From: Gammaproteobacteria bacterium
Lineage (GTDB): Bacteria > Pseudomonadota > Gammaproteobacteria > SpSt-1174
Assembly: GCA_037388465.1 (NCBI GenBank)
Contig: JARRKE010000008.1
Location: 1-55,554, forward strand
Length of the DNA stretch: 55,554 nucleotides
Direction: 5' to 3'
The notes beneath the pieces were generated by a model. It did no database searches. It saw only the letters and a list, made by a program, of their open reading frames with translations, and had not been told where the DNA came from. The position numbers and the translations under genes were made by a program. Every line of letters begins with the position of its first letter. Within the stretch, counting starts at the first letter, position 1. This document shows, piece by piece, positions 1 to 55,554 of the stretch.

Positions 1-675
1 CTCAACGCCAACGCCGCCCTGGATGTGCGCCAGGCCACGCCGGTGTGGCGGGGCGGATTCAATCTGCAGAACGTGAAACTCGGCGACCTGCTGCAGGACT
101 ATGCGGGTGACCGTTATCTGTCGGGGCTCACCCAGGCCAGCGCCCAGATCAGCACGCAGGGTAACCGGATCAGCGCCCTGCGCGGCGCGTTGGGCGGCAA
201 CGTCAGTTTCAAGATCACCGACGGCAGCATTCAGGACTCCAAGCTGGCGCAGAATATCTTGACCGCCGAGGCGGTGCTCAAGGGCAAACCGGTTCCGGCC
301 GGCGGCTTCGAGCCCAGCAAATTCAGCACGCTGTCGGGCACCGGCGCCATTCAGCAGGGCGTGCTGAACAACCAGGACCTGCAGCTGCTCACCCCCGGCT
401 GGCGCGCCAAGGGAGCAGGCAAGGTGGATCTGGTCCGGAACCGGGTGGACTACGTGCTGTCCGTGGGCGAGCTCAAGCCCGACACGCGCTGGTTGCCGAT
501 CCGCATCAGCGGGCCCTTCGCCAAGCTCAACTATCAGTTGCAGCTGGACAAGATGGTGGAGCAGGCCGCCAAGCAGGAGGCCAAGAAAGCGGTGCAGAAA
601 GAGGTTGAAAAACAAAAGCAAAAACTGCAGCAGGACCTGCAGAAAGGCCTGCAGGACCTGTTCAAGCTGAAGTAA
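1..675 (+). CDS. AsmA family protein, C-terminal part (5' end outside window)
   Basis: The frame is open from base 1, so this is the tail of a longer gene. The visible ~224 residues have the AsmA C-terminal pattern: repeated short beta-strand stretches (a segment about inducing a column or ring of 'G.I.NG.L.' type, including LSGTGAIQQGVLNNQDLQLL) and a final Lys/Gln/Glu-rich helix from about residue 180 that looks like a coiled coil. AsmA-like proteins are inner-membrane-anchored periplasmic proteins linked to outer-membrane or phospholipid homeostasis. The stop is 2 bp before the next gene, so it probably heads the operon that runs through mutY. Family assignment is good; the exact member cannot be told from the fragment. 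Confidence 0.8.
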   Translation, partial: LNANAALDVRQATPVWRGGFNLQNVKLGDLLQDYAGDRYLSGLTQASAQISTQGNRISALRGALGGNVSFKITDGSIQDSKLAQNILTAEAVLKGKPVPAGGFEPSKFSTLSGTGAIQQGVLNNQDLQLLTPGWRAKGAGKVDLVRNRVDYVLSVGELKPDTRWLPIRISGPFAKLNYQLQLDKMVEQAAKQEAKKAVQKEVEKQKQKLQQDLQKGLQDLFKLK

Positions 676-677
676 CC

Positions 678-1232
678 GTGCATCGCTACCTCTGGGTTCT
701 GCTGCTCTGGCCCCTGTGGGGGCAGGCCGCCGAGGTACATACCCTGGAGGTGCATTATGTGGACGGCGCCCTCAACGTTCAGCTCGACGCCGAACTCAAC
801 GCCCGCGTCGCTGCATTGCGCAGCGTGCTGTCCGACTACCGCAACCTCTCTCTGCTCATGCCCGTGGTGCAGAACAGCAAGGTGATCGCGGGGGCGCCGC
901 CGGGTTGGACACGCGTGCACGCGGAGCTCCAGGGCTGTATCTGGATATTCTGCCGGGATCTCGATCACGTCATGGACGTGAAGCGGGACGACAACGGGCG
1001 CAGCCTGGCTAAAACCGTGCCCGGCGCGGGCGATTTCGCATCCGGCACCATTCGCTGGCATCTGCAGGCGGTCGGCAAATACCGCTCACGGCTGGTGCTG
1101 AACGCCCATCTGGTACCCGATATCTGGGTGCCGCCGCTCATCGGCCCCTACCTGATCGAACGCAAGGTACGCCATCAATTCTTTCTTGCCGTTTCGAGAC
1201 TGGAGAGGGCCGGCCGACGGGCGCAACGATGA
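678..1232 (+). CDS. Secreted SRPBCC/START-like protein (first of a tandem pair)
   Basis: 184 residues with a GTG start 2 bp after the AsmA-like stop. A hydrophobic N-terminal signal peptide ends near GQAAEVHTL. The rest resembles the polyketide cyclase/START (SRPBCC) helix-grip fold, with LSDYRNLSLLMP near the start and a conserved V-P-P-L-I-G-P block near the C-terminus. Two cysteines in CIWIFC occupy the same place as CAFFYC in the next gene and could form a disulfide. The fold suggests binding of a hydrophobic ligand in the periplasm; the ligand is unknown. It overlaps the next gene by 4 bp (ATGA), indicating translational coupling. Confidence 0.7.
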   Translation: MHRYLWVLLLWPLWGQAAEVHTLEVHYVDGALNVQLDAELNARVAALRSVLSDYRNLSLLMPVVQNSKVIAGAPPGWTRVHAELQGCIWIFCRDLDHVMDVKRDDNGRSLAKTVPGAGDFASGTIRWHLQAVGKYRSRLVLNAHLVPDIWVPPLIGPYLIERKVRHQFFLAVSRLERAGRRAQR

Positions 1233-1807
1233 GCCGCTGGCTGCTTTGTTGCCTGCTGTTGCTGCCCTTTGGGCTGTGCGCCGGCGAGCTGCGCCATCTC
1301 CAGGTTACCAGTGAAAAAGGCGAATACCGGATCGAAGCCAGGGTACGGGTGGATGCGCCGGTCGACGCCGTACGGGCCACGCTAACCGACTACCGACATC
1401 TTTCGGATATCAATCCGGATATCCGCGAAAGCCGCGTGCTGCCGTCGCCCGCACCGGGCGTGACCCGCGTGCAGACCCTGGTGCATGCTTGCGCCTTTTT
1501 CTATTGTGTCGACATGAAACGCATCGAGGACGTACAGCAACTGCCGGGCGGCAGTCTGGTCAGCACCATGGTACCGGACCATACCAGCTTCAAGTCGGGA
1601 CAGACCTTTTGGGGGCTGCGCCCCCTCGGAACCCAGACCGATGTGACCTACCGGGCCAGCATGCGCCCGGCGTTCTGGATTCCGCCCCTGATCGGGCCGG
1701 CGGTGGTGCGCAGCAACCTGCGCCGCGAGATGCGGGAAAGCTTCGAGCGGCTGGAGTCCATCGCCCGGGCGCGAGCCGAAGGCGCGCAGGGAGGCGGCGA
1801 TGAATGA
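1229..1807 (+). CDS. Secreted SRPBCC/START-like protein (second of a tandem pair)
   Basis: 192 residues, starting inside the stop of its upstream paralog. It shares with that gene the signal peptide (cleavage probably after LPFGLCAG), a LTDYRHLSDINP motif aligning with LSDYRNLSLLMP, the CxxxxC pair (CAFFYC) and a W-I-P-P-L-I-G-P block near the C-terminus. The pair therefore arose by duplication. The 3' end overlaps mutY by 8 bp. No enzymatic motif is visible. Function is not assigned beyond a probable periplasmic lipid or other hydrophobic ligand-binding fold. Confidence 0.7.
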   Translation: MSRWLLCCLLLLPFGLCAGELRHLQVTSEKGEYRIEARVRVDAPVDAVRATLTDYRHLSDINPDIRESRVLPSPAPGVTRVQTLVHACAFFYCVDMKRIEDVQQLPGGSLVSTMVPDHTSFKSGQTFWGLRPLGTQTDVTYRASMRPAFWIPPLIGPAVVRSNLRREMRESFERLESIARARAEGAQGGGDE

Positions 1808-2843
1808 ATTCGCCGCCCGCGTACTGGCCTGGTTCGCCGGCCACGGACGCCACGACCTGCCCTGGCAGCATCCGGCCACGCCTTACCGGGTCTGGATATC
1901 CGAGGTCATGCTGCAGCAGACCCAGGTCGCGACGGTCATTCCTTATTTCGAGCGCTTCATGGCGGCGTTTCCGGACGTACCTGCCCTTGCGGGCGCCGGG
2001 CAGGACGACGTGCTGGGCCATTGGAGCGGTCTGGGCTATTACGCGCGGGGCCGTAACCTGCACAAGGCCGCGCAGGAGATGGTGGCGCATCACGGCGGCG
2101 AACTGCCGGCCGACCTGGAGGCGCTCACCGACCTGCCAGGCATCGGCCGTTCCACCGCCGGGGCGATCCTGTCGCTGGGTTTTGGCATCCGCGCGCCCAT
2201 CCTGGACGGCAACGTCAAGCGCGTGCTGGCGCGCTACCACGCCATGGCGGGCTGGGCCGGGCAGGCGGGTGTCCTGCGGCGCTTGTGGGAGCTGGCCGAG
2301 AACCACACACCGCATGAACAGGTGGGCGAGTACACCCAGGCCATGATGGATCTCGGCGCCACCTGCTGCACACGCACCAGGCCGCGCTGCGACGAATGTC
2401 CCCTGCAGTCCGATTGCCAGGCCTTTCAGGCCGGCCAGACCGCCGCCTTCCCCGCACCGCGTCCGCGCCGCCGCCTGCCCGAGCGCGAGACGGTGATGCT
2501 GGTGGTGCGCAATCCAGAGGGGGAGACGCTGCTGGAGCGCCGCCCGCCGAGCGGGCTGTGGGGCGGGTTGTGGAGCCTGCCCGAAGTGGCCAGGGAAGCC
2601 GAGATCGATGCCTGGTGCCGCAAGGAACTGGGCTGCAGCCCGCAGGCCAGTGAGGCACTGGCGGCCTTCACGCACACCTTCACCCATTTCCGTCTCACCA
2701 TCCGGCCGGTGGCCGTACAGGTGAATAACCCTGCCGCCAGTGTGATGGAAGGGGCGGGGCGGGTCTGGTATAACACCGGTTCTCCCGCGCCGGGCGGCTT
2801 CCCCAGGCCCGTAGCGACCCTGTTGAAAGCACACACGAGTTGA
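1800..2843 (+). CDS. mutY: A/G-specific adenine glycosylase MutY
   Basis: 347 residues, the usual length for the family (E. coli 350). It removes adenine mispaired with 8-oxoguanine or guanine in base-excision repair. Catalytic Glu35 lies in EVMLQQTQV. The helix-hairpin-helix [13 protein letters not shown] (112-124) is followed by catalytic Asp136 in LDGNV. Cys190, 197, 200 and 206 give the C-X6-C-X2-C-X5-C [4Fe-4S] ligand spacing. The C-terminal third is the NUDIX-like 8-oxoG recognition domain, with WGGLWSLPE. It is coupled to the upstream SRPBCC gene by overlap and followed 11 bp later by yggX, a conserved pairing in gammaproteobacteria. Confidence 0.97.
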
Positions 2844-2854
2844 GGAATCTTGGA

Positions 2855-3124
2855 ATGGCACGAATGGTGAACTGCGTGCTCCTGGGCAAAGAGGCCGAGG
2901 GCTTGGACTTACCCCCCTACCCGGGCGAGCTCGGCAAGCGCATCTTCGAGAACGTCTCCAAGGAAGCTTGGCAGATGTGGCTCAAGCACCAGACCATGCT
3001 GATCAACGAATATCGCCTCACCCCGGTGGACCCCAAGGCCCGCAAGTTCCTGGAAGAGGAAATGGAGAAATTCTTCTTCAGTGGCGGCTCCACCAAGCCT
3101 GAAGGCTTTGTGCCGCAGTCCTGA
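2855..3124 (+). CDS. yggX: Probable Fe(2+)-trafficking protein YggX
   Basis: 89 residues. YggX proteins protect Fe-S clusters from oxidative damage and are proposed to handle labile iron. The family hallmarks are present: a cysteine at position 7 (MARMVNC), the invariant block [13 protein letters not shown] followed by [10 protein letters not shown], and the closing E-G-F-x-P. The ATG at 2855 is preferred over an in-frame TTG 15 bp upstream because it puts the cysteine at the family position and has GAGG 9 bp upstream. The coupling to mutY joins oxidative DNA repair with iron protection. The next features are a tRNA and a terminator, so the unit ends here. Confidence 0.95.
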
Positions 3125-3172
3125 GGACTTGACGGCAACGGGTAAAAACCGCTTTAATCCCGCCCTCATTTT

Positions 3173-3248
3173 GGCCAGGTAGCTCAGTTGGTAGAGCAGG
3201 GGATTGAAAATCCCCGTGTCGGCAGTTCGATTCTGTCCCTGGCCACCA
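3173..3248 (+). tRNA. tRNA-Phe (anticodon GAA)
   Basis: 76-nt cloverleaf. Acceptor stem GGCCAGG pairs with CCTGGCC, the D-arm is GCTCAGTTGGTAGAGC, the anticodon stem GGGGA/TCCCC encloses loop TTGAAAA with GAA at its centre, and the T-arm contains GTTCGATTC. The 3' CCA is genomically encoded. It lies 48 bp after yggX and just before a strong terminator. No duplicate of the tRNA 3' end was seen nearby, so there is no sign of an integrated element. Confidence 0.98.
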
Positions 3249-3254
3249 TCCGAA

Positions 3255-3298
3255 CCAATAAAAAAGGCCGACGGTATTCCGTCGGCCTTTTTTATTGG
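3255..3298. terminator. Strong bidirectional intrinsic terminator after tRNA-Phe
   Basis: Perfect 20-bp inverted repeat (3255-3274 with 3279-3298) around a TATT loop. The core GGCCGACGG/CCGTCGGCC is flanked by six A on the left and six T on the right, so it forms an intrinsic terminator in either direction. It closes the mutY-yggX-tRNA unit. Confidence 0.93.
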
Positions 3299-3547
3299 TG
3301 TGGCCCGGCAGAAATAGGCCATGCGGACCAATTTGGTATTTGTTTTTGTTATGGATTGCCGGCCCTAACAGTTTGATTTGATGGTAGATTCCTAGGGGTT
3401 TTTTTAATTTGTGAACGCCGTCACAAAAGATACCGAAAAAGTAGTGTGACAATCGCGTTTGCATTTTAAGCCGGATTTCAATGACGATATCGGGCCGCGG
3501 ACCCAGGTGAGACACCGGGTCGCATAACAAGAGACGGGGGCCCCGCC
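3299..3547 (+). other. Intergenic region upstream of the diguanylate cyclase
   Basis: About 250 bases without a convincing gene. The first half is AT-richer than its surroundings and probably carries the promoter for the GGDEF gene, but I cannot single out a clear -35/-10 pair. A purine-rich run (GAGACGGGGG) ends about 8 bp before the TTG start and may be the ribosome site. Confidence 0.4.
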
Positions 3548-4966
3548 TTGAACGGACGCCGTGGGGAATATGCTGAGCTGACGCTCAACGACATCAACCT
3601 GTTGCACGCCCGGCCGTTCAAGGCCGAGATACGTGCGACATGGACTGTCATGGCCCTGTTGCTACTGGGCTTTGTGATCGCCATTCCCTTTGCCGCGGAG
3701 CAGTGGCCGGAATCCAATCTGTTGTACGCCGGCGCCGGCATCGCGGCCTTCGCGGAAATCACCACCGGTCTTCTGCTGCTTACGCAAGCACTGTTGCTGC
3801 GCCACGATCCGGGTCTGGCGCTGGGGCTTGGGTATCTGCTCGGCGGCATGGTGATCGTGGTCAATCTGCTGTGCGTGCAGGACGTGGCCACCCGGTTGTG
3901 GCTGTTCAGGTTCTGGCACGGCGTGTTCGTGCTGGGCGTCTTTGTGTACGCGCTGATGAACGCCTATGGCAGCGGGCTGTTCAAACGCAACGGCTTCTGG
4001 GTCCGGGCGCGTCTCGCCATCGGCGGCGGGTTGCTGCTTATCGTCCTGCTGGCCCTGTATCTCGTCTACCGGCCGTTTCCTCTGCCCGTGATCCTGCGGG
4101 ATGTCGACTACGCCACTCCGCCTAACCTATGGGTCAACGGCGTTCAGTTCGTGGCGATGGTTATCGCGTGGGTGGCGCTGGTCACCGCGCGGCGCAAGAC
4201 GGTTCTTTCGATCTGGATGGCGGTTGTGGCCTGCGCGGTGGCCATCGATATCGTGTTGTTCGTGCTGGGCGGCAAGCTGTTCAGTGCTGGCCTGTACATC
4301 TCCAAGCTGAACAATTTCATCGCGGGCACCCTGATCTTCGGCATGATCTTTTACCGTTTCGTGCGCATTCAGACCGAACTGCTCAAGCACCGGGTCTGGC
4401 TGGTGCGCGCCAATCGCCGGCTGGCCCGGCTGGCGTTGACCGATACGCTGACCTGCCTCCCCAACCGGGCTGCCCTGGATCAATACCTGGAGCATGCATT
4501 GGCCCGCGCCAGTCGCGAAGAAACCCTGCTGGCCGTTTGCGTAATCGACCTGGACGATTTCAAGCCGGTGAACGACCGCCATGGCCATGAAATGGGGGAC
4601 CGGTTGCTCGGCTCCTTCGCCAAGCGCTTGTCCAGCCTGCTGCGCAAGGGCGAGTACTTCGCCCGCCTGGGCGGCGACGAGTTCGTGCTGGTGCTGGAGG
4701 ACTTGCACGGAATGGAACAGCTCCCGGCGGTGCTGAAAAGAATCACCGCTGCGCTGGCCGAGCCCTTCGAGCTTTCGGAGGATATCGCAATCACCGTCCA
4801 CGCCAGTATCGGCGTATCGGTGTATCCGTACATCGATAGCGGACGCGATCTGCTGCGCGTCGCGGACCAGGCGCTTTACCGCTCCAAGGAAGGCAAGGTG
4901 GCCAGGGAGCAGAGCTGGGTGATCCACAGCGCGGAGATTGCCGAACAACAACCCCTGTTCGGCTAG
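3548..4966 (+). CDS. Membrane-bound diguanylate cyclase (MASE-like sensor plus GGDEF)
   Basis: 472 residues from a TTG start; no in-frame ATG lies near. About eight hydrophobic helices fill residues 30-275, a MASE-type integral membrane sensor module (MASE4-like by shape, not proven). A GGDEF domain follows. The active-site loop GGDEF is intact at about 375-379 within ARLGGDEFVLVLED, so c-di-GMP synthesis is expected. The inhibitory I-site position upstream reads RKGE rather than RxxD, which may weaken product inhibition. No EAL domain is present. It is monocistronic, convergent with the SCO1 gene, and the sensed signal is unknown. Confidence 0.9.
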   Translation: MNGRRGEYAELTLNDINLLHARPFKAEIRATWTVMALLLLGFVIAIPFAAEQWPESNLLYAGAGIAAFAEITTGLLLLTQALLLRHDPGLALGLGYLLGGMVIVVNLLCVQDVATRLWLFRFWHGVFVLGVFVYALMNAYGSGLFKRNGFWVRARLAIGGGLLLIVLLALYLVYRPFPLPVILRDVDYATPPNLWVNGVQFVAMVIAWVALVTARRKTVLSIWMAVVACAVAIDIVLFVLGGKLFSAGLYISKLNNFIAGTLIFGMIFYRFVRIQTELLKHRVWLVRANRRLARLALTDTLTCLPNRAALDQYLEHALARASREETLLAVCVIDLDDFKPVNDRHGHEMGDRLLGSFAKRLSSLLRKGEYFARLGGDEFVLVLEDLHGMEQLPAVLKRITAALAEPFELSEDIAITVHASIGVSVYPYIDSGRDLLRVADQALYRSKEGKVAREQSWVIHSAEIAEQQPLFG

Positions 4967-4998
4967 TGCGATGCCGCCGGCGTTTCGGCAGCCGACTT

Positions 4999-5637
4999 TC
5001 AGGAAGACGATTTCCCGATGGTTTCCCCGATGAGACGGCGCAGGTCGTGGGTGATCTTCGCCTGCTGATCGTTGTGGCGGATCATGAGCCGAGGTTTACC
5101 CTCGGGACCGAACACGAATACCGCGCTGCTGTGGGTGACCTCGTAGTCACCCTTGGCGTCGGGTTTGCCGTAGCTGTAGGTGACGCGATAGCGCTTGGTG
5201 AGCTCGCGCAGCATGTCGTTGTCGCCGCGCAGGCCGACGAATTCGGGACCGAAGTATTTCACGTAGCGATGCAGTACCGGCACCGTGTCGCGTTTGGGGT
5301 CCACGCTGACGAACAGGACGCGCACGTCGTTCATTTCGGGCCCGAGCTGCTTGAGCGCCAGGGAGAGTTTGCCCAGCGTCATGGGGCAGATGTCCGGGCA
5401 ATGGGTGTAGCCGAAATACAGCAGGGCGATCTTGCCGTGGTAATTGCTGGCGCGCACCGGTTTGCCTTCGTCGTTGGTGAATTTGAAATGCAGCGTGGGC
5501 ATGAGCCCATTGATGTCCGTCAGCTGCCAGGGTTTCCCACGGTCGCAGGCCGTCAGGTACAAGGTCCCCGCGAACAGGATGGGCAGGACGGTCAACAGTT
5601 GCAGGATGAAGCGGCGTAGCGGTCGGTTCCGGGACAT
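4999..5637 (-). CDS. sco1: SCO1/SenC family copper chaperone for cytochrome oxidase
   Basis: 212 residues with a thioredoxin fold. The copper-binding CxxxC is Cys80/Cys84 in THCPDICP, and the third ligand is the His of VTHSSAVFVF near residue 170. The N-terminus ends in a lipobox (LTAC, Cys31), so it is probably a lipoprotein held at the periplasmic face of the membrane. SCO proteins deliver copper to, or reduce, the CuA site of cytochrome c oxidase subunit II. It sits 16 bp downstream of a CtaG-type gene in the same orientation. The oxidase genes themselves are 26 kb away, at 31-36 kb. Confidence 0.93.
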   Translation of the reverse strand: MSRNRPLRRFILQLLTVLPILFAGTLYLTACDRGKPWQLTDINGLMPTLHFKFTNDEGKPVRASNYHGKIALLYFGYTHCPDICPMTLGKLSLALKQLGPEMNDVRVLFVSVDPKRDTVPVLHRYVKYFGPEFVGLRGDNDMLRELTKRYRVTYSYGKPDAKGDYEVTHSSAVFVFGPEGKPRLMIRHNDQQAKITHDLRRLIGETIGKSSS

Positions 5638-5653
5638 GCAATTCCTCTGGTGT

Positions 5654-6511
5654 TTATTCGTTTATTTCCAGCGCGGCCGTTCGTCGGTGGGACGGGCGTG
5701 ACAGCAGGATGCGGCGCAGCAGCACCAGGGCGCCCAGCACACTCATCATGCTCGCTGGTATCCAGGTGATGAGCCCGCCGAGTTCCTGATCCGTCATCGG
5801 TGCGATCGGCCAGGCCCGGCCGCAGACGCTGTAGACATCGTACAGTACGTGATTACTCAACCCGATATAGGCGCCGATGGCGATCTGCGGCAGCATCACC
5901 CCCCACAGCATGAGCAAACGGGTGCCGTAGCCGGGTGTATAGGGCTCGCCGCCGGGCGCGAGGATCAGCCACCAGAACAGCAGGCCGTCGATCACCATGC
6001 TCCAGTTCATGGCCTTGTAGCGCGGTTCGGAGAGCATGGCCTGGAAGTGCACCTCAGGCAGCAGCCAGAAGGCGATCAGCCCAACGAACAGCAGGCTCGC
6101 CACCAGCGGATGCTGCACGATGCGATAAAGCAGCCGCACACCGGGAATCGCCCAGATCGCCCGCAGTCCGGCCTTCATCCAGGCCGGTGCGCCGCGGGCG
6201 AGAATCGCGCCGGGCGCCGACAATGCGATCAGAAATGGTCCGGCGTGGTGCAGCACTAGGTGCTGCAGGCGGTGCACCCAGAACATATGCTGAGAGAGGT
6301 AGTCCAGATAGGACTGCAAAAAGAGGTAGATTCCCACCAGCCCCAGCAGGAAGGCGGCGGCGCGCCAGGGGTTGACCGCTTCGCCGGCACGGCGCATGCG
6401 CCACAGCCCGCCTACATAGACCGCCACCGTGACCGAGCAGGTCAGCAGCACCGTGAGAGAAAACTCCCACGGGGTGAGAAAGCTGATGATATGGTTCAGT
6501 TCCGCATTCAT
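5654..6511 (-). CDS. caa3-type CtaG cytochrome c oxidase assembly factor
   Basis: 285-residue polytopic membrane protein with about seven hydrophobic helices. It carries His-rich segments typical of the caa3_CtaG (Bacillus CtaG-like) family, including FWVHRLQHLVLHHAGPF and WLLPEVHF. This family is unrelated to Cox11 despite the shared name ctaG, and supports assembly of the copper centre in caa3-type oxidases. It starts the two-gene operon that continues into SCO1. Its presence agrees with the cytochrome c-fused subunit II encoded later in the window. Confidence 0.87.
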   Translation of the reverse strand: MNAELNHIISFLTPWEFSLTVLLTCSVTVAVYVGGLWRMRRAGEAVNPWRAAAFLLGLVGIYLFLQSYLDYLSQHMFWVHRLQHLVLHHAGPFLIALSAPGAILARGAPAWMKAGLRAIWAIPGVRLLYRIVQHPLVASLLFVGLIAFWLLPEVHFQAMLSEPRYKAMNWSMVIDGLLFWWLILAPGGEPYTPGYGTRLLMLWGVMLPQIAIGAYIGLSNHVLYDVYSVCGRAWPIAPMTDQELGGLITWIPASMMSVLGALVLLRRILLSRPSHRRTAALEINE

Positions 6512-6630
6512 GGGGCGGCCTTCGAGCTATGACAACTCACGCCGCATGGGCTGTCAATGTACGCCGGTTGCACCCGGGATGGCCGGACCGGCAATGCCGC
6601 GGACTCACAACTTCATTAAGGAGATCGTTT

Positions 6631-6936
6631 ATGTATGTCGTCGCCAATCGCGTGCCCGTCGCCGAAGGCTGGGAACAGGACTTCGAGACGCGGTTCCGCA
6701 ACCGGGCCGGCCAGGTGGACAAGCAGCCGGGGTTCGTGCGCATGGAGATCCTCAAGCCCCAAACGCCGGATACGCCGTGGGTGGTGCTCACCCACTGGGA
6801 AAGCGAACAGGCCTTCAGGAACTGGGTCGGCAGCGAGGACTTCAAGCTGGCTCACAGCAATCCTATGCCGAAGGAGGCCTTTTCGGGCGAAGGGGCGCTG
6901 GAGCAGCACGAGGTGGTGATCCTCGCCGAGCGGTGA
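6631..6936 (+). CDS. ABM-fold (antibiotic biosynthesis monooxygenase-like) protein
   Basis: 101 residues in the dimeric alpha-beta-barrel family that also contains HmoA/IsdG-type heme-degrading monooxygenases. The pattern is seen in YVVANRVPV at the N-terminus, PGFVRMEIL in the middle, and VVLTHWESEQAFRNWVGSEDF towards the end. The ATG at 6631 is chosen because AAGGAG lies 7 bp upstream; the frame is open further 5' but without a start signal. Substrate is unknown. Its N-W-G/S-type features alone do not prove heme degradation. It is divergent from the CtaG gene and convergent with cysQ. Confidence 0.8.
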   Translation: MYVVANRVPVAEGWEQDFETRFRNRAGQVDKQPGFVRMEILKPQTPDTPWVVLTHWESEQAFRNWVGSEDFKLAHSNPMPKEAFSGEGALEQHEVVILAER

Positions 6937-6951
6937 GCCGGGCGCGGTGGG

Positions 6952-7755
6952 TTACAGCAGCTGGGACCAGTCCCGCGAGTCGCGCCCGAACACGAAGAAG
7001 TGCGGATTGAGCAGCGAGTCCTTGGTGTTGTAGCGCAGCGGGTGCATTTCCGTGTCGGTGACCTGGCCGCCGGCCTCCACCACCACGCATTGGGCGGCGG
7101 CGGTATCCCATTCCGAGGTCAGGCCGAGGCGGGCATACAGGTCCGCCTTGCCTTCGGCCACCAGGCAGGATTTGAGGGCGCTGCCCATGCTGATCAGCTG
7201 GTGCTCGCCGACGCGGTGCAGGAAGGCCTGCAGTCGTTCGCTGACATGAGAACGGCTGCCCGCGATGACGGGTTTGCGTTTGCCCAGGGCGCGGGCCTGG
7301 ATGGGATGTGAACCCTGGGCGTCTTCCTTGACGGCCCCCTGACCCTGCACGGCGTGATAGCCGACCTCCATCGCCGGTGCGTAAACGACGCCGAGGACGG
7401 GAACGTGATCGTGGATCAGGGCGATGTTGACGGTGAATTCGCCGTTGCGCTTGATGAATTCGCGCGTACCGTCCAGCGGGTCGATCAGCCAGTAGGTCTG
7501 CCAGCCGGCACGGACCTCGAAGGGAAGCGATTCAGATTCCTCGGACAGGACCGGGTAATCCGGCGTGAGGTCGGCCAATCCCGCGGTGATGGTGCGATGG
7601 GCGGCGAGGTCGGCCGTGGTCAACGGCGTGTTGTCGTCCTTGCGGGTGACCTCGAAGCCTTGTTCGTAGACTTCCATGATGGCCTCGCCGGCCTTGTGTG
7701 CCAGGTGCAGGGCTGCGTTGCGCAGGCGGTCGAGTGTGTCGGCGTCTGGGGTCAT
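6952..7755 (-). CDS. cysQ: 3'(2'),5'-bisphosphate nucleotidase CysQ
   Basis: 267 residues of the inositol monophosphatase-like superfamily. The metal-binding motif WLIDPLDGTREFI and the C-terminal motif SEWDTAAAQ are both present, as is an upstream acidic site in SEES. CysQ hydrolyses 3'-phosphoadenosine 5'-phosphate released by sulfate assimilation. The start codon overlaps the nudE stop by 4 bp, a nudE-cysQ coupling common in gammaproteobacteria. Confidence 0.95.
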   Translation of the reverse strand: MTPDADTLDRLRNAALHLAHKAGEAIMEVYEQGFEVTRKDDNTPLTTADLAAHRTITAGLADLTPDYPVLSEESESLPFEVRAGWQTYWLIDPLDGTREFIKRNGEFTVNIALIHDHVPVLGVVYAPAMEVGYHAVQGQGAVKEDAQGSHPIQARALGKRKPVIAGSRSHVSERLQAFLHRVGEHQLISMGSALKSCLVAEGKADLYARLGLTSEWDTAAAQCVVVEAGGQVTDTEMHPLRYNTKDSLLNPHFFVFGRDSRDWSQLL

Positions 7756-8300
7756 GAACGGTTTCTCAGGTAGTCGCGGGCCAGATACAGCGCGGCGATG
7801 GACCGCGCCTCGGTAAAGTCCTCGCGGGCGAACAGCCGGTCCAGGGCATCCACTTTCCAGGGCAGCACCTCGAGCTCTTCCGGTTCATCGCCCGGCAGGC
7901 GGTCGGGGTAGAGGTCCTGCGCAATGATGATCTGGGTGTGATGTCCCAGGTAGCCCGGCGCCAGCGTCAGGCCGGTCAGGTGGTGCAGGTCGCGCGCGCC
8001 GTAGCCCACTTCCTCGCGCAGTTCGCGGTTGGCGGCCAGTATCAAGTCCTCGTCATTCTCCACACGGCCCTTGGGCAGGCCGAGCTCGTAGCGCTCCGTG
8101 CCGGCGGCGTATTCGCGGATCAGCAGCACCGTGTCGGGATCGATAAAGGGCACGATCAGCACCGCGCCGTTGCCGGCGCTGCGCAACCGCTCGTAGCGGG
8201 TACGCACGCCGTTGGAGAATTCGAGGTCGAGTTCCTCGATGCAGAACAAGCGGCTTTCGGCAATGACCTGCGTGGTGAGGATGCGGGGCTTGCGCGCCAT
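7752..8300 (-). CDS. nudE: ADP compounds hydrolase NudE (Nudix)
   Basis: 182 residues. A complete Nudix box runs from GLPKGRVENDEDLI through REL to REEVGYGA, matching GX5EX7REUXEEXGU. NudE-type enzymes hydrolyse ADP-ribose, NADH and Ap3A-like ADP compounds. It starts 2 bp after the stop of an unknown secreted protein gene and overlaps cysQ by 4 bp, giving a three-gene minus-strand operon. Confidence 0.93.
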   Translation of the reverse strand: MARKPRILTTQVIAESRLFCIEELDLEFSNGVRTRYERLRSAGNGAVLIVPFIDPDTVLLIREYAAGTERYELGLPKGRVENDEDLILAANRELREEVGYGARDLHHLTGLTLAPGYLGHHTQIIIAQDLYPDRLPGDEPEELEVLPWKVDALDRLFAREDFTEARSIAALYLARDYLRNRS

Positions 8301-8302
8301 GT

Positions 8303-8962
8303 TCAGCCTACGGGCTCGAAACGGATATCGGTGCGCAGTTTGCCTTCGAACCAGGTGTCGTAATGCAGGCCGCCAACATCCTTCCAGAAACGAAAACCGG
8401 TTTGCGGGCGGGGCGAGATCGATTCGAACTTGAGTAACCGGTGGGGATATTCGACGCTCATGCTCACATGCAGGGGATAAAAGCCATCCAGGAAACGGCG
8501 CATAAAGGGTCCATTGCGCAGGCTGTAACTGCCATCCGGGTTTTTCCAGAGCGCGCGGGATTCGGCGCTGACGCAGAGCCGTGCATGGTGCCCGATATCG
8601 ACGAGCTGCACGCTGGCGCCTTCGATCCAGGCCCGCTCGATGCCATTCGCAACCGTAATACGCAGGTTACGAATGCGGTGTTTATTGTACACGACCTGCG
8701 CACGCGGGACGGCATCGAGATGTTCGTGGCACTGGGTGAGCCGGATCCAGCCGTTGCGCAGGCTGTCGCGGGTGATCACGATATGATTTTCGTGGTGATG
8801 CGTGGGCTTGGCGGGCTGGTGCCGAAGGAAGACCAGCGTGCCTTCGTTGACCTGCTCGGCGCGGAATTCGCTGTCGTCGTTGAGCCAGGCGTCGTCCGCC
8901 GGGGTCGCGAAGGCGGCCACGGTAACCATCAGGCCAGCGGCGAAACCCAGTGTTTTATGCAT
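8303..8962 (-). CDS. Secreted protein of unknown function upstream of nudE
   Basis: 219 residues that I do not recognise. A short signal peptide ends at AAFATPA. The mature part contains a histidine-rich stretch (PTHHHENHIV) and an aromatic C-terminal half. Two isolated cysteines occur (TQCHEH and ARLCVS). No enzymatic motif is visible. It is the first gene of the operon with nudE and cysQ, and is divergent from yrfG with about 40 bp between start codons. Periplasmic location is inferred from the signal peptide only. Confidence 0.6.
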   Translation of the reverse strand: MHKTLGFAAGLMVTVAAFATPADDAWLNDDSEFRAEQVNEGTLVFLRHQPAKPTHHHENHIVITRDSLRNGWIRLTQCHEHLDAVPRAQVVYNKHRIRNLRITVANGIERAWIEGASVQLVDIGHHARLCVSAESRALWKNPDGSYSLRNGPFMRRFLDGFYPLHVSMSVEYPHRLLKFESISPRPQTGFRFWKDVGGLHYDTWFEGKLRTDIRFEPVG

Positions 8963-9002
8963 GGTCTATGATCAAGCCGGATTACCCGGAAAGGATAGCA
9001 GT

Positions 9003-9704
9003 TTGAGAAAGATTCAGCGTGAACCCCTGGACTGGGATGACATCGATACGGTCTTCCTGGACATGGACGGCACCCTGCTCGATCTGAGGTTCGACAACCA
9101 TTTCTGGCTCGAGCACATGCCGGTGCGTTACGCAGAGATTCACGGCATCGATGAGCGGCACGCGCGGCAGGAGCTGTACCGGCGCTTCGACGCGATCCGC
9201 GGCACCCTGGACTGGTATTGCCTGGATTACTGGTCGCGCGAACTGGGCCTGGACCTGGTGGCGCTGAAACGCGAGGTGGCGGATCTCATCGTGATGCGCG
9301 AGCACGTGCCCGAGTTTCTGCAGCAGCTGGCGGTCATGGGCAAGCGGCGTGTGCTGCTGACCAATGCCCACCGCGGCAGCGTGGCCCTGAAGATGGAAAT
9401 GACCGAGCTGAGCGGGCATCTGGACCGGGTGATCAGCGCGCACGACCTGCGCTGCGCCAAGGAGGAGCCCGGTTTCTGGAGCCATTTGCAGGCGGTGGAG
9501 GCCTTCGATCCCGCCCGCAGCCTGCTGATCGACGATAACCTCGACGTCCTGAGTGCCGCGGCCGGTTTCGGCCTGGGGCAGGTGCTGGCCGTGCGGCGAC
9601 CCGATTCGGCTCAGCAGGACAAGGAAACGGGCGAGTTCAACGCAGTGGATGATTTCCGCTGGCTGGTGCCCGGGACGGCCGTCAGCCGCGCTTCCACTTC
9701 TTGA
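9003..9704 (+). CDS. yrfG: HAD-family GMP/IMP nucleotidase YrfG
   Basis: 233 residues. HAD motif I is FLDMDGTLLDL, motif II LLTNAH, and motif IV is LLIDDNLDVL. The stretch TLDWYCLDYWSRELGLDL closely matches the E. coli YrfG signature. The TTG at 9003 is preferred because AAAGGA lies about 7 bp upstream and the encoded protein then matches family length; an in-frame ATG at 8961 has no such site. YrfG dephosphorylates purine nucleotides. Its last 23 bases overlap the convergent cysteine-cluster gene. Confidence 0.92.
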   Translation: MRKIQREPLDWDDIDTVFLDMDGTLLDLRFDNHFWLEHMPVRYAEIHGIDERHARQELYRRFDAIRGTLDWYCLDYWSRELGLDLVALKREVADLIVMREHVPEFLQQLAVMGKRRVLLTNAHRGSVALKMEMTELSGHLDRVISAHDLRCAKEEPGFWSHLQAVEAFDPARSLLIDDNLDVLSAAAGFGLGQVLAVRRPDSAQQDKETGEFNAVDDFRWLVPGTAVSRASTS

Positions 9705-10077
9705 AGCGCTTCTTGCAGTACTTGAGCAGCGAGTCGTAGTCCGGGAAGTAAAGATCGAAGCCGTCCTCGGCGGGGGCGTCGAACTCGCAGTAGTCGTTGG
9801 TGTGGTCGCGGCAGACCTGGGGACGCACGTCGTAGATGCCGCAGCGGCCGTCCGGCTTCAGATGCGTGCAACGCGCATCCACCAGCAGGTACCAGCCGTC
9901 CTCGTCCTTGTAGATCGAGATGCCCTGGTGGGACACCTGCCACAGCAGGTGCTCGTAATCGTATTTGGACTTCGGGGTGTCGATCTCCTGGGTCACGTAG
10001 GTGCAGCACTTGCTGTTGGTGCAGAAACCGCACTTGTTCTCCGGCGTGATCTTGACCTTGATGTCTTCGAGTTTCAT
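9682..10077 (-). CDS. YkgJ-type cysteine cluster protein
   Basis: 131 residues from ATG 10077; a TTG 30 bp further upstream is the alternative start. Cysteines in CGFC, KCCTYV, RCTHL, RCGIYDVRPQVCRDH and YCEF match the CxxC-type metal-binding family (YkgJ/UPF0153, zinc- or iron-chelating), in which the short R-P-x-x-C-R block is diagnostic. A basic tail (CKKRFKKWKRG) follows. The biochemical role is unknown. The 3' end overlaps yrfG on the other strand. Confidence 0.8.
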   Translation of the reverse strand: MKLEDIKVKITPENKCGFCTNSKCCTYVTQEIDTPKSKYDYEHLLWQVSHQGISIYKDEDGWYLLVDARCTHLKPDGRCGIYDVRPQVCRDHTNDYCEFDAPAEDGFDLYFPDYDSLLKYCKKRFKKWKRG

Positions 10078-10237
10078 GAGTGGGGAGTTCCGGGCATCTC
10101 TGTTCAAAGCGGGTTGCGGCGCATTGTAACGCTTCGTGTAGCCGCTGTCGGTGTGCGGTGGTCATTTCTGCCGGCAGACGTCGTGCAGGTGATGGGGTAA
10201 GCTCAGCAAATCCGATTTCCCGCCATCACTATCGCTC

Positions 10238-11140
10238 ATGCGCCTGACACTCGATGCCCTTGCCGTACTGGATGCGATCGACCGCAAGGGAAGCTTCGCG
10301 GCCGCCGCCGAGGTTTTGCATCGCGTGCCTTCGGCAATCACCTACACCGTGCAGAAACTGGAGCAGGATCTCGGCGTCGAGCTGTTCGACCGCAGCGGAC
10401 ACCGTGCACGGCTGACGCCGGCGGGGCAGTTGCTGCTGAAGGAAGGGCGTCATCTGCTGCGAACGGCGGACGACCTGGAAGGGTTGGTCAAACGCACGGC
10501 GACCGGCTGGGAAACCGAACTCAACATCGCGGTCGATGATCTGATTCCGCTCGAACGGTTTTATCCGCTGTTCGAGGCATTTTATGCGGAGGGTAACCGT
10601 ACGCGCCTGCGGGTCGGCACCGAGGTGCTGGGCGGCAGCTGGGATGCACTCACCACCAGGCGCGCCGAGCTGGTCATCGGCGCCACGGGCGACCCGCCGC
10701 CGTTCGGCGGTTATGCCTCACGGGTGATCGGCAGTATGCGGTTCGTGTTCGTGGTGCCGCCCGGCCATCCGCTGGCGGATGCGCCCGAGCCGCTGACCGA
10801 GGACCAGATCCGGCCGCATCGCGTGGTAGCGGCGGCGGACAGTTCGCGGGATTTGCCGCCGCGTACCGTCGGACTCGCGGGACTGCAGGATGTCTTCACC
10901 GTGTCGGGAATGCGCGCCAAATGCGAGGCGCATCGCCACGGGCTGGGGGTGGGCCATGTGCCGGAGCACTATGTGCGCGACGACCTAGCCGAAGGGCGGC
11001 TGATCACCAAGCGGCTCGAAGGCGGGCTGCCCTGTCCCCAGCTGTATGTGGCCTGGCGTACCGACCGCATGGGCAAGGCGCTGGGGTGGTTTCTGGAACG
11101 CCTCGAGTCTCCGGACTGGTTCGAGGGGCTGTTGGTCTGA
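10238..11140 (+). CDS. LysR-family transcriptional regulator
   Basis: 300 residues. The N-terminal winged helix-turn-helix is clear (residues about 5-65, GSFAAAAEVLHRVPSAIT then VQKLEQDLGVELFDR) and is followed by a periplasmic-binding-protein-like effector domain of usual length. LysR genes often regulate a divergent neighbour. Here the divergent gene is the cysteine-cluster protein, while a convergent reductase and pirin gene lie downstream. The order LysR, RutE-like reductase, pirin suggests control of those two, but this is inference. No ligand can be assigned. Confidence 0.92.
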   Translation: MRLTLDALAVLDAIDRKGSFAAAAEVLHRVPSAITYTVQKLEQDLGVELFDRSGHRARLTPAGQLLLKEGRHLLRTADDLEGLVKRTATGWETELNIAVDDLIPLERFYPLFEAFYAEGNRTRLRVGTEVLGGSWDALTTRRAELVIGATGDPPPFGGYASRVIGSMRFVFVVPPGHPLADAPEPLTEDQIRPHRVVAAADSSRDLPPRTVGLAGLQDVFTVSGMRAKCEAHRHGLGVGHVPEHYVRDDLAEGRLITKRLEGGLPCPQLYVAWRTDRMGKALGWFLERLESPDWFEGLLV

Positions 11141-11169
11141 CCGCGGCGTCCCTGCCGCAGCCGAATGAT

Positions 11170-11796
11170 TCATACGATCTGGCAGGCCTGCTCGAAGCCG
11201 AGCCGCGGTCCGCGCGGGAACAGTCCGCTGTGGTCGCCGTATCCCAGGTTGACCAGAAAATTAGAACGGTAGCGCCCGTCGGGAAAGAACTCCGCGTCGA
11301 GCTTGGCGTTGTCGAAGCCGGACATGGGGCCGCAGTCCAGCCCCAGGGCGCGCGCCGCCATGATCAGATAGGCGCCCTGCAGGGCGCCGTTGCGAAAGGC
11401 GGTCGCTTCCCGCAGTGATTCGTTGCCCTCGAACAGCCCCCGAGCGTCGGGCATGTGCGGGAACAGCGTGGGCAGGTGTTCGTGAAAGGCCGTGTCGTGC
11501 GCGACGATCACCGTGACCGGCGCACTGCGGGTCTTTTCCACGTTGCCGGGTGAGAGCGCCGGGAGCAGGCGTTCCCTGCCTTCCTCGCTGGTGACGAAAA
11601 CCAGCCGCGCCGGGCTGCTGTTCATGCTGGTCGGCGCCATCTTCACCAGGTCGTACAGTTCGTGCAGCACGGCCTCTTCCACCGGGCGGTCCAGCCATTT
11701 GGGAAAGCTGCGGGCCTCGCGGAACAGGACGTTCAGCGACTGGTCGTCGAGAATCCGGGTTTCGGCTGTAGTTGTCTGCACTTGTGCCTGTGTCAT
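11170..11796 (-). CDS. rutE: RutE-like nitroreductase-family malonic semialdehyde reductase
   Basis: 208 residues of the FMN-dependent nitroreductase fold. The family stretches [33 protein letters not shown] and [17 protein letters not shown] correspond closely to E. coli RutE (malonic semialdehyde reductase). No other rut genes (rutA-D, F, G) are present, so a role in pyrimidine breakdown is doubtful. A stand-alone 3-hydroxypropionate or quinone-type reductase is equally possible. It follows the pirin gene with a 28-bp gap and is convergent with the LysR gene. Confidence 0.82.
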
Positions 11797-11824
11797 GGTG
11801 TATGTCCCCTCAGTGTGTTGTTCG

Positions 11825-12529
11825 TTACCGGTTCGGCATGTCGAAAAGCAGCAGTTCCGCCTGAGCGGTTCCCTGTAGCTCGATGTGTGATTCGTCTTTG
11901 ACGGTCACCGCATCCCCGGCGTTCAGCTCCTGGTTGTTGACGCGGGCGCTGCCCTGCGCCACGTGCAGGTAGGCGATGCGGTCCGGGTCCAGGCGGTGTT
12001 CGGTCTGTTCGCCGTCCGCCAGCAGGGTGCCGTACAGGCGGGTGTCCTGATGGATGGTGACCGAACCGTCCGTGCCGTCGGGGGAGGCGAGCAGGCGCAG
12101 GCGGCCGCGGCGTTCCGCTGCGGCGAAGGGGCGCTGTTCGTAGCCGGGCGTCAGTCCACGCTGGTTCGGCAGGATCCAGATCTGCAGCAGATGGACCTGC
12201 TCCTCCGCGGAGTGATTGAACTCGCTGTGGGTGATGCCCGTGCCGGCGGTCATGCGCTGCACCTCGCCGGGGCGGATCACGGCGTGGTTGCCCGTGCTGT
12301 CACGATGTTCCAGCGCCCCTTCCAGCACATAGGTGACGATCTCCATGTCCTGGTGCGGATGGGTGGGGAAGCCCGCGCCGGGCTTGATCCGATCCTCGTT
12401 GATCACCCGCAGGGTGGAGACGCCCATGTGGCGGGGGTCGTAATAATCGGCAAACGAGAAACTGTGCCAGCTGTCGAGCCAGCCGTGCACGGCGTGTCCG
12501 CGTTCAGCGGCCTTGCGCAGTTCCAGCAT
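11825..12529 (-). CDS. Pirin family bicupin protein (YhhW-like)
   Basis: 234 residues. Cupin metal-ligand histidines are visible in [18 protein letters not shown] and in [12 protein letters not shown]; the second cupin is degenerate, as usual for pirins. YhhW-type members have quercetin 2,3-dioxygenase activity in vitro; the physiological role is unclear. The start has GGAGG 5 bp upstream. It probably forms a two-gene unit with the RutE-like reductase, a pairing suggesting electrophile or quinone stress (inference). Confidence 0.9.
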
Positions 12530-12640
12530 GTCAGCCTCCGCTCAAACGTGATTCGATGGGAAGCAATTGTTTAGTGATTTACTGGGACTTGATAGCGGAA
12601 TATTCAGGCCTAGATGTTCAATCGGTTTGAACGACCCGGC

Positions 12641-13615
12641 CTAGAACCAGCGGTACTTGCGCAGCAGCCAGATCTGGATGCCCACGGTGACGACCAGGCC
12701 GGCGATCAGCCAGGCGAAGCCGGCATGGTCGCTTTGACCGGGGATGCCGCCCAGGTTCACGCCGAACAGGCCGGTGAGAAAGCTCAAGGGCAGAAACAGC
12801 GCTGCAACGATGGACAAGATGTAAATGCGGCGGTTGAGCTGTTCCGACAGCCGGCTGACGAGTTCCTCGTGGGTGATGGTGGCGCGTTCGCGCACGGTGT
12901 CGAGGTCCTCGACGTAACGCACGATGCGGTCGCCCACCTCGCGCAGCAGCAGCCGGTCCTTTTCCGTCAGCCAGGGGATGCGCTCCGCCTGCAGGTGCGC
13001 CACGGCGTCCCGCTGCGGGGCCAGATAACGGCGCAGGACGATGGCCTGGCGGCGCAGATGGGAGAGGGCGAGGCGCAGTTCCGACCCCTGCTCCGACAAC
13101 ACGCGGTCCTCTAGTTCGGCGGTGGCGTCCTCGATGTTTTCCATCACCCCGGCCATGTTGTCCACCAGATGATCCGCCAGTGAGGCGAGAAATTCGCTGG
13201 TGTCCACCGGGCCGAGGCCCCGCTCCAATGCCTGGGTGAGTTCGTCGACGCTCAGCAGGCGGCGGCGGTGGGTGCTGATGATGCGGCCTTGCTCTGCCCA
13301 CAGCCGGATGGCGACCATGTCCTCGGGGTCGGATTCGGGGTTCAGGTTCACGCCGCGCAGGGTCAGCATCAGGCCGTCCTGGAAGGGGGTGCTGCGCGGG
13401 CGGGTCTCTTCGGCCAGCAGGGCCTCGCAGATGACATCGTCGAGGCCGCTCTCCTCACGAATCCAGGTCTGGATCGAGGGGTCGCTGTAATCCAGGTGAA
13501 CCCAGATCAGGCCGTCCTCCGGCTGCCAGTCCTGGACCTCGACCCAGCTCAGGCGCCGGCCGCGGCCTTTGCCGTCGAGCAGGTAGGCGAGCCGGAAACC
13601 CTGTGGCAAGTCCAC
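12641..13615 (-). CDS. zntB: CorA-superfamily ZntB-type zinc/cation transporter
   Basis: 324 residues. A long soluble N-terminal domain is followed by two C-terminal membrane helices. The signature loop reads GVN (LTGLFGVNLGGIPG) where CorA has GMN, which fits ZntB-like members. The protein ends in the basic LLRKYRWF. The GTG start has AGGGGT 9 bp upstream and lies 7 bp after the stop of the CLC gene, so the two may be cotranscribed. Confidence 0.87.
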   Translation of the reverse strand: MDLPQGFRLAYLLDGKGRGRRLSWVEVQDWQPEDGLIWVHLDYSDPSIQTWIREESGLDDVICEALLAEETRPRSTPFQDGLMLTLRGVNLNPESDPEDMVAIRLWAEQGRIISTHRRRLLSVDELTQALERGLGPVDTSEFLASLADHLVDNMAGVMENIEDATAELEDRVLSEQGSELRLALSHLRRQAIVLRRYLAPQRDAVAHLQAERIPWLTEKDRLLLREVGDRIVRYVEDLDTVRERATITHEELVSRLSEQLNRRIYILSIVAALFLPLSFLTGLFGVNLGGIPGQSDHAGFAWLIAGLVVTVGIQIWLLRKYRWF

Positions 13616-13622
13616 GACGACG

Positions 13623-15371
13623 CTACCCCTGGGGATCGGAGACCGGCTGCGAGAACGCCTCTACCGCGGAGCGAAACGCCTGGATGGCATGCTCCTCTGC
13701 TTTGACGAGCAGCACGTCACCGACTTCCAGCACCGTATCCGGTTTGGGGGGGACTTCATCCTCGCCGCGCACGATGGCGACGACGTGCACGCTGTGTCGG
13801 GTGGGCAGCACCTCGCCGATGGTCTGCCCGGCCAGTATCGAGCCTGTCGGAATGTCCAGGCGATATAGGCGTTCCCGGCTGTCGCTGATGGGGATGCCCT
13901 TGGTGGCCGCCAGGGTGGGGAGGTCGTCGAAACACAGGGATTGATCGAAGTGAATGCCCTGCTTGTGCAGCAGACTGAGTGCCAGCGTCTTCATGCTGCC
14001 ATGGTGGGCGGGGCTTTCTGCCTGGGTGTCCACCTGGGCCTCGTAAAGAGAGGGGTAGGTAGCGCGACGGGTGAGCGCGTACTGGACGATAAAGCTGATG
14101 GAAACCGCCAGCATGGCGGGCGCCACCAGATGATAGCCGCCGGTCATCTCGGTCACCATGACCAGTGCTGCGATCGGTACCCGCGCCGCGCCGGCGAACA
14201 TCGCGGCCATGCCCACCACGGCGAGTGCGGCTTCGTTAACCGGGATACCGAGATCATGCAGCAGCGCGGCCAGGGCTGCGCCCAGCATGACGCCCACGAA
14301 CAGCGTGGGGGCGAACACACCGCCCGATCCACCTGAACCGATGGTGAGAGCCATGGCGACGATCTTGCCGAAGGCGAGCAGGAGCAAAAGACCTACGCTC
14401 AGGCCCGCCGCGCCCTGAAGTCCAAGCTGGATATAGCCATAGCCTCCGCCCAATACCCCGGGAAGGAAAACGCCCATCAGACCCAGGATCAGCCCGCCGA
14501 TCGCGGGCTTGAAATGGTTCGGGATGCGGATGGCGCGAAAGCCGTCCCTCAGTTTGTAAAAGATGCTGGGCAGCAGGGCGCTGGTTCCGCCGCAGATGAG
14601 TCCCAGCAGGGCGAACCACAGCAGTTCGCGAGGGCCGTTGATGCCGATCCCCGCGGGGAGAATGAATAGCGGTGCAAAGCCGTCGAACAAACCGGTGACG
14701 GCGTAGGATACGGATGCCGCAATCAGCGTATAGATCAGGGCTTCGCCTTCGAAGGCCATCATCGAATAGAGGACCTCAACCGCGAAGATGGCCGTACCGA
14801 GCGGGCTCTTGAAGATGGCGGAAAGTCCGGCCGCCATACCGATCAGCACCATATAGCGGCGCTCGTCGGTGGATAGTTTCAGCAGTGACCCGATAATGGA
14901 GCCGATGCCTGCGGCGATCTGGGCCGTCGGTCCTTCGCGCCCTGCGGTGCCGCCGGAGCCGATGGTGATGGCGCTGGCCAGGGTTTTGACCAGCGGCACC
15001 CGGTAGCGGATCCAGCCACCGGTTTGGTGAAAGGCCCTGACCGCGGCATCCGTGCCGTGACCCTCCGCTTCCGGGGCGAAACCATACACCAGCAGTCCGG
15101 ATAGCAGGCCACCGACAGTGGTCGCCACGGGGATCAGCCAGGCGTAATGCGTTTCAGGTGGCAGTTTGCCGGCGGCATGTGCCGCCTCTACCGTCAGGAA
15201 ATAATGATCGGCAAGCGTGCCGAGGAGGGCCTGCTCACTGAGGTGCAGCAGCCATAAAAACAGCTGTGCACCCAATGCTCCGATCACGCCCAGCAGTACG
15301 CTCAATACCACGAGACGCGTACCCCGGTTGAGGTGCAACAACCTGTTTGTCGTTTCCGCCATGTCGGACAA
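13623..15371 (-). CDS. CLC-family chloride channel/antiporter with C-terminal RCK-C-like domain
   Basis: 582 residues. The CLC core carries the gating-glutamate motif GREGP (GGTAGREGPTAQ, about 145) and the GxFxP motif GSGGVFAP. The first selectivity loop is GHG (EGHGTD, near 103-107) instead of GSGIP, so the usual chloride-coordinating Ser is absent. After the last helix, residues about 440-575 form a soluble region ending in a TrkA-C/RCK-C-like domain (YRLDIPTGSILAGQTIGEV, then DTVLEVGDVLLV). The TTG start at 15371 has GAGGG 7 bp upstream; an ATG 9 bp inside is the alternative. Ion specificity is open. Confidence 0.9.
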   Translation of the reverse strand: MSDMAETTNRLLHLNRGTRLVVLSVLLGVIGALGAQLFLWLLHLSEQALLGTLADHYFLTVEAAHAAGKLPPETHYAWLIPVATTVGGLLSGLLVYGFAPEAEGHGTDAAVRAFHQTGGWIRYRVPLVKTLASAITIGSGGTAGREGPTAQIAAGIGSIIGSLLKLSTDERRYMVLIGMAAGLSAIFKSPLGTAIFAVEVLYSMMAFEGEALIYTLIAASVSYAVTGLFDGFAPLFILPAGIGINGPRELLWFALLGLICGGTSALLPSIFYKLRDGFRAIRIPNHFKPAIGGLILGLMGVFLPGVLGGGYGYIQLGLQGAAGLSVGLLLLLAFGKIVAMALTIGSGGSGGVFAPTLFVGVMLGAALAALLHDLGIPVNEAALAVVGMAAMFAGAARVPIAALVMVTEMTGGYHLVAPAMLAVSISFIVQYALTRRATYPSLYEAQVDTQAESPAHHGSMKTLALSLLHKQGIHFDQSLCFDDLPTLAATKGIPISDSRERLYRLDIPTGSILAGQTIGEVLPTRHSVHVVAIVRGEDEVPPKPDTVLEVGDVLLVKAEEHAIQAFRSAVEAFSQPVSDPQG

Positions 15372-15459
15372 GCAGCGGCCCTCGGAGGATTATTTTACTT
15401 TTAAGAGTACACCTTAACTCAGTGGGAGGCCGGTTTATCCCCTGTCGCCAAGCCGGCAA

Positions 15460-16473
15460 TTAATCTGACTTTTCGTGGTGACCGCCGAATTCGCGGCGCA
15501 TGGCGGAAAGCAGTTGATCGGCGAAGGCATCGTGATGGCGGGAGCCGAACCGCTCGTACAACGCGGTGCTCAATACAGGTGCCGGCACACCTTCGTCGAT
15601 GGCGGCCTTGATCGTCCAGCGCCCTTCGCCGGAATCTGACACTCTCCCGGTGTAGTCGGCCAGTTCGGGGTCGTCGTGCAGGGCGTCGGCGGTGAGGTCC
15701 AGCAGCCAGGAGGCGATCACGCTGCCGCGTCGCCAGACCTCGGCCACCGCAGCCAGATCCAGGTCGTAGCGGAAATGTTCGGGATCGCGCAGCGGCGTGG
15801 TCTCGGCGTCGGTGTCGCGGTTCTGGTTGCCGGCATTGGCGTTGCGCAGGATGTTGAAACCTTCGGCATAAGCGGCCATCAGTCCGTATTCGATGCCGTT
15901 ATGCACCATCTTGACGAAATGGCCTGCCCCGCTGGGGCCGCAATGCAGATAACCCCGTTCCTCGGGGGCGTGCGGTCCCTGGCGTGCAGGCGTGCGCGGG
16001 GCGGCCTGCAGGCCCGGCGCGAGGGCGGTGAAGACGGCATGGAGCTGTTCCACGGCTACCTTCGGCCCGCCGATCATCAGGCAGTAGCCGCGTTCCAGTC
16101 CGCGCACGCCGCCGCTGACCCCGACATCGAGATAGTGGATGCCGTCTTCGGCCAGGGCCTGCGCCCGCTCAAGGTCGTCGTGATAGTAGGAATTGCCGCC
16201 GTCGATCAGGCAGTCGCCGTGCTCGAGGTGTTTGGCCATCTCTCCACTCACCCGGTCCACGATGGCGGCCGGGACCATCATCCACACGTGCCGCGGCGGT
16301 TGCAGCGCTGCGGCCAGGGCGTCGAGTGAATCCACCCCTCTGGCGCCCTCCTGAACCAGTTGCCGGACCGTTTCCGGATTGGTGTCGTAGACGACGCATT
16401 CGTGGCCCGCCTTGAGCAGGCGGCGCACCATATTCGAGCCCATACGGCCCAGACCGATCATGGCGATTTGCAT
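15460..16473 (-). CDS. gnd: Decarboxylating 6-phosphogluconate dehydrogenase (short GntZ/YqeC type)
   Basis: 337 residues, the short bacterial type rather than the ~470-residue form. The Rossmann motif is GLGRMGSNMVRRLL, the substrate-binding motif is DGGNSYYHDD, and GPSGAGHFVKMVHNGIEYG contains the catalytic Lys-His-Asn block. It converts 6-phosphogluconate to ribulose 5-phosphate with CO2 release, usually with NAD+ in this subtype. ATG 16473 is chosen because AGGAGG lies 7 bp upstream; a GTG 6 bp earlier touches that site. It lies 15 bp downstream of the DUF1269-like gene. Confidence 0.93.
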   Translation of the reverse strand: MQIAMIGLGRMGSNMVRRLLKAGHECVVYDTNPETVRQLVQEGARGVDSLDALAAALQPPRHVWMMVPAAIVDRVSGEMAKHLEHGDCLIDGGNSYYHDDLERAQALAEDGIHYLDVGVSGGVRGLERGYCLMIGGPKVAVEQLHAVFTALAPGLQAAPRTPARQGPHAPEERGYLHCGPSGAGHFVKMVHNGIEYGLMAAYAEGFNILRNANAGNQNRDTDAETTPLRDPEHFRYDLDLAAVAEVWRRGSVIASWLLDLTADALHDDPELADYTGRVSDSGEGRWTIKAAIDEGVPAPVLSTALYERFGSRHHDAFADQLLSAMRREFGGHHEKSD

Positions 16474-16488
16474 AGACACCTCCTTGGA

Positions 16489-17046
16489 TCATTGCGATTG
16501 AGCCGGCCCGAGTTCGGTGACTTCCAGCGGATCGCCCTGCTGCAACGGATGGCGCACGGCATCCGTCCGATCCGCCGGTGTTTTCAGCAGAATGAGATAC
16601 TGGCCGGCTTTGATGGCGCGGTGCAGGCGTTCGAGTTCGGTCTCCGGGATGCCGTGGCGATGCATGGCCACGCCGAGCTGGGAGAGGGCGGCCGCCGCGC
16701 CCATGCCGCCTCCGCCCATCGCCGCCCCGGTCATCCCGCCGGCCAGCGCCTGCACCAGCGGGCCGACGATCATTACCGAGCCGATGCCGGGCAGGAAGAT
16801 CATCCCCGCGGCGCCTGCCAGCAAACCGAGCAGTCCGCCCCAGGCGGCCCCTTGCGCGGCCCAGACCTTCATGCGCTCATTCACGCCCGGATGCAGGATG
16901 CCGAGCACGTCGTCGCCGCTGGAATCCACCCTGCCGAGCACCGATACCTGGTCGAGCGGAAAGTCCTGTTCGGCCAGCGCCTCGACGGCGCGGTGGGCGT
17001 GGTTCTCGTCGCGGTAGATCGCGACTACGAAGTGTTCTGTCGTCAT
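16489..17046 (-). CDS. DUF1269/YflT-like membrane-associated stress protein
   Basis: 185 residues. The N-terminal 50 residues (HFVVAIYRDENHAHRAVEAL then FPLDQVSVLGR) match the general-stress-protein 17M/DUF1269 alpha-beta pattern. A very glycine/alanine-rich hydrophobic middle (GGLLGLLAGAAGMIFLPGIG, then AGGMTGAAMGGGG) probably inserts in the membrane. A short C-terminal region ends the protein. No biochemical role is established. It is followed after 15 bp by gnd, so the two are probably cotranscribed. Confidence 0.7.
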   Translation of the reverse strand: MTTEHFVVAIYRDENHAHRAVEALAEQDFPLDQVSVLGRVDSSGDDVLGILHPGVNERMKVWAAQGAAWGGLLGLLAGAAGMIFLPGIGSVMIVGPLVQALAGGMTGAAMGGGGMGAAAALSQLGVAMHRHGIPETELERLHRAIKAGQYLILLKTPADRTDAVRHPLQQGDPLEVTELGPAQSQ

Positions 17047-17079
17047 CTGGGATTCCTTGGCGTAAACCGAAAACGGCCA

Positions 17080-17096
17080 CCCCGTCGCTGACGGGG
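17080..17096. terminator. Weak hairpin between the Rof-like and DUF1269-like genes
   Basis: 7-bp GC stem (CCCCGTC/GACGGGG) with loop GCT. On the minus strand it is followed, after a few bases, by GTTTTC. It may end transcription of the queC-like/Rof-like unit. The U-tract is poor, so the call is weak. Confidence 0.35.
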
Positions 17097-17151
17097 CTTT
17101 CCTAACATTTAGTTTGATCCCGATCCGGTGTCGAGTTCAGTTAAGGGGACG

Positions 17152-17397
17152 TTACTTCACCGGGGTGGGCAGATTGCGGATCAGGTCGAGCCGGATGCGC
17201 TGCGTTTCACCCTGATCGTTCAGTGCTTCCAGATACTGGGCCCCGTCCTTTTCGTCGATGCCGGTGGGGCGCAGGCGCGCCATCCAGGCGTGGTCGGAGT
17301 CCTCTTCGACCCAGTGCAGGTCGAGCAGTTCGCCGGTCAGGATGGCGATCTCCAGGCGTTCGCGGACATGGGGCGCTACGGGCGTGTAGGGTTTCAT
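17152..17397 (-). CDS. Rof/YaeO-like protein (possible Rho-binding antiterminator)
   Basis: 81 residues. The pattern Y-x-P-V at the N-terminus, then LEIAILTGELLDLHW, a central R-L-R strand, and the closing GETQRIRLDLIRNL matches my recollection of the Rof/YaeO family, whose E. coli member binds Rho and inhibits termination. The similarity is recognised by eye and is moderate, so a different small Sm-like beta-barrel protein is possible. It lies 33 bp downstream of the QueC-like gene on the same strand. Confidence 0.55.
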   Translation of the reverse strand: MKPYTPVAPHVRERLEIAILTGELLDLHWVEEDSDHAWMARLRPTGIDEKDGAQYLEALNDQGETQRIRLDLIRNLPTPVK

Positions 17398-17430
17398 GGG
17401 AAATGAAGCTGCGGTCGGGGAACGGCCATC

Positions 17431-18093
17431 TTACTGTACCCGTGTCGCTGGCCTGTAACGGGTCGGGTCGGGTTGGTCCGCGTTTTCGAATGCGGCGCGG
17501 CGTTTTTCGCACTGCGGACAGGCCCCGCAGGCCAGCTCGTATCCCAGCAGGCAGCTGTAGGTGTGGGTGTAATCCACGCCCAGGCCCACGCCGCGTTCGA
17601 TCACTTCGGCCTTGCCGAGTTCGATATAGGGGGCTTCGCAGTCGAGGTCAGCCAGCGTCCGTGCGATGGCCCTGAAATGCGTCAGGAAGTCCGTGCCGGC
17701 GCTGGGGTAGGCGGTGGTGTCCTCGCGGTTCAGGGCGAGCAGCAGGCGGCGGGCCCTCATCTGCGCCGCCCAGCTCAGGCTGAGGCTCAACAGGGTGAGG
17801 TTGCGATGCGGTATGGGGACGTGCAGGCGTTTTTCCTGCCCGGCCCGGAATGCCTCCCCGGCAGCGGACAGATCCAGGTGTTTGAGCGCCAGGCCCAGCT
17901 GTCTGCATTGATGCTCGGCGGCTGCGAACTCCTGCTGCGCGGCCCGCTGGGCATAGTCGATGAACAGCGGATACAGCATTTCGCCCCGACGGGCCTCGTC
18001 GTGCAGCAGGGTGCTGCTCTCGATGCCGCCGCTCAGCAGGATGACGGAACCCTGCGTCGCCGCCGTGTTCGAAACTTGAGTAATGGTCGACAC
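17431..18093 (-). CDS. QueC-like PP-loop protein (7-cyano-7-deazaguanine synthase family)
   Basis: 220 residues with a GTG start. QueC converts 7-carboxy-7-deazaguanine to preQ0 in queuosine synthesis. The C-terminal zinc ligands are intact (SCLLGYELACGACPQC, C-X8-C-X2-C-X2-C). The ATP PP-loop reads SGGIES (residues 21-26), with Glu25 where QueC normally has Asp, and the usual VPGRN-type motif reads IPHRN. No queD, queE, queF or folE-like gene is nearby. It may be a divergent QueC or a paralog acting on another carboxylate. The start overlaps the hspQ promoter on the other strand. Confidence 0.75.
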   Translation of the reverse strand: MSTITQVSNTAATQGSVILLSGGIESSTLLHDEARRGEMLYPLFIDYAQRAAQQEFAAAEHQCRQLGLALKHLDLSAAGEAFRAGQEKRLHVPIPHRNLTLLSLSLSWAAQMRARRLLLALNREDTTAYPSAGTDFLTHFRAIARTLADLDCEAPYIELGKAEVIERGVGLGVDYTHTYSCLLGYELACGACPQCEKRRAAFENADQPDPTRYRPATRVQ

Positions 18094-18102
18094 GGCCCCA
18101 TT
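18075..18102 (+). promoter_or_regulatory. Sigma-32-type heat-shock promoter for hspQ
   Basis: CTTGAG at 18075-18080 and CCCCATT at 18096-18102, separated by 15 bases, match the sigma-32 consensus (CTTGAAA, 11-16 bp, CCCCATNT) at nearly every key base. The predicted start is about 35 bp before the hspQ ATG. The element overlaps the first codons of the divergent QueC-like gene. The consensus is established knowledge; activity is inferred. Confidence 0.75.
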
Positions 18103-18145
18103 GTATAAAGATTGGCAAAGTCAGTAACCGGTCGCTTTAATAACC

Positions 18146-18457
18146 ATGCATCAAGCACGTTTTTCCGTCGGTCAACTGGTCCATCACAAGCTGTTCGATT
18201 ATCGCGGCGTCATTTTCGATGTCGATCCGACCTTCGACGGCAGCGATGACTGGTACGAGCAGATGGCCAAGTCACGTCCCCCCAAGGACCAGCCCTGGTA
18301 TCACGTCCTGGTGGACGGGATGGATGCCACCACCTATGTGGCCGAACGCAACCTGGAACCGGATTCGCGGCTCGAACCGATCGAGCATCCCTACGTCGAG
18401 ACCTTCTTCAGTGATTTCGATGACGGCGTCTATCATCTGCGGGTCCGCAGCAACTGA
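18146..18457 (+). CDS. hspQ: Heat-shock protein HspQ (YccV family)
   Basis: 103 residues, the normal family length. The block FSVGQLVHHKLFDYRGVIFD, the middle QPWYHVLVDG and the closing HPYVETFFSDFDDGVY are typical of HspQ (earlier described as a hemimethylated-DNA-binding YccV domain). HspQ is a sigma-32-controlled protein that modulates Lon-dependent proteolysis in enterobacteria. The promoter directly upstream fits heat induction, and rpoH itself lies in this window. The TerB-like gene starts 6 bp after the stop. Confidence 0.95.
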   Translation: MHQARFSVGQLVHHKLFDYRGVIFDVDPTFDGSDDWYEQMAKSRPPKDQPWYHVLVDGMDATTYVAERNLEPDSRLEPIEHPYVETFFSDFDDGVYHLRVRSN

Positions 18458-18462
18458 GAGGT

Positions 18463-19008
18463 ATGACCGTGACCTCGTTGATGGATAATCTGCGCGGCCT
18501 GTTTTCGCGCTACCTGGACGAGCCGGGGAACGAGGCGTCGCCGCGGGCCTTGGAAATCGCCGTTACCCTGTTGATGCTTGAGATTGCGCGCGCGGATTTC
18601 GACACCGACGGACGCGAGCGGACGCAGATAGTCCAGGCGCTGGGGACGACCTTCGGCTTTTCGGATGCGGAGGCTCGCGAGGTGCTGGCGCTGGCCGAGC
18701 AGCGGGAGGCGGATGCCACCTCGCTGCATCCTGCGCTGCGCAGGATCAACGATGCCTTTTCGCCCGAGCAGAAATACGCCGTCATCGAGTCGTTATGGCG
18801 CGTCGCCTACGCCGACGGTCGTTTGGACAAGTACGAGGAATACCACGTCCGCAAGATTGCGGACCTGCTTTACGTCCCTCACAGTGCCTTCATTCGCGCC
18901 AAGTGTGTGGTGGAGGCCGAGACGCAGGGCACCGGAGAGGACTGCGCGGGGGAGGAAAACGAAAACGGCCCGCTGCAGGTTTCGCCTGCAGCGGGCCGTT
19001 CGGAGTAA
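18463..19008 (+). CDS. TerB-like protein
   Basis: 181 residues. Two helical repeats with acidic, potentially metal-binding positions (EIARADFDTDGRERTQIV at about 40-57 and VAYADGRLDKYEEYHVRKIA at about 112-131) match the TerB/tellurite-resistance-like fold. The domain ends near residue 150. The last 16 codons are encoded by a perfect inverted repeat that serves as terminator for the convergent HU-like gene, and look like a non-conserved tail. GAGAGG overlapping the hspQ stop provides the ribosome site, so the gene is probably cotranscribed with hspQ and heat-inducible. Function is unknown. Confidence 0.78.
   Translation: MTVTSLMDNLRGLFSRYLDEPGNEASPRALEIAVTLLMLEIARADFDTDGRERTQIVQALGTTFGFSDAEAREVLALAEQREADATSLHPALRRINDAFSPEQKYAVIESLWRVAYADGRLDKYEEYHVRKIADLLYVPHSAFIRAKCVVEAETQGTGEDCAGEENENGPLQVSPAAGRSE
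18964..19000 (-). terminator. Intrinsic terminator of the HU-like gene, inside the TerB-like coding end
   Basis: Perfect 16-bp stem (18964-18979 with 18985-19000) with loop TTTCG on the plus strand. Read on the minus strand the stem is followed by TTTTCGTTTTC, a usable U-tract. Read on the plus strand it is followed by CGGAGTAAGG, a poor one. The direction of action is therefore leftward, ending the HU-like mRNA. Confidence 0.8.
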
Positions 19009-19023
19009 GGCTAGCCCCTACCT

Positions 19024-19371
19024 TTAGACCATATCCTTCAGGCCCTTCAGCGGCAGCACCTTAACCACCTTGCGGGCCGGCTTGGCCTTAAAGACGGTTT
19101 CTTCACCCGTGAAAGGATTGATACCCTTGCGCGCCCTGGTGGCGGGCTTCTTGACGACCTTGATCTTCATCAAGCCGGGCACGGAAAACAGACCCGGGCC
19201 ACGCGGCTTGAGGTTCTTCTGGATCATGCCGTTCAGCGAATCGAAGACCGCGGTAACCTCTTTACGGGTCAGGCCGGTCTCTTCCGAGATGTGCGCGAGG
19301 ATTTCGCTCTTGGTGGGTGCCTTGGCGGGAGCTGCGGCGGATTTTTTTGCGGCCTTTTTCTTGGCTGCCAT
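19024..19371 (-). CDS. HU/IHF-family histone-like DNA-binding protein with Lys/Ala N-terminal extension
   Basis: 115 residues from ATG 19371, chosen for AAGGAG 6 bp upstream. An N-terminal extension of about 20 residues rich in Lys and Ala (MAAKKKAAKKSAAA) precedes the HU fold (SEILAHISEETGLTRKEV to the C-terminus). The DNA-intercalating arm carries GINPFTGEE, where typical HU has the R-N-P-x-T-G type sequence. Such extended HU proteins are known in several proteobacteria and may compact DNA differently from standard HU. It is monocistronic and ends at the terminator shared with the TerB-like gene. Confidence 0.88.
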   Translation of the reverse strand: MAAKKKAAKKSAAAPAKAPTKSEILAHISEETGLTRKEVTAVFDSLNGMIQKNLKPRGPGLFSVPGLMKIKVVKKPATRARKGINPFTGEETVFKAKPARKVVKVLPLKGLKDMV

Positions 19372-19500
19372 GGAGTACTCCTTGGTTCCAGTTGATGCTG
19401 ATGACAAAATTTTGAATACCTTAGCATGCACCTTACCAATGTGCGAGAGTGTTGATCGTATGAAAGTCAGTCAGGGCAGGGGTTTCAGCGGGGATCGGGT

Positions 19501-20202
19501 GTGGATCTGACGCTCGGCAATCAGGCCGGTTATCTGGCCGCGTTCATCGTCGGCCTGCTCGGCGGGGTGCACTGCGTCGGCATGTGCGGCGGCATCGTCG
19601 GCGCGCTGACCTTCGGGCTGCCCGAACCGGTACGCAGCCGGCCGCGCGGACTGTTTCCTTACCTGCTTGCCTACAACCTGGCGCGCATTCTCAGTTACAC
19701 CCTGGCCGGCACCTTGATGGGCGGTGTCGGCTGGTTCGCCGCGCATTGGCTGTCCATTCGCGATGCCCAGCTCTGGCTGCACGGATTCGCCGCCCTGTTC
19801 ATGATCGCGCTGGGCCTTTATCTGGGCGGATGGTGGCGCGGCCTGGCCCGCCTGGAGCAGGCCGGCGGCCGCCTGTGGAAACGGCTGGAGCCGCTGGGCC
19901 GCCGTTTCATCCCGGTGCGCTCGCCCTGGGCGGCCTTTCAGCTCGGCCTGGTGTGGGGCTGGCTGCCCTGCGGGCTGGTTTACAGCGTACTGATCTGGTC
20001 CATCGCCGCGGGTTCGGCGGTGCATGGCGCGCTGCTGCTGCTGAGCTTCGGTCTGGGCACCCTGCCCAATCTGCTGGCGATGGGGGTGTTCGCCGCCCAG
20101 TTGGCGCACTTCACCCGCCGGCCGCTGGTGCGCCAGATCGCCGGCCTCATGGTGCTGAGCTTCGGCGTGTTCGCCTTGTGGGGGATCGCGCACAGCCTCT
20201 GA
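19501..20202 (+). CDS. TauE/SafE (DsbD_2-like) membrane protein
   Basis: 233 residues, GTG start, six probable membrane helices. The N-terminal motif GGVHCVGMCGGIVGAL and the later WGWLPCGLVYSVLIW are the paired Cys-containing signatures of the sulfite exporter TauE/SafE (DsbD_2) family. Homologs often sit next to ccoS in cbb3 oxidase loci and are suspected of copper or thiol transport. Here the gene is 28 kb from ccoS. It is divergent from the HU-like gene. Substrate is not assigned. Confidence 0.8.
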   Translation: MDLTLGNQAGYLAAFIVGLLGGVHCVGMCGGIVGALTFGLPEPVRSRPRGLFPYLLAYNLARILSYTLAGTLMGGVGWFAAHWLSIRDAQLWLHGFAALFMIALGLYLGGWWRGLARLEQAGGRLWKRLEPLGRRFIPVRSPWAAFQLGLVWGWLPCGLVYSVLIWSIAAGSAVHGALLLLSFGLGTLPNLLAMGVFAAQLAHFTRRPLVRQIAGLMVLSFGVFALWGIAHSL

Positions 20203-20225
20203 CGCCATCGCATGGCGCCAGAGGC
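20195..20225. other. GC hairpin between convergent TauE/SafE and DUF4426 genes
   Basis: 14-bp stem with one mismatch (20195-20208 with 20212-20225, loop CGC). Neither strand has a clear U-tract after it. It lies across the stop of the upstream gene and could block RNA degradation or act as a poor terminator for both convergent genes. Confidence 0.4.
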
Positions 20226-20238
20226 GTTCGGGAAAAGG

Positions 20239-20679
20239 TCAGTCGGTGAAGAACTGCTGATCGAATTCGATTTCGTGCGGCCTGCCGCCCTGCGGCGTGA
20301 CCTTGATGTGGAATTTCAGGGTTTCCGCATTACTGATGGGAAACTCGCCGATGTAGTAGATCGCGCCCTGGTCGTTGATTTCCCGCATGTCCACGTTCTT
20401 GATCTGGCCGTTCAGGTTGATGGCGGACACGCTGACATCGGCGCGTGCCGGTTTGCCGACCACGCCCATGCTTTTCTCCAGCACGGAGATGTTGATCAGG
20501 CCGCGGTTTTTACTGCGGGTGATGTTGTAGTTGCGCGCAACGGACGGCGTCAGCATGTCGCTGTTCAGCGCATTGTAATGAATGGTAAAGCGGTTGCCGC
20601 TCACCGACTGCTCGGCGGCAGCGGTAAAGGGTACTGCGATCATCAGCACGGCAAACAGCAGGAAATAGAGGCGGTTCAT
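20239..20679 (-). CDS. DUF4426 periplasmic protein
   Basis: 146 residues with a signal peptide ending at TAAAEQ. The body (FTIHYNALNSDMLTPSVARNY, then NRGLINISVLEK) matches the DUF4426 family, found next to metX/metW in many gammaproteobacteria. No function is known. It is 87 bp downstream of metW on the same strand and convergent with the TauE/SafE gene. Confidence 0.85.
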   Translation of the reverse strand: MNRLYFLLFAVLMIAVPFTAAAEQSVSGNRFTIHYNALNSDMLTPSVARNYNITRSKNRGLINISVLEKSMGVVGKPARADVSVSAINLNGQIKNVDMREINDQGAIYYIGEFPISNAETLKFHIKVTPQGGRPHEIEFDQQFFTD

Positions 20680-20766
20680 GACGGCTCCTCCTTAGGCGTT
20701 GTTATTTGATATGTCGCCTTTGAACGAGTTTAGGCGATGATCAACGCTTCTGCAGGTGGGTGCGTG

Positions 20767-21372
20767 TCAGGCGCGGCTGAAGCGGTACAGGGCGATTTCG
20801 CCCAGCAGGTTGGGGAACAGGCGCATGCCGAGATGGGTGTGGTGATTGATGTCCACCACGCTGCGCTGCAGGATGCGAATACCGAGCTCCGTGCAAAGCG
20901 CTTCGAAATCGCGCAGGGTGCACAGGTGGATATTGGGCGTGTTGTACCACTGGTTCGGCAGAGAGCGCGTGACGGGCATGCGTCCGTCGAAACTGAACTG
21001 TATGCGTGAACGCCAGTGACCGATGTTGGGGAAGGTAACGATGCCCTCACGCCCGACCCGCATCATCTCCGCCAGCAGATGTTTCGGGTGGCGGATTGCC
21101 TGCAGCGTCTGCGTCATCACCACGTAGTCGAAGGAATCCTCGTCGAAGAATTCTTCCAGGCCGTTATCCAGGTCGGTTTGCGCGACGTGCACGCCGCGCT
21201 CGATGCAGCGCACGATGTTGTCGGGATCGATCTCCATGCCGTAACCGGTGACCTGTTTCTGGTCGGCCAGCCAGGAAAGCAGGGTGCCGTCACCGCAGCC
21301 CAGGTCGAGTACGCGCGAGCCCGGGTTGATCCATTTGCTGATGATTTCGAGATCGGCGCGCATCAGCTGCAT
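20767..21372 (-). CDS. metW: MetW, methionine biosynthesis methyltransferase-fold protein
   Basis: 201 residues. The SAM-binding-like motif I is [12 protein letters not shown] at about 20-31, and [16 protein letters not shown] corresponds to the later conserved strand. In gammaproteobacteria and related lineages MetW acts with MetX to make O-acyl-homoserine; its own methyltransferase activity is unproven. It overlaps metX by 10 bp, so the pair is translationally coupled. Confidence 0.95.
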
Positions 21373-22508
21373 TCCCCGGCGACTTTTTCCATGTACGCGT
21401 ACAACACGCTCATGTATTTGGGTATGGGCATCAGGAAGGCGTCATGACCATGATGCGCCTCGATCTCCGAGTAGGTGACCGAGCGGTCCGCATCCAGCAG
21501 GGCGCGCACAATCTGGCGGGAACGGCTGGGCGCGAAACGCCAGTCGCTGGTGAAGGAGATCACCAGGAATTTGGCCAGCGCGCGCCGGAAGGCCTCGGCC
21601 AGGTCGTTGCCGTATTCGGCGGCCGGATCGAAATAGTCCAGCGCCTTGGTCATCAATAAATAGGTGTTGGCGTCGAAGCGGTCGACGAAACTGCGGCCCT
21701 GGTAGCGCAGGTAGCTTTCCACCTGGAATTCGACATCGAACCCGAAGTTGATCCTGCCTTCGCGCAGCTCGCGCCCGAACTTGGCGCGCATGCTTTCGTC
21801 CGAGAGGTAGGTGATGTGTCCCAGCATGCGGGCCAGCATCAGGCCGCGGCGCGGCACGGTGTCATGTTCGTAGAAATGTCCGCCGTGGAATTCCGGATCG
21901 GAGAGAATCGCCTGGCGCGCCACCTCGTTGAAGGCGATGTTTTGCGCCGACAGGCGCGGCGCGGCGGCGATGACGACCGCGTGCCGCAGGCGTTCCGGTA
22001 GATCGATGGCCCATTGCATGACCTGCATGCCGCCAAGGCTACCGCCGATGATGGCGGCCCATTGCCGGATACCCAGCGCGTCGGCCAGACGTGCCTGCAC
22101 CTGCACCCAGTCCTTGACGGTGACGATGGGGAAGTCGGCGCCGTAGGGTTTGTTCGTCTGCGGGTTGATGCTGGTGGGGCCGGTGGAGCCGCGGCAGCCG
22201 CCCAGGTTGTTGGGTGAGACGATGAAGAACCGGTTGGTGTCGAACGGCTTGCCCGGGCCGATGGCGGAATCCCACCAGCCCGGCTTGCGGTCTTCCATGT
22301 TGTGATAGCCGGCCGCATGGTGATCGCCCGACAAGGCATGGCAGATCAGGATGGCGTTGTCGCGTGCGGCGTTGAGCTCTCCGTAGGTTTCGTACACCAG
22401 TTCGTAGTGCGGCAGCACGCGCCCGCTCTCCAGTTCGAGAGATTCCTCGAAACGCGCCGTCTGCGGAGTGACGAGGCCGACGGAGTCAGGCGGGATGGAA
22501 TCGGGCAT
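21363..22508 (-). CDS. metX: Homoserine O-acyltransferase MetX
   Basis: 381 residues of the alpha/beta-hydrolase fold. The nucleophile elbow is [10 protein letters not shown], with substrate-loop [17 protein letters not shown] upstream. The C-terminal catalytic His is in [12 protein letters not shown]. It acylates homoserine in methionine synthesis. When paired with MetW, some members use succinyl-CoA rather than acetyl-CoA, and sequence inspection alone does not settle which is used here. It is 62 bp downstream of yggU. Confidence 0.95.
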
Positions 22509-22570
22509 TGCGGTTGGTGGGAATACGGAGGGCGAAAGAGTCTAAACAGGGGGCATGGAAGGCGCAACTG

Positions 22571-22876
22571 TCAGGACGTCGCGGGGCGTTGCAGGCCGAG
22601 TTCTTCGGGCAGCGAGCGGGGATTTTCGATACGCAGGCGTTTGGCGCGGGCGTGTTCTCCGCTGAGCAGCGTGATCTGGGCGCGGCGTACCCCGAAGCGG
22701 GCGGCCAGAAAACGGACCAGGGCCTCGTTGGCCTTGCCCTCCACCGGCGGTGCCTTGAGGTTGACCTTGACGGCCTCGCCCACGATCTCGGCGAAGCCTT
22801 CGCGTTTGGAGCGCGGTTGGGCGCGGACCTGGAGGATCAGGTCCGCGCCCTGCCATTGATAGAAATTCCCGCTCAT
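22571..22876 (-). CDS. yggU: DUF167/YggU family protein
   Basis: 101 residues from ATG 22876. The family pattern is clear: VRAQPRSKREGF near the N-terminus, then VKVNLKAPPVEGKANEALVRFLA and KRLRIENP. The same frame stays open for 200 codons upstream but runs across YggT in the wrong frame, so the short start is correct. It overlaps yggT by ATGA. Molecular function is unknown. Confidence 0.92.
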   Translation of the reverse strand: MSGNFYQWQGADLILQVRAQPRSKREGFAEIVGEAVKVNLKAPPVEGKANEALVRFLAARFGVRRAQITLLSGEHARAKRLRIENPRSLPEELGLQRPATS

Positions 22877-23469
22877 CCGCCTGCGAGGCCGGAGATGATT
22901 CCCTGCATGGCGTGGTTGAGCACGATCTGCAGGATATAGAGCAGGATGATGGCCGCCATGGGCGAGAAGTCGATCATGCCCATCGGCGGCAGGATGTTGC
23001 GGATCGGCCGCAGCAGCGGTTCGGTGAGGCTGTACAGGAGCAGCGCCATCGGGTTGCCGTAGGCGCCGGGCGAGACCCAGCTCAACACGGCTTGAATGAT
23101 GAGCGCGAAGATGTAGACGTTGATCAGCAGCCGGATGAGTTCGAACACGGCCATGAACAGCAGCAGCGGCAGGACGCTCATGGACTGCCCGAAGTTGCCG
23201 CCGCCGAGCATCAGCAACAGCGCCAGTTCGATGAGCTTGAGCAGCAACAGCAGGACGATGGCGCCGGTGTCGATGCGTCCGATGGAAGGGATCAGCCGGC
23301 GGAACGGCACCAGCACCGGATTGGTCGCGCGCACGATGAACTGCGACATGGGGTTGTAGAAGTCGGCGCGCACCAGGGCGAGCAGTACCCGCAGCATGAC
23401 GATCACGATATAGATCGTGAACAGTGTGTGGACCAGAAAGGCCCCGATGTCCTGTCCCATGCCGGTCAT
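22873..23469 (-). CDS. yggT: YggT family membrane protein
   Basis: 198 residues with two YggT repeats, each a pair of membrane helices followed by a P-x-x-x-x-x-R-x-x-x-P signature: FYNPMSQFIVRATNPVLVPF and YGNPMALLLYSLTEPLLRPI. YggT proteins are inner-membrane proteins linked to osmotic adaptation and, in other phyla, to thylakoid or division functions. It overlaps proC (4 bp) and yggU (4 bp), inside a tightly packed operon. Confidence 0.93.
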   Translation of the reverse strand: MTGMGQDIGAFLVHTLFTIYIVIVMLRVLLALVRADFYNPMSQFIVRATNPVLVPFRRLIPSIGRIDTGAIVLLLLLKLIELALLLMLGGGNFGQSMSVLPLLLFMAVFELIRLLINVYIFALIIQAVLSWVSPGAYGNPMALLLYSLTEPLLRPIRNILPPMGMIDFSPMAAIILLYILQIVLNHAMQGIISGLAGG

Positions 23470-24293
23470 GCGTCCACCCCCAGTTGTTCGGCAAGTTCTC
23501 TGGATCTGATCGCCGCGGCCTGGACGGCGCGCGCCATCAGTTCGCGCAGTCCGCCTTCCTCGAGTATGCCGATGGCGCGTTCGGTGGTGCCGCCCTTGGA
23601 GGTGACGCGGGCGCGCAGGTCGGCGGGCGTCTCCTCGCTTTCCAGCGCCAGGCGTGCGGCGCCCAGTGCGGTCTCCACGGTCAGCAGGCGGGCCTGCTCG
23701 CTGGTCAGGCCGAGCTCCTCGCCGGCCGCCTGCAGGGCCTCCATCACCAGGAAGAAATAGGCGGGTCCGCTGCCGGACAGGGCGGTAACGGCGTCGAGCT
23801 GTTCTTCGTCCTCGAACCAGACGATAAGCCCCACGGCGCGCAGGATGGTTTCGGCCAGGTCGCGTTGTGGAGGGGAGAGCCTCGTGTTGGCGAACAGGCC
23901 GGTCGCGCCGCTGCGCACCAGGGCTGGCGTGTTCGGCATCGCGCGGGCGATGGCCTGGCCGTCGCCCAGCCAGCGGTCGAGGTCGGGGGTGGTGATCCCG
24001 GCGGCGATGGAAATGACGAGCTTGTCCTTTTCCTTAAGCGCCGGCACCAGGGCGCGGGCCACGCTTTGCAGGATCTGCGGCTTGACGGCGAGCAGGACGA
24101 CGTCGGCAGCGGCGACCGCCTCCCCGTTGTCTTCGTAGGTGGGGATGGCCGGCCATTGCTGGCGGATCTGGTCGCGCTGGGCGGCATCGGGGTCCGCCAC
24201 GCAGAGGTCGCCGGGGGACCAGCCGTCGGCAAGCAGGCCGCCGATCAGGCTGCGCGCCATGTTGCCGGCGCCGATGAAACAGAGCTTGGACAT
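23466..24293 (-). CDS. proC: Pyrroline-5-carboxylate reductase ProC
   Basis: 275 residues. The Rossmann motif is FIGAGNMARSLIGGLL. The middle carries VISIAAGITTPDLDRWL and RAMPNTPALV, and the C-terminal signature begins at ALSGSGPAYFF. It reduces pyrroline-5-carboxylate to proline. It follows yggS with a 53-bp gap and overlaps yggT by 4 bp. Confidence 0.97.
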   Translation of the reverse strand: MSKLCFIGAGNMARSLIGGLLADGWSPGDLCVADPDAAQRDQIRQQWPAIPTYEDNGEAVAAADVVLLAVKPQILQSVARALVPALKEKDKLVISIAAGITTPDLDRWLGDGQAIARAMPNTPALVRSGATGLFANTRLSPPQRDLAETILRAVGLIVWFEDEEQLDAVTALSGSGPAYFFLVMEALQAAGEELGLTSEQARLLTVETALGAARLALESEETPADLRARVTSKGGTTERAIGILEEGGLRELMARAVQAAAIRSRELAEQLGVDA

Positions 24294-24346
24294 GGATCGA
24301 CCGTTGGTTGCGGAATATGGCTGGTTATTCTAACAGCCCGTACCGG

Positions 24347-25045
24347 TCAGGCGCTGTGCCGGTAGGCGCGTTCGCCGAAGACGGCGGTGCCGATGCGGAT
24401 GATGGTGGCGCCCTCGGCGACGGCGGCCTGCCAGTCTCCCGACATGCCCATCGATAAGGTGTCGAGGTCGAAGCCCCGCCCGGTCAGATCCTCGAACAGG
24501 CCGCGCAGTCGCGCGAACTGACGGCGCTGGGCGTCGAAGTCCGTGCGGGGGGCCGGGATGGCCATCAGGCCGCGCAGTCGCAGCCGGGGCAGGGCGGCGA
24601 CCGCCTCGGCGAGGGCCGGCAGTTCCCCGGGCGCGACGCCGGATTTGCTGGCCTCGCCGCTGACGTTGACCTGCAGGCAGACATCGAGCGGCGGACTTGC
24701 GGCCGGTCGCTGGTCGTCGAGCCGCTGGGCGATCTTGAGGCGGTCGATGCTGTGCACCCAGTCGGCCAGTTCGCTCACCATGCGGGTCTTGTTGGACTGC
24801 AGGGGTCCGATGAAATGCCAGCAGGGGGCGGCGTCGCGCAGGGCGTGCGCCTTGGTTTCGAATTCCTGGACGTAGTTTTCGCCGAAGTCCCGTTGTCCGC
24901 AGGCGATCGCTGCACGGACGATTTCGGCGGGAAAGGTCTTGCTCACCGCGAGCAGTTTGACGCTGCCCGGGGAGCGGCCGAAATGCTGTTCCGCCGCGCG
25001 GATTTCGGCCTCCAGACGCGCGAGACGTTCACAAAGGGGTGACAC
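24347..25045 (-). CDS. yggS: PLP homeostasis protein YggS (PLPBP)
   Basis: 232 residues of the PLP-binding TIM-barrel family without catalytic activity. The PLP lysine lies in KLLAVSKTFPAE, followed by FGENYVQEF, WHFIGPLQSNKT and the C-terminal LSMGMSGDW phosphate-binding loop. It buffers pyridoxal phosphate and affects amino-acid metabolism. It starts the yggS-proC-yggT-yggU-metXW transcription unit and is divergent from pilT. Confidence 0.96.
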   Translation of the reverse strand: MSPLCERLARLEAEIRAAEQHFGRSPGSVKLLAVSKTFPAEIVRAAIACGQRDFGENYVQEFETKAHALRDAAPCWHFIGPLQSNKTRMVSELADWVHSIDRLKIAQRLDDQRPAASPPLDVCLQVNVSGEASKSGVAPGELPALAEAVAALPRLRLRGLMAIPAPRTDFDAQRRQFARLRGLFEDLTGRGFDLDTLSMGMSGDWQAAVAEGATIIRIGTAVFGERAYRHSA

Positions 25046-25061
25046 GGTGCTGTGCTATAGT

Positions 25062-25091
25062 TTGCTTTCCCTACGATTGAAGACATTATAT
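25062..25091 (+). promoter_or_regulatory. Candidate sigma-70-type promoter for pilT
   Basis: TTGCTT (25062-25067) and TTATAT (25086-25091) with 18 bp between, in the AT-richer part of the yggS-pilT intergenic region and about 70 bp before the pilT start. This is the best pair by eye, without experimental backing. Confidence 0.35.
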
Positions 25092-25163
25092 AACCCATTG
25101 GTCGTCGACACGTTACCCCAACGTCACGGTCCAAACTCAGATTAAGTATGCAAAGGATGTCAG

Positions 25164-26198
25164 ATGGATATCGCTCAGCTGCTTGCATTCGGTGTTAAGA
25201 ACGGCGCTTCCGACCTTCACCTGTCGGCCGGCCTGCCGCCCATGATTCGTGTCGACGGCGACATTCGCCGGATCAATGTCCCGCCGATGGAGCACAAGGA
25301 CGTTCATGACATGGTGTACGACATCATGAACGACAAGCAGCGCAAGGACTTCGAAGAATTCTTCGAGACCGACTTCTCGTTCGAGATCCCGGGCCTGGCG
25401 CGTTTTCGTGTCAACGCCTTCAACCAGAACCGCGGCGCGGGGGCGGTGTTCCGCACCATTCCCACCAAGATCCTCACCCTGGAGGACCTGGGCTGTCCGG
25501 AGAGCTTCAAGGACATCTCGGAATATCCGCGCGGCATCGTGCTGGTGACCGGGCCGACCGGTTCCGGTAAGTCGACCACCCTGGCCGCGATGATCAATCA
25601 CAAGAACGAGACGGAATACGGTCACATCCTCACCATCGAGGACCCGATCGAATTCGTGCACGAAAGTAAAAAATGTCTGGTCAACCAGCGTGAAGTGCAT
25701 CGCGACACACTCGGCTTCAACGAGGCGCTGCGTTCCGCGCTGCGTGAAGATCCCGACACCGTGCTGGTCGGTGAAATGCGCGACCTGGAGACCATTCGCC
25801 TGGCGCTGACCGCTGCGGAAACCGGGCACTTGGTGTTCGGCACCCTGCACACCAGTTCGGCGGCCAAGACCATCGACCGTGTGGTCGACGTCTTCCCGGC
25901 CGCGGAGAAGGACATGGTGCGCGCGATGCTGTCGGAGTCGCTGCGGGCGGTTATCTCGCAAACCCTGCTCAAGAAGATCGGCGGCGGACGCGTGGCGGCC
26001 CACGAGATCATGATCGGTACCCCCGCCATCCGTAACCTGATTCGAGAGAACAAGATCGCCCAGATGTACTCTGCCATTCAGACCGGCCACAACCTCGGCA
26101 TGCAGACGCTGGATCAGAGCCTCAAGGACCTCGTGCAACGCGGCGTGGTCGGCAAGGAAGAGGCGCGGCGCAAGATGGCGAACCCCGACTCCGTGTAG
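25164..26198 (+). CDS. pilT: Type IV pilus retraction ATPase PilT
   Basis: 344 residues, the usual PilT length. Walker A is GPTGSGKSTT, the Asp box region is TIEDPIE, Walker B is VLVGEMRDLETI, and the His box lies in HLVFGTLHTSSA. The retraction-specific block AIRNLIRENKIAQMYS is present near the C-terminus. AAGGA lies 6-8 bp before the ATG. PilT powers pilus depolymerisation for twitching motility and DNA uptake. It heads a series of three related ATPase genes. Confidence 0.97.
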   Translation: MDIAQLLAFGVKNGASDLHLSAGLPPMIRVDGDIRRINVPPMEHKDVHDMVYDIMNDKQRKDFEEFFETDFSFEIPGLARFRVNAFNQNRGAGAVFRTIPTKILTLEDLGCPESFKDISEYPRGIVLVTGPTGSGKSTTLAAMINHKNETEYGHILTIEDPIEFVHESKKCLVNQREVHRDTLGFNEALRSALREDPDTVLVGEMRDLETIRLALTAAETGHLVFGTLHTSSAAKTIDRVVDVFPAAEKDMVRAMLSESLRAVISQTLLKKIGGGRVAAHEIMIGTPAIRNLIRENKIAQMYSAIQTGHNLGMQTLDQSLKDLVQRGVVGKEEARRKMANPDSV

Positions 26199-26225
26199 TC
26201 GGCCATATAGCGGGAGGATCGAATT

Positions 26226-27398
26226 ATGGAGCGCGATAAGGCCATACGGTTCATGCATGATCTGCTCAAGACCATGCTCAGCAAGAACGGCTCCGATCTG
26301 TTCATTACCGTGGGGGCGCCGCCTTCCATGAAAATCGACGGGCGTATGACGCCCATCACCAACCAGCCGCTTTCCCCCTCCCATACCCAGGCATTGGTGC
26401 GGTCGATCATGAACGACAAGCAGGCGGGGGAGTACGAACGCACCCAGGAATGCAACTTCGCCATCAGCCTGCCGGGTGTGGCCCGGTTCCGCGTCAATGC
26501 CTTCGTGCAGCGCGGCACCTCGGGCATGGTGTTGCGCACCATCAATTCCGATATCCCCAAGTTCGAAGAGCTGCATCTGCCCCGCATCCTCGAAGATATC
26601 GCCATGACTAAGCGTGGCATGGTCATCTTCGTCGGCGGTACCGGTTCGGGTAAGTCGACCTCGCTGGCGGCGATGGTCGGTTACCGTAACGAGAACAGTT
26701 ACGGACACATCGTGACGATCGAGGATCCGATCGAATACGTCCATGCTCACCGCAACTGCATCGTGACCCAGCGCGAGGTCGGTGTGGACACCGATTCCTA
26801 CGACGTGGCGCTCAAGAACACCCTGCGCCAGGCGCCGGACGTCATTCTGATGGGCGAGATTCGCGACCGCGAGACCATGGATTACGCCGTGGCATTCGCC
26901 GAGACCGGGCATTTGTGTCTGTCCACCCTGCATGCCAACAGCACCAACCAGGCGCTGGACCGCATCATCAACTTTTTCCCCGAGGAGCGCCGCCCGCAGC
27001 TGCTGATGGATCTCTCCCTGAATCTCAAGGCAGTCGTCTCGCAGCGCCTCATCCTCAAGGCCGACGGCAAGGGGCGTATCCCGGCGGTGGAGGTCATGAT
27101 CAATACGCCGTTGATGTCGGACCTCATCTTCAAGGGCGAGGTGCACGAGATGAAATCGCTCATGGCCAAGTCCAACGAGCAGGGGATGATTACGTTCGAC
27201 CAGTCGTTGTTCAACCTGTTCGAGACGGGCTACATTACCTACGAGGAGGCCTTGCGCAACGCCGACTCGGTCAACGACCTGCGCCTGCGCATCAAGCTCG
27301 AAAGCAAGGCGGCCAAGAAGCAGGACCTGCTCGACGAGGTGGGTGGACTGGAGATCGAGCAGAATCAGGAGGAAGGCAGTACGATGATGCGGCGCTGA
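26226..27398 (+). CDS. pilU: PilT-dependent retraction ATPase PilU
   Basis: 390 residues, close to PilU length and longer than PilT. Walker A is GGTGSGKSTS, Walker B is ILMGEIRDRETM, and the His box is in HLCLSTLHANST. The PilT AIRNLIRE block is replaced by TPLMSDLIFKGEVHEMK, as in PilU. A Lys/Glu-rich tail ends in MMRR. PilU works with PilT to increase retraction force. It starts 27 bp after pilT. Confidence 0.93.
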   Translation: MERDKAIRFMHDLLKTMLSKNGSDLFITVGAPPSMKIDGRMTPITNQPLSPSHTQALVRSIMNDKQAGEYERTQECNFAISLPGVARFRVNAFVQRGTSGMVLRTINSDIPKFEELHLPRILEDIAMTKRGMVIFVGGTGSGKSTSLAAMVGYRNENSYGHIVTIEDPIEYVHAHRNCIVTQREVGVDTDSYDVALKNTLRQAPDVILMGEIRDRETMDYAVAFAETGHLCLSTLHANSTNQALDRIINFFPEERRPQLLMDLSLNLKAVVSQRLILKADGKGRIPAVEVMINTPLMSDLIFKGEVHEMKSLMAKSNEQGMITFDQSLFNLFETGYITYEEALRNADSVNDLRLRIKLESKAAKKQDLLDEVGGLEIEQNQEEGSTMMRR

Positions 27399-27447
27399 TC
27401 ATCATCGCTGGGGCATAAACATATAACAACGACGGCAGACTGAAGTC

Positions 27448-28689
27448 ATGAATATCGAACCCTATCTCCGGTTGATGGCGCAAAAGGGGGCCTCCGACCT
27501 GTTCTTCACCACGGGTGCGCCTATCAGCATGAAGGTGCAGGGCGTGATGAAACCGGTGAGCCGCACACCGCTTGAGCCGGGGCTGACCAAGCGCATCGCC
27601 TACGCCATGCTGGACGAGGAGAAGCGCCACCTGTTCGATATCGACAAGGAGATGAACCTGGGCGTGTCGCTCCAGGGCGTCGGCCGCTATCGCGTCAATG
27701 TCTATCAGCAGCGTGGTGAGATATCGATCGTCATCCGCTACATCAAGTCCCAGATTCCCTCGCTGGAAGAGCTGCACCTGCCGCCGGTGCTGAAGGATCT
27801 GGTGATGAGCAATACCGGTCTGATCATGATCGTCGGCGCCACCGGTTCCGGTAAGTCGACCTCCATGGCGGCCATGATTGATTACCGCAGCATGAATCAG
27901 GCGGGTCATATCCTCACGGTTGAGGACCCCATCGAATACGTGTTCTCGCACAAGAAGTCGATTGTGGGGCAGCGCGAGGTCGGCATCGACACCCTGAATT
28001 ATGCCAACGCCCTGCGTGAGGCCATGCGTCAGGCGCCGAACCTGATCATGATCGGTGAGGTGCGCGACCGCCACACCATGGAGGCGGCGATCGGTTTCGC
28101 GGACACCGGTCATCTGGCCATGTCGACACTGCATGCCGTCAACGCCAACCAGGCGTTGGATCGCATCATCAACATGTTCCCTCCCGAGGCCAAGAATCAG
28201 ATCCTCATGGATCTGTCGATGAACCTGAAGGGGATTGTTTCGCAACGTCTGGTCGTGACCAAAGATGGCACGCGCATCCCCGCGGTCGAGGTGTTGATTA
28301 ACACGCCTTATATCACTGAGCTGATCCGCAAGGGGGAGATCGGCGGTATCAAGGAGATCATGGAAAAGGGCGGTGCGGTCGGCATGCAGACCTTCGACCA
28401 GTCCCTGTTCGAGCTTTACAAGACTGGCCAGATCACCCTGCAGGAGGCCCTCAACAGCGCCGATTCGCGTGGTGACCTGGAATGGAAGATCAACTTCGGC
28501 GGCGGGCTCAAGGCCCTTAATAAAGGGGCTGACAGTCTCCAGTTCCCGAGCGACGTCATTGATCAGCCCAGCGGCGCTTCAGCAGATCCCGAAGAAGCCG
28601 AGGACGACGACGAAGACGAGGATAATGATTCCGGGGCGGTCGATGACCTCAAGCCGCTGTCGGAGACGATGCGCGACGACGAGGACTGA
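27448..28689 (+). CDS. Third PilT/PilU-family retraction ATPase with acidic C-terminal tail
   Basis: 413 residues. Walker A is GATGSGKSTS, Walker B is IMIGEVRDRHTM, and the His box is in HLAMSTLHAVNA, all apparently intact. The block TPYITELIRKGEIGGIKEIM places it nearer PilU than PilT. After residue about 350 a linker leads to an unusual tail in which about 20 of 45 residues are Asp or Glu. It is 49 bp downstream of pilU and probably cotranscribed. It is most likely a PilU paralog giving a three-ATPase retraction set; its distinct role is unknown. Confidence 0.9.
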   Translation: MNIEPYLRLMAQKGASDLFFTTGAPISMKVQGVMKPVSRTPLEPGLTKRIAYAMLDEEKRHLFDIDKEMNLGVSLQGVGRYRVNVYQQRGEISIVIRYIKSQIPSLEELHLPPVLKDLVMSNTGLIMIVGATGSGKSTSMAAMIDYRSMNQAGHILTVEDPIEYVFSHKKSIVGQREVGIDTLNYANALREAMRQAPNLIMIGEVRDRHTMEAAIGFADTGHLAMSTLHAVNANQALDRIINMFPPEAKNQILMDLSMNLKGIVSQRLVVTKDGTRIPAVEVLINTPYITELIRKGEIGGIKEIMEKGGAVGMQTFDQSLFELYKTGQITLQEALNSADSRGDLEWKINFGGGLKALNKGADSLQFPSDVIDQPSGASADPEEAEDDDEDEDNDSGAVDDLKPLSETMRDDED

Positions 28690-28748
28690 GCTGTCCTCGA
28701 AACGCCGGCGGTGAAAACCGCTCCGCAGATTCCCGCATGGAATATCGG

Positions 28749-29345
28749 TCAGGCGCGCGTGTTGGAGCGTGGCTCTTCCCCTTTGATCAGGTTGCGGATG
28801 TTGCTGCGATGTCGCCAGTAGATCAGGACGGCCATCAGCGCCACCGCGCCGACCAGCCAGGGTGAGCCCAGCAGCCAATAGGCGAGGAAGGGGGCGGCCA
28901 GCGACGCGGTCAGCGCGGAAAGCGACGAGATACGCGAAACGGCGAACGCCACCAGCCAGCATCCCACCACCGCCAGCCCCAGCCAGCCACTGATGCCCAG
29001 CAGGACACCGATCGCCGTAGCGACCCCCTTGCCGCCCTTGAAGCCGAAATACAGGGGGTAGAGGTGGCCGAGAAATGCGGCCAGCGCCGTGGCGGCGAGC
29101 ACCTGATCCGTCACATGCAGCCAGTGGCCGGCCAGCACCGGGAGCAGGCCCTTGATCATATCCCCCAGTAACGTGATGATAGCGGCCTTTTTTCCGCCGG
29201 TGCGCAGCACGTTGGTCGCTCCGGGGTTGCCCGATCCTGTGGTGCGCGGATCGCGCAGGCCGAGCAGGCGGCAGGTGATGATCGCCGTGGAGATCGAACC
29301 GATCAGGTAGGCGGCGAGCGGCAAAATCAGGCTGGTTGCTGTCAT
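28749..29345 (-). CDS. plsY: Glycerol-3-phosphate acyltransferase PlsY
   Basis: 198 residues, five hydrophobic helices. The three PlsY motifs are visible: RTTGSGNPGATNVLRTGGKK, then GHLYPLYFGFKGGKGVATA, and a shorter C-terminal motif ending near RHRSNIRNLIKGEE. It makes lysophosphatidate from acyl-phosphate and glycerol 3-phosphate at the inner membrane. It is convergent with the third pilus ATPase gene and divergent from bioH. Confidence 0.95.
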   Translation of the reverse strand: MTATSLILPLAAYLIGSISTAIITCRLLGLRDPRTTGSGNPGATNVLRTGGKKAAIITLLGDMIKGLLPVLAGHWLHVTDQVLAATALAAFLGHLYPLYFGFKGGKGVATAIGVLLGISGWLGLAVVGCWLVAFAVSRISSLSALTASLAAPFLAYWLLGSPWLVGAVALMAVLIYWRHRSNIRNLIKGEEPRSNTRA

Positions 29346-29394
29346 GAGACCTTCGGCATGTATCGCGAGGGGCGGATGATAACCGACTCATTGT

Positions 29395-30162
29395 GTGAAA
29401 ACTAAACAGGAACAAACCGGCCGGCCACGTTTGGTGTTGCTGCACGGCTGGGGCATGAACGCCCGGGTCTGGGATGCGGTGCTGCCCGGCTTGTCGTCCT
29501 TTGCCGATGTGTCGGCGCCGGATCTGCCCGGACACGGCGGGAACCCCGTCGCGCTGAAAGACCTGCCCGGGGTGCTGGATTATCTCCGTGACGAGATGGA
29601 CGCCGGCCCGGCCGTCTGGGTCGGCTGGTCGCTGGGCGGGCTGTTGGCTCAGGCCTTCGCGGCCCGTTATCCCGGGCGGGTCCGTCATCTGGTGCTGGTC
29701 GCGGCGCAGCCGCGTTTCGTGCAGGCCCGTGACTGGCCGCAGGCCATGGATTCGCAGGTGCTGAATGCCTTTGCCGGCGATCTGGCCGGTGATTTTCGCA
29801 AAACGCTCAAGCGCTTTCTTGCGCTGCAGTTTCACGGTGTCGAGGGTGCTCAGACCACGGTGCGGTCCCTGACGCATCAATTGTTCGAGCTTCCCCCTCA
29901 ACCTGAGGCGCTTTCCGTGGGGTTGACCATGCTGCGTGATCTCGATTTGCGTGAGCGGCTGCGGTCGCTCGCCTGTCCGGTGGACCTCATCCTGGGCGAG
30001 TATGACCGGCTGGTGCCCGTGGATTGCGCCGGGCCCGTGACCGCGCTGGCCCCGGGGCGGATCCGTGCCCATGTGGTGGCGCGGGCAGGGCATGCCCCGT
30101 TCCTGACGCATCCGGATCTGTTCAGCGCCTGGTTGCGTTGCATCGTGGAGGCGTCGGACTGA
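29395..30162 (+). CDS. bioH: Pimeloyl-ACP methyl ester carboxylesterase BioH
   Basis: 255 residues, alpha/beta hydrolase. The nucleophile elbow is GWSLGG, the catalytic Asp is in LGEYDRLVP and the His in AGHAPFLTHP; the N-terminal oxyanion block LLHGWGMNARVW is typical of BioH. It removes the methyl group from pimeloyl-ACP methyl ester in biotin synthesis. The GTG start has only a weak ribosome site. It is followed after 1 bp by bioC, its pathway partner. Confidence 0.92.
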   Translation: MKTKQEQTGRPRLVLLHGWGMNARVWDAVLPGLSSFADVSAPDLPGHGGNPVALKDLPGVLDYLRDEMDAGPAVWVGWSLGGLLAQAFAARYPGRVRHLVLVAAQPRFVQARDWPQAMDSQVLNAFAGDLAGDFRKTLKRFLALQFHGVEGAQTTVRSLTHQLFELPPQPEALSVGLTMLRDLDLRERLRSLACPVDLILGEYDRLVPVDCAGPVTALAPGRIRAHVVARAGHAPFLTHPDLFSAWLRCIVEASD

Positions 30163-30163
30163 G

Positions 30164-31021
30164 ATGAGCGGTTTCGACATCGACATCGGTCGCCTGCGCG
30201 AGGCATTCGATCAGGCCGCGTCCAGTTACGATGACCATGCGGTGCTGCAGCACGAGGTCGGCGACCGCATGCTGGAACGGCTGGATTATGTGCGCCTGAA
30301 TCCGCAGCTGATTCTGGATGTGGGTTGCGGGACAGGGCGGGGCAGCGAGGCCCTGCTGAAACGCTATGCCGGCAGTCGTGTGGTCGGTCTGGATCTCTCG
30401 CCCGGCATGCTGGGGCACGCGCGGCGTCGCGGCCGCTGGCGGCGCCGACCGGCTGTGGTCTGCGGCGATGTAAGGCAGCTGCCGGTCGGGGCGGAACGGG
30501 TCGATCTGATTTATTCGAATCTCACCCTGCAATGGTGTTGCGCCGACCTCGACCGGGTCCTGGCCGAGTTCAGGCGCGTGCTGCGCCGCCGGGGCTTGTT
30601 GATGTTCACCTCCTTCGGGCCCGATACGCTCAAGGAGCTGCGCGCCAGCTGGGGGCGGGTGGACGGCAGGCCGCACGTCAACGATTTTCTCGACATGCAC
30701 GACATCGGGGATGCGCTGCTGCGCAGCGGATTCGCCGATCCGGTCATGGATATGGAAATGTTGACCGTCACCTACGCGGATCCACTGGACCTGATGCGTG
30801 ACCTGAAGCGTATCGGGGCGGTAAACGTCAATGCCGGACGGCAGCGAGGCCTCATGGGGCGGGAGCATCTGCGCGCCGTATGCGAGGCCTACGAGGCCTT
30901 TCGTCTGCCTGACGGTCGCTACCCGGCCACCTATGAGGTGATTTACGGACAGGCCTGGGTACCCGATGCGCCGCCGCCGATGCAGATGTCCCCCGGCGTG
31001 ATTCCGATTATTCAAAAATAA
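30164..31021 (+). CDS. bioC: Malonyl-ACP O-methyltransferase BioC
   Basis: 285 residues. The SAM motif is ILDVGCGTGRGSEALL. The BioC-type N-terminal FDQAASSYDDHAVLQHEV and the SNLTLQWC block are present. It methylates malonyl-ACP, disguising it for chain extension to pimeloyl; BioH later removes the methyl. Coupled to bioH and ended by a strong terminator, so this is a two-gene bioHC unit apart from any bioBFDA genes. Confidence 0.94.
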   Translation: MSGFDIDIGRLREAFDQAASSYDDHAVLQHEVGDRMLERLDYVRLNPQLILDVGCGTGRGSEALLKRYAGSRVVGLDLSPGMLGHARRRGRWRRRPAVVCGDVRQLPVGAERVDLIYSNLTLQWCCADLDRVLAEFRRVLRRRGLLMFTSFGPDTLKELRASWGRVDGRPHVNDFLDMHDIGDALLRSGFADPVMDMEMLTVTYADPLDLMRDLKRIGAVNVNAGRQRGLMGREHLRAVCEAYEAFRLPDGRYPATYEVIYGQAWVPDAPPPMQMSPGVIPIIQK

Positions 31022-31035
31022 TCTTTAATCAATCG

Positions 31036-31082
31036 TAAAGACATAAAAAAGGCGCCTTAATGGCGCCTTTTTTATGTCTTTA
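31036..31082. terminator. Strong bidirectional intrinsic terminator after bioC
   Basis: Perfect 21-bp inverted repeat (31036-31056 with 31062-31082) with loop TTAAT. The GGCGCC core is flanked by six A and six T, so it can terminate either way. It starts 14 bp after the bioC stop. Confidence 0.92.
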
Positions 31083-31276
31083 ATAAATAGTTGATAGATT
31101 TGCTAACTGCTTGAAATAAATAATTCTTTTGGAGGTTAATAGTGAAAATATTAGAAAATTATTAATCAATTCATAGGTTATCGAGTTATTGCTCATATAA
31201 AAACTAAATATGCTTGTGCGCGTTTGACCCATCAGGTAGCATCGGGCTCATAACTATTCCGTTCCCGTGGGCTGCC
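31083..31276 (+). promoter_or_regulatory. AT-rich leader and promoter region of the cytochrome oxidase operon
   Basis: The first ~130 bases are much richer in A and T than the surrounding genome. No gene of useful length is present. Candidate -35/-10 elements occur (TTGAAA near 31111, TTGCTC near 31190 followed by AT-rich -10-like stretches). A GGAGG at about 31132-31136 precedes GTG and six sense codons before TAA, which could be a chance mini-ORF. The region probably holds the operon promoter, but the exact one is not resolved. Confidence 0.5.
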
Positions 31277-31768
31277 ATGACTGAAACGGAGATGTCTCGA
31301 CCAATCGATCGCACCCTGTTTGTGGTGGAACCGAACCATTCGCTTTCCGGCGTAGGGATATGTCGGTTCTACATGGGCATGTGCGGGGTGTCCGTGTTGG
31401 TATCGGGTGCGCTTGCCGGTCTGGGCTTCTGGCCTGTTATCCCCTTCGCAGGCCTGAACATGATGGGGCTCGGGCTCGCACTTTATTTCTGCCATCGGCG
31501 CGCAGAGCACAAAGAGGTTATCCGCGTTGATGGTGACGTGATCCGGGTGGAGGCCGGTCACGGCTGCATAGAACACCGATGCTGCTTTGAGAGGGCGTGG
31601 ACCCGGGTCGTTTTGCTGGCGCCCGAGCTGCGCGGCTACCCGACCCGCCTGCTACTGAGATCCAGGGGGTGGGAGGTGGAGGTCGGTTCCTGCCTGAATG
31701 ACGACGAGCGCAAAAAGCTCGCGGGTCGTCTCGAAACGATTTTTTCCCATACCACCGCGGCAATTTAG
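31277..31768 (+). CDS. DUF2244 membrane protein at the head of the oxidase operon
   Basis: 163 residues from ATG 31277; an in-frame ATG 15 bp later (MSRPIDRT) is the alternative. The pattern NHSLSGVGICRFYMGMCGVS, two central membrane helices (residues about 40-80) and a C-terminal cytosolic beta-rich part with RGWEVEVGSCLNDDER match DUF2244. Family members often lie directly before ctaC, suggesting an accessory role in oxidase biogenesis; this is unproven. ctaC follows after 27 bp. Confidence 0.82.
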   Translation: MTETEMSRPIDRTLFVVEPNHSLSGVGICRFYMGMCGVSVLVSGALAGLGFWPVIPFAGLNMMGLGLALYFCHRRAEHKEVIRVDGDVIRVEAGHGCIEHRCCFERAWTRVVLLAPELRGYPTRLLLRSRGWEVEVGSCLNDDERKKLAGRLETIFSHTTAAI

Positions 31769-31795
31769 AAAAGCAACAGAAATTAGGAGGGGATG

Positions 31796-33013
31796 ATGAG
31801 CAAAACATGCAAGCGGCGATGGCAGGCCTGCCTGTCCGGGGCTGCCCTCCTGGCAAGCACGGGCCAGGCGCTGGCGGATTACGAGCTCAACATGCATCGC
31901 GGCGTGACGCCGATCAGCCACGATGTCTATCACCTGCACATGCTGATCTTCTTCATCTGCGTGATCATCGGCTTCGGCGTATTCGCCGTGATGTTCTATT
32001 CGATTTACAAGCACCGCAAGTCGAAAGGTCACGAGGCCGCTCAATTCCATGAAAACACGGCGGTAGAATTCGCATGGACCATCATCCCGTTCCTGATCCT
32101 GGTGGGCATGGCGGTGCCGGCGGCGAAAACGCTGGTCAATATGTACGACGACAGCGATCCCGCGCTGACGATCAAGGTCACCGGTTATCAGTGGAAGTGG
32201 CGCTATACCTACCTGGACAGCGGCATCGATTTCTTTAGCAACCTGTCCACCCCCGCCGCTGAAATCGAAAACAAGGCACCCAAGGACAAGCATTACCTGC
32301 TCGAGGTCGACCATCCCGTGGTCGTGCCGGTCAACAAGAAGATTCGGTTCCTGATCACCTCGAACGACGTGATCCATTCGTGGTGGGTGCCGTACTTCGG
32401 CATGAAAATGGATGCCATTCCCGGTTTCGTTAACGAGATGTGGGCGAAGATCGACAAGCCCGGCACCTATCGCGGTCAATGCGCCGAGCTGTGCGGGCGC
32501 GGGCATGCCTTCATGCCCATCGTCGTCAAGGCGGTGTCCGATTCCGATTACCAGGCCTGGGTGTCCGCGCAGGAGGCCCAGATGAAAAAGGCTGCCTCGG
32601 CGTCCGACAAGGACCTCGGCAAGACACAGCTGATGGCCATGGGCAAGAAGAACTATGACCAGCATTGCGCCGCCTGCCATCAGGCCAACGGCGCGGGCGT
32701 GCCGGGCACCTTCCCGCCGATGGTGCAGGGACATGCCTTCAACGCTTCGCCGGCTATGACCAAACATCTCAAGGAGTACGGGTTCCTGGATGCCAGCAAC
32801 AAGATCGTCATGGGTCCGGTCAAGAACCATATTCACATCGTCCTGAATGGCGTGCCGGGTACGGCGATGCCCCCCTGGGGTCCGCAGCTCTCCGACGTGG
32901 ATATCGCATCGATCATTACCTATGAGCGGAATGCGTGGGGGAACGATACCGGTGACGTGGTTCAACCCAAACAGATCAAGGCTGCACGTCAGATTAAGGA
33001 GGCCAAGAAATGA
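31796..33013 (+). CDS. ctaC: Cytochrome c oxidase subunit II with fused cytochrome c domain (caa3 type)
   Basis: 405 residues. ATG 31796 is preferred because AGGAGG ends 5 bp upstream; an adjacent ATG at 31793 is too close. A signal peptide ends near GQALAD, two membrane helices anchor the cupredoxin domain, and the CuA site is [12 protein letters not shown] with an upstream His in [10 protein letters not shown]-terminal cytochrome c domain (from about 285) carries heme motif CAACH and Met ligand in GTAMPPWGP. Electrons pass from this heme through CuA to subunit I. It overlaps ctaD by 4 bp. Confidence 0.96.
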
Positions 33014-34584
33014 GCGCTGTCATAGCAGAAGAGGCACATCACGCCGAGCATCCCAGCGGCATTTTGCGCTGGCTGTTTACGACCAATCACAAGGATATTG
33101 GCACCCTTTACCTGTGGTTCGCGCTGATCATGTTCTTTATCGGCGGGACCATGGCGCTGGTCATTCGGGCCGAGTTGTTCGAGCCGGGTTTGCAGATCGT
33201 CGACCCGCAGTTCTTCAATTCGATGACCACCATGCACGCTCTGGCGATGATCTTCGGGGTGGTCATGCCCGCCTTCACCGGGCTGGCGAACTGGATGGTG
33301 CCGATGATGGTCGGTGCGCCGGACATGGCGTTGCCACGTATGAACAACTGGAGCTTCTGGATCCTGCCGTTCGCGTTCGTCATGCTCATCTCGACCCTAC
33401 TGATGCCGGGTGGTGCGCCTGCGGCGGGCTGGACCATGTATCCGCCGCTGGTGCTGCAAACCGGTGACGCCTTCCCGTTCATGGTGTTCGCGATCCATCT
33501 GATGGGGCTGTCGTCCATCATGGGGTCGATCAACATCATCGCTACTATCCTGAACATGCGTGCACCGGGCATGTCGTTGATGAAAATGCCCCTGTTCGTG
33601 TGGACCTGGCTGATCACGGCGTACCTGCTGATCGCCACCATGCCGGTGCTCGCGGGCGCGGTGACCATGCTGCTGACCGACAAGTTCTTCGGCACCAGCT
33701 TCTTTTCCGCGGCCGGTGGTGGGGACCCGGTGATGTATCAGCACATCTTCTGGTTCTTCGGCCATCCCGAGGTATATATCCTGATCCTGCCGGCGTTCGG
33801 CATCATTTCCACCATCCTGCCGACGTTCGCGCGCAAGCCGCTGTTCGGCTACAGCTCGATGGTGTACGCCACGGCATCCATCGCTTTCCTGTCCTTTATC
33901 GTGTGGGCGCACCACATGTTCACCGTGGGCATGCCGTTGGCGGGCGAGATGTTCTTCATGTTCAGCACCATGCTGATCGCGGTGCCGACGGGCGTGAAGG
34001 TGTTCAACTGGGTTGCGACCATGTGGCGCGGCTCGATGACCTTCGAGACACCGATGCTGTTCGCCATCGGGTTCGTGGTGATGTTCACCATGGGCGGTTT
34101 GTCGGGGCTGATGCTGGCGATGTCGCCGGCCGACTTCCAGTATCAGGACACCTATTTCGTGGTGGCGCATTTCCACTACGTACTGGTGCCCGGGGCGGTG
34201 TTTTCCATTATCGCGGCGGTGTACTACTGGCTGCCCAAATGGACCGGCCACATGTACAACGAAAGTCTGGGTAAATGGCATTTCTGGCTTTCGACCATTT
34301 TCGTGAACGTCACCTTTTTCCCCATGCACTTCCTGGGGCTGGCCGGCATGCCGCGGCGTATTCCGGACTATGCCCTGCAGTTCGCCGGATTCAACGAGAT
34401 CGCGACCATCGGTGCCTTCGGCTTCGGTTTGTCGCAACTGTTGTTCCTGTATCTCGTGGTCCAGACCATCCGGCAGGGGAAGAAGGCGACGAATCAGGTT
34501 TGGGAGGGAGCGCATGGCCTCGAGTGGACGGTGCCTTCGCCGGCGCCCTACCACACCTTTGCGGTGGCGCCCGAGGTCAAGTGA
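33010..34584 (+). CDS. ctaD: Cytochrome c oxidase subunit I (aa3-type core)
   Basis: 524 residues, twelve membrane helices. The heme-copper site motifs are in [14 protein letters not shown] (low-spin heme His), [14 protein letters not shown] (CuB His and cross-linked Tyr), [10 protein letters not shown] (CuB His pair) and [11 protein letters not shown] (heme ligands). HPEVYI marks the A-family. It reduces O2 to water and pumps protons. It overlaps ctaC by 4 bp; an inter-cistronic hairpin follows 5 bp after the stop. Confidence 0.98.
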
Positions 34585-34588
34585 GCCG

Positions 34589-34616
34589 ATGCGGGCGCAC
34601 CGAGGTGCGCCCGCAT
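34589..34616 (+). terminator. Inter-cistronic hairpin after ctaD
   Basis: Perfect 12-bp GC-rich stem (34589-34600 with 34605-34616) with loop CGAG, followed by ATTTA. It may partly terminate transcription, or protect the 3' end of the ctaCD message, so that assembly genes downstream are expressed less than the structural subunits. Confidence 0.55.
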
Positions 34617-34635
34617 ATTTACGGAGATTGTACGG

Positions 34636-34734
34636 TTGAACCAAAAGGCAAGGATCAGACTGACGGTTGCGATACTGTTTCTGGTGGCGCTGTTCTTCTA
34701 TGTGGCCTTCATATATTCCGTGGCGCATAAATGA
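34636..34734 (+). CDS. Tiny single-helix membrane protein between ctaD and cox11
   Basis: 32 residues from a TTG start with CGGAGA about 8 bp upstream. The sequence begins with a basic stretch (MNQKARIRL), continues as one hydrophobic helix of ~17-20 residues (VAILFLVALFFYVAFIY) and ends in SVAHK. Its stop overlaps the ctaG/cox11 start as ATGA, which supports real, coupled translation. Small ORFs at this position in other proteobacteria are annotated as cytochrome oxidase small assembly proteins. A role in subunit I or Cox11 assembly is an inference. Confidence 0.72.
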   Translation: MNQKARIRLTVAILFLVALFFYVAFIYSVAHK

Positions 34735-35255
34735 AAACCATCAGCAAAAAAACCGCGTTCCTGCATGCCGCTATCGTGATCGGCATGTTCGGCTTCGGGT
34801 TTGCACTGGTTCCGCTGTACAGCGTGTTTTGCAAGGTGACGGGCCTGAATGGAAAGACCGGGCGGGTGGAGGCGGTGGAAACCGCGCAGATGGTCGCCGA
34901 TACGACGCGTCTGATCACGGTCGAGTTCGTGACCACGCTGAACCGGGAGATGCCATGGGATTTTCGCCCGGATGTGCCCACGATGCAGGTGCATCCCGGA
35001 AAGATTTATTCGACCCGGTTTTATGCACACAACCGGACAGGCAGGGAAGTGATCGGCCAGGCCGTGCCAAGCGTATCGCCGGGTCTGGCGGCGGAATACT
35101 TCAACAAAACTGACTGCTTCTGCTTTTCGCGGCAGATGTTCAAGCCGGGTGAAGGGCGTTACATGCCGGTGAGCTTCGTGATCGACCCGAACATTCCGAA
35201 AAATGTGCGCAGGGTTTCGCTTTCGTACACATTTTTCGACGTGACGGATACATAG
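34731..35255 (+). CDS. ctaG: Cytochrome c oxidase copper assembly protein Cox11/CtaG
   Basis: 174 residues. One N-terminal membrane helix (HAAIVIGMFGFGFALVPLYS) precedes VFCKVTGLNGKTG. The periplasmic copper motif is CFCFSRQ, and PVSFVID leads to the last strand. Cox11 delivers copper to the CuB site of subunit I. It is unrelated in sequence to the caa3-type CtaG at 5654-6511. The start overlaps the small upstream ORF. Confidence 0.96.
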   Translation: MKTISKKTAFLHAAIVIGMFGFGFALVPLYSVFCKVTGLNGKTGRVEAVETAQMVADTTRLITVEFVTTLNREMPWDFRPDVPTMQVHPGKIYSTRFYAHNRTGREVIGQAVPSVSPGLAAEYFNKTDCFCFSRQMFKPGEGRYMPVSFVIDPNIPKNVRRVSLSYTFFDVTDT

Positions 35256-35322
35256 CGAAAAGGCGTCCCGCGGGGCGTGGCGAGGTTGGCGGGTTTTGTA
35301 GGAAATTTGAATCGGAGGGGTT

Positions 35323-36195
35323 ATGGCAATGTCGGAAACACATACTGGCTATTATCTGCCGCATCATGCGCATTGGCCGATTCTCGGTTCGATCGGTCTG
35401 ACCTGTCTGTTGGGGGGATTTGCGCTGTTCCTGAATGGCGTCGATGCCGCGCACTACATCATGATCGTGGGTGGGGTATGCATCATCGCCATGATGTTCG
35501 GGTGGTTCGGTGAAGTCATCAAGGAAAGTCAACAAGGGGCGTACAACGATCAGGTCGATGTCTCGTTTCGATGGGGCATGTTCTGGTTCATCTTTTCCGA
35601 GGTGATGTTCTTCGGCGCCTTTTTCGGCGCTCTGTTCTATACGCGTATCTACTCGATCCCGTGGCTGGGCGGCGAGGGTTACGGCCACCTGACCAAGGAG
35701 CTCCTGTGGCCATCGTACAGCTCGGCGTGGCCAAGCAACGGACCCGCCGCGGTGGGTGGGCAGTACACGCCCATGGAGGCCTGGGGCATTCCTGCGATCA
35801 ATACCCTGATCCTGCTTACCTCCGGTGCCACCATCACCTGGGCGCATTGGGGGTTGAAGGAGAACAAAAGAAAGGTGCTCGCACTGGGTCTGTTCGTGAC
35901 GGTGGCGCTGGGTATTTCCTTCCTTATTCTGCAGGCCTATGAGTACACGCACGCCTATGAAAAGCTCAATCTGACGCTGCATACCGGTATCTACGGCTCG
36001 ACCTTTTTCATGTTGACCGGATTCCACGGTCTGCATGTCACCATCGGGGCCATCATGCTGACGGTCATGCTGGTGCGCGTGCTGCGCGGGCACTTTACGC
36101 CCAAGCATCATTTCGCGTTCGAAGCCGCTTCCTGGTACTGGCACTTCGTGGACGTCGTCTGGCTGCTGCTGTTTATTTTCGTCTACTGGATGTAA
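35323..36195 (+). CDS. ctaE: Cytochrome c oxidase subunit III
   Basis: 290 residues, seven membrane helices. Typical features are RWGMFWFIFSEVMFFGAFFG (with the conserved Glu), PAINTLILLTSGATITWAHW, TFFMLTGFHGLHVTIGAI and the closing ASWYWHFVDVVWLLLF. It stabilises subunit I and its proton entry path. GGAGGGG lies 2-4 bp before the first ATG; an ATG 6 bp inside (MSETH) has a better spacing. The gene ends the structural cluster and is followed by a terminator. Confidence 0.97.
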   Translation: MAMSETHTGYYLPHHAHWPILGSIGLTCLLGGFALFLNGVDAAHYIMIVGGVCIIAMMFGWFGEVIKESQQGAYNDQVDVSFRWGMFWFIFSEVMFFGAFFGALFYTRIYSIPWLGGEGYGHLTKELLWPSYSSAWPSNGPAAVGGQYTPMEAWGIPAINTLILLTSGATITWAHWGLKENKRKVLALGLFVTVALGISFLILQAYEYTHAYEKLNLTLHTGIYGSTFFMLTGFHGLHVTIGAIMLTVMLVRVLRGHFTPKHHFAFEAASWYWHFVDVVWLLLFIFVYWM

Positions 36196-36203
36196 CTAAA
36201 AAA

Positions 36204-36236
36204 CGAGGCGCCGATATTCGGCGCCTCGCGGTTTTT
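36204..36236 (+). terminator. Intrinsic terminator after ctaE
   Basis: 11-bp stem (36204-36214 with 36218-36228), loop TAT, followed by CGG and TTTTT. It is preceded by six A, so it may also work for the convergent DUF2909 gene. It ends the ctaCDGE unit. Confidence 0.85.
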
Positions 36237-36248
36237 GTCGGGCCTGAG

Positions 36249-36464
36249 TTACTGGGGAGGGATTATTCCGTGCGGGTGAATCAGGCCGGTGAAATATCCA
36301 ATAATCAGCAGCAGGAACGCAATAAACGAAAGCGTGATTCGCACTGTCAGGGCCTTGACGGTGCGTGTGCCGGTGCCGCGGTCCTTGATCAGGTACACGA
36401 TTGCGGAACCCAGGCTGCCGATGATGACCAGCAAAAGAAAGATGACGATGATTTTTATGAGCAT
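36249..36464 (-). CDS. DUF2909 twin-helix membrane protein
   Basis: 71 residues from ATG 36464, chosen for AAGGGA 6 bp upstream. Two hydrophobic helices (MLIKIIVIFLLLVIIGSL and ITLSFIAFLLLIIGYFTGLI) flank a basic loop, the DUF2909 arrangement. Family members lie almost always between ctaE and surf1 on the opposite strand, so a part in oxidase biogenesis is likely though unproven. Confidence 0.85.
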   Translation of the reverse strand: MLIKIIVIFLLLVIIGSLGSAIVYLIKDRGTGTRTVKALTVRITLSFIAFLLLIIGYFTGLIHPHGIIPPQ

Positions 36465-36536
36465 GGAGTATCCCTTGTCAGCGATGTGCGTCTTCAAGTA
36501 TAGGTCAGTTGAATTTTACGATTGCTGATTGTTTCG

Positions 36537-37274
36537 ATGCGCCTTGGCCGATACGAATTCAGACCCAAACTCTATATCACGGTGCTGACATTGATCTTCA
36601 TGTCGTTGTTCATTCTGCTGGGTATGTGGCAGTTATCGAGAGCGCAGGAAAAAGAGGCCATCATCCACACATGGCAGCAGCGCAAGACCCAGCCGGCATC
36701 GGAGCTCGATTGGAATCATGTACAGAATCCGGGCGGCCAGCGTTTTCGTCATGTGCGAATCGATGGGCGTTGGGTGCCGGACAGGCAATTTTTACTCGAC
36801 AACCAAATAAACGAGGGCAGACCCGGTTATCAGGTCATCACCCCGTTGGCGGTTTCCGGCCGCAAGCCCTGGTTGCTGGTGGATCGCGGTTGGGTTCCTC
36901 TGGGTGGCAGTAGAAAGCGGCTGCCCGACGTTGGTTTGCGGCCCGCTGAGCAGGCCGTCGTCGGCACAGTCTATGTGCCATTCGGGCGCGGATTCCATCT
37001 GGGCGGTATGGATGACGGGCAGCACGGCTGGCCACGGGTGATCCAGTTTCTCGATTTCAAGAATATGGCGCAGCGCCTGGGGCATCCCGTTTTGCCGTTG
37101 ATCATCCGGATGGATGCCGGTCAGCCGCAAGGCTATGTGCGCGAGTGGCAGCCGGTGGCGTTCACCCCCGCGCGGCACATCGGATATGCCGTGCAGTGGT
37201 TCGCCATGGCGCTGATACTCGTACTGATTTATTTGTTCAGGAATCTCCGGCAGGCAGATGATGGCGGACGTTAA
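36537..37274 (+). CDS. SURF1 family oxidase assembly protein
   Basis: 245 residues from ATG 36537; a TTG 15 bp upstream is the alternative. The N-terminal helix leads into GMWQLSRAQEKEAI, then RHVRIDGRWVPDRQFLLDN, and the C-terminal helix contains RHIGYAVQWFAMALIL. SURF1 proteins are two-helix membrane proteins that help insert heme a into subunit I. It overlaps the next gene by 17 bp, heading the assembly operon surf1, SCO-like, ctaA, ctaB. Confidence 0.95.
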   Translation: MRLGRYEFRPKLYITVLTLIFMSLFILLGMWQLSRAQEKEAIIHTWQQRKTQPASELDWNHVQNPGGQRFRHVRIDGRWVPDRQFLLDNQINEGRPGYQVITPLAVSGRKPWLLVDRGWVPLGGSRKRLPDVGLRPAEQAVVGTVYVPFGRGFHLGGMDDGQHGWPRVIQFLDFKNMAQRLGHPVLPLIIRMDAGQPQGYVREWQPVAFTPARHIGYAVQWFAMALILVLIYLFRNLRQADDGGR

Positions 37275-37875
37275 TCCCATGCAGAATGACCGGCGCCTGC
37301 GCGGGCGGTTGATGTTGATCTTTCTCGTCGTGCTGTTTTTCGCGCCGCTTTTTCTGGCGACGTATCTCTATCAATACCACCGTGACTGGTTCGTCGGCTC
37401 GCACACCAACGTGGGAGTCCTGTATCAGCCCGTGCAGACCCTGCATGAGTTTCATATGCAGAACCTCCAGGGTGAACGGGTCGCGTTCAGCGATTGGCGC
37501 GGCCGCTGGGCGCTGCTGATGCTTGTCGACGGATCCTGCGATCTGGCGTGCCGGGCCTCGCTCTACAAGATGCGGCAGGTGCGGCTTGCGCTAAGCCACG
37601 ATGCGGACAGGGTTCAGCGTTTCCTGTTGCTGGAAGGCAAGCACGATGCCGGAACCATGGCGTTGATGCGTAACGAGTATCCGGGCATGCCGGTCGTCGA
37701 ACCGCGGCAGGACGGCTGGTCCGATGCACGTGCACAGTTTGGCGAGCATCCGGCGGGGACCGTGTATCTGGTCGACCCGCACGGGAATCTGGTGTTGCGT
37801 TATCCGCCCGAGGCGCCGGCGAAAGGCATGCTCAAGGATCTCAAGCGGTTGCTGAAAATTTCCAATATCGGCTGA
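37258..37875 (+). CDS. SCO-like thioredoxin-fold protein of the oxidase assembly operon
   Basis: 205 residues. One N-terminal membrane helix (LMLIFLVVLFFAPLFLATYL) is followed by a thioredoxin-like domain. CxxxC is present in SCDLACRA, and EHPAGTVYLVDPHGNLV places a His where SCO proteins have their third copper ligand. It is more divergent than the SCO1 at 4999-5637 and typical of the gene between surf1 and ctaA. It may be a thiol reductase or copper carrier for oxidase. Start choice is uncertain: ATG 37258, 37261 or 37279. Confidence 0.82.
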   Translation: MMADVNPMQNDRRLRGRLMLIFLVVLFFAPLFLATYLYQYHRDWFVGSHTNVGVLYQPVQTLHEFHMQNLQGERVAFSDWRGRWALLMLVDGSCDLACRASLYKMRQVRLALSHDADRVQRFLLLEGKHDAGTMALMRNEYPGMPVVEPRQDGWSDARAQFGEHPAGTVYLVDPHGNLVLRYPPEAPAKGMLKDLKRLLKISNIG

Positions 37876-37880
37876 GGATT

Positions 37881-38900
37881 ATGGATCGCTACCTACTGTT
37901 TTGCCGTCTCGCCGGGGTGGCCACCGTTTTCGCGCTGGTGGTGGTCATGCTGGGTGCCTATGTGCGCTTGTCGAATGCCGGGCTGGGGTGCCCGGACTGG
38001 CCGGGCTGCTATGGGCACCTGACGGTACCTGAAAGCACGCATGCCATGTCCCAGGCCACCAAAACCTATCCGGGGCGTCCGGTCGAGCCGGCCAAGGCGT
38101 GGAAGGAAATGGTGCATCGCTATTTCGCCGGCACGCTGGGGCTGATAATTGCCGCACTGCTGTTCATCTCCCTCACACTGCGGCGGGTCAATGCCGCTGG
38201 CCGCTATCTGCCGATGGCGTTGGTCGTGCTGGTGATTTTTCAGGCCCTGCTCGGCATGTGGACGGTCACCCTGTTGTTGAAGCCGCTGATCGTCATGGGG
38301 CATCTGCTCGGCGGCTTCGCCACCCTGGCGCTGTTGTGGTGGCTGTTTTTGTCGCAGCGCTTTCCCGATCTGCGGGCATCGCTGCGCGCGGTGCGCATGC
38401 GTACCTGGGTATTGCTGGGGCTCGTGATCCTGATCGCGCAGATCGCGCTCGGCGGCTGGACCAGTTCGAACTATGCGGCACTGGCCTGTACCGATTTCCC
38501 TACCTGTCAGGGGCAGTGGTGGCCGCATATGGATTTTCGCGATGCCTTCGTCCTGTGGCGCGGTATCGGCATTAATTATGAGTACGGCGTGCTGACCAAT
38601 CCCGCGCGCACGGCCATCCACGTGACGCACCGGATCGGTGCCCTGATCACCATCACCTATCTCGCCTTGCTGGCCCTGCGTTGCGTGATCTTTACGCGCG
38701 GCTGGACGTTCGTGGCGGGCTGGGCCGTGCTGGTGCTGGTGATCACCCAATTTTCATTGGGGGTGTCGAACGTGGTGTTTCATCTGCCGCTGCCGGTCGC
38801 GGTGGCACATAACGGGACTGCGGCACTGCTGCTGCTGTCGGTGTTGGCGCTGCTGTATGGCGTGACCAGGCCGGCTGAAGAGAAGGGGGGCGAGTCATGA
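37881..38900 (+). CDS. ctaA: Heme A synthase CtaA
   Basis: 339 residues, eight membrane helices in two similar halves. Motifs are LGAYVRLSNAGLGCPDWPGC, MVHRYFAGTLGL, the second-half GGWTSSNYAALACTDFPTCQ and IHVTHRIGAL; conserved His residues bind heme and the paired Cys lie in the extracytoplasmic loops. It oxidises heme O to heme A. It overlaps ctaB by 4 bp. Confidence 0.96.
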   Translation: MDRYLLFCRLAGVATVFALVVVMLGAYVRLSNAGLGCPDWPGCYGHLTVPESTHAMSQATKTYPGRPVEPAKAWKEMVHRYFAGTLGLIIAALLFISLTLRRVNAAGRYLPMALVVLVIFQALLGMWTVTLLLKPLIVMGHLLGGFATLALLWWLFLSQRFPDLRASLRAVRMRTWVLLGLVILIAQIALGGWTSSNYAALACTDFPTCQGQWWPHMDFRDAFVLWRGIGINYEYGVLTNPARTAIHVTHRIGALITITYLALLALRCVIFTRGWTFVAGWAVLVLVITQFSLGVSNVVFHLPLPVAVAHNGTAALLLLSVLALLYGVTRPAEEKGGES

Positions 38901-39823
38901 ATACTTTGCGTGTGGCATGGAATCCAACCGGCCTGTTGGCGCGCTGCCAGGCCTATTATGAGTTGTGCAAGCCCAGGGTGGTGGGGTTGATGGTCTTCAC
39001 CTCATGGGTGGGCATGCTGCTCGCCGAGCCTGGCCACACGCCGTGGGCGGCCCTGATCTACGGCACGATCGGCATCGCGTTGATGGCGGGTTCCGCTGCG
39101 GCGCTCAACCATGTGGTGGATCGCCGCATCGATGCCGAGATGCGACGTACCCAGAACCGGCCGATTCCCAAGGGATATCTGAATGCGACCCGTTGTCTGG
39201 TATTCGCGGCCCTGATCGGCGGTGTGGGGCTGGCGATCCTGATCACGCGCGTGAACCTGCTCACCGCCGGGCTGACCTTTCTCGCGCTGATCGGCTATGC
39301 CGTGATCTATACCCTTTATCTGAAGCGGGCCACGCCGCAGAACATCGTCATCGGCGGGCTGGCCGGTGCGATGCCGCCGCTGCTCGGCTGGACCGCGGTG
39401 ACGGGGCACGTGGCGGCCTATCCGCTGATTCTGGTGCTGATCATCTTTGCCTGGACCCCCCCGCACTTCTGGGCGCTGGCCCTGTATCGCAAGGAGGAGT
39501 ATGCCAAGGTGGGGGTGCCGATGCTGCCGGTTACCCACGGCGAGGCATTTACCCGACTCCAGGTAGTGCTTTACACGTGGCTATTGGCCGCTATCACCCT
39601 GCTGCCCTTCCTACTGGGCGGAAACGGCGTGGTCTATCTCGCCGGAGTGGCGATTCTGAACGCCGTTTTCCTGTTTCATGCGCACCGCCTGTACCGCACC
39701 GGCGCACGTGAGCACTCGATAAAGATGTTCGTTTTTTCAATCGCTTATCTGATGCTGCTGTTCGCCCTGTTGCTGTTCGACCGTTACCTGCCGCTGTTTC
39801 TCCAGCAGTTGAACTCGCATTGA
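38897..39823 (+). CDS. ctaB: Protoheme IX farnesyltransferase (heme O synthase)
   Basis: 308 residues, UbiA-type prenyltransferase with about nine helices. Aspartate-rich motif NHVVDRRIDAEMRRTQNRPI and the later YTLYLKRATPQNIVIGGLAG and WTPPHFWALA are diagnostic. It makes heme O from protoheme and farnesyl diphosphate, the substrate of CtaA. It is the last gene of the assembly operon; a GC-rich imperfect hairpin followed by GTTTTG comes about 15 bp after the stop. Confidence 0.97.
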   Translation: MNTLRVAWNPTGLLARCQAYYELCKPRVVGLMVFTSWVGMLLAEPGHTPWAALIYGTIGIALMAGSAAALNHVVDRRIDAEMRRTQNRPIPKGYLNATRCLVFAALIGGVGLAILITRVNLLTAGLTFLALIGYAVIYTLYLKRATPQNIVIGGLAGAMPPLLGWTAVTGHVAAYPLILVLIIFAWTPPHFWALALYRKEEYAKVGVPMLPVTHGEAFTRLQVVLYTWLLAAITLLPFLLGGNGVVYLAGVAILNAVFLFHAHRLYRTGAREHSIKMFVFSIAYLMLLFALLLFDRYLPLFLQQLNSH

Positions 39824-39908
39824 GTTCCCCGCGCGCCCTCCGGCGCGGCGCGGGTGTGTGTTTTGCCCCATCTGAGTGCGAAATCCCCCGGATTCGGCCA
39901 ATCTGAAT

Positions 39909-39937
39909 TTTGCATGGGTTCGGAATTGCTGTATCCT
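39909..39937 (+). promoter_or_regulatory. Candidate sigma-70-type promoter for ccoN
   Basis: TTTGCA (39909-39914) and TATCCT (39932-39937) with a 17-bp spacer, about 55 bp before the ccoN start. No FNR/ANR-type TTGAT-N4-ATCAA box was found in 39824-39991. The call is by eye only. Confidence 0.35.
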
Positions 39938-39991
39938 TCGCGGGCTTTATCCGCTGACAGCTACGAATTTTTATCATCAGAGGGTATGAAG

Positions 39992-41458
39992 ATGGCGCAT
40001 ACCGCGATCGGTTCAAGCGAACAGTACAACTACGATATCGTACGAAAGTTCGCCATTATGGCCGTTATTTGGGCCATAATCGGCATGTCCGTTGGGGTGT
40101 GGATCGCGTCCGAGTTGGCGTGGCCCTTCCACATCAACATGAACATGGACATCCCCTACATCACGTTCGGGCGCTTGCGTCCTGTTCACACCAGTGCGGT
40201 GTTGTTCGGGTTTGCGGCTAACGCCCTGTTTGCCACCTCGTTCTATGTGGTACAGCGCACCTGCCAGGCCCGCCTGTACAGCAGCGACCTGCTGGCCAAG
40301 ATCATCCTGTACGGATGGAACATCACGGTTGCTCTGGGCGTGATCAGCTACATGCTGGGCTACACCCAGTCGCGCGAGTACGCCGAGTTCGAATGGCCCT
40401 TTGACATCGCGATCGCGGTGCTCTGGATCTTCTATTTCTGGATCTATGTCCAGACCCTGCGCCGCCGTTCCCAGCCGCACATCTACGTGGCCAACTGGTT
40501 CTACATGGGCTACATCCTGGCGGTGGGTATTCTTCATATTTTCAATAACTTGGCGGTCCCCGTCAGCATGCTGGAGATGAAGTCCTACTCGCTGTTCTCC
40601 GGCGTGCAGGACGCCATGACCCAGTGGTGGTACGGCCACAACATGGTGGGCTTCCTGCTCACCGCCGCCTTCCTGGGCATGATGTACTACTTCGTGCCCA
40701 AGCAGGCCGGCCGCCCGGTGTATTCCTATCGCCTGTCGATCGTCCACTTCTGGGCGCTGGTGTTCCTGTACATGTGGGTGGGCGCGCACCATCTGCACTG
40801 GACCGCGCTGCCCGACTGGACCTCGACCCTGGCCGCGACCTTCTCGATCCTGCTGCTGATGCCTTCCTGGGGCGGCATGATCAACGGCATCATGACCCTC
40901 TCGGGCGCCTGGGATAAGCTGCGCACCGACCCGATCATGCTGTTCCTGATCACCGGCCTGTCCTTCTACGGCATGTCCACCTTCGAAGGCCCGATGATGG
41001 CGCTGAAGAGCGTCAACGCCCTGTCGCACTACACCGACTGGACCATCGGCCACGTGCATTCCGGCGCCCTGGGCTGGGTGGCGATGATCACCTTCGGCTC
41101 CTTCTATCACATGGTGCCGCGTCTCTGGGACACCAAGCTGTACAGCAACCGTTTGGTCTACGTGCACTTCTTCCTGGCCACCATCGGCATCATCCTCTAC
41201 ATCGTCGCGATGTGGGTGGCCGGTATCGGTCAGGGCCTGATGCTGCGCGCCTTCGATCAGTACGGCAACCTGGCGTACACGTTCGTCGAATCCGTGGTGT
41301 TCCTGCACGTGCCTTACATCACGCGCATGATCGGCGGCATGTTCTTCCTCTCTGGTGCGATTGTCATGGCGTACAACTTCTATATGACGGTTGTGACCGC
41401 CAAGCGTGAGCAGGCGGCTATCGAGGCCAAGATCGCATCCAAGATGGCCAATGCCTGA
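39992..41458 (+). CDS. ccoN: cbb3-type cytochrome c oxidase subunit I
   Basis: 488 residues from ATG 39992; AGAGGG lies 7 bp upstream, while an ATG 6 bp earlier sits against that site. Twelve membrane helices. C-family marks include [17 protein letters not shown] (low-spin heme His), [24 protein letters not shown] (CuB His pair) and [15 protein letters not shown] (heme ligands). The enzyme reduces O2 at low oxygen tension with high affinity. It starts the ccoNOQP unit. Confidence 0.97.
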
Positions 41459-41477
41459 TCGAGCGGAGTAAAACAAC

Positions 41478-42212
41478 ATGAAGCACGAAAGCATTGAAAC
41501 GAATGCCGGCCTGCTGGTGATCCTGACCCTGCTGGTCATCAGCATCGGCGGGCTGGTCGAAATCGTCCCGCTGTTCTACCTCAAGGGGACCGTGGAAAAG
41601 GTGGACGGCATCCGTCCCTACACCCCGCTGGAACTGCGCGGTCGCGACATCTATCAGCGCGAAGGCTGCTATCTCTGCCACTCGCAGATGGTTCGTCCCT
41701 TCCGTGACGAGGAACTGCGTTACGGCCATTACTCGCTGGCGGCCGAGTCGAAGTACGACCATCCGTTCCAGTGGGGTTCCAAGCGTACCGGTCCGGACCT
41801 CGCTCGCGTGGGTGGCAAGTACTCCAATGCGTGGCAGGTGCAGCACCTGATCGATCCGCGTTCGGTTGTGCCGGAATCCATCATGCCGGACTTCCCGTGG
41901 CTGATTAAGGACGACCTGGCCTATTCCGATATCGCCGAACGTATGGAGGCCTTGAAGAAGGTCGGTGTGCCGTACTCCAGCACGAAGCAGGAATACGACG
42001 CCAACGTGAAGCGGTTCGGCGAAAAGACTGCCAAGATGCTCGACATCAACCATGCTCAGGACAACCTGATCAAGCAGGCTGAGCAGGGCGACTACGATGG
42101 TATCCCCGACCGCATCACCGAGATGGATGCGCTGGTTGCATACCTGCAGATGCTGGGCACCCTGGTCGATTTCCAGAAATACAGCCAGGACTACTTCGTC
42201 CAGTTCCGTTGA
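41478..42212 (+). CDS. ccoO: cbb3-type oxidase monoheme cytochrome c subunit
   Basis: 244 residues. An N-terminal membrane helix ([20 protein letters not shown]) anchors a periplasmic domain. The single heme motif is CYLCHSQM, with the Met ligand region at [22 protein letters not shown] and the [16 protein letters not shown] block are typical of CcoO. It passes electrons from CcoP to CcoN. Confidence 0.97.
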
Positions 42213-42269
42213 TGTCTGAGGCCGGCGGTCTGATGGCCGCCGGCTGAAACCGACAGCGGGTAATGAGAT

Positions 42270-42491
42270 TTGGAAAAGATTTGGTCAACAATCGAAGCAA
42301 TAGCGACCAGCCCCCTGACCGCGTTGTTTCTATTGTTCCCGCTGTTCATCGGCATTGTCGTTTACGTCTACTCAGGTAAGCGGCGCTCGGAGCGGTTGGA
42401 AAGCTACCGGTATATCCCGCTCCAGGACGGCGATGATGAGGCAGATATAGATAAAGAACAGAAGGCAGATCACCATGAGCAACGCAGCTGA
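42270..42491 (+). CDS. ccoQ: cbb3-type oxidase subunit CcoQ
   Basis: 73 residues from a TTG start. One membrane helix (ALFLLFPLFIGIVVYVYS) is followed by the CcoQ-like basic motif GKRRSERLESY and an acidic tail. CcoQ stabilises the cbb3 complex and can modulate its activity. The 3' end overlaps ccoP by 17 bp. Confidence 0.88.
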   Translation: MEKIWSTIEAIATSPLTALFLLFPLFIGIVVYVYSGKRRSERLESYRYIPLQDGDDEADIDKEQKADHHEQRS

Positions 42492-43416
42492 CAAGAAACA
42501 GACCGGCGCTGTCCAGACAACGGGGCACGCCTGGGATGGCGACCTTCAGGAATACAACAACCCGCTTCCGCGTTGGTGGGTGTGGGCGTTCTACGGCACC
42601 GTCGTCTTCGCCGTGGTTTACTGGTTTCTCTATCCTGCATGGCCGGTCGGTACCTCCTTCACCAAGGGTTTCGATACCGTCACCTACGAGGTGAAACAGG
42701 ACGGCAAGGAGGTCAAGAAGACCGTTCCGTGGAACACCCGTGCACGGCTGATGTACGAAGATGAGTACGGTGCGGAAGCGGAAAAGCAGCGCGCTTACCT
42801 CAAGAAGATCGAGGGCAGCTCCTACGCGCAGATCCTGTCCAATCCGGACATGATGGCCTTTGTGCGTTCCTACGCGAAGACCCTGTTCGGCGACAACTGC
42901 GCCGTGTGCCACCAGGCCGGCGGCACGGGCGTGGTCGGACACTACCCGAACCTGGCGGACGACTCCTGGCTGTGGGGCGGAACGGTGCGGGAAATCCAGC
43001 ACACCATTACCGCGGGTCACCACGGCTTCATGCCTTCGTTCCGTCCGACCTTCAGCGACGCCCAGGCGCATGACGTCGCCGAATACGTGCTGAGCCTGTC
43101 GGGCACCAAGGGCGGCGATGAAAAGGCCATCATGCGCGGCGAGAAGATCTTCCACGGCCAGGAAGGCGGTTGCTATTACTGCCACGGCGAGAAGGCCACG
43201 GGGCTGATCTCGCAGGGTTCCGCGAATCTGACCGACCATGTCTGGACTATCGCCAACGTTCCCGCCGCCAAGACCTATGATGAAAAGGTCGCCGCCGTGG
43301 AACATGTGATCCTGCACGGTGTCTCACGTGTGATGCCGACCTGGCAGGGCCGCCTTTCGTCCACGCAGATCAAGCTGCTGACGGTTTACGTCCACGAACT
43401 CGGCGGCGGTCAGTAA
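42475..43416 (+). CDS. ccoP: cbb3-type oxidase diheme cytochrome c subunit
   Basis: 313 residues. HAWDGDLQEYNNPLPRWWVW leads into one membrane helix, and the periplasmic part has two class I cytochrome c domains with heme motifs CAVCH (about 143) and CYYCH (about 225); Met ligands are in HGFMPSF and RVMPTWQ. It accepts electrons from soluble or membrane cytochromes. GAAGG lies upstream of the ATG. The gene is followed by a terminator. Confidence 0.97.
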   Translation: MSNAADKKQTGAVQTTGHAWDGDLQEYNNPLPRWWVWAFYGTVVFAVVYWFLYPAWPVGTSFTKGFDTVTYEVKQDGKEVKKTVPWNTRARLMYEDEYGAEAEKQRAYLKKIEGSSYAQILSNPDMMAFVRSYAKTLFGDNCAVCHQAGGTGVVGHYPNLADDSWLWGGTVREIQHTITAGHHGFMPSFRPTFSDAQAHDVAEYVLSLSGTKGGDEKAIMRGEKIFHGQEGGCYYCHGEKATGLISQGSANLTDHVWTIANVPAAKTYDEKVAAVEHVILHGVSRVMPTWQGRLSSTQIKLLTVYVHELGGGQ

Positions 43417-43429
43417 GGCGATTGACACC

Positions 43430-43465
43430 CGGGCGGCGCATTGCGCGCCGCCCGTTTTGCGTTTT
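43430..43465 (+). terminator. Intrinsic terminator between ccoP and ccoG
   Basis: 10-bp GC stem (43430-43439 with 43445-43454) with a five-base loop, followed by TTTTGCGTTTT. It separates the structural genes ccoNOQP from the assembly genes ccoGHIS, consistent with lower or separate expression of the latter. Confidence 0.75.
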
Positions 43466-43494
43466 CAGCCCGGCCCCTCGGGGGCTATACAGAA

Positions 43495-44898
43495 ATGAGC
43501 GAATCCACAGAGTCTCTATTCGAGGGGCGCATACCAATCTATCCGCGCTCCGTGAAGGGGCGTTTTCGTTATATCAAATGGGGCGTTCTCGCCCTGGCCT
43601 ACGGTGTTTACTTCCTGCTGCCCTGGATCCGCTGGGCACGCCCCACCGGCCCCGACCAGGCCGTGCTGTTCGACCTCAATACCCGCCTGTTTTATATCTT
43701 CGGTCTGGTGGTTCATCCCCAGGATATTTTCTGGCTGGCGGGTTTCCTGCTGCTGGCGGCGTTGTTGCTGTTTTTCGTAACCGGCATCCTCGGCCGCGTG
43801 TTTTGCGGTTATTTCTGTTTCCAGACGTTGTGGACCGACGTGTTCATCATGGTGGAGCGCCTGGTTCAGGGGGAACGCCCGGCGCGCATCCGGCTGGCCA
43901 AGCAACCGTGGAATTTCGAAAAGATTTTCAAGCTCGGCGCCACGCACGTGTTGTGGCTGCTGGTGGCGATGCTGACCGGTCTCACCTTTACGCTGTACTG
44001 GGCGGACGCGCCGCAGCTGACGCTGCAGTTCTTCACCGGCAAGGCGCCATTCCCGGCCTATGCCACCACGGCGTTTCTGACCGCCACCACCTACGTCATG
44101 GCCGGTCTGGCGCGGGAGCAGGTGTGCACCTACATGTGCCCCTATGCGCGTTTCCAGAGCGTGATGTTCGATCGAGATACCCTGATCGTGTCTTACGATC
44201 AGGGTCGTGGTGAAGGACAGGCGGGACGCCACAAGGTAAACAAGCAGCTGAAGACGCATGACCAGCGGCAGGCAGCCGGTGTCGGCGACTGCATCGACTG
44301 CGGATACTGCGTGCAGGTCTGTCCGACCGGTATCGATATCCGCAATGGCCTGCAGGTGTCATGTATCCACTGCGCGCTTTGTGTCGATGCCTGTGACAAC
44401 ATCATGGATAACATGGGCTGGCCGCGCGGGTTGATACGCTACACCTCGGAAAACGAACTGGAAGGCAAGAAGACCCGTTTCCTGAAGGGCAAGACCTTCG
44501 GTTACGGGGCAGCGATCGCCATCGTGCTCGGCCTGCTGCTGTGGAGCATGACGCATTCGACCAAATACGATGCCGTGTCGCGCCAGATCCGCCAGCCGCT
44601 GTACGTGGTGATGTCCGACGGCAGTATCCAGAACAGCTACGAGCTCAAGATCAACAACAAGACGCAGAGCCCGCTCACGCTGACGGTCGGGCTCGACGGG
44701 CTTAAAGGCGCCGTGCTGGATGTCGGCAACTTCAAGAACTTCACCATTCCGCCCGAACAGTACCTGCGCGTGCTGGTGCGTGTGCGCTTTCCCGGCAATA
44801 CCGCCACTCCCGAGGATCATGATTTTTCATTCGTGCTGACGCCGCAGAACGGCAAGATCCCGCCGATCAAGGTGCCAGCGCGGTTTTATACCCCCTGA
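43495..44898 (+). CDS. ccoG: Cytochrome c oxidase accessory protein CcoG (polyferredoxin-like)
   Basis: 467 residues from ATG 43495; the frame is open upstream through the terminator, which argues against an earlier start. Four to five membrane helices flank a cytosolic ferredoxin region with two 4Fe-4S sets, CIDCGYCVQVC and CIHCALCVDAC. YFCFQTLW and CTYMCPYARFQ are further Cys motifs typical of RdxA/CcoG. The C-terminal periplasmic domain is immunoglobulin-like. CcoG is involved in Cu(II) reduction for cbb3 maturation. Confidence 0.95.
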   Translation: MSESTESLFEGRIPIYPRSVKGRFRYIKWGVLALAYGVYFLLPWIRWARPTGPDQAVLFDLNTRLFYIFGLVVHPQDIFWLAGFLLLAALLLFFVTGILGRVFCGYFCFQTLWTDVFIMVERLVQGERPARIRLAKQPWNFEKIFKLGATHVLWLLVAMLTGLTFTLYWADAPQLTLQFFTGKAPFPAYATTAFLTATTYVMAGLAREQVCTYMCPYARFQSVMFDRDTLIVSYDQGRGEGQAGRHKVNKQLKTHDQRQAAGVGDCIDCGYCVQVCPTGIDIRNGLQVSCIHCALCVDACDNIMDNMGWPRGLIRYTSENELEGKKTRFLKGKTFGYGAAIAIVLGLLLWSMTHSTKYDAVSRQIRQPLYVVMSDGSIQNSYELKINNKTQSPLTLTVGLDGLKGAVLDVGNFKNFTIPPEQYLRVLVRVRFPGNTATPEDHDFSFVLTPQNGKIPPIKVPARFYTP

Positions 44899-44909
44899 GG
44901 TAGTTTTCG

Positions 44910-45749
44910 ATGAGCAGTCTGGTAACAAGTCTGGGAATCGGCGTCGGTCTGGCCTTCCTGGCCTTCGTCCTGATCTACAAGTTCACGCCGCTGCGCGGCA
45001 AGCAGGTCTCGTTGATCGTCAGCATGGGCGCGATGCTCGCGTTCCTGCCCTATGCGATCACCCATTGGGAAGGCCTGGACGTGCTGGCCGTGCATATCGC
45101 TTTTTACCTTGTCGTGCCGTACGTGCTCGGCATCATCACCTCCACCTGGGAGATGCGCGAACAACACGAGGGCAAGGACGAAAACGCCCGCTGGTTTCAC
45201 TGGGCGCCGACCATCATCGTGCTGTTCTTCCTGGGGCTCGCCACCGTCGATGCGGTCATCGTCACCCTGTCCAGCAAGGGTCTTTCCCAGCATATGGCTG
45301 CACTGCTGCTGCCCAAGCCCGACGAGGGCGTGAAGGTGACCTCCTACTTCCCCGGCACGGTGCTGCATAACTATCAGATGAAGGAAGGCCAGTACGACGC
45401 CTATCTGGCCAGGATGAAACAGCAGGCGGCGCTGCACTGGACCGTGAAAAAAGGCTTCTCCGACAAGCCGATGGCCAACCGCAAGCAGGTCTTCGAGGTG
45501 GAGATACTGGACCGCGATGGCGTGCCGGTGACCGGTGCCCATGTCGAGGCGAATTTCCTGCGTGCGTCCAATGAGCGTCTGGACCAGATCCATGTGCTCA
45601 AGGAGATGCGCCCCGGTCTTTACCGGGGACAGGTCATGCTGCCGCTGCCGGGCTACTGGGACGTGTTCCTGCGGATCAACCACGGCAAGGACAGCTACGA
45701 GGACAAGGCCATGACCGAGGTTTTCAAAGCACCCGGTCGGACTTCGTGA
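44910..45749 (+). CDS. ccoH: CcoH/FixH family protein with extra N-terminal membrane helices
   Basis: 279 residues, longer than the usual ~150-170 of FixH. Four hydrophobic helices (ending near VIVTLSS, residue about 118) precede the FixH-like region, whose C-terminal part contains DRDGVPVTGAHVEANFLRA and GLYRGQVMLPLPGYWDVFLR. Standard FixH has one helix, so the N-terminal half is an addition. FixH is needed for cbb3 assembly or stability. It starts 11 bp after ccoG. Assignment to ccoH rests on position and the C-terminal part. Confidence 0.78.
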   Translation: MSSLVTSLGIGVGLAFLAFVLIYKFTPLRGKQVSLIVSMGAMLAFLPYAITHWEGLDVLAVHIAFYLVVPYVLGIITSTWEMREQHEGKDENARWFHWAPTIIVLFFLGLATVDAVIVTLSSKGLSQHMAALLLPKPDEGVKVTSYFPGTVLHNYQMKEGQYDAYLARMKQQAALHWTVKKGFSDKPMANRKQVFEVEILDRDGVPVTGAHVEANFLRASNERLDQIHVLKEMRPGLYRGQVMLPLPGYWDVFLRINHGKDSYEDKAMTEVFKAPGRTS

Positions 45750-45790
45750 GCACCTGCCGATGCGGGGTGGCCTGACGGCGGGAGACCTGC

Positions 45791-48229
45791 GTGGCGGACG
45801 AACACGATCATAGCTGTTACCACTGCGGTCTGCCCGTGCCGCCCGACACCGATTATTCGGTGCAGATCGGTGGCGAGCGGCGCGCCATGTGTTGTCCGGG
45901 TTGTCAGGCGGTGGCGCAGGCCATCGTCGATGCCGGTCTTACCGATTACTACAAGCACCGCACCCGCGACAATGTGACGGCCCAGGCCCTGGTGCCGGAC
46001 ATCCTGCGCGAATACGACCTCTACGACCGCGACGACCTGCAAAAGAGTTTCGTCCGTACCGAAGCCGAAAACGTCCGCGAAGCGTCGCTGATCCTCGAAG
46101 GCATCGTCTGCGCCGCCTGCGTCTGGCTCAACGAGCGCCACGTACGCGCCCTGGACGGGGTGTTGGAATTCAACGTCAATTACGCCACCCACCGCGCCCA
46201 GGTGAAGTGGGACAACGCCCAGATCCACCTCAGCGACATCCTCAAGGCGATCGCCGCCATCGGTTACCGCGCCCACCCCTTCGACCCCAATCGCCAGGAA
46301 GCCCTGCACAAGAAGGAACGCAACGCGGCGCTCAGGCGCATCGCCGTGGCCGGCGTGGGCATGATGCAGGTGATGATGATCGCGGTGGGGTTGTACGCCG
46401 GGGATTATTCCGGGATGTCGCCCGACATCCGCAATTTCCTGCGCTGGGTCAGTCTGCTGCTGGCCACGCCGGTGGTGTTTTATTCCGGGCGTGTGTTCTT
46501 CCTCTCGGCGTGGCGGGATCTGAAAAAACGCCAGCTGGGCATGGACGTGCCGGTGTCGATCGCGGTCGGTGCGGCCTACGTGGCGAGCGCCTGGGCGACC
46601 GTGCGTCAGGTCGGCGATGTCTATTTCGACTCGGTCACCATGTTCGTGTTTTTCCTGCTGGTGGGGCGTTTCCTGGAGCTGCTGGCACGCCACAAGGCGG
46701 GGGAGGCCGGAGAGGATCTCATCCGCCTGCTGCCGACCGGTGCGACCCGGCTGGTAGACGGACGTACCGAAGTGGTGACGGTGAACGACCTGGAGACCGG
46801 CGACCGGGTGCTGATCCGCCCGGGGGAGGTCGTGCCGGCGGACGGGGTGGTGGTCGAGGGCACCAGCAGTATCAACGAGGCCCTGCTCACCGGCGAAAGC
46901 CTGCCCCGCCGGCGCGGCGTCGGCGAGGAACTGGTGGGCGGAACGTTGAATGTCGAGTCGCCGCTGCAAATGGATGTGACGCACGTGGGCGGCGATACCG
47001 TGCTGTCCTCCATCGTGCGCCTGCTGGACCGCGCCCAGATGGAAAAGCCGCGCCTGGCCCAGCTTGCCGACCGGGTGGCGGGCTGGTTCGTCGGCGCCCT
47101 GCTGCTGGTGGCGGTGGGAGTATTCGCCTTCTGGTACTGGTACGCGCCGCACGAGGCGTTCTGGATCACCCTCTCGGTGCTGGTCGTGACCTGCCCCTGC
47201 GCACTGTCCCTGGCCACGCCCGTGGCGTTGACGGCGGCGACCGGCACCTTGACCCAGCTCGGCGTGCTGACCTCCCGCGGGCATGCCCTGGAAACCCTTT
47301 CCAAGGTTACGCACATGGTGTTCGACAAGACCGGCACGCTTACCTACGGGCGGCTTGAGCTGGCCGACGTGGAGGTGCGCGGGGACCTGGACCGGGATAC
47401 CTGCCTCAATATCGCGGCCGGTCTGGAGCAGGGCTCGGAGCATCCCGTGGCCCAGGCCCTGCGCGCCGCCGCCGAGTTCCCGGCCATGGTGAGCGATACG
47501 GTGGCGGAATCCGGGCGCGGGATCAGCGCAATGGTCGACGGTCGGCGTTATCGCCTGGGACGATGGGAATACGTTTTCCCGGGCAAGACCGACGCCGACC
47601 TACCGACGCCGCCGGCCGGCGTGAGTCAGGTGGTGCTGGGCGAGGACGACCGGCTGCTGGCGGTATTCAGCCTGCGTGATCAGGTACGCGAGGAGGCGCG
47701 GCGCGCCATCGAGCGCCTCAAGTCGCAAGGCATCCAGGTCGTCCTGCTGAGCGGAGACCAGCCCGCCGTGGCCGCGCGGGTGGCCGAAGAGGTGGGTATC
47801 GACACCTGGTCGGGCGGCCTGCTACCGGATGGCAAGCTGGCGGAATTGCGCCGTCTGCAGGCGGCGGGGGCGGTGACCGCGATGGTGGGCGACGGCGTGA
47901 ACGACGCCCCGGTGCTGGCCGGCGCCCAGGTCTCAGTCGCCATGGGCAGCGGGGCGCAGCTGGCGCATGCCTCGGCGGACATGGTGCTGTTGTCGGAAAA
48001 CCTCATGCACCTGTCCGATGCGGTGGAGATGGCGCGTCGTACACTGGCCGTGATCCGCCAGAATCTGGCTTGGGCGGTGGTTTATAATGTGGTTGCCCTG
48101 CCGTTGGCGGCCGCCGGGGTGATCCTGCCCTGGATGGCGGCGGTGGGAATGTCGGCCAGTTCGCTGATGGTGGTGATCAATGCCCTGCGTCTCAAGAACC
48201 CGCCCCGCTCGATGCGGTCCAAGTTTTGA
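45791..48229 (+). CDS. ccoI: Copper-exporting P1B-type ATPase CcoI/FixI
   Basis: 812 residues, GTG start with GGGAGA upstream. A Cys-rich N-terminus (CYHCGLPVP and CCPGCQAV) precedes a heavy-metal-associated domain with CAAC in IVCAACVWL. The membrane CPC motif is VVTCPCALSLATP, the phosphorylation motif is DKTGTLT and the hinge is GDGVNDAPVL. This FixI subgroup supplies copper to cbb3 oxidase rather than giving resistance. It is part of the ccoGHIS set. Confidence 0.96.
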   Translation: MADEHDHSCYHCGLPVPPDTDYSVQIGGERRAMCCPGCQAVAQAIVDAGLTDYYKHRTRDNVTAQALVPDILREYDLYDRDDLQKSFVRTEAENVREASLILEGIVCAACVWLNERHVRALDGVLEFNVNYATHRAQVKWDNAQIHLSDILKAIAAIGYRAHPFDPNRQEALHKKERNAALRRIAVAGVGMMQVMMIAVGLYAGDYSGMSPDIRNFLRWVSLLLATPVVFYSGRVFFLSAWRDLKKRQLGMDVPVSIAVGAAYVASAWATVRQVGDVYFDSVTMFVFFLLVGRFLELLARHKAGEAGEDLIRLLPTGATRLVDGRTEVVTVNDLETGDRVLIRPGEVVPADGVVVEGTSSINEALLTGESLPRRRGVGEELVGGTLNVESPLQMDVTHVGGDTVLSSIVRLLDRAQMEKPRLAQLADRVAGWFVGALLLVAVGVFAFWYWYAPHEAFWITLSVLVVTCPCALSLATPVALTAATGTLTQLGVLTSRGHALETLSKVTHMVFDKTGTLTYGRLELADVEVRGDLDRDTCLNIAAGLEQGSEHPVAQALRAAAEFPAMVSDTVAESGRGISAMVDGRRYRLGRWEYVFPGKTDADLPTPPAGVSQVVLGEDDRLLAVFSLRDQVREEARRAIERLKSQGIQVVLLSGDQPAVAARVAEEVGIDTWSGGLLPDGKLAELRRLQAAGAVTAMVGDGVNDAPVLAGAQVSVAMGSGAQLAHASADMVLLSENLMHLSDAVEMARRTLAVIRQNLAWAVVYNVVALPLAAAGVILPWMAAVGMSASSLMVVINALRLKNPPRSMRSKF

Positions 48230-48253
48230 GTTCGCCGTAAAGGACATGCAGGC

Positions 48254-48445
48254 ATGAGTATTCTTTATTTGCTGATTCCCATCGGGATCGTACTGATGGT
48301 CATCGCGCTGGTGTTTTTCGCCTGGACGGTGAAGAGCGGCCAGTACGACGACCTGGAGGGGGTCTCCCACCGGATTCTGATGGACGACGACGACCCGCGC
48401 ATTCCCCAGCGGAACAAGCAGGATTCCTTGCAGGACAAGGACTGA
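48254..48445 (+). CDS. ccoS: cbb3-type oxidase assembly protein CcoS
   Basis: 63 residues. One N-terminal membrane helix (LLIPIGIVLMVIALVFFAW) is followed by the CcoS signature AWTVKSGQYDDLEG and DDDDPRIP. CcoS is required for cofactor insertion into CcoN. It starts 24 bp after ccoI. Confidence 0.95.
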   Translation: MSILYLLIPIGIVLMVIALVFFAWTVKSGQYDDLEGVSHRILMDDDDPRIPQRNKQDSLQDKD

Positions 48446-48496
48446 TTGAGTAGCATAGCCACCCGATTTGTACGACTTTAAAGCGCAGGAGCCGCC

Positions 48497-48586
48497 ATGT
48501 TTTACAACAAGCTTCCCCTTTACCTGATCATTGCGCTGATTGTCTGGTCCTGGATCAGTTTCTTCTCGGTGCTGATCGCGCACTGA
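48497..48586 (+). CDS. Tiny single-helix membrane protein downstream of ccoS
   Basis: 29 residues from ATG 48497, with AGGAG at 48487-48490 giving a good ribosome site. It starts MFYNKLPLY, continues as one hydrophobic stretch of about 18 residues (LIIALIVWSWISFFSVLI) and ends AH. The next feature is the operon terminator 15 bp after the stop. The size and place suggest an accessory helix for cbb3 oxidase, comparable in kind to CcoQ or the small CcoM subunit known from pseudomonads, though no sequence relation to these was established. Confidence 0.65.
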   Translation: MFYNKLPLYLIIALIVWSWISFFSVLIAH

Positions 48587-48600
48587 TTCACGATCGGCAT

Positions 48601-48646
48601 CATCAAACGAAAAAGGCTCCCGGAGGGGAGCCTTTTTCGTTTGATG
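48601..48646. terminator. Strong bidirectional intrinsic terminator between the cco operon and rpoH
   Basis: Perfect 21-bp inverted repeat (48601-48621 with 48626-48646), loop GGAG. The GGCTCCC core is flanked by five A and five T. It serves the rightward cco operon and the leftward rpoH gene at once. Confidence 0.93.
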
Positions 48647-48665
48647 CGGGTTGTGCCGGGTGGCG

Positions 48666-49529
<864 letters not shown>

Positions 49530-49563
49530 GAAAACTAGTACCCCCTATTAGCACATACTCAGT

Positions 49564-49590
49564 TTAGCACTCGGAATATTAGAGTGCTAA
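49564..49590. promoter_or_regulatory. CIRCE operator (HrcA-binding site) upstream of rpoH
   Basis: TTAGCACTC (49564-49572), nine-base spacer, GAGTGCTAA (49582-49590): an exact match to the CIRCE consensus bound by the heat-shock repressor HrcA. The element ends 34 bp before the rpoH ATG, in the right place to block transcription initiation or to sit in the leader. A further direct copy of TTAGCAC lies at 49548-49554, between the operator and the gene. HrcA itself is not encoded in this window. Confidence 0.92.
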
Positions 49591-49609
49591 TCGGGCCGGG
49601 AGTTCCCGT

Positions 49610-50461
49610 TCAGGCGTTCAGGGCCGATGCCGGCTGGGCGGGATGCTGCTCCAGGTAAAGCTGTTTCAGGGCCAGCAGCATGTTCACCCGGGCCATGAGG
49701 ATCTCCTCGATCACCGGTTTGGTGACGAAGTCGTTGGCGCCCGATTTCAGCAGTTTGACGTACTCCTCGGGCTCGTTGCCGCTCACCGTAACCAGCAGGA
49801 CCGGCATCTGCAGCGGGGACAGGCGCATCTCGTTGCGGATGATGCGGGTCAGGTGGATGCCGGTCATGTCGCCGCGCAGGAACAGGTCGCTGATGACGAT
49901 ATCGTAACCCTTGGGCGATTCGAGCCCGTCGCGGCGCAGGAGTTCCAGGCCGTCCTCGGCGCTCAGCACGTGGGTGACGTCGATTTCATGGATCTCCAGT
50001 ATCTGACGCACGGCAGCCGCGGCGGTGGCGCTGTCCTCGATGTACAGCACGTGGCCGCCCTGGCGGATGGGGCTGACGCCCAGGACCCCCTTGAGATAGT
50101 CGACCAGGGCCTTGAGCCCGCGGGCCTTGTCGAAATACCCCGTGGCACCGGCCTGGTGGGCGTCCTCCTGCTGGCGGCTGTCGGCATCCCCGGAGACCAC
50201 CACCACCGGCACGTGCTGCCGGCCCGGAATGTCGCGCAACTGGCGGGTGAACTCCACGCCGTCCATATCCGGCAGGGCCAGGGCGGTGGTGATCAGGTCG
50301 AAATCCTCGAACTGCAAATGCGCCAGGGCCTCGCGGGCCGAGGTGAAACTGGTGATTTCGGCGTTGTCGATGCCCTTCTTGAGCAGCTGGCCGACCATTT
50401 TGCGGGCGGATTCCGAGCCATCCACCAGCATGATCTTGTGGGCGCTGTCGTCGATGTCCAT
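49610..50461 (-). CDS. Tandem-receiver response regulator without output domain
   Basis: 283 residues made of two receiver domains. The first (8-125) is degenerate: the phosphoacceptor position reads Ala60 in LITTALALPDMDG and the acidic pocket reads LVDGSES, although Lys112 remains. The second (137-270) is intact, with Glu142/Asp143 in YIEDS, Asp192 in VISDLFL and Lys in FVTKP. There is no DNA-binding or enzymatic domain, so it probably acts by protein contact. It lies between ftsX and rpoH in the same orientation; the cognate kinase is not in the window. Confidence 0.88.
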   Translation of the reverse strand: MDIDDSAHKIMLVDGSESARKMVGQLLKKGIDNAEITSFTSAREALAHLQFEDFDLITTALALPDMDGVEFTRQLRDIPGRQHVPVVVVSGDADSRQQEDAHQAGATGYFDKARGLKALVDYLKGVLGVSPIRQGGHVLYIEDSATAAAAVRQILEIHEIDVTHVLSAEDGLELLRRDGLESPKGYDIVISDLFLRGDMTGIHLTRIIRNEMRLSPLQMPVLLVTVSGNEPEEYVKLLKSGANDFVTKPVIEEILMARVNMLLALKQLYLEQHPAQPASALNA

Positions 50462-50565
50462 GTGAAAACTGTCTCCTCCCCTATGGTACAGGGTGCGGCG
50501 CAGTATCGGCCGCCGCGGCGTTCAATGCCACCCCTCTGGCCGGGGGTGATCAGAATCCGGGGTTG

Positions 50566-51525
50566 TCAGCGCGGCTCGATGTCCCGCAAATGCCGCCATA
50601 CCGACAGCCAGGAGCCCGCCAGGCCGAGCAGGGCGCTCAAGGCCAGCAGCTGCAAAACCAGCCCGCCGTTCAGCCCTCCCAGGCGGAACGAGCTGTTGTA
50701 GAGGCTGGCCAGGTGCGAGATCGGGCCGCCCAGGGCGCCCATGACCAGGCCGACGATCAGCAGGCCCAGCATTCCCCCGAGCAGTCCGTACCAGAGGCCG
50801 CCGTACAGGAACGGGCGGCGGATAAAGGCGTCTGTCGCACCGATGAGCTTGGCGACCTCGATCTCCTCGCGCCGGTTCTGGATGTCCAGGCGGATGGTGT
50901 TGCCGACCACCAGCAGGGCCGCCAGCCCCAGCAGCCAGGCCAGCACCAGCACGGCGCGGCGGGCGATGTCCATGATGGCGAACAGGCGCTGCACCCAGCG
51001 CAGATCCAGCTGGGCCTGTGCGACCTGCGGTTGCTTGCGCAGCTCGAACAACAGCCCGGACAGGGCGGCCGGCTGGCTGTGATCCAGCGTCGGTGTCACC
51101 ACGACCACGGCCGGCAGCGGGTTGTCGGGCAGGGCGTCCAGGGCGGCGGTAAAACCCGAGGTCTTTTTGAACTCCGCCAGGGCCTGGTCGCGCGAGATGT
51201 AGCGCGCCTGGGCCACGCCGGGCCACCCCTCCAGCTGCTGTGCCAGCGACTGAGCCTGGGCGGCGCTGGTTTCCATTTTGAGATAGAGCGAGATGTTCGC
51301 GCTGCGGTCCCAGCCGCTGCTCACCCCCTGCAGGTTTTTGATCGCCAGATAGAGCACGCTGGGCAGGGCCAGGGCGATGCCCAGCACGGCGACGGTCATC
51401 AGGCTTGCGAAGGGCGCGCGGTAGAGCTTGCCCAAGCTGAAAAAGAAGGCGCGCACATGATTGACCGCCCAGGCCTGCAGCCGGGCGTGCATCTGGGGAT
51501 CGCGCTGGCGGCGGGTTGTTTTCAT
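50566..51525 (-). CDS. ftsX: Cell division ABC transporter-like protein FtsX
   Basis: 319 residues, four membrane helices with a large periplasmic loop between the first and second. The N-terminal VNHVRAFFFSLGKLYRAP, the middle NISLYLKMETSAAQAQSLAQ and the later NRREEIEVAKLIGATDAFIR are typical. FtsEX controls peptidoglycan hydrolases at the septum. It overlaps ftsE by 4 bp. The spacer before the response regulator (50462-50565) holds only a short GC hairpin. Confidence 0.96.
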   Translation of the reverse strand: MKTTRRQRDPQMHARLQAWAVNHVRAFFFSLGKLYRAPFASLMTVAVLGIALALPSVLYLAIKNLQGVSSGWDRSANISLYLKMETSAAQAQSLAQQLEGWPGVAQARYISRDQALAEFKKTSGFTAALDALPDNPLPAVVVVTPTLDHSQPAALSGLLFELRKQPQVAQAQLDLRWVQRLFAIMDIARRAVLVLAWLLGLAALLVVGNTIRLDIQNRREEIEVAKLIGATDAFIRRPFLYGGLWYGLLGGMLGLLIVGLVMGALGGPISHLASLYNSSFRLGGLNGGLVLQLLALSALLGLAGSWLSVWRHLRDIEPR

Positions 51526-52184
51526 GCCGCCGCGTCCGCCAGATGTCCGTTGCTCAGCTGCAGAATGCGCTTGCCCATGGGGCGGATCAGCCCCAGATCG
51601 TGGCTGGCGATCAGCACGGTCACGCCGACCTGATTGAATTCGGTGAACAGGTTCATGATCTCGCGGGACAGGTCGGGGTCCAGGTTGCCGGTGGGTTCGT
51701 CGGCCAGCAGGATGTCCGGCTTGTTGACCACCGCGCGCGCGATGCCCACGCGCTGCTGCTCGCCGGTCGAGAGCGTGATGGGTTGGGCTTTTTCCTTGTG
51801 CAGCAGGCCGACCTTGTCCAGCGAGGCGCGCACCCGCTTGCCGATTTCCTCGCGGCGGAAGCCGGCGATGATCAGCGGCAGCGCGACGTTGTCGAACACA
51901 CTGCGGTCGAACAGCAGGTGATGGTCCTGGAAGATGATGCCGATCTTGCGGCGAAAACGGGGGATCTGGCGCCGGCCCAGGCTGGAGAGGTTTTTGCCGT
52001 CGACCACGATCTGCCCGCGCGTGGGGCGCTCGATCACCGAGATCAGCTTGAGCAGGGTGCTCTTGCCCGCGCCGGAATGGCCGGTCAGAAAGGCCATCTC
52101 CCCGGCGGGGATTTCCAGGCTCAGGTCCGACAGGGCTTCCTGGCCGGTGGGATAACGCTTGAAAACGTTTTGCAGGAGGATCAT
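51522..52184 (-). CDS. ftsE: Cell division ATP-binding protein FtsE
   Basis: 220 residues. Walker A is GHSGAGKST, the ABC signature LSTGEQQRVGIARAVV, and Walker B ILLADEPTGNLD followed by the His-loop in LIASHD. It is the cytosolic ATPase of FtsEX, coupling ATP use to septal hydrolase activation. It starts 83 bp after the ftsY stop and overlaps ftsX. Confidence 0.97.
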   Translation of the reverse strand: MILLQNVFKRYPTGQEALSDLSLEIPAGEMAFLTGHSGAGKSTLLKLISVIERPTRGQIVVDGKNLSSLGRRQIPRFRRKIGIIFQDHHLLFDRSVFDNVALPLIIAGFRREEIGKRVRASLDKVGLLHKEKAQPITLSTGEQQRVGIARAVVNKPDILLADEPTGNLDPDLSREIMNLFTEFNQVGVTVLIASHDLGLIRPMGKRILQLSNGHLADAAA

Positions 52185-52267
52185 GCCGGGTCTCTGCGGC
52201 GATGGTGCGTGTGCACGGTCACGGGGGACATTCTGCCTGCCCTCACGAGTCGTTGCTACTCCCCTGT

Positions 52268-53266
52268 CTACTCTTCTTGCGGACCCGCCAGCAGGGCGCT
52301 GACGAACTCTTCGGCCTCGAACACGCGCAGGTCCTCGATCGCCTCGCCGACGCCGATAAAGCGCAGCGGCAGCCCGAGTTGCTCGGCCAGGGCGAACACG
52401 ATGCCGCCCTTGGCGGTGCCGTCCAGCTTGGTCACGGTAATGCCCGAGACGTTCACCGCCTCGTGGAACTGGCGGGCCTGGTTAAGGGCGTTCTGGCCGG
52501 TGCCGGCATCCACCACCAGCATGACCTCGTGCGGGGCGGTCTCGTCCAGCTTGCCCATCACCCGGTGCACCTTCTTGAGCTCATCCATGAGGTTGGACTG
52601 GGTGTGCAGGCGTCCCGCCGTGTCGGCGATCAGCACGTCGACGCCGCGCGCCTGCGCGGCCTGCAGGGCGTCGTAGATCACCGAGGCCGAGTCGGCGCCG
52701 CTGCCCTGGGCGATGACGGGGATTTCGTTGCGCTCGCCCCAGGTCTGCAGCTGCTCGACCGCGGCGGCGCGGAAGGTGTCGCCCGCGGCCAGCATCACCG
52801 ACAGGCCCTGGTCCTTGAAGCGGCGCGCCAGCTTGCCGATGGTGGTGGTCTTGCCCACGCCGTTGACGCCGACCATGAGCAGGACATAAGGCCGTTTTTC
52901 CCGGTCGACCTCGAGCGGGGCGGTGCAGGGCTTGAGGATGTCGGCCATGCTCTGGTGCAGGGCGTCGATCAGGGCCGCCGCATCGGTCAGTTCCTTGCGC
53001 GAGACGCGGGCGGTGAGTTCCTTGAGGATGCGCTGGGTCGCCTCCACGCCGACGTCGGCCATCAGCAGGCGGGTCTCCAGTTCTTCCAGCAGCTCGTCGT
53101 CGATCTGCTTTTTGCCCAGCATCAGGGTGGCCATGCCGTCCGTCAGGCCGTGTCCCGTCTTGGACAGGCCCTGGCGCAGGCGGGCGAACATGCCGGGGCG
53201 GCTGGCCTCGGCGGCGGGCGCCTTTTCAGTGTTATCCTTCGGCTGCTTTTTCTTGAAACCGAACAT
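52268..53266 (-). CDS. ftsY: Signal recognition particle receptor FtsY
   Basis: 332 residues. The NG GTPase domain has GVNGVGKTTTIGKLA (G1), DTAGRL (G3) and TKLDGTAKGG (G4/G5). The N-terminal region is short (about 30 residues, basic start MFGFKKKQ) and lacks the long acidic A domain of E. coli FtsY. It docks SRP-bound ribosomes at the membrane. It heads the ftsY-ftsE-ftsX cluster and its start codon lies 13 bp from that of the divergent M16 peptidase gene. Confidence 0.97.
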   Translation of the reverse strand: MFGFKKKQPKDNTEKAPAAEASRPGMFARLRQGLSKTGHGLTDGMATLMLGKKQIDDELLEELETRLLMADVGVEATQRILKELTARVSRKELTDAAALIDALHQSMADILKPCTAPLEVDREKRPYVLLMVGVNGVGKTTTIGKLARRFKDQGLSVMLAAGDTFRAAAVEQLQTWGERNEIPVIAQGSGADSASVIYDALQAAQARGVDVLIADTAGRLHTQSNLMDELKKVHRVMGKLDETAPHEVMLVVDAGTGQNALNQARQFHEAVNVSGITVTKLDGTAKGGIVFALAEQLGLPLRFIGVGEAIEDLRVFEAEEFVSALLAGPQEE

Positions 53267-53279
53267 CGGTGACTCCGTC

Positions 53280-54713
53280 TTGCCGGGCTACAAACATCAC
53301 GAATATCAGGCCGCGTATGCTACCACCACCGGCGCCCGCCGGTGGCGGCTCTGGCTGTGCCTGGCGCTGCTGGGCTGGTTGGGCACGGCCCTGGCCGGCA
53401 ATGGCGACGTCCACACCCTGAAGCTCGCCAACGGCATGCAGGTGATCGTCAAGGAGGATCACCGCGCGCCCATCGTCGTATCGCAGGTCTGGTACCGCGT
53501 CGGTGCCAGCGACGAAAACGACGGCATCACCGGCATCTCCCATGCGCTGGAACACATGATGTTCAAGGGCACGCACGCCCACCCGGGCGGGACCTTCACC
53601 AGCACCATCGACCGGCTGGGCGGCCAGGAAAACGCCTTCACCAGCCGCGATTACACCGCCTACTACGAGGTCCTGGACCACCGCCACCTGAAGACGGCGC
53701 TGGCGCTGGAGGCGGACCGCATGCACAACCTCACGCTGGGGAAGAGTGATTTCGAGCGCGAGATCCGCGTGGTGCGCGAGGAGCGACGCATGCGGGTGGA
53801 GGACGATCCGGAGTCCCTGACCTTCGAGCGCTTCATGGCGGCCGCCTTCGTCAACAGTCCCTATCACCATCCGGTGATCGGCTGGATGCCCGACCTGCAA
53901 AGCCTGACCATCGATGACCTGCGCCGCTGGTACCGGCGCTGGTACGTGCCCGACAACGCCATTCTGGTCGTGGCCGGCGATGTGGAGCCGCAGCAGGTAT
54001 TCAAGCTCGCCCGCCAGGCGTTCGGTCCGCTCAAGGCGCATCCCCTGCCGGTCGACAAGCCGCGCACCGAGGTGCCGCAGCGTGGTGAACGGCGTATTAC
54101 CGTCGAGGCCCCGGCCAAGCTGCCCTATGTGCTGATCGGCTACAAGGTGCCGGGCATTCCCACCGCCACCGAGTCCTGGGAGCCCTATGCCCTGCAGGTG
54201 CTGGGCGGCATTCTTTCGGGCGGCGACAGCGCGCGCCTGCCGAGAATCCTGATCCGCGGCCGGGAGGTCGCCGCCGGCGCCAGTGCCGGCTACAACCCCT
54301 ACGCGCGCTACGAGACCCTGTTCATGCTGGACGGCACGCCCGCCGAGGGCCGTTCCATCCACGACGTGGAGCAGGCCCTGCTGAAGCAGGTCGGCGATCT
54401 GCGCAACAAGCCGGTGGCCGCCGACGAACTGGCGCGGGTCAAGGCCGGCCTGATCGCCCAGGAGGTCTACGCCCGCGATTCGCTTTCGCACCAGGCGACG
54501 CAGCTGGGCATGCTCGCCGCACTCGGTTTGGACTGGCATCTCGCCGAGACCTATACGGCGCACATCAAGGCGGTCACCGCCGCCCAGGTACAGGCCGTGG
54601 CCCGCAAATACCTGGTGGCTGCGGGCCGCACCATCGCCGAACTCAAGCCCCTGCCCATCGATCCCAACCGCCCGCCGCGTTCCGGCGGCGCCAGCTCCGG
54701 TCCGATCCGTTAA
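53280..54713 (+). CDS. M16 family zinc metallopeptidase (active subunit)
   Basis: 477 residues from TTG 53280; there is no in-frame ATG before the mature sequence. The N-terminus has a signal-peptide-like stretch (WRLWLCLALLGWLGTALAG). The inverted zinc motif HALEH gives His88, Glu91 and His92, and the third ligand is probably the Glu in LEADRM. The second half contains a typical M16 LLxxLxxG-like region (LQVLGGILSGGDSARLPR). Probably a periplasmic oligopeptidase. It is translationally coupled to a second M16-fold gene (TAATG overlap). Confidence 0.92.
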   Translation: MPGYKHHEYQAAYATTTGARRWRLWLCLALLGWLGTALAGNGDVHTLKLANGMQVIVKEDHRAPIVVSQVWYRVGASDENDGITGISHALEHMMFKGTHAHPGGTFTSTIDRLGGQENAFTSRDYTAYYEVLDHRHLKTALALEADRMHNLTLGKSDFEREIRVVREERRMRVEDDPESLTFERFMAAAFVNSPYHHPVIGWMPDLQSLTIDDLRRWYRRWYVPDNAILVVAGDVEPQQVFKLARQAFGPLKAHPLPVDKPRTEVPQRGERRITVEAPAKLPYVLIGYKVPGIPTATESWEPYALQVLGGILSGGDSARLPRILIRGREVAAGASAGYNPYARYETLFMLDGTPAEGRSIHDVEQALLKQVGDLRNKPVAADELARVKAGLIAQEVYARDSLSHQATQLGMLAALGLDWHLAETYTAHIKAVTAAQVQAVARKYLVAAGRTIAELKPLPIDPNRPPRSGGASSGPIR

Positions 54714-55554
54714 TGGCTATTTCCCCGCGCAAACCGTTGTTCCTGCTGCTGGCCCTGGTCCTGCTGGGCCCGGTCAGGGCCGAGGCGAATCCGGACATCC
54801 AGCACTGGATCACCACGCACGGACTGAAGGTGTATTTCGTTCACGCCCCGCAGGTACCGATGCTGGATATCCGGCTGGTGTTTCACGCGGGCAGCGCCTA
54901 CGACGGCAAACACCCCGGCCTCGCCCAGCTCACCAGCAACCTGGTGGGCAGTGGCGCGGACGGTATGGATGCGGACGCCATCGCGGCCCGCTTCGATGCG
55001 GTCGGGGCCCAGTTCGATACCGGCGCCCTGCGCGACATGGCCTGGGTCAGCCTGCGCAGCCTGAATGCGCCCGAATACCTGGATCCGTCCCTGTCTACCC
55101 TGATCAACCTGCTGGCCAAGCCGACCTTCCCGCAGGCCGACTACACACGCACGCTGAAACAGATGCAGGTGGGGCTGCAGGCGCAGGAGCAGGACCCGGG
55201 TGCCATCGCCGACAAGGCCATGATGCACGCGCTTTACGGCGATCATCCTTACGCATCGCCCCCCGAGGGCACGATGCAAAGCCTCAAGCGGATACGGCGC
55301 AGCGACGTGGCGGATTACTTCCGCCGTTATTACGTGGCCCGCAACGGGGTGCTGGCCCTGGTGGGGGCGGTGGATCGCGCGCAGGCCGAGAAGATCGCGG
55401 CGCGCATCGGCGCGGCGCTGGCCGAAGGCAAGCCGGCACCGGCGCTGCCTCCCGTGCCGCCCTTGGGCAAAGCGCAGACCATCCGCATTCCGTATCCGTC
55501 CGCGCAGGCGCATATCCTGATCGGCCAGCCCGGCATCCGGCGCGGCGCGCCGGA
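54713..55554 (+). CDS. M16-fold peptidase-like protein lacking the zinc motif (3' end outside window)
   Basis: 280 codons are visible, beginning at an ATG that overlaps the previous stop; the frame is open at the window edge. The signal peptide is MAISPRKPLFLLLALVLLG to about residue 23. Where the partner has HALEH this protein has HPGLAQL after the conserved AGSAYDGK, so the metal ligands are missing. The R-x-D-V-x-x-Y-F-R-R-Y-Y block is typical of M16. It is probably the non-catalytic partner of a heterodimeric peptidase. Confidence 0.88.
   Translation, partial: MAISPRKPLFLLLALVLLGPVRAEANPDIQHWITTHGLKVYFVHAPQVPMLDIRLVFHAGSAYDGKHPGLAQLTSNLVGSGADGMDADAIAARFDAVGAQFDTGALRDMAWVSLRSLNAPEYLDPSLSTLINLLAKPTFPQADYTRTLKQMQVGLQAQEQDPGAIADKAMMHALYGDHPYASPPEGTMQSLKRIRRSDVADYFRRYYVARNGVLALVGAVDRAQAEKIAARIGAALAEGKPAPALPPVPPLGKAQTIRIPYPSAQAHILIGQPGIRRGAP

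Follow-up and report, generated by a model that had tools for sequence, protein, structure and literature searches.

The 29-codon reading frame that directly follows ccoS in the window, meaning the whole analysed stretch of 55,554 nucleotides, quite probably belongs to an unnamed family of single-transmembrane proteins, mostly 26-39 amino acids long, which are dedicated to the cbb3-type cytochrome c oxidase, a low-oxygen respiratory enzyme, and whose helix would aid the assembly or stability of CcoN. The proposal draws on codon-level conservation, gene neighbourhood and co-occurrence across genomes.

A micro-ORF downstream of ccoS

The micro-ORF (48497-48586, forward strand) starts with an ATG at 48497, ends with a TGA at 48584-48586 and encodes a predicted single-helix membrane protein of 29 amino acids, MFYNKLPLYLIIALIVWSWISFFSVLIAH, in which the maximal 19-residue Kyte-Doolittle mean is 2.49. 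It is preceded by the Shine-Dalgarno sequence AGGAG (48487-48491), 5 nt 5' of the ATG. Upstream and on the same strand, the genes are arranged in the order ccoN, ccoO, ccoQ-like, ccoP (structural genes, 39986-43416, ccoN start approximate), ccoG (FixG; 43495-44898, start approximate), ccoH (FixH; 44910-45749), ccoI (FixI, a copper P-type ATPase; 45791-48229) and ccoS (FixS, 63 amino acids; 48254-48445). The latter matches PF03597 (5e-21) and, above the cut-off, TIGR00847; it is located immediately 5' of the micro-ORF, with a gap of 51 nt. The ccoQ-like gene (42270-42491) matches FixQ below the Pfam cut-off (24.3 vs 29 bits) and represents a divergent CcoQ.

On the other side, the convergent neighbour is rpoH, encoding sigma-32 (48666-49529, reverse strand). 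At about 48601-48646, 3' of the micro-ORF stop, the sequence forms a hairpin with a perfect 21-bp stem and a 4-nt loop, T-rich on both strands (z = -4.5 for the region), which a simple terminator scan of the window did not report. As it lies between the convergent ORFs, with rpoH ending at 48666, the hairpin is a probable bidirectional terminator common to the cco operon and rpoH. Gene order, Shine-Dalgarno sequence and terminator together suggest that the micro-ORF is the last cistron of a ccoNOQP-GHIS operon. An earlier note on this DNA had described a well-placed ribosome site, an ATG, one hydrophobic helix and a stop before a terminator, and all of these features were recovered exactly (AGGAG, 48497, 48586 and the 21-bp hairpin).

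Coding status of the micro-ORF

In a direct search, intact homologues were found in the window's own family (81% identity) as well as in distant families of the class. Homologues with an intact frame, Shine-Dalgarno sequence and stop occurred in more than 50 genomes, intact frames with a Shine-Dalgarno sequence were present at about 100 loci, and the frames that were read out are short ORFs, mostly preceded by Shine-Dalgarno-like sequences comparable to that of the window. Among close relatives, the pooled pN/pS was 0.15. In disjoint, independent pairs, 92 of 132 substitutions fell on third codon positions (27/13/92 for positions 1/2/3; p = 1.6e-17), and the window gene displayed the same tendency against its two nearest relatives (4/3/9 and 3/3/14).

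Because of the low pN/pS and the third-position excess, we consider the question settled in favour of a protein gene, and the micro-ORF is almost certainly a real one. Conserved non-coding DNA or a chance ORF might be suspected from the very short frame and the adjoining terminator hairpin; in view of the synonymous excess and the number of loci at which the frame is intact and preceded by a Shine-Dalgarno sequence, this explanation is barely conceivable. Frame conservation, pN/pS, third-position excess and the recurrent Shine-Dalgarno sequence strongly support the earlier proposal that a real micro-protein is encoded here, too short for normal annotation cut-offs. The note had named loss of the frame or frameshifts in relatives as evidence against it; in the relatives, the frame is kept and substitutions are overwhelmingly synonymous.

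Sequence and distribution of the family

The search yielded 101 distinct homologue sequences, the chain usually ending at position 29 or a few residues from it. They share the motif N-[FL]-P-[LM]-x5-L-x3-[SA]-W-x-S-F-[FL]-S-V. Most strongly conserved are V25 (101 of the 101 sequences), S21 (100), S24 and L14 (96 each), W19 (95) and F22 (93), followed by P7 (86) and N5 (75), and F/L6, L/M8, S/A18 and F/L23 are further motif positions. Residues 14, 18, 21, 22 and 25 share one side of the helix, which may be a packing face, the helical moment of conservation being only suggestive (p = 0.06). The N-terminal charges of family members are mixed.

A family profile built from ten homologues was searched against 369 sampled genomes of the class, and the genomes counted as carriers had a match of E ≤ 6e-4 that formed a short ORF of its own. 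This gave 53 carriers in 26 families. A further 48 loci were found in other genomes, including Thioalkalivibrio, Sulfuricella, Sulfuriferula multivorans and Plasticicumulans. A match in G203 (1.5e-5), which by eye resembles the first helix of an LptC-like protein, was rejected as a false positive and marks the noise level. No homologue was found in the plasmid collection, and no convincing one outside the class in the phylum sample. Carrier and non-carrier families are each fairly uniform internally, and this uniformity fits vertical descent.

Some genomes hold more than one copy. Two tandem copies are located beside rpoH at the loci L050 (6036-6351; genome G091), L051 (5925-6250; G076), L131 and L139; the copies within one genome are clearly divergent, suggesting an old duplication. 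A paralogue of 36-37 amino acids without the conserved Trp is present at L058 (4894-4971; G237:C7), where by eye it is positioned 5' of a polyphosphate kinase-like gene, and at L061 (G123:C2). Genome G173 has extra paralogues at L053 (4820-4879) and L054 (4898-4963), one of them near a coq7-like gene and the other, of 88 amino acids with a polar Gln/Ala-rich tail, near an htpX-like gene (neighbours assigned by eye).

Linkage and co-occurrence with the cbb3 oxidase

In 46 of the 53 carriers, the micro gene directly follows ccoS on the same strand within 600 nt, and a convergent rpoH is found within 600 nt in 26. Linkage is to ccoS only in 27 carriers, to both ccoS and rpoH in 19 and to rpoH only in seven; for G037 and G108, the ccoS coordinates used in this count were those of their read-out loci. 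Among the rpoH-only carriers, ccoS lies 7.4 kb away on the same strand in G045 and G185, 1.5 kb away in G057 and on a different contig in G091, G076 and G305, and a contig break is possible in G069. At the 48 further loci, ccoI or ccoS was located upstream in 46, the remaining two being of the G045 type. The ancestral order was probably ccoI-ccoS-micro gene facing rpoH, with either side breakable. Despite broken linkage on either side, cbb3 is missing in no carrier of the sample. At one of these 46 loci (L106, in a Sulfuricellaceae genome), ccoS and the micro gene are separated by an ORF of 316 amino acids (1849-2799).

All 53 carriers were among the 185 of 369 genomes that bear ccoS, and the micro gene occurred in none of the 184 genomes lacking ccoS. 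The corresponding Fisher p of about 2e-18 (53/53 against a background of 185/369) is indicative only, as the genomes are related and the value overstates their independence. ccoN was present in all 15 genomes checked, most of which had been picked for broken or unclear linkage. The same association is found within families. In family f151, G263 has ccoN, ccoS, the micro gene and also rpoH, whereas in the complete, single-contig genome G357 neither ccoN nor ccoS nor the micro gene is present, and its rpoH is not accompanied by a micro-ORF. The same contrast exists in family f131 between G132 and G244, although G244 is only 84% complete.

Conversely, 132 of the 185 ccoS-bearing genomes had no detectable homologue, the non-carriers having been rechecked with a wider profile, so the micro gene is not universally needed for cbb3. 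A search for small hydrophobic replacement ORFs after ccoS in 20 non-carriers, in only 3 of which the regular expression recognised ccoS, produced no candidate. Taken from these genome comparisons, a functional tie between the micro gene and cbb3 appears very likely. The earlier idea of a cbb3 accessory helix therefore held in its general part, through the presence of ccoS in every carrier, the place after ccoI-ccoS and the absence together with cbb3 within a carrier family. For its narrower form, a subunit like CcoM or CcoQ, similarity to either was not detectable; as the gene accompanies the assembly genes ccoI-ccoS, the product may be an assembly factor or a subunit.

Comparison with known small proteins

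Profile searches of Pfam, NCBIfam and PDB identified no relative of the micro-protein, and hits to Cadherin_C_2 and the mineralocorticoid receptor were dismissed as chance matches. No description of the family was found in the open-access literature, and the family is apparently undescribed. In RefSeq, members may figure as hypothetical proteins. CcoM of Pseudomonas stutzeri (PDB 5djq chain N, 36 amino acids) is likewise a single-helix micro-protein tied to cbb3, but has a charged C-terminal tail, whereas the window family ends at the helix. CcoQ/FixQ (PF05545) is also a small single-helix cbb3 protein from the same operon; none of the 53 members matched the PF05545 profile, and the window has its separate ccoQ-like gene. 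CcoS/FixS is a small single-helix protein of cbb3 biogenesis and is encoded by the adjoining upstream gene, but carries an acidic MDDDDP tail; the micro-protein lacks this tail, matches neither PF03597 nor TIGR00847 and is a separate gene. The cytochrome oxidase small assembly protein NF038351 (cyt_ox_assem_30, 30 amino acids) is alike in size and in its oxidase-assembly name, and its NCBIfam profile matched 0 of the 53 members. CydX of cytochrome bd resembles the present case in being a small helix whose gene closes an oxidase operon, but it belongs to another enzyme superfamily, and family members gave no match to CydX family profiles. CydX has been named as a small membrane protein (PMC10903887).

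Discussion

According to the proposed role, the micro-protein would insert into the membrane as one helix and probably dock on an assembly intermediate or on the mature complex. One side of the helix, with many small and aromatic residues ([SA]18, W19, S21, F22, S24 and V25, together with L14), would pack on a membrane partner. This partner may be the oxidase or its assembly machinery, that is, CcoN, CcoI, CcoS or CcoH, and the packing may help cofactor-loaded CcoN to assemble or to stay assembled. The oxidase receives its copper through CcoI and CcoS; in Campylobacter jejuni, their deletion leaves hardly any oxidase activity, and an excess of copper brings part of it back (PMC8267372). The micro gene is positioned after ccoI-ccoS and usually occurs once per genome, also in several genomes that have two ccoN genes. 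We therefore favour a helix for assembly or stability over a subunit specific to one isoform.

The main alternative to an assembly factor is a permanent, CcoM-like subunit of mature cbb3, which would reside in a lipid-facing groove of CcoN and is a specific form of the idea of a cbb3 helix. Size, the single helix and the strict restriction to cbb3 genomes would suit such a subunit. In addition, a CcoM query (differing from 5djq chain N at one residue) found only G163 and, weakly, G364 among the 369 genomes, neither of which carries the micro gene, so CcoM and the micro-protein could be alternatives to each other; this CcoM distribution is, however, based on a single query sequence. The lack of sequence similarity to CcoM, a family profile that matches no cbb3 chain in PDB and a gene that travels with ccoI-ccoS rather than ccoNOP make the subunit role possible, but the less probable one.

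Two further explanations would place the peptide outside the oxidase. Its target might be sigma-32 (RpoH), whose localisation or degradation by FtsH could, for instance, be controlled by a helix in the membrane, with the proximity of ccoS being incidental. The convergent rpoH near about half of the carriers' genes would agree with this, as would the seven carriers that keep rpoH with ccoS elsewhere, including those with tandem copies beside rpoH. However, the gene adjoins ccoS with no rpoH nearby in 27 carriers, it is confined to ccoS-bearing genomes, while every genome searched for rpoH had one, and G357 has rpoH without micro gene and cbb3, all of which renders a role in RpoH control improbable. 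A type I toxin or similar small hydrophobic toxic peptide, located at the operon end by chance, would also be a short hydrophobic helix and could occur in tandem copies. The largely vertical presence, the fixed place after ccoS, the absence where cbb3 is absent and the strong purifying selection on specific residues make a toxin highly improbable.

An assembly or stability helix for CcoN is our working model. Judged from the sequences and their distribution, it is likely that an unrecognised family of cbb3 micro-proteins is spread over many families of beta- and gammaproteobacteria, sulfur oxidisers in particular; it may act at the insertion of copper and heme by CcoI/CcoS or be a helix that the enzyme is missing in these lineages. 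CcoM, CydX and similar oxidase micro-proteins long escaped notice, being below the length at which genes are annotated. With the motif, the gene can be annotated at once in many genomes. By implication, cbb3 preparations or heterologous operons of carrier lineages that end at ccoS would be incomplete. Being widespread, linked to ccoI-ccoS and present in cultivable bacteria, the family would also offer a concrete way to study how copper and heme are inserted into CcoN, a step that is poorly understood.
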